From a bacterium (GTDB lineage Bacteria; Electryoneota; Electryoneia; Electryoneales; Electryoneaceae), in contig JAIOHU010000265.1 of the NCBI GenBank assembly GCA_019912845.1, positions 1-46,306 of the forward strand: a stretch of DNA of 46,306 nt. Direction: 5' to 3'. Below are positions 1 through 46,306 of the stretch, in pieces; the first letter of the stretch is position 1; every line of letters starts with the position of its first letter. The translations under genes and the position numbers were made by a program. The notes under the pieces were generated by a model. It was not told the DNA's origin. It saw nothing but the letters and a program-made list of their open reading frames with translations, and made no database searches.

Positions 1-459
1 CCCAACTCATCACCGGGATGACACAAGAATAGAACGATCGCAGGATTTATTAAACTTGGGATAAATCCCAAGCCAAAAACTCTGCCACGCTGGTATTACG
101 CGGGGCTACTTAATCCCTGCCCAACTCATCACCGGGACGACACAAGAATAGAGCGATCGCAGGATTTATTAAACTTGGGATAAATCCCAAGCCAAAAACC
201 ACTGCCACGCTGGTATGACGCGGGGCTACTGAATCCCGGCCCAACTCATCGCCGGGATGACCCAAAAATAGAACGATCGCAGGATTTATTAAACTTGGGA
301 TAAATCCCAAGCCAATAACCACTGCCACGCTGATATGACGCAAGGCTACTGAATCCCGGCCCAACTCATCACCGGGATGACACAAGAATAGAACGATCGC
401 AGGATTTATTAAACTTGGGATAAATCCCAAGCCAATATCCACTGCCATGCTGGTATGAC
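1..459. repeat. Tandem array, about 3.9 copies of a 119-120 bp unit
   Basis: 'cccaactcatcrccggga' recurs at 1, 120, 240 and 360; each unit contains CTTGGGATAAATCCCAAG and ATCCCGGC..CACCGGGAT inverted repeats. Confidence 0.95.
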
Positions 460-492
460 GCGAACAGACATTATTTTCGAGTACTGCTTTGC

Positions 493-1710
493 CTACAAAA
501 TCTCGATATCGGGATTAAATCTAAGAACCCGTCCACCCTCGCGTCTAAAGGATGCCATCAATTCCACCAGCTCCTCTTGTCGACGTTCTGAAGAGACCAT
601 AACACAGTCAAACTCGAGTTTCGAGATATTTTCCAATGATTCAATGGTAAAATCAGTTCCTGCCAGGACAGCACCAACACGGGTTTTATCACTGGTGACA
701 ATACCTTTAACATAATCGTGGATTTCAGAATAATAAAGCAGATCGACTGTTGGGGCACCAGCTCCGAGGATTACGATGCCGTTGGGGAATCGTTTTTGAA
801 TCGTTTCCGGGAGTCGTTCTGCCAAATCTTCCTTCCGCTCCAGGAATCTGTCAACCTCTTCGAAGAGTGCTTCAACATCTTCGTCGGAGGGTGGCATGGG
901 ATCTTCCACCTCTTCCCCCTTCTCCGGTTTACGAGCGAAGATGCCGATATAATTCTCTTCGTGCATACCCATAATCTCGAGCCCCTGAATACCGATTGCA
1001 TAACGCAGGGTTTCTGGAGTCCAGTATTGAACATGGTTGAAGGAGAAGCCACCAAAAGCCGAACGTTTGAGAATCCGTTCGATATTAGGAACTTCAATGG
1101 CGAGATAACCGCCTGGTTTAAGAAGATTCACCATGGTCGCAAGAATAGTGCTTGGATCAATGGTGTGCTCTAGAATAGAACGTGCTGTGATCAGATCAAA
1201 GCTGTCTTCCGGGTACATCCCCTCTTCAAACCGTCCCTCCTGTACCTCCAGGTGATCCTTTTTTGCCAGTTCTACAGCTTCAGGATGTGCTTCCACTCCA
1301 TTAACAGAGAATCCGATTTCAGTGAGACGTTTCATCAACTCACCGCTACCACAACCAATATCGAGGGCATTCCCACGTGTCTCCACGAAACGTTTCAGAC
1401 TGTTCAGGAAACGGTCGGTCTCTACATTCTCTAACTTGGTGAGGTTCACCGGAAGGGGGACAGGTTGACGTAAAAGCATTTCGTCCAGCTCTTCGATTGA
1501 AACAGGTTCGGTCTGGAAAAGTGCTCCACACAGTCTGCAGAAATTAATACTCAGGGTACCATAGGGTACGTTGTTTGCTTCCTCAGGACGTACAGCGCCG
1601 TTGCCACCATAGGGGTACTCTTCCAGAGCGATAAGCTCTTCATGGTCGCCGGCACTACATACGGGACATTGCTCCCGCGCCATTATGTTCCTCTCAGTTC
1701 TTTGTTTCAT
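493..1710 (-). CDS. Class I SAM-dependent methyltransferase with N-terminal Cys-rich zinc-binding-like domain and C-terminal C-methyltransferase-like domain (sugar C-methyltransferase type)
   Basis: CPVCSAGDH...CRLCG zinc-like motif, ALDIGCGSGELMKRL SAM motif, long C-terminal extension with IVILGAGA. Confidence 0.8.
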   Translation of the reverse strand: MKQRTERNIMAREQCPVCSAGDHEELIALEEYPYGGNGAVRPEEANNVPYGTLSINFCRLCGALFQTEPVSIEELDEMLLRQPVPLPVNLTKLENVETDRFLNSLKRFVETRGNALDIGCGSGELMKRLTEIGFSVNGVEAHPEAVELAKKDHLEVQEGRFEEGMYPEDSFDLITARSILEHTIDPSTILATMVNLLKPGGYLAIEVPNIERILKRSAFGGFSFNHVQYWTPETLRYAIGIQGLEIMGMHEENYIGIFARKPEKGEEVEDPMPPSDEDVEALFEEVDRFLERKEDLAERLPETIQKRFPNGIVILGAGAPTVDLLYYSEIHDYVKGIVTSDKTRVGAVLAGTDFTIESLENISKLEFDCVMVSSERRQEELVELMASFRREGGRVLRFNPDIEIL

Positions 1711-1741
1711 CCAACTCTGCTAATTCCGAGCTGGTCTTGGT

Positions 1742-1805
1742 CTTGGACTTATCCAAGGTTTATTAATTCAAGTGATGGGTCAGTTATACCCTGGATAAAT
1801 CCAGG
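1742..1805 (+). repeat. Paired-hairpin repeat (family B): CTTGGACTTATCCAAG ... CCTGGATAAATCCAGG
   Basis: Two perfect palindromic arms 32 nt apart; same arrangement at 9726-9793 (-), 30145-30209 (+), 42213-42278 (-). Confidence 0.85.
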
Positions 1806-1825
1806 ACCAATTCTGGATACAAACC

Positions 1826-3757
1826 CTAATTGAAATACATATCGAGCCAAGTCCCGAGGTTTGCGAGCATCCACAATTTCATACCCTCATCTTTGCCTCT
1901 TGATGTTGTAATGTAATGCTCGAGAGCCTCCAAATTAAAGAAGTCTCCCATTAAAGATGTTAAAATCCTCTCCCGTGCCCAATCGTGATGAGAGCCATAC
2001 ATCCATTTATCCAACGGAACCGGGAAAGCATACTTGGGTCGTTGTAGCACTTCCGGTGGGATTACATCCGCATACGAGAGACGTAGCAAATATTTGGTTA
2101 TATTGTGTTTATCATTCAGTTCTGCTGCCATCAAACGATTGGCATCATCCTGTATTTTTTTTGATCGCCAACGTAATTTGTAGCTGGTTGGCAGTGAGGT
2201 TACAAATTCTATGAGGTCCCGATCGGTATAGGGCACTCTACCCTCGACACTTTCAGCCATGGTGGTTGCATCGAGACGGAGCAGGAGAGCGGAGAGGTGT
2301 GTCTCTTCGAGGATATGAAGCACTCGCTCATACGGATTTAACCCGGCACCCTCAAGTTCACTCCAGACATCCTCCCACCAGTTGTCGATCTGCTCATGTA
2401 TCCCAGCTTCCAGCATCGCCGGACCGTAGATGGATTCTTGTTCTGCGGCTGGAATCCAGTTGTAGAGGGAGAGAAATTGATCTTTCTGGGAGGGAAGTTG
2501 AGTTGAACCGTAAATTTGTTGCAGGCTGAGGAGCAGCCGTGCACGGTCATTCTCTGATATATCCAGCTTACCTTTGTTGAGCTTATGGGCGAGAATATAG
2601 TCATGAGGACTGCGGACCATGTAAGAATACCCGGCGAGAAGTTCATCCGCTCCTTCGCCGGAGAGAACCACTTTCACATGCTCATGCAGAACTCTTGAAA
2701 GATAAAAGAGCGGAACCTCATTCGGCACAGACAGCGGTGCATCCTTTATGCCAATTAGACGATCTATCTCCTCAAAGTAGCTATCCTCAGTCATGGCAAG
2801 CTGAATATGGGGCAATTTCAAGTGGTTGGCGACCAACTCAGCGTATGAAAATTCATTATAGCCATCTTCCGTAAAACCGATAGAGAATGTTTTTAATTTC
2901 TGATGACCTGACTCTTTCATGAGATGGACAATAACTGAGCTGTCGATCCCACCCGATAAATACGCGCCTACAGGAACATCAGCCATAAGCCGTTTATCAA
3001 CTGAGCGTTTCATGTGCTTCTGGAAAAGACGCACTGCTTCAACCTGTCCTGGATCCTTTTTGTCGCGATCCGGGATAAGCGGAATTCGCCAATAGCGTGT
3101 TTCATTCCTTGTACTCTCTGTCCACGAGATGAATGTACCCGCCGGAACTTCAAAGATTCCCGTGAAGAGTGTCTGATTCTGGAAGTTCAGACGGTAGTGT
3201 CGCAGGTAATTCCCAATGGCTGCATAATTTGGGGTGCGAGGAAAGGATGGATCGGCGATAATTGTTTTTACCTCGCTGCCGAATCGCATCATTCCATTAT
3301 GCTCTGCCCAATACAACGGTTTGACACCCATGGGGTCACGAATAAGCGTGAGTTTTCTGGTATTGTTGTTCCAAAATGCGATGGCGAACATTCCGCGGAA
3401 ACGATTTACTGCACGTCCCACTCCCCAGAAACGCAGGGCTTCAAATACGACCTCTGTATCGCAGTTTGTGCGAAATTTTACGCCATTATCTTCGAGGACT
3501 TTACGCAGGTGTTTGTAATTGTAGAGTTCGCCATTGTAAATCATCACCGCAGAACCATCCGCGGCTACCCAGGGCTGCTGTCCACCAGCGATGTCAATGA
3601 TTGCCAAACGTCTATGACCAAGCGCAACACCCGCACCCATCCAGTATCCATCTCCATCAGGACCACGATGTTCGATAGCATCGGTCATTTTTTGGAGGAG
3701 GTTACGGTCTGGCTGTTTGTTCGAGTCAAGTGAGAATAATCCAGTTATACCACACAC
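1826..3757 (-). CDS. asnB: Asparagine synthase (glutamine-hydrolyzing)
   Basis: MCGITGLFSLD N-terminal class II glutamine amidotransferase; HRGPDGDGYW; AYLSGGIDSSVI PP-loop. Confidence 0.95.
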   Translation of the reverse strand: MCGITGLFSLDSNKQPDRNLLQKMTDAIEHRGPDGDGYWMGAGVALGHRRLAIIDIAGGQQPWVAADGSAVMIYNGELYNYKHLRKVLEDNGVKFRTNCDTEVVFEALRFWGVGRAVNRFRGMFAIAFWNNNTRKLTLIRDPMGVKPLYWAEHNGMMRFGSEVKTIIADPSFPRTPNYAAIGNYLRHYRLNFQNQTLFTGIFEVPAGTFISWTESTRNETRYWRIPLIPDRDKKDPGQVEAVRLFQKHMKRSVDKRLMADVPVGAYLSGGIDSSVIVHLMKESGHQKLKTFSIGFTEDGYNEFSYAELVANHLKLPHIQLAMTEDSYFEEIDRLIGIKDAPLSVPNEVPLFYLSRVLHEHVKVVLSGEGADELLAGYSYMVRSPHDYILAHKLNKGKLDISENDRARLLLSLQQIYGSTQLPSQKDQFLSLYNWIPAAEQESIYGPAMLEAGIHEQIDNWWEDVWSELEGAGLNPYERVLHILEETHLSALLLRLDATTMAESVEGRVPYTDRDLIEFVTSLPTSYKLRWRSKKIQDDANRLMAAELNDKHNITKYLLRLSYADVIPPEVLQRPKYAFPVPLDKWMYGSHHDWARERILTSLMGDFFNLEALEHYITTSRGKDEGMKLWMLANLGTWLDMYFN

Positions 3758-3838
3758 ATGTGCTCCGGGAACAGATTAACTGATCTGGTTTTAAGGTGTC
3801 GTGGAAACATTAATTTTTATCCAATTGAGTACCAGAGA

Positions 3839-3867
3839 GAATATGGGCGGTTTATCCGCCCATATTC
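3839..3867. terminator. Perfect 12-bp hairpin GAATATGGGCGG-TTTAT-CCGCCCATATTC, possible terminator or regulatory hairpin
   Basis: Perfect inverted repeat between the FKBP gene stop and the asnB start; no clear T tract. Confidence 0.5.
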
Positions 3868-3912
3868 AATATGTAATTCAGAAAATAATACATTTTCGGG
3901 ATGTGAACCGTA

Positions 3913-4449
3913 TTATTTATCCACCGGTTCATTGATCTTTGCCAGCTCAACTTCAAAGACAAGTGTTGATTTCGGTGGGATGGGTCCGACACCACGTTCA
4001 CCATAGCCAAGTTCGGGTGGAATAACCAGGATACGTGTTCCGCCAACCTTCATGCCAGCAACGCCTTCATCCCAACCTTTGATCACTCTGCCACCACCGA
4101 GCGGGAAAACAAAGTGCTCACCACGTTTCTTGGAACTGTCAAACATATTGCCATCGGTAAGCCAGCCGGTGTAGTGTACCGATACGACTTCACCGCTTGT
4201 AGCTTCTTTGCCATCACCAACTTTTACATCATGGTACTGTAAGCCTGAGGCAGTTGTTGTAAGCTCAAATTTTTTGTAATCCGGCATCACAAAATCTTCA
4301 GTCATCATTTCTCCATCGTGGTTATTTTCTGCCACTTCAGTATTGTGGCTTTTTTCCATATCCTTTTTCTCTGCAGTGTCACCAGAATTTTGACTGCAAC
4401 CAAAGATTAGAAATGAGGCTGATATCAATAAAACAATTAACCGCTTCAT
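3913..4449 (-). CDS. FKBP-type peptidyl-prolyl cis-trans isomerase, lipoprotein
   Basis: Lipobox LIFGC; VSVHYTGWLTDGNMFDSS...GWDEGVAGMKVGGTRILVIPPELGYGERG. Confidence 0.95.
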   Translation of the reverse strand: MKRLIVLLISASFLIFGCSQNSGDTAEKKDMEKSHNTEVAENNHDGEMMTEDFVMPDYKKFELTTTASGLQYHDVKVGDGKEATSGEVVSVHYTGWLTDGNMFDSSKKRGEHFVFPLGGGRVIKGWDEGVAGMKVGGTRILVIPPELGYGERGVGPIPPKSTLVFEVELAKINEPVDK

Positions 4450-4530
4450 GAAAACTCCCTGTTTAGGTGTAGATCGATACTATTCGATCTTGTAGCCTTT
4501 CCAAAAACTGTTTACTGGGGATCAGGACCC

Positions 4531-4563
4531 CTGGATTTCAGCTAACACCATGCTGGAATGACG
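4531..4563. repeat. Family A palindromic repeat (CTGGATTTCAGC..GCTGGAATGACG)
   Basis: Matches copies at 18536-18570, 24201-24236, 24587-24619, 25322-25355. Confidence 0.8.
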
Positions 4564-4627
4564 AAGGTTCTTCCTGACAAGTAAATCGAATCTGAAAAGG
4601 CAGTCAATTAAATTAATATTCTCTGTT

Positions 4628-5842
4628 CTACTCTATCTCTTTCCAGTTATCTGGCAGTAATCCTTCTTCCAATGCCAACTGGATGGTTTTTAATGCTCTC
4701 TTTACTACGGGCGGATCGATCATTTTAGTTCCCAGGCTAACCGCTCCCAACCCGCGCTTTTCCGCATTTTCAAAGGCGATAGCGATCTTTTTCGCTTTGT
4801 TAATTTCTGCTTCGGTTGGTGCAAACGCCTGACGTACCACAGGAATCTGACGTGGATGTATACAACCTTTGCCTTCAAATCCTAATGATTTCGCCTCGAG
4901 AACAGACGCGGTCAGTCCTTCCATATCTCCAACATCCGAAAAAACTGTGTCAATTGGTTGCACACCAGCGGCACGTGCGGCATTTAAGACCTGAGCTCTT
5001 GCCCAGAAACTTTCGGTGCCCTTATCTGTACGTTGTGCGCCGATATCTGCGGTATAATCTTCAAGTCCGATTGCCATGGCGACGATGTTGGGATGGGCGG
5101 ATGCGATATCATACGCAAACCAGGCACCCTTAGCTGATTCAATAATTGGCATTAACCAGACAGGGTATGAAATTCCGGCGTTTTTTACAAGTTCGTCGGC
5201 ACGCTCTGCAACTGCATGAATCTGCTGAGGTGATTCAACCTTTGGAATTAAAATCAGTTGAACACCATATGGAATAACCCATTCGAGATCGGCTAACCCT
5301 CTTTCACCCTGATTGATACGTACTATTTTCTCTGAGATTTTGAAATCGAGGTGGATAAGTGCATTTCGCACAAGGACACGTGCCTCATCCTTTTGTGCCA
5401 TTGCGACCGAGTCTTCTAAATCGAGGATTAAACCGTCAGGTTCGTGAAGTGAGGCATTGATCATAAATTTCGGTTCGTTGCCGGGGATATAGAGACGGCT
5501 CCGACGTGATCTGGAGCGTACACTTCCCTTAAACTCAGCGAACTGATCAGGTAGAAAGGTGGTATTTGTGGAGGAATCCCATTTACGCGCCACAGCTTCA
5601 AGTCTTGCCATCAGGACAAAAGGCAACGCACCCTGATCAATTACATGAAGATGTACACCCTCGAGCTTGAATCTTTCCAGTCCTCTATGCAATAATTCGA
5701 GTGTGCTTTGATTGTGAAGATCACTGGCTTTGCCTTCAAGGGTGATCTGACACTTTTCTCCATCGAGGGGACGAAGTTCCATCCAGGCATCACTGCGGAC
5801 ATCACTCCCTTTTCGTCCCGCGGTTACAGGTGCTTTTGTCAT
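4628..5842 (-). CDS. Citrate lyase acyl-carrier (CitD-like) domain fused to HpcH/HpaI-type citrate lyase beta (CitE-like) subunit; start placed at MTKAPVTAGRKGSDV inside the longer listed ORF
   Basis: N-term AGRKGSDV...IDQGALPFVLMARLEAVAR resembles CitD; then RSRRSRLYIPGNEPKFMINASLHEPDGLILDLEDSVAMAQKDEARVLVRNAL is CitE-like. Confidence 0.85.
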   Translation of the reverse strand: MTKAPVTAGRKGSDVRSDAWMELRPLDGEKCQITLEGKASDLHNQSTLELLHRGLERFKLEGVHLHVIDQGALPFVLMARLEAVARKWDSSTNTTFLPDQFAEFKGSVRSRSRRSRLYIPGNEPKFMINASLHEPDGLILDLEDSVAMAQKDEARVLVRNALIHLDFKISEKIVRINQGERGLADLEWVIPYGVQLILIPKVESPQQIHAVAERADELVKNAGISYPVWLMPIIESAKGAWFAYDIASAHPNIVAMAIGLEDYTADIGAQRTDKGTESFWARAQVLNAARAAGVQPIDTVFSDVGDMEGLTASVLEAKSLGFEGKGCIHPRQIPVVRQAFAPTEAEINKAKKIAIAFENAEKRGLGAVSLGTKMIDPPVVKRALKTIQLALEEGLLPDNWKEIE

Positions 5843-5947
5843 GAGTTTTACTGTCTCCCGATTTTCCGCAAAGATACAAGATCGTTGCACCATAAGCAAA
5901 GGTAGGCTATTTTGCTTCAGGGATTTCAGTGATATTCGGAAAGTAAA

Positions 5948-6133
5948 ATGTTCGGTAGAAAGAAAATAAAAAGAGCACCCTGGTGGGCACGTATCTTCGC
6001 TGTGATGGCGATATTGCCCGGGATTTACTGGGCGGAACGGTATGCACCGGTGATCCGTAAAAATTTTACACTCGAGAAAACCATCGATATTGGCATAAAG
6101 CTTTACCATAAGTATAAAGAGAAGAATTCATAA
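5948..6133 (+). CDS. Small hypothetical membrane protein upstream of carotenoid gene
   Basis: 61 aa ORF, one hydrophobic segment, 21 nt before the next CDS on the same strand. Confidence 0.5.
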   Translation: MFGRKKIKRAPWWARIFAVMAILPGIYWAERYAPVIRKNFTLEKTIDIGIKLYHKYKEKNS

Positions 6134-6154
6134 CCCTCATGGAACTCTGAATAA

Positions 6155-6934
6155 ATGGACGCAATCAGTATTCTCATGGTAGTAACCGGAAGTGTTGTCA
6201 TTCTGCTCATGATCGGCGACCGTTTAACCCAGGAATTTGGCATAAAGGTGGGTCGATGGTACGCTCCACTTCAACTGTTCAGTGGGCTGGCTGGGGTTAT
6301 AATCCACTCGCTACTGACTGGTGGGTTAAGATGGACATTAACATTCGGAATTCTCAGCATGTTCATCCCTTACCTGATTGAGATCGTTGGTCATCGTAGT
6401 GGTTTTCCCTTTGGCAGGTACAGATATCTACCGGATGCAGGTCCGACACTGCCCGGTGGTGTGCCGGTTGGGGTTGTTATCATGTGGTGGATGATTCTTT
6501 ACGCTTCAACCATTGTCGCGCTGGCGTGCATTGAAGTTTTTTCAATGACTTCTACCATCTGGTTGATAGCGGCGTTGACTTCGTTATTTGCTATGGGTTG
6601 GGATCTGGTCGCGGATCCGGTCGCTGTGGATGGGAAGTTCTGGGAATGGAAGAAACAAGGCGTGTGGTTGGGTATACCGCTATCGAACTATTTCGGATGG
6701 TTGCTGACTGGTATTATTACAATGGTAATCGCTCTTCCACTTGCTGGTGAGATGGAGGGAATGGAATTACGACTGAAATGGATCGTGTTTTTGCCACTAC
6801 TCGGGTATGCGGGACTTCATTTGCACTATGCTGGTGCGGCAGCCAAACGTAAGCTCTCACCGCTCGCATCATGGACATCCATCATTCAGGCGGTGGGCTT
6901 GATCATCCTATATGTTGTTGTCTTGAGAGGTTAA
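6155..6934 (+). CDS. CruF/DUF422-like carotenoid biosynthesis membrane protein
   Basis: GHRSGFPFGRYRYLPDAGPTLPGGVPVGVVIMWWMI; WDLVADPVAVDGKFWEWKKQGVWLGIPLSNYFGW. Confidence 0.85.
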   Translation: MDAISILMVVTGSVVILLMIGDRLTQEFGIKVGRWYAPLQLFSGLAGVIIHSLLTGGLRWTLTFGILSMFIPYLIEIVGHRSGFPFGRYRYLPDAGPTLPGGVPVGVVIMWWMILYASTIVALACIEVFSMTSTIWLIAALTSLFAMGWDLVADPVAVDGKFWEWKKQGVWLGIPLSNYFGWLLTGIITMVIALPLAGEMEGMELRLKWIVFLPLLGYAGLHLHYAGAAAKRKLSPLASWTSIIQAVGLIILYVVVLRG

Positions 6935-6937
6935 ATC

Positions 6938-7636
6938 CTACTCTATCGCATAAACAACACATGGACTGCCGTGACCACCCACCAACGGAAGTGGGGATAT
7001 GCTGAGTTGGAAATGCCTTCGCGGCAATTGAGAATTGAGGCGTACGTTCTCCAGATGCCAGCATCCAGCGTTGGCCACCGCTTTGCCAGCGATAAAATCC
7101 TGCGATTTTCCCGGATCAATCCCCGGGGCATCAGTTCCGATGATTCTTATCCCCCGCTCCCCGATCAACCACATAACCGCTGCTTCCGAAAATCCGGGGT
7201 GCAGGAGAATTCCATTTTTATCTGTTTCAAAAACTGATTCCGGCGCTTGCCAACGTTCTGTCCAACCTGTATCGAGAATAATGCACTGGTACTCTGAAAG
7301 TAGCCCATGTAATTCTTCATCTTTCAGGATATCTTCGATTGATACCGTATAATTTAGCGGAAGGGGATATGGGAGATGTTCGAAACGGAGTATTGCAGCA
7401 GTGCAGCAAAATAAATCCTGCGGAAACTGGTCGATTGTTGCTTCGCCTTTTAAAAAATGAGAGGGGGAGCCGAGGTGTGTACCTGTATGCTCCCCTACTC
7501 GCCACTCGTTCAACGCAAATCCATCCGAAGTAATTTCAGCCGCAAGTGTCCTGAAGGTTTGCGGATCACCTGACCATTCTGGCATATCCGGGATTATCGG
7601 ATGGGTAAGGTTTTTCATGGACTTAGCGAATTGCAT
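6938..7636 (-). CDS. Cyclase family protein (kynurenine formamidase-like fold)
   Basis: WRVGEHTGTHLGSPSHF corresponds to the HxGTHxDxPxH motif region; GTDAPGID. Confidence 0.8.
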   Translation of the reverse strand: MQFAKSMKNLTHPIIPDMPEWSGDPQTFRTLAAEITSDGFALNEWRVGEHTGTHLGSPSHFLKGEATIDQFPQDLFCCTAAILRFEHLPYPLPLNYTVSIEDILKDEELHGLLSEYQCIILDTGWTERWQAPESVFETDKNGILLHPGFSEAAVMWLIGERGIRIIGTDAPGIDPGKSQDFIAGKAVANAGCWHLENVRLNSQLPRRHFQLSISPLPLVGGHGSPCVVYAIE

Positions 7637-7662
7637 GGATATTCAAATAACAGAGGTCTCCC

Positions 7663-7971
7663 CTATTCGATACCGAGCAATTTTTTTGCACTATCACTCA
7701 TCATCGCCGGTGTCCAGGGTGGATCAAAGACAATTTCGATAAGGACATCCTTGATACCATCGAGATTCATCACCGATTGTTCTGCTCCCTGTGCCAGGGT
7801 CTGGCTCATCGGACAACCGGGTGTGGTGAGGGTCATTATAACATGCGCCTCATCCGCATCATTAATATCGACATTGTAAATCAAACCGAGGTCGACGATA
7901 TTCACATTGATCTCGGGATCGTTAACCGTCGCAAGCGCACCTAACACCTGCTCTTCGGATACCTTCGGCAT
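7663..7971 (-). CDS. MIP18/DUF59 family metal-sulfur cluster assembly factor
   Basis: VNDPEINVNIVDLGLIYNVDI...MTLTTPGCPMS...DPPWTPAMMS. Confidence 0.9.
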   Translation of the reverse strand: MPKVSEEQVLGALATVNDPEINVNIVDLGLIYNVDINDADEAHVIMTLTTPGCPMSQTLAQGAEQSVMNLDGIKDVLIEIVFDPPWTPAMMSDSAKKLLGIE

Positions 7972-8144
7972 TTTTTCTTCCTTCTTTAATCAACTATGTA
8001 TGAACTTCAAAGTAACTACGTATTGTTGTCAAGTTGCCTTGAAACCCGGCGATTGATTGGGAATAAGAAAACTGATTAACCTCGATACATCAACAATCTC
8101 ACCAGATTTTTAATCATTTAAAGTTCAATCCCGTGCCACCCGTT

Positions 8145-8453
8145 TTATGGCATGCCCAACTCATCCTTCGCAAAGTCGCTCATCATATTGACATTCCAGG
8201 GTGGATCCCAGACAACCTCAATGATGGCATCTTTTACGCCATCCAGGTTCAATACCGCCGCTTCACTGGACTCTGTCAACATGCCAGTTACCGGACAGCC
8301 GGGTGTGGTCATGGTCATCACAACATGAACTTCATCATTGTCGAGAATCTCGATGTTGTATATCAATCCCAGATCAACAATGTTGATGTTCAACTCAGGA
8401 TCGATGACTTCAGCCAGTGCATCTAATATTTTTTCTTCAGTTAGTTCTGCCAT
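8145..8453 (-). CDS. MIP18/DUF59 family metal-sulfur cluster assembly factor (paralog); start at MAELTEEKIL
   Basis: VIDPELNINIVDLGLIYNIEI...MTTPGCPVT...DPPWNVNMMSDFAKDELG. Confidence 0.9.
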   Translation of the reverse strand: MAELTEEKILDALAEVIDPELNINIVDLGLIYNIEILDNDEVHVVMTMTTPGCPVTGMLTESSEAAVLNLDGVKDAIIEVVWDPPWNVNMMSDFAKDELGMP

Positions 8454-8484
8454 AAAAACTCCAACTGCTTTTGTTTTGTTTTTC

Positions 8485-8512
8485 TTCTTCAACATATTTG
8501 GATGTTGAAGAA
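8485..8512. repeat. Family D hairpin TTCTTCAACAT-ATTTGG-ATGTTGAAGAA
   Basis: Perfect 11-bp inverted repeat in the leader of the 8145-8453 gene. Confidence 0.8.
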
Positions 8513-8550
8513 CTCAGGTTGATTTATAGTGTGAATCACTATCACGGTAC

Positions 8551-9603
8551 TCAATTTTCGCGATTTACGCTCTTCCAGACACTTTCAGCAATCCCCCTGA
8601 ATACTTCTGCAACCTTACTATCACCAGCCGCAACCGGTTTTCCCGCATCGCCACCCTGACGTATCTCAGGAAGCAAAGGCACTTCACCTAGGAAAGGCAC
8701 ACGTTGACGTAATGCCTCTCTTCTGGCTCCACCACTGGAGAAGATCTCGGTACGTTCCCCACAATGTTCGCAAAGGAAGTAGCTCATATTTTCGATTAAT
8801 CCGAGTACCGCAATATCTACCTTCTGGAACATGGCGATGCCCTTACGTGCATCTATCAACGCCAGATCCTGCGGGGTTGTGACAATAACAGAACCAGATA
8901 GCTTCACCTTCTGTGCGACTGTGAGCTGAATATCACCGGTTCCGGGGGGCATATCAAGCACCAATACATCCAGATCACCCCAGACAACATCACGCATGAG
9001 TTGTTCAACTGCGCTTGAGATCATTGGCCCACGCCAGACCAACGGCGTATCTGCATCGACCAGGACACCCATGGACATCGCCTTGATGCCATGCGCTTCC
9101 ATCGGCAACAGTTTGTTCATTCCCTCAGCTTGTTCAGGCTCATCTGAAAGACCGAGCAACATGGGAACAGAAGGACCATGGATATCGGCATCGAGCAGAC
9201 CAGCTTTCAATCCGATCTTCCCAAAAGCAACCGCCAGATTAGCAGCTACTGTTGACTTTCCAACTCCCCCTTTACCTGAAGCGACCGCAATAACATGCTT
9301 AACTCCCGGAACAAGGTTTTCGCCTTGTGCGGCTTTTTCCTGGGAGGTTTGAGGAGATTTATGCTCAATTTCAACGTCAATCGCTTCAACTCCAGCCTCG
9401 TTGAGAACCGCTACGATATCCTCAGATACTTTCTTGGAAATATCTTCTTTAGGAGTTGAAAACTCCAGGTAGACAGTAACCTGTGGCCCTTCAGCCTGGA
9501 TATTTTTTACGATGCCAAAAGAGACGATATCACGGCTGAACCCCGGGTACCTCACCTTTTTCAGCAGGTCTTCCACTTCCTTAGCGTTCAGTTGCTTGCT
9601 CAT
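8551..9603 (-). CDS. mrp: Mrp/NBP35 family iron-sulfur cluster carrier ATPase with N-terminal MIP18-like domain
   Basis: GKGGVGKSTVAANLA; DADIHGPSVPMLLG; MPPGTGDIQLT; ENMSYFLCEHCGERTEIF. Confidence 0.95.
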   Translation of the reverse strand: MSKQLNAKEVEDLLKKVRYPGFSRDIVSFGIVKNIQAEGPQVTVYLEFSTPKEDISKKVSEDIVAVLNEAGVEAIDVEIEHKSPQTSQEKAAQGENLVPGVKHVIAVASGKGGVGKSTVAANLAVAFGKIGLKAGLLDADIHGPSVPMLLGLSDEPEQAEGMNKLLPMEAHGIKAMSMGVLVDADTPLVWRGPMISSAVEQLMRDVVWGDLDVLVLDMPPGTGDIQLTVAQKVKLSGSVIVTTPQDLALIDARKGIAMFQKVDIAVLGLIENMSYFLCEHCGERTEIFSSGGARREALRQRVPFLGEVPLLPEIRQGGDAGKPVAAGDSKVAEVFRGIAESVWKSVNREN

Positions 9604-9725
9604 TCGTGTGCCCTATGTTCATTGTTTTATGACTTGAGAATTGTGTACGAATTAGTATATAGCCTGTTCCAATGCTGCTGGTTCAGTCCTCTTGTGGAGC
9701 TGAATAACCTGGAATGGCTGATTAG

Positions 9726-9793
9726 CACTAGATTTATCCAGTATTAATCAGAGTCTCCACATCGAATTAGTAGACATTGGACAAGTCCAATGC
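9726..9793 (-). repeat. Paired-hairpin repeat (family B), minus orientation
   Basis: GCACTAGATTTATCCAGTAT ... CATTGGACAAGTCCAATG. Confidence 0.75.
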
Positions 9794-9892
9794 TAAATTT
9801 AGTAAAATTTGATTCAGTGAATGAAGGTATCGTGCAATATTTCCCACACTCACATTCAAATTCATATTCTGCATAGAATTAGCAAAAACAAA

Positions 9893-9928
9893 AAATCCCG
9901 CCTGAGTAAGATACAACTCTGGCGGGTT
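9893..9928 (-). terminator. Rho-independent terminator candidate for the 10001-12532 gene run
   Basis: Minus strand AACCCGCC..GGCGGGATTTTTTG: GC stem followed by T tract. Confidence 0.75.
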
Positions 9929-10000
9929 TGAATAAACACGATGTCCTTTCAGTTGGAGACAGACATTGAGGTTTTCTTCACATAAATCGATTTTCCTGCA

Positions 10001-11569
10001 CTACCGAGACCAAGAATCTCTCATCCATCGCTCTTCATAGTTAATCAAATATGGCATAGCTCCCAGATCAGGGAGAGAGCCGTCTGCATCATAAATTTCT
10101 AAAATTGTGCCACGGTTGATCGCAGGTGAGAACCAATTCAGCGAATAATTATTTGCCGGTTGCTGGACAAACATGGGTGGCGCATGAAGCAGAGCGGAGT
10201 TTTCCGAACTGCCGCTATAATCTGTGTTATTTGCATAGAACAGATTACCGCGATTTACCAACTCTCCCGGCGAACCACTTTTCAGGAGCGCAATATTTGA
10301 AAAATTGGTCAGAATAGAGTTTTCCAGATATACTGTCGTGCTGTCATCACTTTCCATAGTTACAGCATACCCACCATCATCAAATGTGCACTGATGAACG
10401 AACAGAGTGTCTTCAGTAGAATTCTCTGTTAAATGGATGGCTGCAGAATCGACCTCACTGAATATCACTCTTTCAACTTTCCCAGAGACCCCTTCACTGA
10501 GTTCAAACCCATGCTGAGGAGAATTTTGCACACTGAAGCCTGAAAATACGAAGCTGAAATCACCGGTCAGATTCAGAACACTCTTTCCTGTGGCAATTTT
10601 CTGCCCATTGATTATGGACTTCTCTACACCTGAACCGTTAAGTATCAAATGCTTGAGGGTGCTGTCTGGAGAGAAATAGAGTGGTTGTCCATATAGACCT
10701 CTGGCAAGGGAGATGGTTACAGTGTCGCTTTTATGTGATGCAAAATCAAGTGCTGTCTGCAGGCTGGCAAAACTACTGTCGCCGTAAAGATGAGGGGAGA
10801 GCAGGTTCCAGAGAGTATCACGTTCGACTGCATCAGGAATACCATCATAAAAAGCGAGATAACCAATATCGCCACGGTAATACCCCGATGTTGAGACACG
10901 TCTGCCGAGGTGAAGTGAGTTAGAACTGCTTTCCCAGTCGATAGACCTTGTTTGCATGGTTGAATTGTTCAGCTTGCCGTATGCCTGGTCGGATGTGATG
11001 ATGATTCTTGCGAGGTTCCACTCATCCGTGACAACTGCTGTGGAGAGATATCCTTCACCACTACCCCAGCGTAACAGCAGGTAATGGTGAGTGGGATTTT
11101 TTGTGGTGAAAACTTCATAAGTATCACCACCTTTTGAGAGGATATGAAAATCTGCACCAGCCTCCGGTTTGAAAAGAAGCTCAATCATCATCCCACCAGA
11201 ACGTGGATCAAGACTATCTTCGAGACTAATATTGACTGTGGCGACATCCGTAATGCCATCAAAGCTGTTGGCAAACATATCCCCGCCAGTTGCACCACCT
11301 GCTTGTGTGAAACTACCACCACCGAAGCTGATCGAATACTCCGCTCCTGAACGGCTCATATACTGGAATGAATCGGCACGTGCCACCCAGAGTGCAATCA
11401 TTTTCTCCGCTGGACGACCTGTCAGCGCTTCATACTGTTCAAGGTTTTCGAAATTCAGCCTGTGAGCAATGGCAGGATCGACCAGGTATTCACTTGCGAA
11501 TGCCCTGAGTGGAATCATCATTAACGGTATCAGGAGAATAACTATATTTCTCATTCTACTACCTCCCAT
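10001..11569 (-). CDS. Secreted protein with LamG/concanavalin-like domain and right-handed beta-helix segment
   Basis: Signal peptide MRNIVILLIPLMMIPLRAFA; SLEDSLDPRSGGMMIELLFKPE...LHLGRR; repeated beta-helix-like segment. Confidence 0.65.
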   Translation of the reverse strand: MGGSRMRNIVILLIPLMMIPLRAFASEYLVDPAIAHRLNFENLEQYEALTGRPAEKMIALWVARADSFQYMSRSGAEYSISFGGGSFTQAGGATGGDMFANSFDGITDVATVNISLEDSLDPRSGGMMIELLFKPEAGADFHILSKGGDTYEVFTTKNPTHHYLLLRWGSGEGYLSTAVVTDEWNLARIIITSDQAYGKLNNSTMQTRSIDWESSSNSLHLGRRVSTSGYYRGDIGYLAFYDGIPDAVERDTLWNLLSPHLYGDSSFASLQTALDFASHKSDTVTISLARGLYGQPLYFSPDSTLKHLILNGSGVEKSIINGQKIATGKSVLNLTGDFSFVFSGFSVQNSPQHGFELSEGVSGKVERVIFSEVDSAAIHLTENSTEDTLFVHQCTFDDGGYAVTMESDDSTTVYLENSILTNFSNIALLKSGSPGELVNRGNLFYANNTDYSGSSENSALLHAPPMFVQQPANNYSLNWFSPAINRGTILEIYDADGSLPDLGAMPYLINYEERWMRDSWSR

Positions 11570-11886
11570 TGTTGGGTGACGGTCAATGCTTGTGAATGGG
11601 TCTTCACTGCTTGGACAGTATCAACTCCGGCGTCATTCAGAAGCGTGAAAAGCTCACGATTCAGTGTGCCAAACTTAAGTTTGACACAGACTTGTGAACT
11701 ATCGGGCGAATAACGAGGTGCTGCCCAGTCCGCACTGCCTGAAAGAGTTTCCCATTGTTGGGTGGATAAAAATGCGTACTCGAAGGAGTCTTTCGGGAAT
11801 GTCGGTGCTGAGAGTAGCAGATTCAGCATAACAATCCCAATCAAACCATAGGTGAGATAGTGATGTGGTTTTGGAAACTTACTCAT
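11551..11886 (-). CDS. Small membrane-anchored hypothetical protein
   Basis: TM segment LTYGLIGIVMLNLLLSA; overlaps both neighbours, suggesting an operon. Confidence 0.6.
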   Translation of the reverse strand: MSKFPKPHHYLTYGLIGIVMLNLLLSAPTFPKDSFEYAFLSTQQWETLSGSADWAAPRYSPDSSQVCVKLKFGTLNRELFTLLNDAGVDTVQAVKTHSQALTVTQQWEVVE

Positions 11887-12532
11887 GTTTTTTTCCTCGG
11901 TTGGGGTTAGAGTGATGAACTGTGGAATCGAAGAGTTTGAGGGGAAATGTGTGTTGGGGTCGATGGTTTACCCTTCCTGAATGACATAGCTGCAGAAATT
12001 CTTGCCATCCATCCTTTCTGCGAATGGCAATACATCCCGCCGACCAGCCATTTACTTCATCCTCTATCACTGGAAATGCATCGTGTATGTTGATCGTAAA
12101 AAATCCAGGACCATCGCGTACCTTCCTGGTGGACGAGTCTGGGGTTACACCGGGTGGGTATCGGTCTATGATAAAGGGTTCAGCCTGGATTAACGCGGGA
12201 CGTCCCCGGTGCAAGCCTCGTTGGAAACGATAGACTTGACCTGTACTCAACCAGGCGATTCCTTTAGGATTCGGGTGTTTTGGAATACCGGGATCAGTTG
12301 TGCAACGGAAGGGGTGGATTAAACTTCCCTTTGCAACAACGATGCAGTCATTCCAGGAGTTTTGTTCACTACCAAAGTAATTCCGTAGAGCTACCAACTG
12401 CACATACTCTGCATGTACTGGAAAAGGCAGATTTTGGAATATGATGGATTTGACGATGGACGAAATTGTAAAGTTCATTTGAGGAGAGGATGTTGTTAGG
12501 CTGAAGTTTTGAAGCTTTGGGGGGATGTTCAA
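11879..12532 (-). CDS. L,D-transpeptidase/YkuD-like (possible endolysin-like) protein
   Basis: DGPGFFTINIHDAF...NGWSAGCIAIRRKDGWQEFLQLC: His ... S-A-G-C catalytic-like motif. Confidence 0.55.
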   Translation of the reverse strand: MNIPPKLQNFSLTTSSPQMNFTISSIVKSIIFQNLPFPVHAEYVQLVALRNYFGSEQNSWNDCIVVAKGSLIHPFRCTTDPGIPKHPNPKGIAWLSTGQVYRFQRGLHRGRPALIQAEPFIIDRYPPGVTPDSSTRKVRDGPGFFTINIHDAFPVIEDEVNGWSAGCIAIRRKDGWQEFLQLCHSGRVNHRPQHTFPLKLFDSTVHHSNPNRGKKHE

Positions 12533-12934
12533 TATCGGAAATATATCCGACCCTGTAATATACCTCTCCAGTGAACATTTGTCAAGTACTCAAACAGATG
12601 AAAAGCATGAAATAAAACCTCTATCATCTCGTAAAAAACCGTTTAACCTTAAACAACTCTTTTTCATTTATGAGAGATACCCGAGAGACACTTCGAGGGA
12701 TCATGAATATAAAATGTCTTAATATACCCATAGAATAATTTAATAGAACTATATAGGTAGTAGTCCAGTTTATTTTAGATTATATCAACAATAAAAATCC
12801 TTATATACTAATTTTTGTACGTTATCCTTTGTTATCTGACATAATCGATCTGACGAAAAAGTTGATCCATGAATTCTTATTTATTACATTAGACCGTTCA
12901 ATCAAGAGGGTGAGGGCCAAGCTGGAAATGAACC

Positions 12935-13696
12935 GTGGGACTTAAGATAGATGCACGCGCACGTTTGATCGCTGGTATGATACTTGTTGCCAGCGTGATG
13001 GCAATTCCAGTTGGGGTTGGACTATGGATAGCGGGTGGTTTTGTCTTATTCATGCTGATTATTGTAAGAGGTGAGTTACGCCGTGTGATAACCCCGCTCT
13101 ATGCACTTGGCTGGATGTTTTTGTTAACGATTGTGATTCAAGGTTTGTCCACACCCGGGCATATTCTCTGGGATTGGGAAGCTGCGAATCTGACCCTCAC
13201 CGAAGAGGGAGTGATCCGAGGCGTGCTACTCTCGGGAAGACTTGCGGGTGCGACAATTGTCGCTGGCATTTTACTTGTATCGATTGGATCGTTGGAAGGG
13301 ATACGTGCGCTGGAATCAATGCTTAAACCGTTGAAAAAAATTGGTATACCTGTGGGTAGCGCAACATTGGTACTCGCTTTGGCTTTACGTTTTGTTCCGA
13401 CCTTGTATGATGAGGCAATGCAGTTGAAGAAAGCGTTGATCGCACGTGGCTGGTCGCCTGGAAAAGGGATTATCTCACGAGTACGTGCCTGGCTACCTTT
13501 GATCGTTCCCATCCTGGTTTCTGGTTTGCGACGAGCGGATGATCTAGCACGGTCGCTGGTGATCCGTGGCTATAATCCGGAAGGCGAGCGAACATCATTG
13601 CATGTGTTGCGTTGGGGGGGGCGTGAAACTTTGCTGGTTGTTGCCGGATGTTTACCATTGATCATCTTCGGCATGGAAAAGGTAATCATACATTGA
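12935..13696 (+). CDS. ECF transporter T component (EcfT/CbiQ family)
   Basis: KIDARARLIAGMILV; ALALRFVPTLYDEAMQLKKALIARGW; LRRADDLARSLVIRGYN. Confidence 0.85.
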   Translation: MGLKIDARARLIAGMILVASVMAIPVGVGLWIAGGFVLFMLIIVRGELRRVITPLYALGWMFLLTIVIQGLSTPGHILWDWEAANLTLTEEGVIRGVLLSGRLAGATIVAGILLVSIGSLEGIRALESMLKPLKKIGIPVGSATLVLALALRFVPTLYDEAMQLKKALIARGWSPGKGIISRVRAWLPLIVPILVSGLRRADDLARSLVIRGYNPEGERTSLHVLRWGGRETLLVVAGCLPLIIFGMEKVIIH

Positions 13697-14496
13697 GCGA
13701 ATCGGGTGCTGATACTTCTCGAATAAGGATGAATGTCTCTTACAATGGGGAGAAATTCAAAGGATTCCAGATTCAACCTGATCAGATAACTGTGCAAGGG
13801 GAGCTGGAAGCTGCACTGGGAAAGTTCTACGGCAATGAAGTTGTTCGTGTAAATGCAGCTGGCAGAACGGATACTGGAGTGCATGCTGTTACCCAGGTTG
13901 TCCATTTTGATGAACCGACTCCTAGAGTCAGAAAAAAATTAGAAAAAGCTCTATCTGCTCTTGTTTCTTCCGATATTCTGGTTTGGAGATTTCGGGAAGT
14001 TCAAACAGATTTTCATTCACGATACAGTGCCAGGGGGAGAATTTATCGTTATCGGATACTCAACTCTCCGAACCCTTTTTTTGAACGATTCGCCTGGTTT
14101 CCAGGGTACAAAGCAGCAGTAGAACGTTTGGCATCTGAAGCGTCAATTTTTTCAGGAAGTTATGATTTTTCAAGATTTTCCATCAGGCCAGACCCAGATG
14201 AAAGCCCCATTTGCAATATCGAGGAAATTGCTATATATGAAGACCAATTGGGAATTCTGTTGGAGATAAAAGCGGACAGATTTTTAAGACGGATGGTTCG
14301 AACACTGGTTGGCACACTTGTGGAGCTGGCAACCGACCGTATGGAGCGAGAGTCAGTTATAAAGGCGTTACAGGGTGACAATCTACGTGTGGGTGTTCCG
14401 GCACCGGCGCAGGGTTTGGCACTCTATGATATACATTATGAAATCAATGATAAACTGGATATTCCTCCCCATTCACCTTGGAGTTTAATTAGATGA
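13693..14496 (+). CDS. truA: tRNA pseudouridine(38-40) synthase TruA (TTG start proposed; listed ORF starts at 13648)
   Basis: [46 protein letters not shown]. Confidence 0.95.
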
Positions 14497-15137
14497 AACT
14501 TTTCATTGACACCGCAGACATAAACGAGATTCGTGAAGCGGCTGAAATGGGTGTTATCGATGGAGTTACAACGAATCCATCACTCGTATCGAAGACAGGC
14601 AAACCCTTCCGTCAAGTAATTGATGAAATCCTTAAAGTGGTTGATGGTCCTATTTCTGCAGAGGTTGTTGCATTAGATTTTGCGGGGATGCTTGCAGAAG
14701 GCAAAGACCTTGCTAAAATCCACAAGAATATCGTTGTGAAAGTTCCGTTGACAGTGGATGGTTTAAAAGCAGCGAGAGCATTAAGTGATGAAGGCATTCC
14801 AGTGAATCAGACTTTATGCTTCTCTCCGATGCAAGCCATGCTTTCTGCAAAAGCAGGCGCTGCATATATCAGTCCGTTTGTGGGAAGATTGGATGATATC
14901 AGCCAGGATGGGATGGAGTTAATTCGTCAAATCGTGCAGATATATGAGAACTACGATTTCACTACTGAGGTACTTGTTGCTTCTGTCCGGAATCCAATTC
15001 ATCTGCTGGAATCTGCGCTAATCGGTGCCGATGTCGCAACGGTTCCATTAAAAGTGATCAAGCAACTTACACACCATCCTTTGACCGATAAGGGATTGGA
15101 TGCGTTTTTAGCTGACTGGGAAAAAGTTCCAAAATAA
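14493..15137 (+). CDS. Transaldolase / fructose-6-phosphate aldolase family
   Basis: [57 protein letters not shown]. Confidence 0.95.
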
Positions 15138-16369
15138 TGGTTACCTTCCTTAGATGGTTTTTTGCCGGGTTGATGATCAGTGTAGGCTCGGTGGCACTTA
15201 TCTATCTTGGTGCTGCTTTGCAGGAAGATGGAAAAGTGAAACAGGTGTCCTCTGTGGTTGATTCAAAGGTTGCAACCGCTCAGGATCAAACTGAGGAAGA
15301 CCGTCGTGCGATAAACGATCAGCTTCACCGCTCACGGCGTAATTCGATTACCGAAGCGATTCTGGTAGCAGAGCCGGCAGTCGTTGGGATCACCGTCACA
15401 CAGGTGCGAGAATATCGTGCGTATAATCCGATGTTCGAGGACCCATTTTTCCGGCAGTTTTTTAATATCCCAGAACGAATCTACCGTGAGAAGGTTGAAA
15501 ATCTTGGCTCGGGATTTATTATCTCGGATGATGGCTATGTGTTGACCAATGAGCATGTGGTGCATGAAGCAAATGAGATAGTCGTTACCATGACAGGCGG
15601 AGTACACAAAGAGGGTAAACGCTTTGAAGCAAAGGTTGTCGGCACCAATTACGACTTTGATATTGCTTTATTGAAAATTGATGGCAAAAATCTTCCCTAC
15701 TTGAATATCGCCCTTGAAGAAAACCCGATTGTGGGTGAATGGGTTATGGCTATCGGCAATCCGTTTGGTTTATTTGACATAAATGACCAACCCTCTGTCT
15801 CTGTTGGTGTGGTTTCTGCGATAGGGCGTGATTTTGAGCGCAATGAGGATGGACGGCAATACCGTAACATGCTCCAGACAGACGCTGCGATTAATCCAGG
15901 AAACTCCGGTGGACCGTTAATCAATGTGCTCGGCGAAGTTATTGGAATGAACACCTTCATTTTCAGTGGCAAGGGTGGCGGATCGGTGGGTATCGGTTTT
16001 GCGATTCCTGCGGATATTCTGCAGGCGAACGTCGATCGTCTCAGGGGACGAGGTGAACTTCAGAAGGATATCTACACCGGCTTGATCGTTCAGGATATCG
16101 ATCGCCGAATTGCATTAAGTCTAGGTTATCCTTCAACTGAAGGTGTTCTGGTAACCGAGATAGAAAAGGATAGCCCAGCGGACAAATCCGAACTGGAACC
16201 GGTGGATATCATCTATGAGATCGAAGGAACTTCGATTAAGAGTGTATCAACGATAAAGAATTATTTCCGTAACCGTGATTTACGTGTAGGTGATGTGCTG
16301 TCTGGAAAATATTTCAGGAATGGCAAAGAATATAAATTCATGATGGAACTGGAGGCGAAACCAGATTGA
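15137..16369 (+). CDS. HtrA/Deg-type trypsin-like serine protease with PDZ domain
   Basis: GSGFIISDDGYVLTNEHVV; DFDIALLKID; TDAAINPGNSGGPLIN. Confidence 0.95.
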   Translation: MVTFLRWFFAGLMISVGSVALIYLGAALQEDGKVKQVSSVVDSKVATAQDQTEEDRRAINDQLHRSRRNSITEAILVAEPAVVGITVTQVREYRAYNPMFEDPFFRQFFNIPERIYREKVENLGSGFIISDDGYVLTNEHVVHEANEIVVTMTGGVHKEGKRFEAKVVGTNYDFDIALLKIDGKNLPYLNIALEENPIVGEWVMAIGNPFGLFDINDQPSVSVGVVSAIGRDFERNEDGRQYRNMLQTDAAINPGNSGGPLINVLGEVIGMNTFIFSGKGGGSVGIGFAIPADILQANVDRLRGRGELQKDIYTGLIVQDIDRRIALSLGYPSTEGVLVTEIEKDSPADKSELEPVDIIYEIEGTSIKSVSTIKNYFRNRDLRVGDVLSGKYFRNGKEYKFMMELEAKPD

Positions 16370-17694
16370 TTGAACGCTACACACGCGCTGAGATGGGTGC
16401 CATCTGGCAGGAAGAGCACAAATTAAGCTGCTGGCTCCAGGTTGAAAAGGCAGTCTGTTCTGCCTGGACGAAACGTGGAATTATTCCACCCGATGCGTTA
16501 CAGGAAATCCTGAATAAATCGGATTTTGATCTGAAACGTGTCCAGGAAATCGAAGCGGAAACTCATCATGATGTTATCGCTTTCCTGACTTCAGTTTCGG
16601 AATTTGTGGGACCCTCATCACGTTTCATTCACCTGGGAATGACCTCTTCCGATATGCTGGACACTGGTCTCGCTTTACAGATTAAGGAATCGGGACCTCT
16701 GATTCTCAAGCTGTGTGATAACTTACTGGATGCGTTGAAAGAGAAGGCACTCGAATATAAAAATCTTCCGGCGGTGGGACGTACACACGGTATTCACGCT
16801 GAACCGGTCAGTTTCGGGTTACGTTTTGCTCGTTTTTACGAACAGATGGAACGTGCACGTAAACGTTTCAAGCAGGCATGGGATGCAGCCTCAGTGGGTA
16901 AAATTTCCGGTGCGGTTGGATGTTATGTCCACCTTGAACCGGTAATGGAAGAGGAGGTAATGGACTCCCTCGGTTTGGGAGTTGCGCCAATTTCTTCGCA
17001 GGTGGTCTCACGTGACCGTCACGCAGACCTCCTCGCAGCAATAGCGTTGATAGGTGCAATCCTTGAAAGTATTGCACTCGAAGTGCGTCATTTGCAGCGT
17101 ACTGAAGTTGGTGAGGCGCGTGAAGGTTTTGCTAAGGGGCAAAAAGGCTCTTCTGCGATGCCGCACAAACGGAATCCGATCAACGCGGAGAAGATATGCG
17201 GAATGGCACGAGTGTTGCGTGCGAACATGCACGCCGGCTATGAAAATGTTGCGCTCTGGCATGAACGTGATATTTCGCATTCGTCGGTTGAACGTATTAT
17301 CTTGCCCGACAGTTTTATCGCGTTGGATTATCTTTTGCATCTGACTGTCAAACTTGTTACAAATCTGGTTGTAGATGAAGCTCAAGTGAAAAAAGTGCTT
17401 GAACTAACTGGGGGGGCGATATTTTCCGAGGGGTTGCTGCTTCATCAGATAAGACAGGGAAACACCAGAGAAGATGCGTACAAGGTTGTTCAGAAGCTGG
17501 CTCATTCAGCTCTGGACAGCGGAGTATCTTTTCAGGATACTGTCATAGACCAGTACGAATATAGAGATGATGTCGAAAGAAAAGACATCCAGAGAATTTT
17601 CGATTTGGATCACGCATTACGCAATGTTGATGCGATTTTCCAAAGACTTGGGCTATTGCCCGATGAACCTTCAACAGCCCGTGAAGGAGAGTAG
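16366..17694 (+). CDS. purB: Adenylosuccinate lyase
   Basis: HLGMTSSDMLDTG; GRTHGIHAEP; KGSSAMPHKRNPINAE. Confidence 0.95.
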   Translation: MIERYTRAEMGAIWQEEHKLSCWLQVEKAVCSAWTKRGIIPPDALQEILNKSDFDLKRVQEIEAETHHDVIAFLTSVSEFVGPSSRFIHLGMTSSDMLDTGLALQIKESGPLILKLCDNLLDALKEKALEYKNLPAVGRTHGIHAEPVSFGLRFARFYEQMERARKRFKQAWDAASVGKISGAVGCYVHLEPVMEEEVMDSLGLGVAPISSQVVSRDRHADLLAAIALIGAILESIALEVRHLQRTEVGEAREGFAKGQKGSSAMPHKRNPINAEKICGMARVLRANMHAGYENVALWHERDISHSSVERIILPDSFIALDYLLHLTVKLVTNLVVDEAQVKKVLELTGGAIFSEGLLLHQIRQGNTREDAYKVVQKLAHSALDSGVSFQDTVIDQYEYRDDVERKDIQRIFDLDHALRNVDAIFQRLGLLPDEPSTAREGE

Positions 17695-17696
17695 GT

Positions 17697-18410
17697 ATGG
17701 AAAAAAAGGATTTGCTATACGAAGGCAAGGCAAAAATCCTTTACCTGACAGAGGATACGAATCTGCTCATCCAGCAGTTCAAGGATGATTTATCCGCATT
17801 CAATGGTACAAAAAAAGGTAATTTCAAGGATAAAGGCAAAATAAGTAACGCAATTGCAACTTATCTTTTTGAGTATCTGGAAAACTATCATGTACCGACT
17901 CATTTTGTGAAGCAGCTAGGCGATACTGAAATGCTGGTTAAACGTCTCGAAATGATCCCGGTGGAAGTAGTTGTACGAAATATCGCAACTGCGACACTTG
18001 CAAAGACTTACAATATCGAAGAGGGTAAGGTTCTCGATTATCCCATTATTGAATATTACCTCAAGGATGATAACCTGGGCGATCCGATGATTAATGAACA
18101 TCACGCGTACGCCATGGGCTTTGCGACACCTGAGGAAATGCGGTTGATCTCACGTGTGGCATCAAAGGTAAATGCGATTTTCAAATCTTTTTTTGCGCGA
18201 CGTGGTCTTTCGATTGTCGATTTCAAGCTGGAATTCGGTAAACATGGACGTGATCTGGTTATAGGCGACGAGATTACTCCCGATACCTGCCGTATCTGGG
18301 ACAAAAAAACCGGAAAGAAAATGGACAAAGACCGATTCCGTTACGATATGGGCGGAGTCGATAAAGTTTATCAGGAGTTGCTCGACCGTATCGTGAGCAC
18401 AGCGGTTTAA
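17697..18410 (+). CDS. purC: Phosphoribosylaminoimidazole-succinocarboxamide synthase
   Basis: LYEGKAKILYLTEDTNLLIQQFKDDLSAFNG; VEVVVRNIATATLAKTY; GDEITPDTCRIWD. Confidence 0.95.
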   Translation: MEKKDLLYEGKAKILYLTEDTNLLIQQFKDDLSAFNGTKKGNFKDKGKISNAIATYLFEYLENYHVPTHFVKQLGDTEMLVKRLEMIPVEVVVRNIATATLAKTYNIEEGKVLDYPIIEYYLKDDNLGDPMINEHHAYAMGFATPEEMRLISRVASKVNAIFKSFFARRGLSIVDFKLEFGKHGRDLVIGDEITPDTCRIWDKKTGKKMDKDRFRYDMGGVDKVYQELLDRIVSTAV

Positions 18411-18535
18411 TACTCTGGAGTCAACAATAGCATCACATTTAAGGTTTGTGAGTTGAAGATATTTAGGGCAAGTTCTACCTATTGGAGCTTGCTCATTTTT
18501 CTCTCTAGTGCATTTCTCGAAAGTATTGTCCGATC

Positions 18536-18570
18536 GCGTCATGCCAGCGTGGTGTTAGCTGGCATCCAGG
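18536..18570. repeat. Family A palindromic repeat
   Basis: GCGTCATGCCAGCGTGGTGTTAGCTGGCATCCAGG. Confidence 0.85.
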
Positions 18571-18684
18571 AAGGTATTAATACTATTGATTTCAGGACTA
18601 ATTGGAAGACAGCAATCCGAACGACACAAACATATAACAGTTTAGCATGAGATAATAATTCCAAGAATCAGTATAATCGAAAGG

Positions 18685-19332
18685 TTGATCAGAATGTTCG
18701 CTGCTGAGGGTATCCCCTTTATCGCGCCAGTAATTGTGCTTTTTCTACTTGCCCTCTACAGGACAATGAATCGTCCCGCATGGTATACCTATTCCCTCAC
18801 CTCATTTTTTGCCTTACTGCTGCTAGGTATGCTTATGTTTTTCAGAGACCCGCAGATTGAACTGCCCGGCGAGCATGAGATTGTAGCACCCACCCATGGA
18901 ACTGTTTTAAGCGTCATTAAGCATACTGATGGTTCAACAGAAATCGATGTTTTCCTCTCCCTACTGGATGTCCATGCCATACGTACTGTTGTCAGTGGTA
19001 AAATAAGCAATATCGAGTACCAACCTGGAAAGTTTTTTCCCGCCTCCCAGGATTCCGCTGATGTCAATAATGAATACATTCGTTTCACAATCGAAACTCC
19101 ATACGGTATAATCAAAGAACGTATCCTGGCTGGTCTGGTTACAAGACGCATTGTTCACAATGTTCTCGTAAATGACAGCGTGAAAGCGGGGCAACGGATC
19201 GGTTTCATACGTTTTGGTTCCCGTTCTGAAGTAACCATTCCCCCCGGTTTGAGACCTTTGGTGGCTGTGGGTGATAAATTGAAGGGTGGTATTACCCCAT
19301 TTGCGGAAGTTATACCCGGGAATAAGCCATGA
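18685..19332 (+). CDS. psd: Phosphatidylserine decarboxylase (short/archaeal-type)
   Basis: FRDPQIELPG; VAPTHGTVLSV; IRFGSRSEVTIPPG. Confidence 0.85.
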   Translation: MIRMFAAEGIPFIAPVIVLFLLALYRTMNRPAWYTYSLTSFFALLLLGMLMFFRDPQIELPGEHEIVAPTHGTVLSVIKHTDGSTEIDVFLSLLDVHAIRTVVSGKISNIEYQPGKFFPASQDSADVNNEYIRFTIETPYGIIKERILAGLVTRRIVHNVLVNDSVKAGQRIGFIRFGSRSEVTIPPGLRPLVAVGDKLKGGITPFAEVIPGNKP

Positions 19333-20006
19333 AGCGCACCCCACGTTCACTTCCGATGATAATGACACTTGGCAATATGGCATGCGGAATTGTCGCCATG
19401 TTGTTGAGTATGAGAGGGCATTTTGAGAGCGCTGTTCCTCTTGTTCTCATGGCTGCGGTTCTCGATGCAATGGATGGCTGGGCTGCACGGAAGCTGAAAA
19501 TAGCGGGCGTAGTTGGGGCAAAGGCGGATACCATCGCGGATGTTGTCTCATTTGCTGCTGCACCGTCAGTGTTGGTCGGGAATGTACTGGGTGGTATTCA
19601 GGGGTATATATTCGGTGGCTTGTTCGCGGGCTTTATCCTTGCCAGACTGATCCGTTACCACCTGCGCCCGATGCCACGAGGGGTTTTCCTCGGCTTGCCC
19701 TCTCCGACTGCAGCCATGCCTGTTGTAATGGTTACAGTGCTGGCGACTCGCGGCATCCTTCCCGACTTCGCACCCATGGCGGCGGTGCTGATCTTCGGTG
19801 GTTTTGCAGTCTCCTCTATCCGTTTCCCCGGCTGGCACAATCCAGCACTCCAGTTCCTGCCACCTATTGGCATGAAACTCTTCTACGGAATCGGTATCCT
19901 CAGCCTGTTTCTCTATCCTGTCTACACAACACTGGCGTTGCATCTTCTCTATATTTTTGCCGGGACTCAACTCTTGAAACGATTTGAGAAGAAAATGAAA
20001 CTTTGA
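19329..20006 (+). CDS. pssA: CDP-diacylglycerol--serine O-phosphatidyltransferase
   Basis: TLGNMACGIVAMLLSMRG; DAMDGWAARKLKIAGVVGAKADTIADVVSF (CDP-alcohol phosphotransferase motif). Confidence 0.9.
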   Translation: MKRTPRSLPMIMTLGNMACGIVAMLLSMRGHFESAVPLVLMAAVLDAMDGWAARKLKIAGVVGAKADTIADVVSFAAAPSVLVGNVLGGIQGYIFGGLFAGFILARLIRYHLRPMPRGVFLGLPSPTAAMPVVMVTVLATRGILPDFAPMAAVLIFGGFAVSSIRFPGWHNPALQFLPPIGMKLFYGIGILSLFLYPVYTTLALHLLYIFAGTQLLKRFEKKMKL

Positions 20007-20051
20007 GCAAGCCAAACTAAGACTTGCTCAAAGCCAAGCACCAAACTTTAT

Positions 20052-20490
20052 TTACTTCATGAACATCGCCTTCTGTGTATGAATCTCATCCTTGAAGGCA
20101 ACCTGAAGGATATACATACCACTACTGAAATTGCTTTTACCACTTTTTGAATCAAAGAGTATTTGATGATGCCCTGCGTTGTAGTGACGGTCAAAGGAGT
20201 AAACCTCGCGTCCAAGCATATCGTAAACTTTGAACGTCACCATGCCATTTTCCGGTAGAGTGATTGGAATGGTCAGTGACGTGTTGAAAGGATTGGGGTA
20301 CGCATTTCCCACGGTGAAGGAATTTGGGATTTCCCTTGCAGACTCTTTCAGTAGTAGATGTGAGTGAGGATACCCTCTCGATATTCAAACTGTCCTGTGC
20401 ATTGCTGAGCTGGATTGTAAAAAGCTTGAAGAGAATGATAAATGCGGAGAGTCGTTTCATGATAGCACCCCTGATCTTGAAGAAATGCAA
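20052..20490 (-). pseudogene. Probable frameshifted/deleted secreted-protein remnant: signal peptide plus T9SS-like C-terminal sorting domain
   Basis: MKRLSAFIILFKLFTIQLSNAQ in one frame; NAYPNPFNTSLTIPITLPENG...HTQKAMFMK in another frame, overlapping. Confidence 0.65.
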
Positions 20491-20945
20491 ACTATTTCGA
20501 AGATATTGTTAGGATGGTTCAATATAACATGTTGAGCCAGATAATAAAATTAATATTTCTGATTTCTCAAATTTTTTTGAATGATTAGATGGCTTTTTGC
20601 TCTATGGTGTGGGTAGAAAGCGAATAATAAGTGAAAACATCATCATTGGCAGGAAGCGTAGCGACGAAGCAATCCCAGGGTACATAAATCGAGATTACCT
20701 CACTTCGTTCGCAATATCATTGTTGAACCTTATATATCCCTTTACTAAACACTTGTAGAATAACAAGAGCCAGTTGAATTATTTTCATCGCTGAGGCATT
20801 ACACTGGATTATTGTGTTTTGATTGAGTAAAGTGTAAGTATTGATGATTACGCCTAGTAGTGTCTCACAGTCAATGTTCATTGATACTTGATCATGAGAT
20901 GACTGGCAGGAATTTCGTCTTTTGTCTGTTAACGTGGGGTGGGAA

Positions 20946-23126
20946 ATGAAACTGATACTTTCTCTTTGTTTATACTCGCTCTTGATAATTACTCTGCCAT
21001 TGCTCGCACAGGAGGGGGTAGATCTGATAGGCGAATGCACAGTACCGGGTGCTCCAGGAGGATTTCGAGTTGTTGATAACTATGCATATATAACAACCCT
21101 ATTTGGTCGTGAACTGGCAATTGTAGATGTTTCTGATCCTACCGAACCCACCTTGATCTCCCTGCTTGATTTTGACCGTTCTGCAAGGGATGTAGCTCTC
21201 CATGATCATTTTGCTTATATCGCCTGCGGCGAAGAAAATACTGTTGTTGTAGATGTCGGGGACCCGTTCCATCCATTCGTGGTCACCGAGGAACTGGAAT
21301 ATGAAATTGGAGTGGTTTCCAATTCTGCTTTGATCCATGACGACATGTTACTGGTTGCGGGGATTGGATTCAATTATAACATCTGCGGATTTTCTATCTT
21401 TTCACTCAACGAACCTGTCGCTCCTCCTTTGATGGGTGATGCCAATATGCGCGTGGGTAACAGGTTTTTTTCTATCCCGGGAATGGTCGCTCAAGGTTCG
21501 ATACTCTACCTTGCCTTCTGGAATGGTGGTTTCTGGACTTATGACATTTCTGATCCGACAGAACCTTTTTTCCTGGGCTCTATTAATCTGACCGATGGGG
21601 TTTTGGATGTAGATGTACATGATAACTTTGCTTTTCTGGCTATTAATGATGATGGAGTAGCATTACTTGATATTAGCTCACCTGCTACTCCTGAACTACT
21701 ATATACACTTGATCTTTGGGAGGACGAAGCCAATAGCGTGGAAGTAGTCTGGGATATGGGTATCGTTGCGGCACGTTCAGATGGTGTGAGGGTGATAGAT
21801 CTTGACGCTCCAAACGGTATTGTTGAGGTAGGATATTATAATGACTGGATGCTGGAGGCATGGGATATCGAGGTTAAAGGGGACTATATCTATGCAACCG
21901 ACTTCAACGACAGGTTAATCGTACTGGATTGGTCAGAAGCAAGAGGCGGTGTAGCGGAGGTTGATTCGATCGTTATTCCGCTTCGAGCTAATAGACGTGA
22001 GTTGATCTCCACACCTATAGTGCCTTCTGATTTGGATGCATCGGTTGTCTTTGGACTATTGGAGTCCCTGGTTATCGCATATAATGAAGAAGGCAATATT
22101 TACATCCCCGATTTTATTAACAGCATCGGTAATATTGATCTTAGTGACGGCTACAGCCTTTTTTGCGAAGAAGCTGATACACTTGTTATTTATGGCGAAA
22201 CACTATCTCCCAACACTGTATATCACCTTGAAGCTGACCGTTTAAACTGGATTGGGTATCCATTTAACGATCCAGACCGCGAATATTTCATAGAGGAAGC
22301 ATTTGAAGTTGTAAGAAATGATATCGGAATCATTCTTACCGATGAGGGGGAAATCTGGATACCCGATATCATCAACAGTATAGGCAGGATGCAAGGCGGT
22401 GTCGGATACTATGTTCATTCATATACGACATTAGACTTTCAGTATTCGACTGATCCGGGTTTAACTGCAATGAATCCGAAGGATTATTTACCCTGGAAGG
22501 AAGACAGAGGATTAGTACATTCGACTGGTGTGCCGTATGCGGTGGTTGTTCATTTTGATGAAGTTTTGCGCAAGCTCCAACCTTTCATTCTTCGTGTGTA
22601 CGATGATGACGTTTTGGTTGGTGAAAAGTATCTAGAAGAAGGTAGAGAAGAGGAATTTGTTGTTGTCTGGGAGGGTGTTAAAGAACTTGAAATTGCTGGG
22701 TTCAAGCTCGGGAATCAAATGATAGTGAAAGTTTTTGATGAAATCGATAATGAGATAGCCATCACCCTATCAGCAGATTCACCAGTTTTTGGGGAACTTC
22801 CCTATTCCGAAGTTTCTATCAATTCTGCATCAACATCACAGTTATCTCTTCCCAGAGCTACTCAGATTGGGAAAGCTTACCCGAATCCATTCAATTCAAA
22901 AATTATAGTTCCAATTGAGATTTCCAATCAAACTGATATTCAGATTCGAGTCGTTGATTTACTTGGGCGTGAAGTTTACGAGGATAACCGAAGGATGTCG
23001 ACTGGAAAGCAGGAAATCGAAATCGACGTTGAGAGACGAAACGGCAGTGCGGCGGCTGGTATTTATATTCTAAGTGTGCAAGCTGGAAACTCGACAAGAT
23101 CACAGAAGATTCTTTATCTCAAGTGA
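20946..23126 (+). CDS. Secreted LVIVD-repeat beta-propeller-like protein with Por/T9SS-like C-terminal sorting domain
   Basis: Signal peptide MKLILSLCLYSLLIITLPLLAQ; LAIVDVSDPTEPTLISLLDF; C-term AYPNPFNSKIIVPIEI...SQKILYLK. Confidence 0.85.
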   Translation: MKLILSLCLYSLLIITLPLLAQEGVDLIGECTVPGAPGGFRVVDNYAYITTLFGRELAIVDVSDPTEPTLISLLDFDRSARDVALHDHFAYIACGEENTVVVDVGDPFHPFVVTEELEYEIGVVSNSALIHDDMLLVAGIGFNYNICGFSIFSLNEPVAPPLMGDANMRVGNRFFSIPGMVAQGSILYLAFWNGGFWTYDISDPTEPFFLGSINLTDGVLDVDVHDNFAFLAINDDGVALLDISSPATPELLYTLDLWEDEANSVEVVWDMGIVAARSDGVRVIDLDAPNGIVEVGYYNDWMLEAWDIEVKGDYIYATDFNDRLIVLDWSEARGGVAEVDSIVIPLRANRRELISTPIVPSDLDASVVFGLLESLVIAYNEEGNIYIPDFINSIGNIDLSDGYSLFCEEADTLVIYGETLSPNTVYHLEADRLNWIGYPFNDPDREYFIEEAFEVVRNDIGIILTDEGEIWIPDIINSIGRMQGGVGYYVHSYTTLDFQYSTDPGLTAMNPKDYLPWKEDRGLVHSTGVPYAVVVHFDEVLRKLQPFILRVYDDDVLVGEKYLEEGREEEFVVVWEGVKELEIAGFKLGNQMIVKVFDEIDNEIAITLSADSPVFGELPYSEVSINSASTSQLSLPRATQIGKAYPNPFNSKIIVPIEISNQTDIQIRVVDLLGREVYEDNRRMSTGKQEIEIDVERRNGSAAAGIYILSVQAGNSTRSQKILYLK

Positions 23127-23175
23127 TTTTTTCGTGCAGACTTGATTAGTTATCGCTTCAAACTACTCACGTGTC

Positions 23176-23263
23176 GCCCTTTCAGGGCTGGGATCGAGGG
23201 GGAGACGACCTTTTCCCCCAGTGTTCCACTGGGCGCTGGTAAAATTGAACCGCTACGCGGTTC
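23176..23263. repeat. Cluster of palindromes: GCCCTTTCAGGGC, CCCAGTGTTCCACTGGG, GAACCGCTACGCGGTTC
   Basis: Direct reading; related palindrome GCCCCTACAGGGC at 24424-24436. Confidence 0.75.
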
Positions 23264-23550
23264 TTCCTGGTGGTAGCGAACGAAGCGTAACAATCCAGTT
23301 TAAGTCAGTATGAGATTGCAACATCATTTCCTCCTCGCCATTACAACTTTTACAGTATTTCTTACTTTTAATGATCGGTTTTGAAGCTGTCCACAGCCCC
23401 GACTGGGGCGACATATAAATAGTGCGTAGCGTAGCTACGGGAAAAATTTACAGAAATTCTATAGCCCTGTAAGCGCGACACTTCAGATATAAGAACAGAA
23501 ATATACTTTTTACTTCAAATGTTTGGCTACCTGCTCAAAATAGCTAATAT

Positions 23551-23582
23551 AAAAAAAATCCGGTTTCAGCAACCGGATTTTC
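23551..23582 (-). terminator. Rho-independent terminator of purE
   Basis: AAAATCCGGTT-TCAGC-AACCGGATTTT; minus strand ends in a T8 tract. Confidence 0.9.
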
Positions 23583-23606
23583 ATCTTCAAATCATTTGAT
23601 ATTGGA

Positions 23607-24068
23607 TTATTTTAACAGTTTGAAGCCGTTCTCAGCGAAGTTGTGCAGTTTCTGTGCAACAGCTTCATCGTTTACGCCTGCCATACGTGCGGCGAAAACT
23701 GCTGCGTTGCTCATACCCGCTTTTCCAACTGCGAAGGTCGCGACCGGAACACCACCGGGCATCTGTACAGTAGACAGAAGCGCATCCAGACCATCCATAA
23801 CACCACCGGGCAATGGTACACCGAGAACTGGTAGGTTGGTACGAGCAGCAAGCGCACCGGCGAGGTGGTTTGCCATGCCAGCTGCCGCGATGACACAACC
23901 GAAACCGTTCTGCTCGAGGTTGGCGGAAAACTCATCCACCTGGGTGGCGTTACGGTGTGCGCTCAGTACATGAATTTCATGCTCCAGCCCAAAGTATTCC
24001 AGGTAGGGCACTGCACGTTCGACAATTGAACGATCACTTTCACTTCCCATCAATATTGCGACTTTCAT
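23607..24068 (-). CDS. purE: 5-(carboxyamino)imidazole ribonucleotide mutase
   Basis: MKVAILMGSESDRSIVERAVPYL; VLSAHRNATQ; AAAGMANHLAGALAARTNLPVLGVPL. Confidence 0.95.
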   Translation of the reverse strand: MKVAILMGSESDRSIVERAVPYLEYFGLEHEIHVLSAHRNATQVDEFSANLEQNGFGCVIAAAGMANHLAGALAARTNLPVLGVPLPGGVMDGLDALLSTVQMPGGVPVATFAVGKAGMSNAAVFAARMAGVNDEAVAQKLHNFAENGFKLLK

Positions 24069-24200
24069 TTTTTCTCCTTTTAGATTAGCTCACCAACGAT
24101 CAATTCTTCGGTAAGCTGGAAAATGAAGGTTTCCGAATACTCACACAAGTATTGAATTTTCTCCACGAGAACTTGATCAATTGCTTGAAAGAATTTAATC

Positions 24201-24236
24201 GCGTCATCCCGGTGATGAGTTGAGCCGGGATCCAGG
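24201..24236. repeat. Family A palindromic repeat (CCCGG/CCGGG variant)
   Basis: GCGTCATCCCGGTGATGAGTTGAGCCGGGATCCAGG; matches the hairpin inside the 1-459 array. Confidence 0.85.
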
Positions 24237-24484
24237 AGGTTATTGATATTGTTGGCAGTGTGGTACGAGGATGAGAGGTGAAACTACTACTCTTTTTGAT
24301 CAACTAGAGATTCACGGGGATTGATCACTTTAATGAATATTTACTATGTGGAAAGGTTAGGAAAACTCTTAATCGTTGCTTTGGATAAGTTTCAATCCCT
24401 GTGCCAACCAGCCTCGTCGTCCCGCCCCTACAGGGCTTGGGACGTTTTGGCAGAATAGCACCCCGCTGGGATGGATTATTTATG

Positions 24485-24663
24485 GAGTGCGTGCTTCACA
24501 GTCTGTCCGAAAATAAAAAAATTTAGATATTTCTGGAAAAAATGGCATTTTTTATGTTTTCTAACATTAATAATATCAATAGCTTCCTGGATTCCAGCTA
24601 AAACCAAGCTGGAATGACGTGGGCGGAAACTCTGTTCGGGGACAGACAGTGAAGCACGCACTC
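24485..24663. mobile_element. MITE-like element with ~27-29 bp imperfect terminal inverted repeats and a nested family A repeat
   Basis: GAGTGCGTGCTTCACAGTCTGTCCGAA (24485-24511) vs TTCGGGGACAGACAGTGAAGCACGCACTC (24635-24663). Confidence 0.65.
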
Positions 24664-24724
24664 ATTGAACCAAAAAACCGCACCCGATTTGGCAGGTACG
24701 GTCGTCGAGGATGATGGTTAGCTT

Positions 24725-24961
24725 TTATAATTGTCGTCTCGATTGTTGTCGCAGGTTTTCCTCGAGACGCGCGAGGGTTGAAAGTATCTGGCTCAGTGAA
24801 CTTCGCAGTTCGGTAACAATGGTATTGACCTCATGGCGAGACGCTTTGACATCCTCAAGATGACGCAGCTCAGAGTGCAGCCGTGCATACGCCAGCGCGA
24901 CAGTTATCAAGAGACTCGCCAGCCAGATCAGGTCACGGAGGGTAAGGGATATCAGGGACAT
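24725..24961 (-). CDS. Small membrane protein with N-terminal TM and coiled coil (holin/spanin-like; start at MSLISLTLRD)
   Basis: LIWLASLLITVALAYA then charged helix; SD-like AGGAGG upstream of the start. Confidence 0.5.
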   Translation of the reverse strand: MSLISLTLRDLIWLASLLITVALAYARLHSELRHLEDVKASRHEVNTIVTELRSSLSQILSTLARLEENLRQQSRRQL

Positions 24962-24992
24962 GGTATCCTCCTGGTTGAAAAATTTGGGAAGG

Positions 24993-25193
24993 TCACACTT
25001 TTGGTTTGGTGAGTTCCTGACGTACCTGCACCTTGGCAACACCATCACGTACAAAGAGGGTGAGCATCGCCGGGATCGCCAGTTGCAGGGCTTCAGTGAT
25101 TGTGGATTTACCGGTGGCGAGACGTTCGCCGGTCATAATCAGTACACCGACCGCTGCCCAGAAGGTTTTGGTTTTGAATAGACGTTTAAACAT
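24993..25193 (-). CDS. Small phage-type (holin-like) protein
   Basis: MFKRLFKTKTFWAAVGVLIMTGERLATGKSTITEALQLAIPAMLTLFVRDGVAK. Confidence 0.5.
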   Translation of the reverse strand: MFKRLFKTKTFWAAVGVLIMTGERLATGKSTITEALQLAIPAMLTLFVRDGVAKVQVRQELTKPKV

Positions 25194-25321
25194 TATGGTA
25201 TTCCTTTCGTTGAATTATGTCATTGCGAACAGATGTGAAGCAATCTGGTATAAAATTGAGGGATTAAATTGCTTCCTCTTTACGTTCCTCTAAATGGCTA
25301 AATGAGGAAGAACATTTCCCT

Positions 25322-25355
25322 CCTGGATTCCAGCTAAAACCATGCTGGAATGACG
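25322..25355. repeat. Family A palindromic repeat
   Basis: CCTGGATTCCAGCTAAAACCATGCTGGAATGACG. Confidence 0.85.
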
Positions 25356-25371
25356 CGATAATGGTATGAAA

Positions 25372-25463
25372 CCCGGGGATGAGTATATCTGTGCAGGATA
25401 AATCAGGATTCAGGAGTATTGATACACAAAATTGACTTCGATACTGCACCTCTCATCCCCGGG
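25372..25463. repeat. 92-bp element with perfect 12-bp terminal inverted repeats CCCGGGGATGAG/CTCATCCCCGGG and inner GTGCAG/CTGCAC
   Basis: Direct reading. Confidence 0.8.
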
Positions 25464-25482
25464 CCACCCAGAATTTGCTCAA

Positions 25483-25536
25483 TGCCATACGGGAGTATTG
25501 CGTTCCACTCTATGCCATACTGGAGAATGGCGATCC
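25483..25536 (-). repeat. Two family C repeats, minus orientation
   Basis: Reverse complement GGATCGCCATTCTCCAGTATGGCA and GGAACGCAATACTCCCGTATGGCA. Confidence 0.7.
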
Positions 25537-25537
25537 A

Positions 25538-26038
25538 TTATCGTGTACGCCAGAGGTGCATATCGACATAAGCAGAATCGGCGGAGGTGACAATAAATCG
25601 TAACCAGCCACCGCCATAAATGGGAACCGGTATCGCCTGGCCCGTGGTGGTGGTTAAGGGCATTCCAGTTGGAATAAGCTGAAGCGACTGATCATACTGC
25701 TCATAAATAACCTCAGTGGTATCGTTCAATGCCAGTTCAGCTTTCAGTGAAATAGAGGGGTCGGCGTTGTGGGGGACATCGGTCGTATCAGCACGTAAAA
25801 ATAGTGTGAAGCGGGTCGGAGCATAAACACGTTCACTGGCGAGACTGGACACATGTGTTCCGAACGCGATCCAGGAAGTCGTATCGTTGGTAGCTTTGAC
25901 AGTATCGCTGAAGATTGAGGAAACTTGAGCGATACGTTCCCCCTGAAGCAATCCGGTACTACTGCCCCAGGATTGGGCGAATAGCAGCGATGGTAGCAAG
26001 AGGAGGAGAATAAGGATACATACAAATTGGTTTTTCAT
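25538..26038 (-). CDS. Secreted hypothetical protein inside the phage-head cluster
   Basis: Signal peptide MKNQFVCILILLLLLPSLLFAQS; no recognised domain. Confidence 0.65.
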   Translation of the reverse strand: MKNQFVCILILLLLLPSLLFAQSWGSSTGLLQGERIAQVSSIFSDTVKATNDTTSWIAFGTHVSSLASERVYAPTRFTLFLRADTTDVPHNADPSISLKAELALNDTTEVIYEQYDQSLQLIPTGMPLTTTTGQAIPVPIYGGGWLRFIVTSADSAYVDMHLWRTR

Positions 26039-26080
26039 GAATAACCTCGAATGGTAACGAACGGTTGGAAGAGGGAAATA

Positions 26081-26812
26081 TTACTTCGGAGTGTTGGTGG
26101 TTTTGTGGGGTTTTGATCTTTCTAGCTGCCCGGAATAGTGTTTCCCCCGGTGTTTAACCCTGATCTGCAAATTTTCAGGATCAGAAGTTGCATTTTTCGT
26201 GCTGCATGATTTTGAATGTTCGCATGGTAGTTCAAATCCGGTGCCTGGAGCTGCTCCACGATAGACCAGCGAGCCTTCAGTGACACGTTCGATTTCATCA
26301 TACCAGTAAAAAGCCAGCTTGCCATCATATTTTCTGCCTGGCCAGTGCGAACATTGTCTTAGATCATTTCCGCAAATACTACACGTCGGCTTCTGATAGA
26401 GGAATGCAATGGATGCCTCGCTGTACACCCCACTGTCGATCATGACACGTAAATCCTCTGCCTGAGAATGCTCTTTGTGCCAGTAGAAAAGCGGAAGAAT
26501 CCAAGTGCTGTCCCCTCGTTTTTGAACCTCACCTCCAAAAAAACGTGCGACTCCCAGGGTTCGACGATCATGCCCGATCAGGACTGGAGCTCCATTCACC
26601 AACTCCAGCAATCGAGGCAGGTCATCACTACGAAATCGTCCAAACCTCGAATCAATCTGATCGGAAGCGAGACGGCAACGTCGTACGATCAGCTCTTCTT
26701 TTTTGAGATCAACCAACGGTGGGTTTGGAAGTGATTGAATCGCAATAAGGTGTTCATCGGTCACCGGGCAGGGATCACGAATGAGATCACCGCTAAGATT
26801 TTGTGAAAGCAT
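26081..26812 (-). CDS. Phage prohead (capsid maturation) protease-like protein
   Basis: APVLIGHDRRTLGVARFFG ... DSGVYSEASIAFLYQKPTCSICGNDLRQCSHWPGRKYDG; position next to portal. Confidence 0.65.
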   Translation of the reverse strand: MLSQNLSGDLIRDPCPVTDEHLIAIQSLPNPPLVDLKKEELIVRRCRLASDQIDSRFGRFRSDDLPRLLELVNGAPVLIGHDRRTLGVARFFGGEVQKRGDSTWILPLFYWHKEHSQAEDLRVMIDSGVYSEASIAFLYQKPTCSICGNDLRQCSHWPGRKYDGKLAFYWYDEIERVTEGSLVYRGAAPGTGFELPCEHSKSCSTKNATSDPENLQIRVKHRGKHYSGQLERSKPHKTTNTPK

Positions 26813-26837
26813 ATATTTCTCCTGGAAAAAAATTCTA

Positions 26838-28088
26838 TCAGACTCCCAGTTCGCGTTTCGCCTGATCTTTACTGATATAACCAGCTTGCACCATTTTGTC
26901 TATTCGTTCTAGATTCATCAACTTTGCACGATTTCTCTCTACGATAAACGGGTCCTGGTTGGGAGTAAATTGCCAGTCCACAGAGCATGGATTTCCACGC
27001 AGACGTAATTCCAGTTGAATCAGCCATTCCGCAAAATCACCACCAAGCAATTGTACTGAATCAACAATCTGCATGAGCAGGTTGTACTGTGCGAATATCC
27101 AGTTTTTGGTTGTACCGTGAGACCGTCCCAACACCCACGGAAAGAGCTTCAATCCAGTTATTACGTCTTCTATCACCTGCTCTCTACTCAGTTTCCAGCT
27201 CTCTCCATTTGCAGGACCACCAACAACCTCAACCTCAACATCCGACCAGGTGAAAATGTTATCATCCGGTTGCAGGTTCTGAAATTGTTCGATGGTGCGG
27301 TCAAAGTATCGGTTGATCCTGGAGTGGTAGCTTTTTCTGTCCTCACCGGAATTCGCTGCAGGTGGGGTGATTTTGACTTGAAGACGAGGTGTGCCAGCGT
27401 GATGGCTCGACCTTGCCATGTCATCAAGCATACGCTGCTCAATCTCGATAACGAACGGAATGGATGCCAGTGGCTCAACACCCTGCGGTTGGCTTAAATC
27501 AGAAAAAAGGGTACGGTGGAAAAAGAGTTCCGGCTGGATTGTATGCAGTTCATCGTTGTCACCCTCTAGATAAGGCAGCAATCGTCCATCCTTCGCCTTT
27601 TTCCAGAACAGACGATAGGGATCAATCATTTCCACATGTGATATCCCACTTCGATCCGGTAGCAGGTGCACCTGAGCAGCAAACCGTCCCAGGGTAAACA
27701 ATTCGAGGAAAAAGCTCTCGGTAAGGCGTTCCAAACCATGAACGTCGCCATCCTTACGTGGATGAACGCGACGTTGCAAATCCCGGATCAACACTTGTGC
27801 TTGACGGATTGCTGACTCATCCCCTTTGATCTCGTAGTTCTGCCTCGTAGCGCATAAATGCACCCATGTCCAGATTCCTGAGGAAACAATAGGGATACGG
27901 TCACGCAGGAAACGGTAAAAATCACCACGGTTTGCTCCTGAAAATGAGAAACTGTTGGGTGATCCTTCACCAAAGAGGGGTGCAGTAAGGTGTGATGAGG
28001 GATAAAAACGCAATGCCTGACTACTCGATTTCAAGCTGACACGAGGTGAGGGGCTACGTATCGCTTTTGGTTTCAGAAAACGGAACAC
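26838..28088 (-). CDS. Phage portal protein
   Basis: FRFLKPK...RDRIPIVSSGIWTWVHLCA; VEMIDPYRLFWKK; adjacent to terminase and protease. Confidence 0.75.
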   Translation of the reverse strand: MFRFLKPKAIRSPSPRVSLKSSSQALRFYPSSHLTAPLFGEGSPNSFSFSGANRGDFYRFLRDRIPIVSSGIWTWVHLCATRQNYEIKGDESAIRQAQVLIRDLQRRVHPRKDGDVHGLERLTESFFLELFTLGRFAAQVHLLPDRSGISHVEMIDPYRLFWKKAKDGRLLPYLEGDNDELHTIQPELFFHRTLFSDLSQPQGVEPLASIPFVIEIEQRMLDDMARSSHHAGTPRLQVKITPPAANSGEDRKSYHSRINRYFDRTIEQFQNLQPDDNIFTWSDVEVEVVGGPANGESWKLSREQVIEDVITGLKLFPWVLGRSHGTTKNWIFAQYNLLMQIVDSVQLLGGDFAEWLIQLELRLRGNPCSVDWQFTPNQDPFIVERNRAKLMNLERIDKMVQAGYISKDQAKRELGV

Positions 28089-28107
28089 TTGATTCTCCTG
28101 TTGTGTT

Positions 28108-28211
28108 GGAACGCCGAACTCCAGTTCGGCATGTAGTTGGGTGTGGCAAGTAGTTTGGAGCGCTGATCTCCAGTTCGGCAGGATGTTGGGAACACTACTC
28201 TAGAGTAGCAT
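28108..28211 (+). repeat. Family C repeat array (3 copies)
   Basis: GGAACGCCGAACTCCAGTTCGGCA; GGAGCGCTGATCTCCAGTTCGGCA; GGAACACTACTCTAGAGTAGCA. Confidence 0.8.
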
Positions 28212-28255
28212 GATGTTGAGAAAGGAAGTCAGATCGGCATCCTATTATCGTTCCA

Positions 28256-28273
28256 CAACATCCGTAGATGTTG
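28256..28273. repeat. Family D hairpin CAACATC-CGTA-GATGTTG
   Basis: Perfect 7-bp stem, 4-nt loop. Confidence 0.8.
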
Positions 28274-28367
28274 CAGCCGTGATTTCAGTTAGAACTTTCA
28301 GTGGCTGATTATTCTGAACATCTAAGTTTCTATATCTGGATTGGATTTGATACACAAACCTATCCAC

Positions 28368-28393
28368 TCATCAACATCTTCGGATGTTGATGA
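28368..28393. repeat. Family D hairpin TCATCAACATC-TTCG-GATGTTGATGA
   Basis: Perfect 11-bp stem with C(TTCG)G tetraloop. Confidence 0.85.
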
Positions 28394-28424
28394 ACAAGAA
28401 AAAATCTATAAATCAAGAAAACAC

Positions 28425-29762
28425 CTACAAATTCGGCACCCCGGCAACACGAGCAGTCAGCGCAGGTGGTGGGTGACTGGAACGCTTCAAATTAACCAAC
28501 AGGTAACGCAAGGCATCCATCACATGATCATGTATGCCATCTTTTTCGGGAAGTTCACTGTTTTTCGCCCAGACATACCCTTCGAAACCAGTGATCAGCT
28601 CACTGCATCGTGGTGAGACCTTCAGCTTGATTTCACCATTTGCATCGAGGAGCATGCTACGGACTACCTCAACTCCGGCATTGATGGAAGAGGGACTATA
28701 GAGGATTTTGTACCCTTTCTCGTGCATCTGTTCTACGGAACTGATCCCGGAATCATTTCCGGATGCCCCTGCAGGATCAACACCAGACCAGACAAAATCC
28801 TTTTCGCTTAGTCCATAGCGGGCATCCACAGCTTCAATTTCTACCATCAACTGTGAGATCAGCCATTTGTTGCCCACCAGCGAGTCAAAGATGACCATTC
28901 TCCCTTCACTGTCCAGTTCAGCCCAGACAACAGCCGGTTTCAAATAACCGAAATCGATCCCACGGTAGAGCATGCCGCCTGGTTTGCCAGGGATATACTC
29001 CTCTTCGAGAACATGAACCTGGTTGTCGAATTGATCGTACACCTTGCCTTCAGCACCTTCGAAGGAGAGTTCGTACTCACGTCTCCATTTTGCGTCAGAT
29101 AAACCAGCACGTGCCCCCACTTCCCACTTCTGATCTTTGTCCTTATTCTCGCTGTAATGCATACGGTGGATGTAAAACTCTTTATCTCGACTGTGTACCA
29201 GTCTGGAAAACACATTGCTCGGACCATTTGGGGTAGAAACTCCGAGAAAACTCCCTCCGCTGTCAATAGCGGGTTTGACCGCTGACCAGATTTCCTCATC
29301 GCTGGGAGTAAATGCCATCTCATCCCAGAAAACAGTTCGAGGAGAGATGCCACGTACTGCAAATGGAGCTGCAGGTAAACTGAGAATACGTGAACCCAGT
29401 TCAGGGAAAGCCATTCCCAGCTTGGAAGGTTTGATTGTGTCGGTTGGAAGCTCACCTTCGAAATACTCAATGAGTTTCTGAATACGTTCGATCAACAGTT
29501 TTGCCGAACGTTCCTCTTTTGATAATACCAGGTGAATTCCAGGTCCGTGAGTCAATGCACGATGGAGGATATACGCACACCCGATCCAGCTCGCCATCAT
29601 TTGACGACTTTTTACCACGATCAGACGATTTTGCTGTTCCAGCAGCGAAGCGAAGGTCTCTACATAATCGAATTTCGTCACCGGACGAGGTTCAAAATGA
29701 TCGGGGTCTTCGGTACGGCATTGAAATAAAAATGAACTGAATGAGGTGTGTGAATTTGGCAT
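28425..29762 (-). CDS. Phage terminase large subunit
   Basis: RLIVVKSRQMMASW (Walker A-like), TVFWDEMAF (Walker B), nuclease motifs YRGIDFGY...WSGVDPAG...DHVMDALRY. Confidence 0.9.
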   Translation of the reverse strand: MPNSHTSFSSFLFQCRTEDPDHFEPRPVTKFDYVETFASLLEQQNRLIVVKSRQMMASWIGCAYILHRALTHGPGIHLVLSKEERSAKLLIERIQKLIEYFEGELPTDTIKPSKLGMAFPELGSRILSLPAAPFAVRGISPRTVFWDEMAFTPSDEEIWSAVKPAIDSGGSFLGVSTPNGPSNVFSRLVHSRDKEFYIHRMHYSENKDKDQKWEVGARAGLSDAKWRREYELSFEGAEGKVYDQFDNQVHVLEEEYIPGKPGGMLYRGIDFGYLKPAVVWAELDSEGRMVIFDSLVGNKWLISQLMVEIEAVDARYGLSEKDFVWSGVDPAGASGNDSGISSVEQMHEKGYKILYSPSSINAGVEVVRSMLLDANGEIKLKVSPRCSELITGFEGYVWAKNSELPEKDGIHDHVMDALRYLLVNLKRSSHPPPALTARVAGVPNL

Positions 29763-29780
29763 GTGAATTCCGGTTTTCCT

Positions 29781-29941
29781 GGAGCGCCAAACTCCAGTTT
29801 GGCATGGTTTTAGGAGCGCAACTCACCAGAGAGGCAGGTTGTTTGGAGCGCCGATCTCCAGTTTGGCATGGTTTTAGGAGCGCAACTCACCAGAGGAGCA
29901 GGTTGTTTGGAGCGCCGATCACGAGAGGGGCAGGTTGTTTA
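29781..29941 (+). repeat. Family C tandem array
   Basis: GGAGCGCCAAACTCCAGTTTGGCATGGTTTTAGGAGCGCAACTCACCAGAGAGGCAGGTTGTTT repeated about 2.5 times. Confidence 0.85.
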
Positions 29942-29978
29942 TTCGTCTTTGAAGTGAAGCGTAGCAGGTGGTTTGCTA

Positions 29979-30059
29979 GTCATTGCGAGGTAGTGAAGCG
30001 ACGAAGCAATCTATCTTTAAAACTCAACTGCCAGATTGCATCACTGTGTTCGCAATGAC
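29979..30059. repeat. Family E inverted repeat (GTCATTGCGAGG...GAAGCAATCT / AGATTGC...TTCGCAATGAC)
   Basis: 81 bp; same element at 31580-31661 and 32951-33031. Confidence 0.85.
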
Positions 30060-30101
30060 AAGGTCATATCCGTTCGTAAGGAAAAGGAAGCGACTCCTCC
30101 G

Positions 30102-30129
30102 TTCTGCGACATCCGTAGATGTTGCAGAA
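30102..30129. repeat. Family D hairpin TTCTGCGACATC-CGTA-GATGTTGCAGAA
   Basis: 12-bp stem with one G.T position. Confidence 0.8.
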
Positions 30130-30144
30130 AGCAGTGGTGGTTGG

Positions 30145-30209
30145 CTTTGGACTTGTCCAAAGTTTTATAAATCCAGTGATGAGCCATTTGACTTGGGATA
30201 AATCCCAAG
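30145..30209 (+). repeat. Paired-hairpin repeat (family B)
   Basis: CTTTGGACTTGTCCAAAG (30145-30162) and CTTGGGATAAATCCCAAG (30192-30209). Confidence 0.85.
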
Positions 30210-30232
30210 CCATTGATGAAAACTGTGCTGAC

Positions 30233-31057
30233 TCACTTTAACTGCAACTCACTGGGGAGAGGTTGGCTGATAAATCTCGAAAGCGTCGCTTGAGCACGAA
30301 GTTCAAAACGTCTGGCAAGCTCCATCAATCTTCTGGCACGATCATCCGCATGAGAGTCTGTTCCTCCTCCGAGCGAATGCAGTGCCAACGAATCTGAAAT
30401 TATTGCCAGGGTTAATTCCGTCGCACCAGTTTTTAGCCCTTGATCACTGGATTCGGTATCATATTCCAACTTTAACAAGGCAGCAATCTTGTCTTCAGCT
30501 TCAACAATTGCTTCGCTGATGAGGGTATCGGTTACAGCCGCTTCATTGACTTCATAACTTACCAGCATCGTTGCAGGATCAGGAATATCACCACCTACAA
30601 GGCGTTCCAGGGTTCCCGCAGACAGATCCACATCGTAATCTGAGCCGTTGGAATAGAGTGTCAATGGGATAAACCAGACATAGACAGATTCACCATCGCC
30701 GATACTCGAACCTGAAAGACGTTTAACCTTCCCTCCCACTGCATCCACCGCGAAGTCAACATTTTCAATAAATCGAGTTGAAAGGGCGAGATCATCGGTG
30801 AGCACAACCGAATTTCGCAGCACATTCTGAACACCAAGCCCTTGCCAGGATGTACCATTCAAGGTGAGTTGCTCAGGTCCTGAAGGATTTTCAGCCAGCA
30901 AACCAGCGACTCGCACACTTCCAGATAGCAGGTTTCTGTGCGGAAGCTGGATTTCAGCAGATCCTTCCAGGGTAATTTCATGATCAACCACCTCAAGACC
31001 ATTTACCAGGAATCCGAGCAGATGGATTTTCACAGTGTTGGCATCTGTCCAGCTCAT
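30233..31057 (-). CDS. Phage head-module hypothetical protein (connector/structural candidate)
   Basis: 274 aa; ATGA overlap with upstream ORF; lies within the head gene cluster. Confidence 0.55.
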   Translation of the reverse strand: MSWTDANTVKIHLLGFLVNGLEVVDHEITLEGSAEIQLPHRNLLSGSVRVAGLLAENPSGPEQLTLNGTSWQGLGVQNVLRNSVVLTDDLALSTRFIENVDFAVDAVGGKVKRLSGSSIGDGESVYVWFIPLTLYSNGSDYDVDLSAGTLERLVGGDIPDPATMLVSYEVNEAAVTDTLISEAIVEAEDKIAALLKLEYDTESSDQGLKTGATELTLAIISDSLALHSLGGGTDSHADDRARRLMELARRFELRAQATLSRFISQPLPSELQLK

Positions 31058-31446
31058 GAGGCGTCCTCCAATTGAAGTAGTAGTGATGCCTGCAACGTTG
31101 TACTGGCATCACACCCGCTCACCTGTAGAGGTGTCGTTGCGCCGTTTTTACGCATGCTCACTGTAAATGTAGGATCGATGTAGGTTGCATAGAGGCTGAT
31201 ACGGTCTCCTGCCTCAATCTCAACATTCAGTTCAGAACTTCGTACTGTACTGCCATCATAGACTGACAATTTCATCGAGCGACCATTGACCGGAATCGGA
31301 TAGCCATCCCCATCAACACCACCCGCTCCAAATAGTCCAACTGAAGAAGTTGTCACAGTTCGTGCGAAACATAGCAGGCTCGCCGACCGTTTTGCTGCCA
31401 GCCAGGCTGCTGTAAAATTAAGACTCATAAATGTTGTCCTGTTCAT
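31054..31446 (-). CDS. Phage head-module hypothetical protein
   Basis: 130 aa; translationally coupled (ATGA) with the 274 aa ORF. Confidence 0.55.
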   Translation of the reverse strand: MNRTTFMSLNFTAAWLAAKRSASLLCFARTVTTSSVGLFGAGGVDGDGYPIPVNGRSMKLSVYDGSTVRSSELNVEIEAGDRISLYATYIDPTFTVSMRKNGATTPLQVSGCDASTTLQASLLLQLEDAS

Positions 31447-31511
31447 TTTTTAAGTAGTTGAATAGAGGTCTCAAATTTGTTCTCCGGACGCTCGTTGATT
31501 TTTTAACTCCG

Positions 31512-31711
31512 TTCCGCAACATCTGCGGATGTTGCGGAATTCCGGAGCGCCACTCTCCAGAGTGGCAGGTTTTTTTCTCGTCATTGCGAGGAAACGAAGC
31601 GACGAAGCAATCTCTATTTTCGTGGACAATTGCAAGATTGCTTCACTGCGTTCGCAATGACAATAGTGCAGCCATTGAGTTTGGTTTTGGAGCGCCGATC
31701 TCCAGATCGGC
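31512..31711. repeat. Composite repeat block D-C-E-C
   Basis: D 31512-31539 TTCCGCAACATC-TGCG-GATGTTGCGGAA; C 31544-31569; E 31580-31661; C ~31689-31711 GGAGCGCCGATCTCCAGATCGGCA. Confidence 0.85.
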
Positions 31712-31741
31712 ATTGAGTTGTCAATCCTTCAGTTTTCTGGA

Positions 31742-32821
31742 TTAGTAATCACTCAACTTACGTGCGTCATCAACCATCACCGTATACACCGATTCCTTGG
31801 AAACAACTGCTGTTTCGAGTTTACGTTCGATGACCTTCTCCGCTTCGATCATCAGGGGTTGGCTGACCGATTCACGGATAGCAAAACGTGCATCCATCGC
31901 CATTACCTCCGTCGCCGTTGCGGAAGGCACCGCAACCAGCTTGGCATTCACTGGAAGCAGTGAGCCGTAATTTCCACTCTTCTGAAACAACGACGCCGCG
32001 GTAAAAGTATGGGGATCCTGGAATTGACTCATATTGAGGATGGTTTCGATATCTGCACGATTGGCGAGGATATGGGTCATCCGTGCCGGTACATCAAAAC
32101 TGGAGGCGAGGTGAACCAGATCAGTGTACGCGAAGGTACCTGCCTGTCCCGTGAAAACATCAGTGGCAGCGGGGCTTGTGCCGTCGCCATCTTTAATCAT
32201 GGTATAAATGGAGTCTACTTCATCGTATGCGAGCTGAGCACCGATCCACCAGAGAAAAACACGGAATTCCGCAAGTTTCTGGTTCTTCACAATCTTGTAA
32301 GCGAAATCAAATTGACGTCCACGGTCGATAATCGCAGTTTCCTTGTCACGGTAGAGTAGTTGCACACGGGGGTATGCTGCACCACCAGAGGCACGTTTTG
32401 CGACACTCTTCTTTGCGTTTTCCGTTGAGATGTAAATGGGACGTACTGTTGGTCCGCTTTCGGGCACAGTCACCGCGATCAATTCGGTCGGATCCTGAAC
32501 CATTTTATATCCTCGACGAATTTCACGAAGGATATATTCCGGCATCAGGATCATCGCACCACCGACGAAAAATTGTTCGACAGTAATCGCGCCATTTCCT
32601 GCGGCACGGATGTCATGAACTGCGAGTTGACGTTCGAATGCATCCAGCTCACCGACAGGTTTGCCGTTGACATCTTTTGGGCTCGGATCGAGGGTTTCCA
32701 ACATTTCACTGAGTGTAATTCCCAGTTCCTGGGCTTCATGGTAGAGGGAAAGATTCGCAGCACGTGAATGTTCCACAATCGTGGATTTCAGGTTACGCGC
32801 TGCTGTCAAATCAATGGACAT
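31742..32821 (-). CDS. HK97-fold-type major capsid protein
   Basis: N-terminal helical arm, central beta-rich region, C-term LLPVNAKLVAVPSATATEVMAMDARFAIRESVSQPLMIEAEKVIERKLETAVVSKESVYTVMVDDARKL. Confidence 0.75.
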   Translation of the reverse strand: MSIDLTAARNLKSTIVEHSRAANLSLYHEAQELGITLSEMLETLDPSPKDVNGKPVGELDAFERQLAVHDIRAAGNGAITVEQFFVGGAMILMPEYILREIRRGYKMVQDPTELIAVTVPESGPTVRPIYISTENAKKSVAKRASGGAAYPRVQLLYRDKETAIIDRGRQFDFAYKIVKNQKLAEFRVFLWWIGAQLAYDEVDSIYTMIKDGDGTSPAATDVFTGQAGTFAYTDLVHLASSFDVPARMTHILANRADIETILNMSQFQDPHTFTAASLFQKSGNYGSLLPVNAKLVAVPSATATEVMAMDARFAIRESVSQPLMIEAEKVIERKLETAVVSKESVYTVMVDDARKLSDY

Positions 32822-32869
32822 TTTTTCTCCTTTTTGATAGGTTATTTAGTCTTGGTAGGTTTTTTTCAT

Positions 32870-33031
32870 GGAGCGCCGAACTCCAGTTTGGCAAGTCAGG
32901 TTTTGGTGTTTGCAAGGAGTGCCACTATGCAGAGTGGCAGGTGGTTTGTCGTCATTGCGAGGTAGCGTAGCGACGAAGCAATCTCTATGTCACAGTCGAA
33001 AGCTAGATTGCTTCACTTCGTTCGCAATGAC
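32870..33031. repeat. Composite repeat block C-C-E
   Basis: C 32870-32893, C 32917-32941, E 32951-33031. Confidence 0.85.
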
Positions 33032-33059
33032 ATAATTCAATAATTTCATAATTTCATAA

Positions 33060-33497
33060 TTACCCGAGCCAGACATCACAGGTCGCATTCACACTATCCA
33101 CCGCGATAACCTGTCCGCGCATCAAGTGACCACCGGCGGCGATATCAGCATCGGCGGTGGCGAGACGTACTTTGCCCGCACCGTTCACCTCAACCATGGA
33201 GTTCACAGTCGGAGCAGGTGAATCGTAGTTAAAACGAGCAACACCTCTCGCCTGTACCGCACAAGTCGCCGGAAGTGTTGTCCCTGGGCTGAAATCGGTC
33301 GATACCCAGACCACCTTGCCGAACAGCTTATCACCTGCACTCCCCATCCCCACTTCGTTATCATCCGAAATCACACAGGCGGCGTTCCCATCATCCAGAT
33401 CATCCTGGCTGAAATCTTTGTCGGTGGATGCATCCACTGTCATGGTCAGGTATGGACCACAGCCAATCCCTTCATTGTCAATCGCATAGGTACTCAT
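33060..33497 (-). CDS. Phage head decoration/cement-like protein
   Basis: 145 aa; directly upstream of the capsid gene in transcription order; ends with AAGGHLMRGQVIAVDSVNATCDVWLG. Confidence 0.5.
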   Translation of the reverse strand: MSTYAIDNEGIGCGPYLTMTVDASTDKDFSQDDLDDGNAACVISDDNEVGMGSAGDKLFGKVVWVSTDFSPGTTLPATCAVQARGVARFNYDSPAPTVNSMVEVNGAGKVRLATADADIAAGGHLMRGQVIAVDSVNATCDVWLG

Positions 33498-33546
33498 TTT
33501 TTCTCCTTACTTAGATGTTAACATGTTTCATCATCTAGTTTTTTTG

Positions 33547-33588
33547 CTTTCAATTCTTAATTCTTAATTCTTAATTTTTAATTGAAAG
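33547..33588. repeat. AT-rich inverted repeat CTTTCAATT ... AATTGAAAG enclosing (CTTAATT)n
   Basis: Perfect 9-bp arms flanking 7-bp direct repeats. Confidence 0.75.
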
Positions 33589-33954
33589 TCACCTCCCGCA
33601 TCGATACAATTCATTTCCGGCATGATCCATGGCAGCCGAATCCATTTGAAACTGTGGCGTATTGAAGCGTGTACGGACTTCGTTATCCAGCTCTTCATCC
33701 AGTTTTTCCAATTCCTGCAAATTGGCGTTTTGAATACGTTCCTTCTCTGTTTCAGCGCTGTTCAACAGCTCACAACGTGCGGTGATACGGTTTCGCAGGG
33801 AGCTTAGAAGACGCTCATGCTCATCTTTCAGGGTATCAACCTGTTTCAATTCCTCGCTGGCATAACGTAGCAGGAATGCCATTTCATCGAGATTGACCTC
33901 CTCACCCGCTTCGCACATATCAGCAGCGGCGGAAAGTCTCGGATACAAATCCAT
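33589..33954 (-). CDS. Small coiled-coil protein, scaffold-like candidate at the head of the capsid cluster
   Basis: 121 aa, highly charged helical LRYASEELKQVDTLKDEHERLLSSLRNRI...LQELEKLDEELDNEV. Confidence 0.45.
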   Translation of the reverse strand: MDLYPRLSAAADMCEAGEEVNLDEMAFLLRYASEELKQVDTLKDEHERLLSSLRNRITARCELLNSAETEKERIQNANLQELEKLDEELDNEVRTRFNTPQFQMDSAAMDHAGNELYRCGR

Positions 33955-34024
33955 ACTGTTCTCCTTTCAAGAGTGAATTGTGGAACTGCTAGTTTATAGG
34001 TTTGTTGCTTTAATCCAACAAAAT

Positions 34025-34062
34025 CCTCCACAATGAGACGAGCGGGAGTTCCATTGTGGAGG
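34025..34062. promoter_or_regulatory. Leader hairpin CCTCCACAATG-N16-CATTGTGGAGG
   Basis: Perfect 11-bp inverted repeat upstream of the capsid cluster. Confidence 0.55.
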
Positions 34063-34247
34063 CAGTGGCTATCCTCTTTTCATCGCTTTGCAGAAATGAA
34101 CTCCCCGGTTGGGTAGGAATACGGTGGAATTAACTGGTGAGAGGGGAGGGCAGCACACTGTACAATGCATTCCGATGCAGGGCGGAAGGTAGGAGCATTG
34201 GGGGAATCCACCGTAGGAATGGTAGAGTTTTCGTTTTCAAATATCGT

Positions 34248-34269
34248 CTAGTGAATATATGTTCACTAG
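34248..34269. promoter_or_regulatory. Operator-like palindrome CTAGTGAA-TATATG-TTCACTAG
   Basis: Perfect 8-bp arms in the divergent intergenic region between XRE regulator and capsid cluster. Confidence 0.55.
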
Positions 34270-34481
34270 CTGACATAAGATAGTTTCTCAGAGCAATGTT
34301 GTCAATAGGCAATATACTAATTTGCGATATTGTCTCGTAACAACGCTTTCTTTTTGTTAATCCAACACTTACATTGAGTAGTAGAGTCAAATGTGTGATT
34401 GACAAGGTTCAAGTGGAATAGCTCTACTCTGCTGAATGAACCACCTGATGCAACAATCTTTCAGGAGATTGAGTAAAACGA

Positions 34482-34955
34482 ATGACAGCCAAAGATAAAA
34501 GCAGGTCCACTGTGGTGGGAGAGGCACTCCGTAAAGCACGGAAACTGCAAAACCTAACCCAGGAAGAGCTTGCAAAACGAAGTGGTATAGATCGTGCCAC
34601 CATCAGCCAGATCGAGAACAATCGAGAAGAACCTCGTCTCGATACAATCGAACGTCTGGCGGAGGCACTGAGAATATCGCCTGCTGAACTCTGGCTCTCA
34701 GCATCCAGTGAGAATAAACGCCACCTTTATTCCACACCGGATCGCGAATATGAACCTTTGCAGCTTCCTCACCTTCATCCCGGACTGGAAGAATTATTGA
34801 AGGATGAACATACCCGACTGATGTTGGGTATTACCGAAGAGGAAGAGCAGATGTTACGTTCGATACGTACTCGAAGCCATGAAATCCTGAATCGAGATTT
34901 TTTTGTCGATGTCCTGATCAGCTATCGACGTCACTACAAAAATGAAACCTCATAA
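34482..34955 (+). CDS. XRE-family HTH transcriptional regulator
   Basis: LRKARKLQNLTQEELAKRSGIDRATISQIENNREEPRLDTIERLAEAL. Confidence 0.95.
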   Translation: MTAKDKSRSTVVGEALRKARKLQNLTQEELAKRSGIDRATISQIENNREEPRLDTIERLAEALRISPAELWLSASSENKRHLYSTPDREYEPLQLPHLHPGLEELLKDEHTRLMLGITEEEEQMLRSIRTRSHEILNRDFFVDVLISYRRHYKNETS

Positions 34956-34981
34956 CCATCCCCGTTGAACAGGAGAAAGAG

Positions 34982-36184
34982 ATGAAGAAAATGACTCATT
35001 ACCTGCGAATCCTGATGCCAACAATTTTACTTGTTCCCGCACTGATTTTCCTCTCGTGTGATTCGGAAAATGGTGTTATTCCGGGTGGAGGCGGTGGTTC
35101 TGACCAGGGTACTGAATGGAGCAAAACCTTTGGTGGTCCCGATGAGGAGGAGGTTTACTGCCTCGAAGAAACCGCTGATGGAGGCTATGCGATGGCGGGA
35201 TTTTCGCGTAGTAACGGCGAAGGGGATCAGGATGTGTATATCGTAAAAGTTGGAAATGGTGGTGAATTAGGGTGGGAGTCATTTGTCGGTGGAGCACAGG
35301 ATGATGCCGCATTTGGACTATATGTCAATGGCGGAACCTATCTGGCAGCGGGTTATACCTATTCGGATACCTATGGCAGTGCGGACGCCTGGCTCGGGAT
35401 GGTGAATGAAGATGCTATCTCTGTCTGGGATAACCACTATGGCAGTGAATATATCGATTTTGCGCATAGTATTGTCGATGGCGTTTCCGGTGATTTAATC
35501 CTCGGAGTAAATCTCAATGGCGATTCCCTGGGTATTGTTGCCACGAACACCAGCGGTACAGAACTGTGGAAAAAGAATTATGGACAAGGTACAGCATTCA
35601 AATTAATACGTACCCCAGATCATTATTATATGCTCGGTGGTTATGTTGGTACCCCTGAAACCGGCACAGATGCTGTACTTATTAAAATTGACAGTGCTGG
35701 AGATGAGGTCTGGCGTCAAACCTACGGCAACACTGACAATGACAGAATTGACAACTTCGCTCCTGCTACAGGCGGGTATATCTTCACCGGTACCATTTTT
35801 GATCTCGGACCTGAAAATGAGATGGAGAACATCTTCCTTGGCAAAGTTGATCCAGAAGGTACTCTTCTTTGGGAGAAATCGCTGGGTGGGCAACAGGATC
35901 AGAATGGACGTGCGGTTATTGAGACCCGTGACGGCGGCTATTTGGTTGTTGGCATGACTGAAACCACCTCAACCGAGGGTTACGTTGTCAAAACTGATTC
36001 CTCCGGCACACCCGAATGGAACCGTACCTTTGGTGGGGACGCAGATGATGGCTTTTGGGATGTTAAAGAAACTCTGAGTGGCAGCTATCTGATCGCAGGC
36101 TACACTAATTCAGAAGGATCGGGACTCAGTGATGCCTGGCTGGTTCATATCCTCTCCGAACCACCAGAACCGGAAGAAGACTAA
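34982..36184 (+). CDS. Lipoprotein with repeated beta-propeller-like WxxTFGG...DGGYxxxG units
   Basis: Lipobox LIFLSC; repeated W(S/R/N)xTFGG and DGGY motifs; 26 nt downstream of the XRE gene. Confidence 0.8.
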   Translation: MKKMTHYLRILMPTILLVPALIFLSCDSENGVIPGGGGGSDQGTEWSKTFGGPDEEEVYCLEETADGGYAMAGFSRSNGEGDQDVYIVKVGNGGELGWESFVGGAQDDAAFGLYVNGGTYLAAGYTYSDTYGSADAWLGMVNEDAISVWDNHYGSEYIDFAHSIVDGVSGDLILGVNLNGDSLGIVATNTSGTELWKKNYGQGTAFKLIRTPDHYYMLGGYVGTPETGTDAVLIKIDSAGDEVWRQTYGNTDNDRIDNFAPATGGYIFTGTIFDLGPENEMENIFLGKVDPEGTLLWEKSLGGQQDQNGRAVIETRDGGYLVVGMTETTSTEGYVVKTDSSGTPEWNRTFGGDADDGFWDVKETLSGSYLIAGYTNSEGSGLSDAWLVHILSEPPEPEED

Positions 36185-36194
36185 TTACTTTTGG

Positions 36195-36285
36195 CTTGGG
36201 GCTACAATCTTACTTGGACTAATTAATTCCTGCTTGCATTCAATTTGCGGTAACTGAGTAACACAAATTTTAGAGTAGCCCCAAG
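36195..36285. repeat. 91-bp element bounded by perfect 11-bp inverted repeats CTTGGGGCTAC/GTAGCCCCAAG
   Basis: Direct reading; sits between convergent genes. Confidence 0.8.
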
Positions 36286-36339
36286 TCTAATTTCGATTAA
36301 AACCTATTCCCCGGGATGCAAGCTCCCAGGCTACGTATG

Positions 36340-37191
36340 CTAAGTTGCATCCTTATACGCCTGCGCCATTTCCTCTACAGTCAAATGCGATCGACCACAA
36401 ACCAGCTTAAACTGGTTGGGTATGTCAAACGCACCCTCACGGATTCCTTCGTAAATGCCCGCGATAATGGGACCCAAATGTTCCCCGTGCGCAGCAATTC
36501 GATCTGCTATATAAGCCTCCACCTCCATGGGTGTATAACGCAGAGAAAGACCGAATACTCGGTTCAGCACCTGCACCAGTTCTTCCTGCGTAACAGGTGT
36601 CCCGGCGATGGTATAGATATGATTGTTGAGTACGTTGTTACAAGCCATTTGAACATAAGCGGTGGCGAGCTCTGATCTGGAGGTGTAGGCACATTTGCCG
36701 TTACCTGCGCAGTTTTCAATCCCACCAGCATTAATGTAGTCATTGAGACTCTCCAGATCGGCGTCAATGTAGAGACCATTTCGGGCAATGATCCACTGTA
36801 AACCACTGGCTTGCACATCCTTTTCGGTCTGACGGTTTGAACGAATGATCGCGTCAAAGGAACACTTTCCTTCCTCCCCGAAAATGCTGGTGTAAACGAT
36901 TTTCTTAACCCCAGCAGCTTTCGCACATTCGATAGCGTTACGATGCAGCCCAATCCGGTCATCGGGGTGAGCCATACTGGAGATAATGATCGCTACCTGG
37001 GCACCAGCAAATCCAGTTGTAAGCTGATCCAGAGACGCGTAATCACCCGGGCGTACTTCAACACCAAGGTCACCTGCCTTTTCAGGTGACCGCGCAAGAC
37101 CGACAACAGACTCGCTACCTAAGCGGTTCACAAGAGCCTGAATTGTCGCTCTGCCCAATTGTCCATTTGCGGTAGTTACTGCGATTTTCAT
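36340..37191 (-). CDS. NmrA-like / NAD(P)H-binding atypical SDR (QorB-like)
   Basis: MKIAVTTANGQLGRATIQALVNRLG; VVGLARSPEKAGDLGVEVRPGDY; KKIVYTSIFG. Confidence 0.85.
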   Translation of the reverse strand: MKIAVTTANGQLGRATIQALVNRLGSESVVGLARSPEKAGDLGVEVRPGDYASLDQLTTGFAGAQVAIIISSMAHPDDRIGLHRNAIECAKAAGVKKIVYTSIFGEEGKCSFDAIIRSNRQTEKDVQASGLQWIIARNGLYIDADLESLNDYINAGGIENCAGNGKCAYTSRSELATAYVQMACNNVLNNHIYTIAGTPVTQEELVQVLNRVFGLSLRYTPMEVEAYIADRIAAHGEHLGPIIAGIYEGIREGAFDIPNQFKLVCGRSHLTVEEMAQAYKDAT

Positions 37192-37227
37192 TTTAAACTT
37201 TCCAGTAAAATAACTTCCTGTCTACTC

Positions 37228-38265
37228 TCAGCGGATGAGAATAACCTTCTGTACCTGGCTAGTATGACCGGAAGCATTGACATGTACGAAGTACATACCA
37301 GTGGTCAGGCTTGATCCATCCAAGGTAAAGGTGTGTGTACCAGCGTTGAATAGTTTCTTTGCCAGTAGGGCGACCTCTTGACCCGTTGTGTTGAATACGC
37401 TCACCGTCAGTTCTGCCGTTTGGGGAAGCGAGACCCTGACAGTTGATGTCGGGTTAAACGGATTAGGATAGACTTGTGTGAGGACAAAATCATTGGCAAG
37501 GTCAGCTCCAAATTCTCGCACATTCACCCAACCCTGAATATCAGAAATCCGCTCGAAATCGCCCGTGTTGAAATTCGGGTCAGTCTCATTGTCATTTGAT
37601 TCAATCAGGCAGATCTCACCATAATCCTGAGCCACCCACATGTAACGGATCTTAGTTTCTACTTCGTTATCCGGTAGGGTTGTGTGGATGTTGTTCATCC
37701 GAATACGCAGGCAGTTGTAGGTGCCGCTTACGTCAGTCATAACGCCCCAGGCATCCACGATGAAGTGCGTAGAATCGATCTGAGTATCTTCACCGAACTC
37801 AACTGAGGTGACGTCATTCCACTCATCGCCATAAGTCATCGGGAAGTTTAGACGTGGGCCATTGGCATCTACCGGGACAGGGTAAGCATTTTCCCCTGAG
37901 ATCAGCACAAATCCCACCAGCATAATATTGTTGTTCATGTGCTGATAGTATACGACCGAACCAATTTCTCCATCATAAGCCTGGGTCATTGCGAGGGTGG
38001 CGTTGGGAAAGGTCTCAGCACCTGGTTGCCCTACTGGATTCACAAAGGACTCTGTCGAAGTAAATGCATCAGGGATCGTGGAATAATCCCAGGTCATATT
38101 CTCCGCTGCCTGACCAGCCGCAATTACGTTCATACCGTATCCACGGGTCAATACCGAACCTATCTGGTAAGGAAAATCATCGAAATGGATAGTGACTTGA
38201 GCGAATAAAGGACTACAGGCTGCCAGAATCAGCATGGCAAACATAGATTGGCGTACAACTTTCAT
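37228..38265 (-). CDS. Secreted protein with Por/T9SS-like C-terminal sorting domain
   Basis: Signal peptide; C-term VYPNPFNPTSTVRVSLPQTAELTVSVFNTTGQEV...VQKVILIR. Confidence 0.85.
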   Translation of the reverse strand: MKVVRQSMFAMLILAACSPLFAQVTIHFDDFPYQIGSVLTRGYGMNVIAAGQAAENMTWDYSTIPDAFTSTESFVNPVGQPGAETFPNATLAMTQAYDGEIGSVVYYQHMNNNIMLVGFVLISGENAYPVPVDANGPRLNFPMTYGDEWNDVTSVEFGEDTQIDSTHFIVDAWGVMTDVSGTYNCLRIRMNNIHTTLPDNEVETKIRYMWVAQDYGEICLIESNDNETDPNFNTGDFERISDIQGWVNVREFGADLANDFVLTQVYPNPFNPTSTVRVSLPQTAELTVSVFNTTGQEVALLAKKLFNAGTHTFTLDGSSLTTGMYFVHVNASGHTSQVQKVILIR

Positions 38266-38745
38266 CTCTTCCCCCCATGGGTTGATCCTCGTGGCTTCTG
38301 GACTTGTACAGTGCAGAGTTTGAAGCGCGAGAGTGTAGAAAATTGATAACTGTGATAAAGGTTATTTGAATAACTCAGTAAACAATCAAATATAGTCGCA
38401 CATCATCTATCTGCCAAGAGTTCTGAAGATATTTCTCCTGGACTCGTTTAGCTGGAGAGATTGTGGAAGTGTGGCAGCGAACCACAGATCATGTGAAAGA
38501 TTCTACTATAGGGCAAGTGCTTTGCATGATCAAAATACTAGCCATAGCATTATCATTTGATCGTGGCGTGTAGATCATATCCTCAATTTCTGAAGAATCA
38601 ACTCAATAATTATACTGAAAATGATTAAAAATAATGCTTCCGTCCTCCTTGAACTGCACAATTCTGATTCGTATCATATAAGACAATACTGTCATTTCTT
38701 ATCATTTGAAATGCAACTCAAAGTCGTTCGGGCGAAGGGGGCATA

Positions 38746-41700
38746 ATGTTCGAATCAAAGTCGATTTCCCGTCTTATTTTCATTCTGAGTGCAATACTCA
38801 TTCTCACCAATCTCGCAACGGCACTAATCATCAACATCCCCGAAGATTTTGCAACAATCCAGGAGGGGTTGAATCAATCAACCACCGGCGATACAGTACT
38901 CCTCGCCCGGGGTGATTACAATGAAGGATTGATATGGCCTGAATGGGAAGTAATATTGGGATCAACATATATCCTAACTGGCGACACTACTGCAAAATAC
39001 GAAACCATCATTTATGGTCAGGAAGGAATTATGCTTTATGCTGTATCCAGTGAAGGTGTGCATTTGAGGGGACTTACACTGCAGAATGGTTTCCAAAACA
39101 GAAGACATATCGGAGTCAGTGCTGAAGACTTCAGCCTGGAACATGTTATTCTGGCAGACATCGGTACGGCACATAATCCAGGTATTATTTTTGCAGAAGT
39201 GTATAATTTGCAAAATGTTGAAATCACGAACTGTACTGGATTGATCATATCTGGTGAAGGTGAATTTGATGAACTATCCTACACAAATAATTCGTATCCG
39301 CTGCATGTTGTGGGACGTTTTACTTTGGTGAATTCTATTATTGATGGCAATTGTGGTGGAATACTATCTGAATACAATGAAAATAACGATGGGGAGGTAT
39401 TGATTCAAAATTGTCTGATTCGTGACAATGATGATTCAGGATTAGTGATCTTTGGTGAGGGTGATTATATAGTAAGAGATTTAATGATTACTGGAAATGA
39501 TGCTTTCCAAGGTGCAGGTATTATGAATTTGGTTGAATCACCTGGTTCGGTCTTATTCGAAGGAGTTACAATTTCAGGAAATCACGCATATAGTGGGGGG
39601 GGTGGTATTTGGCTAACTCCAGATTCTGAGATAACATTAAGGAATTGCAGCATTCACGACAACACCTCGGACAGATTTGGTGGCGGAATATATGTTTATG
39701 AGGAGATTGAAGAATGGAACATTCAATTTGACAACAATTCCCGAAGTAGTGTATACAATAACAGCGCTAGATGTGGGGATGATTTTTATTACCCGGTCGA
39801 TGTAAATATGGGGATGGTGATTCCTCTGGATACTGCAACAACTGAACTCAGGTCTGCCTATACCGCCTTCCCACCATCTTTCTGGGATATTCATGCTTTA
39901 AATTATATTGTTGATCCGATAGATCAGGATGTTTTTGTATCACCTGATGGCGACGACTCCAGTTCCGGGCTTACCCCTCACGATCCCTTTAAAACGATCA
40001 AACATGCGATGATTCATACAAGTCGGGATCAAACCATTCACCTTGCTGCGGGAACCTACAGTGGGTATTCAAATGAGGAAGTTTTCCCTGTTTTCGTTCA
40101 ACATGGAAAAAGTCTGCAGGGAGTTGGACGAGAAGAGGTGATTCTTAATGCAACTTTGCATGAGGACTATGCGGTATATCTAGCTTCATATAACGGTGTC
40201 CTTGAGGGTATCACTCTTCAAAACGCTAGGTATTGTGGTATTAACTTTTCAAGTGGACTCTTGAGAAACGCCACAGTACAGAATTGCGTAACCGATGGAA
40301 TTTATTTTCCACATGGAACCGATGAAGTTCAATTCCAAAATGTTACTATTCGTTCCAATGGGGGCAATGGGATTACTGGCTCAGCTCAGCAGGTAACAGC
40401 CGATTCATTACGGATAACAAACAATAATGGCATCGGATTGATTTCTACGCTTGGTGAAGTTCTTCTCTCAAACTCAACTATTTCTGGCAATCAGAGAGGC
40501 GGTATCAATACAGAGTCTTTGACTGCCGAAAATCTGCATGTTCATCACAACATGGGAACCGGAATCAGTGCTGGCGCTATTCTCAATATCTCAGGATGCA
40601 GTGTACACCACAATTCAGGAAACGAGAACGCCGGCGGTCTTGATGTTGGGCAGATCATATCATACGATAATGAGAATCCGAGCAGTTTTTACCTAAATGC
40701 CTCGCAGGAAAGCAGCCAGGATATCTTTATCGATTCCGCAATTGAAACTGAAATTACAATTGATACGGCAACCGTCGCAGAAGTTGATCCAGTCTATATC
40801 GATGTCCCGGAAGAAGTCATTGTCAGAATCCGAACTGCAATTCACCCTCAGGTTACCCACGATCTTTATGTCGACCCTGTCAACGGCGATGATTCCAACA
40901 GTGGCATTGATGAGGAAAATGCCTTGCAATCCCTATCCCAGGCAGTCCTGCTATCAGGATACGATTCGGAAAATCCCGGCAGCATATTTCTCGCAGATGG
41001 AGAGTATTCTGCAGAGAGTAACAACGAACATTTCCCCATTTACCTCGCTAGTTATACCCGCATTATAAATGAGGATGGAAACGCCGTCTTTCGCTCAGTC
41101 GAGGGTCAGACACAGTTTACACTCGACAACTGTGAAACGATTGAACTGTCAGGATTACATCTCACACAGCAAGGTGAAAATGGCAACCATATCGGCTCAT
41201 TAATTGAATGTACTGAGTCCTCTAATGTCCTCTTTCAAAACCTCGAAATTGACTATATCACAAACGAAGTGTTTAATCTTAGAGGTGCACAGGTTGAATT
41301 GAACTCTGTCAGGATTTCAGAGTGTGAAGAAATTATCCAATCCTGGATGTCTCGAATTACCATAAAGCGAACATTGATGAACAACAATTCCGGGGGGATA
41401 ACCAGCGAAGGCAGGTATGTGTATCTGTTTAACTCAACCATTGCTGAAAACTTATCGACTACAAATTTCTTCTCATTGAGGAATTGCAGCATTATCAGTG
41501 TAAACAGTATTGTTTGGAACCCTGCGATCGAATTCCAGATTTCAGCCATCAATTTTGGATTTTACCCGTACTTGGTTTTTACTAACAGCCTGGTTCATGG
41601 AGGTGAGAATGGGGTTGAAATACAGGAGGGGGATCACATCGAATTTGATTGGCTTGAAGGAAATCTTTCAGTTGACCCAGAATTTCAGACTGACAGCTAT

Positions 41701-42138
41701 TTCTTGAGTGTAGAATCGCCATGCATAGATGCTGGAACCGATTTCTTTTATTGGAATCACGACTCATTGTACACAGTCCCACGTGAATCTTACATAGGGA
41801 TTGCTCCTGACATGGGCGCGTTTGAGTTTGATCCAACAGTTGTGCAGCCTGACCATGGTATCCATCAGCCTTCCAGTTTCAAAATACTTTCAGCGTCACC
41901 AAATCCATTCAATACCACTACCCGTCTTAGAATTGAGATACCCTATACTTCAAACGTTACCCTCACCATTTACGATCTGCTTGGACGAGAAGTTCTTCAA
42001 CTGATAAGAGATGAACTTTCACCTGGAATCCACAGTGTTGAATTTGATGGATCGTCCTATGCGATTGGCGTGTATATCGCGCAGGTAACCGTTGATGACA
42101 TCCAAACGCACCGAACAAAACTGCTATATGTGAAATAG
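38746..42138 (+). CDS. Large secreted right-handed beta-helix protein (DUF1565-like repeats) with Por/T9SS-like sorting domain
   Basis: DVFVSPDGDDSSSGLTPHDPFKTIKHA and DLYVDPVNGDDSNSGIDEENALQSLSQA repeats; C-term ASPNPFNTTTRLRIEIP...LLYVK. Confidence 0.9.
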   Translation: MFESKSISRLIFILSAILILTNLATALIINIPEDFATIQEGLNQSTTGDTVLLARGDYNEGLIWPEWEVILGSTYILTGDTTAKYETIIYGQEGIMLYAVSSEGVHLRGLTLQNGFQNRRHIGVSAEDFSLEHVILADIGTAHNPGIIFAEVYNLQNVEITNCTGLIISGEGEFDELSYTNNSYPLHVVGRFTLVNSIIDGNCGGILSEYNENNDGEVLIQNCLIRDNDDSGLVIFGEGDYIVRDLMITGNDAFQGAGIMNLVESPGSVLFEGVTISGNHAYSGGGGIWLTPDSEITLRNCSIHDNTSDRFGGGIYVYEEIEEWNIQFDNNSRSSVYNNSARCGDDFYYPVDVNMGMVIPLDTATTELRSAYTAFPPSFWDIHALNYIVDPIDQDVFVSPDGDDSSSGLTPHDPFKTIKHAMIHTSRDQTIHLAAGTYSGYSNEEVFPVFVQHGKSLQGVGREEVILNATLHEDYAVYLASYNGVLEGITLQNARYCGINFSSGLLRNATVQNCVTDGIYFPHGTDEVQFQNVTIRSNGGNGITGSAQQVTADSLRITNNNGIGLISTLGEVLLSNSTISGNQRGGINTESLTAENLHVHHNMGTGISAGAILNISGCSVHHNSGNENAGGLDVGQIISYDNENPSSFYLNASQESSQDIFIDSAIETEITIDTATVAEVDPVYIDVPEEVIVRIRTAIHPQVTHDLYVDPVNGDDSNSGIDEENALQSLSQAVLLSGYDSENPGSIFLADGEYSAESNNEHFPIYLASYTRIINEDGNAVFRSVEGQTQFTLDNCETIELSGLHLTQQGENGNHIGSLIECTESSNVLFQNLEIDYITNEVFNLRGAQVELNSVRISECEEIIQSWMSRITIKRTLMNNNSGGITSEGRYVYLFNSTIAENLSTTNFFSLRNCSIISVNSIVWNPAIEFQISAINFGFYPYLVFTNSLVHGGENGVEIQEGDHIEFDWLEGNLSVDPEFQTDSYFLSVESPCIDAGTDFFYWNHDSLYTVPRESYIGIAPDMGAFEFDPTVVQPDHGIHQPSSFKILSASPNPFNTTTRLRIEIPYTSNVTLTIYDLLGREVLQLIRDELSPGIHSVEFDGSSYAIGVYIAQVTVDDIQTHRTKLLYVK

Positions 42139-42212
42139 TCACTCAGTTGATTATTACACCGCAGACAATTACAACATTATTACCAGATTAATTCGCAGAA
42201 GTGGCAGCTTGG

Positions 42213-42278
42213 CCCTGGATTTATCCAGGGTCTAATAGCTCCATTACCAGCGTTATTACACATTGAACAAGTCCAATG
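42213..42278 (-). repeat. Paired-hairpin repeat (family B), minus orientation
   Basis: CCCTGGATTTATCCAGGG (42213-42230) and CATTGAACAAGTCCAATG (42261-42278). Confidence 0.85.
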
Positions 42279-42338
42279 CCAGCGGTGAAATCATCTGAAT
42301 TGGTCCATTGGTAACTCTCTCGCCCCTTGAATTAATCC

Positions 42339-42364
42339 ATCGTACACGATATATTGTACACGAT
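42339..42364. promoter_or_regulatory. Two tandem operator-like sites upstream of the MarR gene
   Basis: ATCGTACACGAT (42339-42350) and ATTGTACACGAT (42353-42364); GTACACGATATA repeated at 14-bp spacing. Confidence 0.55.
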
Positions 42365-42384
42365 ATAATTTTGGAGGCAAATCC

Positions 42385-42885
42385 ATGTATAGCCATGGTG
42401 CCAATGTCGATCTTGTGCTGGTCTCGCTCAGACGGATCATTCGTGCGATTGACCTGCATTCTAAAAAGCTGGTACAGCAGTTCGGGTTGACAGTCCCTCA
42501 ATTGATCGTACTCAAAGCCTTACGGGAAAATTCCCCGTTAAGCGTGGGTGAGGTCGCTTCTGCGGTCAGTCTCAGCCAGGCGACGGTTACGAATATCCTG
42601 TTACGGCTGGAGGAACGTGGGTATGTCCATCGTGCACGAAGCGACAGCGATAAACGTCGCGTATTGGTAGAGGTAAGCGAGAAGGGGCAGGAGATTCTTG
42701 AGTCTGCACCAGCGCTTCTGCATGAGGATTTTATAGCACGATTTGGTGACCTGCACGATTGGGAGCAGAACCAGATCATCTCCTCCTTGCAACGAGTAGC
42801 GTCTATGATGCAAGCCGAAAAGCTTGACGCCGCACCATTCCTTGCCACTGACAGCTTGGATAACGACAGCAATGGCAGCAGTTAA
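42385..42885 (+). CDS. MarR-family transcriptional regulator
   Basis: PLSVGEVASAVSLSQATVTNILLRLEERGYVHRARSDSDKRRVLVEVSEKG winged helix. Confidence 0.9.
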   Translation: MYSHGANVDLVLVSLRRIIRAIDLHSKKLVQQFGLTVPQLIVLKALRENSPLSVGEVASAVSLSQATVTNILLRLEERGYVHRARSDSDKRRVLVEVSEKGQEILESAPALLHEDFIARFGDLHDWEQNQIISSLQRVASMMQAEKLDAAPFLATDSLDNDSNGSS

Positions 42886-42934
42886 CCGTAAGTATTTACT
42901 ATATTTAACCAGTTGAAAAAAGGATATTAGGACA

Positions 42935-43420
42935 ATGAGTAACAGCAACATTGAATTGGAAGAAATCAAATTTACCAAAGTCGAAAATGAATCAGATTTT
43001 CCTGAGTGGGCAAAACGTGATGAGGTTGCACTCTACCTGCACGAAACCATGAAACCCTACAACGACAAATTGGAAGATGTAAATCGCGCATTGGATTTCG
43101 TTTTCAGGAAAAATGGTGGTATGGGTGGATTCGTCATGCTTACCCACCGTGGCGAAAACTTGCTGGGCATCTGTGTGATGATGAAAACCGGCATGAAAGG
43201 TTATATCCCGGAAAATCTCCTGTTGATGATTACTGTGGATCCCGAAACTCGTGGTCAGGGAATCGGTGGAAAATTGATTGATAAATGTGCGCGGGAATGT
43301 GAAGGTGATATTAAGCTGCATGTTGAATATGATAATCCAGCAAAACGTCTCTATGAACGTGTCGGTTTCACCACAAAGTACGCTGAGATGCGTTACAATA
43401 ATCCATACTCATCAAAATAA
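42935..43420 (+). CDS. GNAT-family N-acetyltransferase
   Basis: MITVDPETRGQGIGGKLIDKCARE; LHVEYDNPAKRLYERVGF. Confidence 0.9.
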   Translation: MSNSNIELEEIKFTKVENESDFPEWAKRDEVALYLHETMKPYNDKLEDVNRALDFVFRKNGGMGGFVMLTHRGENLLGICVMMKTGMKGYIPENLLLMITVDPETRGQGIGGKLIDKCARECEGDIKLHVEYDNPAKRLYERVGFTTKYAEMRYNNPYSSK

Positions 43421-43490
43421 AATAAATCTCTAACTGAAGATTAATTGTCGTACACAATAAGTTCTTCAACATCCGCAAATGCTCCAGCTG

Positions 43491-43514
43491 GGAGCGCCAA
43501 TCTCCAGATTGGCA
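43491..43514 (+). repeat. Family C repeat GGAGCGCCAATCTCCAGATTGGCA
   Basis: Matches family C with a compensated stem. Confidence 0.8.
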
Positions 43515-43592
43515 AAATACAGCAAATTTGAGACAAACTCATTAGAGTAGAAGGTATCACCAGAAAGTTTTAGAGAAACGGGAAACGAAAGC

Positions 43593-44771
43593 ATGAATCG
43601 AGTCAGTATAAATCTGCCTGCTTTATTGCAAAACATCCAGGTCATTGATGGTTGGATGAAAGACCACGGTGCATCCTGGACGTTGGTTACAAAGGTGTTG
43701 TGCGGGCATACAGACACAATAAAAGCACTTCAATCGTTGGGGATACGTTCCATGGCGGATTCACGTCTGGAAAACCTTGAGAACATTGATAGTATTGTGC
43801 CGGATGTGGAGTCCTGGTATCTCCGTCTCCCCCACAAATCAGCCATAGAACATGTTATTCGTCTGGTGGATGTAAGTCTCAATAGTGAGATGGAGATAAT
43901 TGAAGCGATCAATGAGGAAGCAAAGAAACAGAATAAGGTCCATCGCATCATTGTTATGATTGAGTTAGGAGATTTACGTGAGGGGATTTTACCTGGTACA
44001 CTGGTACAGTTTTACCGCGAAGTTTTTAATCTAAGTAACATTGAGGTATTGGGGATCGGTGCAAATCTTGGATGTTTGTCTGGAGCAGTCCCCAATATTG
44101 ATCAAATGATGCAACTGGTGCTCTATCGTGAGCTCCTTGAATTAAAATTTGAGCGAAAATTACCGATGATCTCGGCAGGAGCCAGTGCAATGTTGCCGCT
44201 TCTTTTGGAAGGTAGAGTGCCAAGCTCGGTGAATAACTTCAGAATCGGTGAGGCGGTATTTCTGGGTTCTGATCTTGTGAATGGGGGCACGTTAAAGGGA
44301 TTACGCGATGATGCTTTTATACTTGAATCTGAGATTATTGAAATCAAGGAAAAAAGCCTTGTCCCTATGGGTGAAACAACAGATATGACACCGTTTGAAT
44401 CCATTAAGCAGGATGACGAATCCTTCGAACCGGGTCAACGTGGCTACAGAGCACTGATCGCGGTTGGTCAACTTGATACAGATGTCAGTGGATTAACTCC
44501 CTTAAATCCTGACTATCGAATCGCAGGCGCGAGCAGTGATGTGAGTGTGATAAACATTGGTGTGGATTCTGCCGGGTTAAAAGTTGGTGATACGATCAAG
44601 TTTAAGCCTTCATATTCCGCTCTGGTACGATTGATGCTTGGGAACTATGTCCGCAAAGAGGTAACTCCACCAATAGATTCTTTCCGGAGTGAAATTGAGA
44701 TCGATCATGAAATGGAACTTCCCCCGGTGGATGAACAGGTCGACGAGACGGATATTACAACCACAGGATGA
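43593..44771 (+). CDS. PLP-dependent alanine/ornithine racemase-family protein
   Basis: SWTLVTKVLCGHTDTIKALQSLGIRSMADSRLENLENI; IVMIELGDLREGILP; GIGANLGCLSGAVPN; RIGEAVFLG. Confidence 0.85.
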   Translation: MNRVSINLPALLQNIQVIDGWMKDHGASWTLVTKVLCGHTDTIKALQSLGIRSMADSRLENLENIDSIVPDVESWYLRLPHKSAIEHVIRLVDVSLNSEMEIIEAINEEAKKQNKVHRIIVMIELGDLREGILPGTLVQFYREVFNLSNIEVLGIGANLGCLSGAVPNIDQMMQLVLYRELLELKFERKLPMISAGASAMLPLLLEGRVPSSVNNFRIGEAVFLGSDLVNGGTLKGLRDDAFILESEIIEIKEKSLVPMGETTDMTPFESIKQDDESFEPGQRGYRALIAVGQLDTDVSGLTPLNPDYRIAGASSDVSVINIGVDSAGLKVGDTIKFKPSYSALVRLMLGNYVRKEVTPPIDSFRSEIEIDHEMELPPVDEQVDETDITTTG

Positions 44772-44895
44772 GCGAAAAACTTGTGATGGTTAGATAAAAT
44801 GCGCAATTCAATATCCGAATAAGTCATATTCAATTTGTATCTCTAAACCCCGCAGTCCTTATCCAAAGGTCTATAATTAAAACCCGGAGGTTTGT

Positions 44896-46306
44896 ATCGC
44901 TGATCTATACATACAATGGGCAATAATATTAGTCTACATCACTTTTATTTTCACTAAGGGAGTCCTGAAGGCTCGTAAAATTGGTGATTCAGATGACTTC
45001 CTGGTTGCTGGCAGGAATATCCGTTATTGGATGATCGCCGCAACGATGGGTGCAACTGTAATTGGTGGTGGCTACTCTGTTGGAGCGATTGGTGATGCGT
45101 ACGAAATGGGTTTGGTCTGGGCACTGATTGCGACTGGTGGGTATTTCCACTTCATCTTTTCCGGTCTCTGGGTAGCGCCCAAATTCAGGGCAGCAAAACT
45201 TTATACAGTTGCCGGATACTTCGGACATCGGTATGATGATCGTGCACGCTTTCTTGCCATGGTACTATCACTACTCTTCTCAGTTTTTATCGTCGCTGCA
45301 CAAATTGCTGCAATTGGATCCGTCCTATCCGCTTTGATGCCGGAGGATATGATCGAAGCTGCTGTTGAAGTAGGCGAAGAATTTGAAGTTCTGCCAGATG
45401 AGAATGGTTCTCAGAATATTATGGAAGATAGTGTAGCCAATGGGACAGCAGGCGCATTGTTGAATGATTCTACAATCAGCAAACCAGAGCAAGGTCAGTC
45501 AATATCTGCGAGCGAACAAAGTACTGGAAAGAGCGCAGAGCAGAAAGAAGCCGAAAAACGCCATCGTCAAAAGATGGTTCAGCTCGCCATTATTATTGGT
45601 GGTGCAATCGTAATTATCTATTCGACTGCCGGGGGTCTATTAGCTGTTATCCACACCGATGTCTATCAGTTCGTTGTGCTCTTTGTTGGATTCCTATTGA
45701 CACTCGGTTTTATCGCACCGGATGTGATCGCGAGTTGGGGAACCTTCACCGAAGATATTTCCAATGATTTTTTCCGTCTCGGTGGAGGAAAAGGGTTATC
45801 CTTCCTGATTACGACATGGTTAGCATTTTTTCTTGGGGAGACCTTTGCGCCGGGATATGCTACAAGGTATATGATCGGCAAAACTATCCGTGACACTAAA
45901 ATCGGTATTGCAGGAGTTGGGCTTTTACTGGCGTTAACCTTCCCCGCAGTCATCTTTTTCATCGCATTGTATGCCAGAAACATGTTTCCGGGGATTGATT
46001 CTCAGCAGGCATTACCCATGGTGATACGTGAGCTGCACAATCCCATTATCGGTGGGTTGATGATTGCAGCACTACTCTCAGCAGTTATGTCTTCCGCGGA
46101 TTCGGCACTGAACTCTGCTACAGCCATTTTCGTAAAAGACCTATTCGAACATCACCTCGGCTGGGAACACAAAGGCGACAAAAAAATACTGAAACTAGCG
46201 CGTATCTGGACGGTTCTCCTCGGGATCATTTCCATCATCATTGCCTATTTGTGGCCGAATATTATTGATTTGCTGGTGTTTACCTATCACACATGGGCAC
46301 CGGGTA
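44896..46306 (+). CDS. Sodium:solute symporter (SSS) family protein, truncated by window end; apparent ATC start
   Basis: Manual translation: IADLYIQWAIILVYITFIFTKG...DDFLVAGRNIRYWMIAATMGATVIGGGYSVGAIGDAY; GGLLAVIHTDVYQFVVL; SAVMSSADSALNSA. Confidence 0.85.
   Translation, partial: MADLYIQWAIILVYITFIFTKGVLKARKIGDSDDFLVAGRNIRYWMIAATMGATVIGGGYSVGAIGDAYEMGLVWALIATGGYFHFIFSGLWVAPKFRAAKLYTVAGYFGHRYDDRARFLAMVLSLLFSVFIVAAQIAAIGSVLSALMPEDMIEAAVEVGEEFEVLPDENGSQNIMEDSVANGTAGALLNDSTISKPEQGQSISASEQSTGKSAEQKEAEKRHRQKMVQLAIIIGGAIVIIYSTAGGLLAVIHTDVYQFVVLFVGFLLTLGFIAPDVIASWGTFTEDISNDFFRLGGGKGLSFLITTWLAFFLGETFAPGYATRYMIGKTIRDTKIGIAGVGLLLALTFPAVIFFIALYARNMFPGIDSQQALPMVIRELHNPIIGGLMIAALLSAVMSSADSALNSATAIFVKDLFEHHLGWEHKGDKKILKLARIWTVLLGIISIIIAYLWPNIIDLLVFTYHTWAPG

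Follow-up and report, generated by a model that had tools for sequence, protein, structure and literature searches.

REPs are tagged palindromes, the tag being most often GTAG, that form inverted doublets, and a RAYT gene flanked by REPs constitutes a REPtron (PMC8266576, PMC3116915). RAYTs cut REPs in vitro; the ends of the mobile unit and its target are poorly known, and how REPs spread is an open question (PMC8266576). REP heterodimers, the two halves of which differ in stem or loop, have already been described, as have composite inverted repeats made of a REP and a further stem-loop (PMC3733652). Among the TnpA-REP proteins, subclass 2.4 is reported to accompany REPs that carry GT[AG]G and have three G-C pairs at the base of the stem, and subclass 2.6, which is found mostly in Bacteroidetes, to accompany atypical hairpins that lack GT[AG]G (PMC6006769).

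The repeats described here were found in a window of 46,306 nt (the whole stretch of DNA analysed, contig C195 of its assembly). They share with REPINs of the Pseudomonas fluorescens SBW25 type inverted REPs at a fixed distance, a high copy number, an extragenic location, arms that are better conserved than the spacer between them, and the presence of a gene for a Y1 transposase flanked by the same REPs (PMC3116915). We propose that they are a REP/REPIN population of non-autonomous elements, which a RAYT (TnpA-REP, an HuH/Y1 transposase) of the same genome mobilises while they are single-stranded and folded, and give this reading a probability of roughly 0.8.

Copies in the window and the genome-wide family

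A preliminary description of this DNA had recorded four dispersed copies of a two-hairpin repeat. All four were present at the positions and on the strands reported (Table 1), and in each of them the order of the hairpins, their spacing and the stem variants that preserve pairing were as described. A covariance-model search recovered the four copies, including A and B, which were matched although they lay outside the seed of the model, and neither spacing nor pairing was lost in further copies from the genome. All four are intergenic.

Table 1. Repeats and neighbouring features of the window, numbered from its first nucleotide; 'core' is the extent given in the preliminary description
Feature	Position	Strand	Covariance model	Details
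Copy A, REP doublet	1737..1811	+	65.2 bits, not in seed	Core 1742-1805; tag TTGG 1737-1740; hairpin 1 1741-1758; hairpin 2 1789-1806; doublet closed by CCAA 1807-1810; outer arms either lost or degenerate
Copy B, REP doublet	30120..30243	+	64.4 bits, not in seed	Core 30145-30209; tag TTGG 30141-30144; hairpin 1 30145-30162 (CTTTGGA-CTTG-TCCAAAG); hairpin 2 30192-30209 (CTTGGGA-TAAA-TCCCAAG); the two REPs are of different subtypes (heterodimer); outer arms degenerate
Copy C, full-length element (~131 nt)	9693..9824	-	86.9 bits	Core 9726-9793; outer arms degenerate
Copy D, full-length element	42181..42310	-	109.3 bits	Core 42213-42278; outer arms recognisable
120-nt tandem array, ~4 units, contig end	1..462	.	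weak matches	One single REP per unit, REPs on - strand: TTGG-CTTGGGATTTATCCCAAG-TTTAA at about 50-77, 169-196, 289-316, 409-436
Second REP family member (GGGTGGCNCGGGG)	25457..25469	-		Same REP flanks the C288 RAYT
Dispersed palindrome family (GTCATTGCGAGG...GAAGCGACGAAGCAATC...GATTGCTTCACTTCGTTCGCAATGAC)	29978-30062, 31580-31671, 32951-33032, 20643-20715			Host repeat for empty-site comparison; the first three are uninterrupted copies of the CATTGCGAG repeat
Short repeat with self-complementary variants (GGAGCGCCnnnCTCCAGnnnGGCA)	28108-28180, 29781-29932, 31544-31712, 32870-32939, 43491-43514			32-nt-spaced cluster at 29769-29939, adjoining copy B
Terminase-like gene	28425-29762
Phage-capsid-like gene (weak)	31742-32821

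Between 28425 and 32821, where palindromic repeats are crowded together, the window may hold the remains of a prophage. Por-type secretion tails hint that the host may fall in the Bacteroidota-related (FCB) part of the tree. The adenylosuccinate lyase of the window had its best match, at 65%, in an uncultured bacterium, and reached about 53% with records from Ignavibacteria/Bacteroidota and Acidobacteria.

The assembly that was searched comprises 4.65 Mb in 297 contigs and is 92% complete, and genome-wide statements rest on pattern and model searches and on the stretches fetched around the matches. The 14-nt core TTGGACTTRTCCAA had 91 exact matches against one for the reversed control, and a pattern for the single hairpin (a single REP) had at least 293 against none in the control; because of these counts the window copies are far beyond chance. 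The covariance model gave at least 150 matches, a few loci being counted on both strands, and the four window copies belong to a family of about 130 or more scattered 131-nt palindromic elements. These are dispersed over many contigs, some of them in tandem arrays, and they are extragenic, as 5 of 68 copy centres lay inside ORFs of at least 120 aa compared with 81% of positions drawn at random from those stretches. REPs in the broad sense are palindromes of 20-50 nt that occur in many copies and are mostly intergenic, and the family, named here after its TTGG tag, has each of these properties. Among the genomes searched it was found only in this one: no copy of the 131-nt family was present in 60 relatives, 6 of them from the same taxonomic family, and the exact two-core pattern had no match in the GTDB representative genomes, a set from which the own or very near genomes may be excluded.

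Several arrangements of the repeats were observed in addition to the dispersed copies. L053 (contig C167) and L075 (contig C275) are BIME-like tandem arrays of 3-4 REP doublets with a 224-nt period, in which the doublets alternate with another palindromic repeat (GGGGATGACGAG type). The array at the contig end in the window is built on the REP subtype that also flanks a RAYT gene; it holds in addition a CCCGG...CCGGGATGAC palindrome, and a 112-aa ORF inside it (110-448) is probably spurious. L003, L008, L058, L068 and L071 are half-elements in which a GCGTCATTCCAGC...AGCTGGAATCCAG palindrome takes the place of the second arm, which suggests that these are composite or broken doublets.

Anatomy of the REP unit and of the 131-nt palindrome

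The two hairpins had been described as non-identical. They do differ in sequence, and form a REP heterodimer, but they are not unrelated, being inverted and diverged copies of one REP. Read on opposite strands they are TTGGC-ATTGGACTTGTCCAAT-GTTTAATA and TTGGC-CCTGGATTTATCCAGG-GTTTAATA, that is, a single unit, so that the repeat consists of one REP-like unit present twice in inverted orientation. This unit consists of the tag TTGG (sometimes CTGG), a 7-4-7 hairpin with a stem of 7 bp and a loop of 4 nt, and a 3' TYTAAT. The loop is CTTG in one arm and TTTA in the other, and most doublets combine the two. Among 193 distinct REPs from the fetched stretches the tag was TTGG in 145 and CTGG in 47, in a search that itself required a GG tag; in alignments that were not conditioned on the tag, T30 and GG31-32 were invariant or nearly so. 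The hairpin thus carries at its 5' foot the conserved tetranucleotide that is typical of REPs, and the inverted REPs stand, as in REPINs, at a preferred distance, the tag-to-tag length being exactly 74 nt in 34 of 54 doublets.

The extent first described was right for the core of the doublet, but the element reaches further, to 131 nt with outer inverted repeats. Its bounds were taken from the places of all 91 core matches, fetched and aligned with their flanks: in most of them similarity begins at TAGTGGATC and stops at GATCCACTA, and the sequence beyond is unrelated. In most copies the doublet sits at the centre of this palindrome (TAGTGGATC…GATCCACTA), for which the consensus is TAGTGGATCAACTCACATGCTTTGAcTG-TTGG-CATTGGACTTGTCCAATG-TTTAATAAcTCnAGTAATGGAnnTATTAGA-CCCTGGATAAATCCAGGG-CCAA-TCTGTCATTCCAGGTGAATCAATCCACTA. 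In copies that had not been selected by the core, conservation was highest at the REPs (0.84-0.88) and lowest at the outer ends (0.49-0.59), the latter pairing in 58% of cells.

A single strand could adopt either of two structures, one with two local hairpins in a cloverleaf and one with a long hairpin in which arm 1 pairs with arm 2. Single-strand folding gave the two local hairpins with DNA parameters (z -5.9) and the one long hairpin with RNA parameters (z -8.45). Pair changes were counted in 33 mostly core-selected copies and in 35 copies not selected by the core. The local hairpins had 30 two-sided changes in the former set and 61 in the latter, in each case with 0 of 500 shuffles; at one stem position of the unselected copies, for example, the pair was A-U in 19, U-A in 14 and G-C in 1. 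Covariation did not support the long hairpin as a conserved structure, with 17 two-sided changes in the core-selected copies (148 of 500 shuffles) and 41 in the unselected copies (64 of 500). The shuffles ignore the relatedness of the copies, and slid controls agree with them. As an excess of two-sided changes was found for the local hairpins and none for the long one, the separate hairpins are the conserved structure.

One explanation for strong hairpins with compensatory changes is that the repeats are transcribed RNA elements, such as bidirectional terminators, mRNA stabilisers or structured RNAs, that are kept for their function and are not mobile DNA. Their intergenic position and the stable RNA fold would fit with this. 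It is hard to reconcile with the sharp outer boundaries and unrelated flanks, with one copy having precisely split a duplicated repeat (see below), or with the tandem arrays and the copies that flank a transposase gene. Moreover, an Rfam scan of the window matched no family and no copy was found in the sister genera, and we regard an RNA function as very improbable.

Insertion of the palindrome at TA

Copy L043 stands inside a copy of another repeat, with an uninterrupted sister copy of that repeat beside it. The empty site reads GCCAGC-TA-AAACCATGCTGGCATGACG and the filled site GCCAGC-TA[element]TA-GAACCAGGCTGGCATGACG. The insertion therefore comprises the entire palindrome, a unit of about 129 nt, together with one TA. 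On at least one occasion the 131-nt palindrome was moved intact, and at a TA; the base-precise, TA-flanked junction comes from this one copy. The flanking TA pair may reflect duplication of the target, in the style of DDE transposases, or may mark two TA-containing cleavage sites in the style of IS200/IS605. Another copy, L244, lies between the two arms of a CATTGCGAG repeat, uninterrupted copies of which occur in the window (Table 1). L043, L244 and L066 gave a hint of a preference for the loops of other palindromes; this was rejected, as flank complementarity over 68 copies was no higher than in mismatched controls.

A single junction of this kind would also fit a TA-duplicating DDE transposase, and such an enzyme acting on the outer ends is the chief rival to mobilisation by a RAYT. 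The 131-nt form would then be a classical MITE, its outer repeats the substrate of a TA-specific transposase of the IS630/Tc1-mariner type, and the REP doublet would have been captured and be hitchhiking. The sharply bounded outer inverted repeats (TAGTGGATC ends), the apparent TA duplication in L043, the lack of outer arms on the REPs beside the RAYT gene and the presence of IS630-type DDE_3 genes in the genome are all as such a MITE would have them. However, matches to the end sequence (up to 2 mismatches) were nearly all this element's own ends, and the few others were at chance level (5 control matches) with none of them paired. No autonomous transposon with TAGTGGATCAACTCAC ends was found in the 92%-complete assembly, where 0 of 3 DDE_3 loci carried such ends, and in the unselected copies conservation peaks at the REP arms and not at the incompletely paired ends. 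We therefore consider a DDE-driven MITE to be unlikely. ERIC/IRU and other palindromic MITEs are, as here, imperfect palindromes of ~130 nt with an intergenic location and an apparent TA junction. The TTGG family differs from them in having REP hairpins and a linked RAYT.

RAYT genes and their associated REPs

Mobilisation by a RAYT is supported by the transposase genes of the same genome. There were six matches to Y1_Tnp (PF01797), and a model scan around all of them placed members of the family only at a RAYT locus on contig C102, on both sides of the gene. The associated transposase for which the preliminary description had suggested a search is therefore present, and its comparison of the repeat with a REPIN/BIME-like doublet is borne out by the inverted REPs, fixed length, high copy number, extragenic location, tandem arrays and RAYT linkage.

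The C102 ORF encodes 178 aa with NHIH, WQ and YIHNNP, so that the HuH motif and the catalytic tyrosine are both present. Its match to NCBIfam REP_Tyr_transpos (NF047646) had an E-value of 4e-21 and 75.4 bits, slightly below the cut-off of 80. Compared alone with solved structures the protein gave only a marginal, unrelated match; a profile of 17 homologues (this RAYT and 16 others) was needed, and its best match was E. coli TnpA-REP (4ER8, E 1.8e-10). The flanking REPs are TTGG-CTTGGGATTTATCCCAAG-TTTAATGG and TTGG-CCTTGGATTTATCCAAGG-TCTAATAA, in inverted pairs. They are without conserved outer arms and are spaced at ~98 nt as against 74 in the dispersed doublets, the 131-nt form being absent from the RAYT locus.

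A paralogue on contig C109 (L217, 1636-2169) is 94% identical to the C102 copy, and its flanking genes are common to both contigs; the two loci may be a duplication or strain variants. This gene is flanked by further REPs, one of which, TTGG-CCTTGGACTTGTCCAAGG, contains the core of the preliminary description, and its HuH motif is changed to NPIH with loss of the first histidine. At both C102 and C109, members of the dispersed REP family thus stand to either side of a gene for a Y1 transposase, which is the arrangement that defines a REPtron.

Another possibility, raised by the capacity of an imperfect palindrome to fold single-stranded with unpaired bases, is that the copies are recombination sites of a tyrosine recombinase, akin to attC cassettes. 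The copies are, however, scattered over many contigs and not cassette-spaced, no attC consensus was recognised by eye, and the associated gene encodes a Y1 HuH transposase and not an integrase; of the readings considered we hold this to be the least probable.

A third RAYT, on contig C288 (L216), is a paralogue of 51% identity and is flanked by a different REP, GGGTGGC[C/A]CGGGGAT. This second REP family (GGGTGGCNCGGGG), which is of the GTGG type, has 42 exact copies in the genome against 0 in the control, and one of them lies in the window (Table 1). Two paralogous RAYTs therefore accompany two REP families in one genome, C102 going with TTGG REPs and C288 with GTGG REPs. RAYTs of 33-46% identity are present in 17 of 39 genomes from sister genera and other families of the phylum; several that were inspected are flanked by GGGTGG-CCCGGGG-CTTG-CCCCGGG-TTT and similar GTGG-tagged units, and one GTGG-type REP reaches 192 copies in a sister genome. 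All these REPs thus have a common plan (a foot of TGG-C and a stem, in many cases with a loop of the CTTG type, and a 3' TTT), and the stem and tag differ with the RAYT.

Proposed mode of spread

From these associations we infer that the C102 RAYT acts on the TTGG REPs, and likewise the positions at which it would cleave. The RAYT would bind the arms when these are folded in single-stranded DNA, such as the template of the lagging strand. The tag would direct it to cleavage sites close to the element ends, and it would paste the unit in on the 3' side of a site that contains TA. The element would then stay in intergenic space, where it is tolerated. Perhaps, as suggested in the literature, the imperfect pairing of a heterodimer may reduce the clearance of long palindromes. 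That the C102 RAYT moves the 131-nt form itself seems to us somewhat more probable than not. Several points count against a REPIN/RAYT origin: the tag is TTGG or CTGG, whereas REPs that have been characterised carry GT[AG]G, the score against NCBIfam falls just short of the cut-off, outer arms are missing at the RAYT locus and one RAYT copy has NPIH.

More tentatively, and at rather less than even odds, the family may represent a RAYT-mobilised element with defined termini, a three-level nested palindrome (outer inverted ends, heterodimeric REP arms and an inner stem) that enters TA as a 129-nt insertion, for which the tag of the RAYT has changed from GTGG to TTGG with a GTGG REPtron persisting in the genome. 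If so, tag recognition could be mapped with the two RAYTs as a naturally occurring pair, and this would be a REPIN for which sequence alone reveals both the ends and the target. The nested insertion does allow the ends of a mobile unit to be read here, and, since two paralogous RAYTs go with differently tagged REP families (TTGG and GTGG), recognition of the tag and stem is directly testable. The findings also add a lineage that has been little sampled to those in which a RAYT is paired with REPs of altered tag.

Comparison with known systems

The tag that defines the GTAG/CGTC REP superfamilies (PMC3733652) is replaced in this family by TTGG or CTGG, and it is for this reason that we do not file it in either superfamily, while its features agree with the broader descriptions of REPs, REPINs and REPtrons. 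Compared with REPINs of the SBW25 type (PMC3116915), the tag is again TTGG/CTGG in place of GTAG, the doublet is regularly a heterodimer of a CTTG-loop and a TTTA-loop REP, and an outer palindrome of ~28 nt on each side is conserved and is part of the inserted unit. The C102 RAYT resembles TnpA-REP subclasses 2.4 and 2.6 (RAYT groups 4 and 5), as its 178 aa with NHIH, WQ and YIHNNP fit their signatures; these motifs fit both subclasses and do not separate them (PMC6006769). The REPs of the relatives, which carry GTGG and have three G-C pairs at the base of the stem, resemble those of class 2.4. The host differs in that its lineage apparently lies outside the named Bacteroidota. Heterodimers and composite repeats are shared with the GTAG REPs that accompany the RAYT genes of Pseudomonas putida and P. 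fluorescens (PMC3733652). In the composites of those species the REP portions have a GTAG tag and are degenerate (PMC3733652), whereas here the REP arms are the best conserved part and the outer arms are the ends of the insertion. Relative to the papers cited here, two features are apparently new: a single genome holds a TTGG-tagged family as well as one of the GTGG type, and the doublet carries inverted outer ends along when it moves. In all, the TTGG family is a lineage-specific version of the known REP/REPIN kind.
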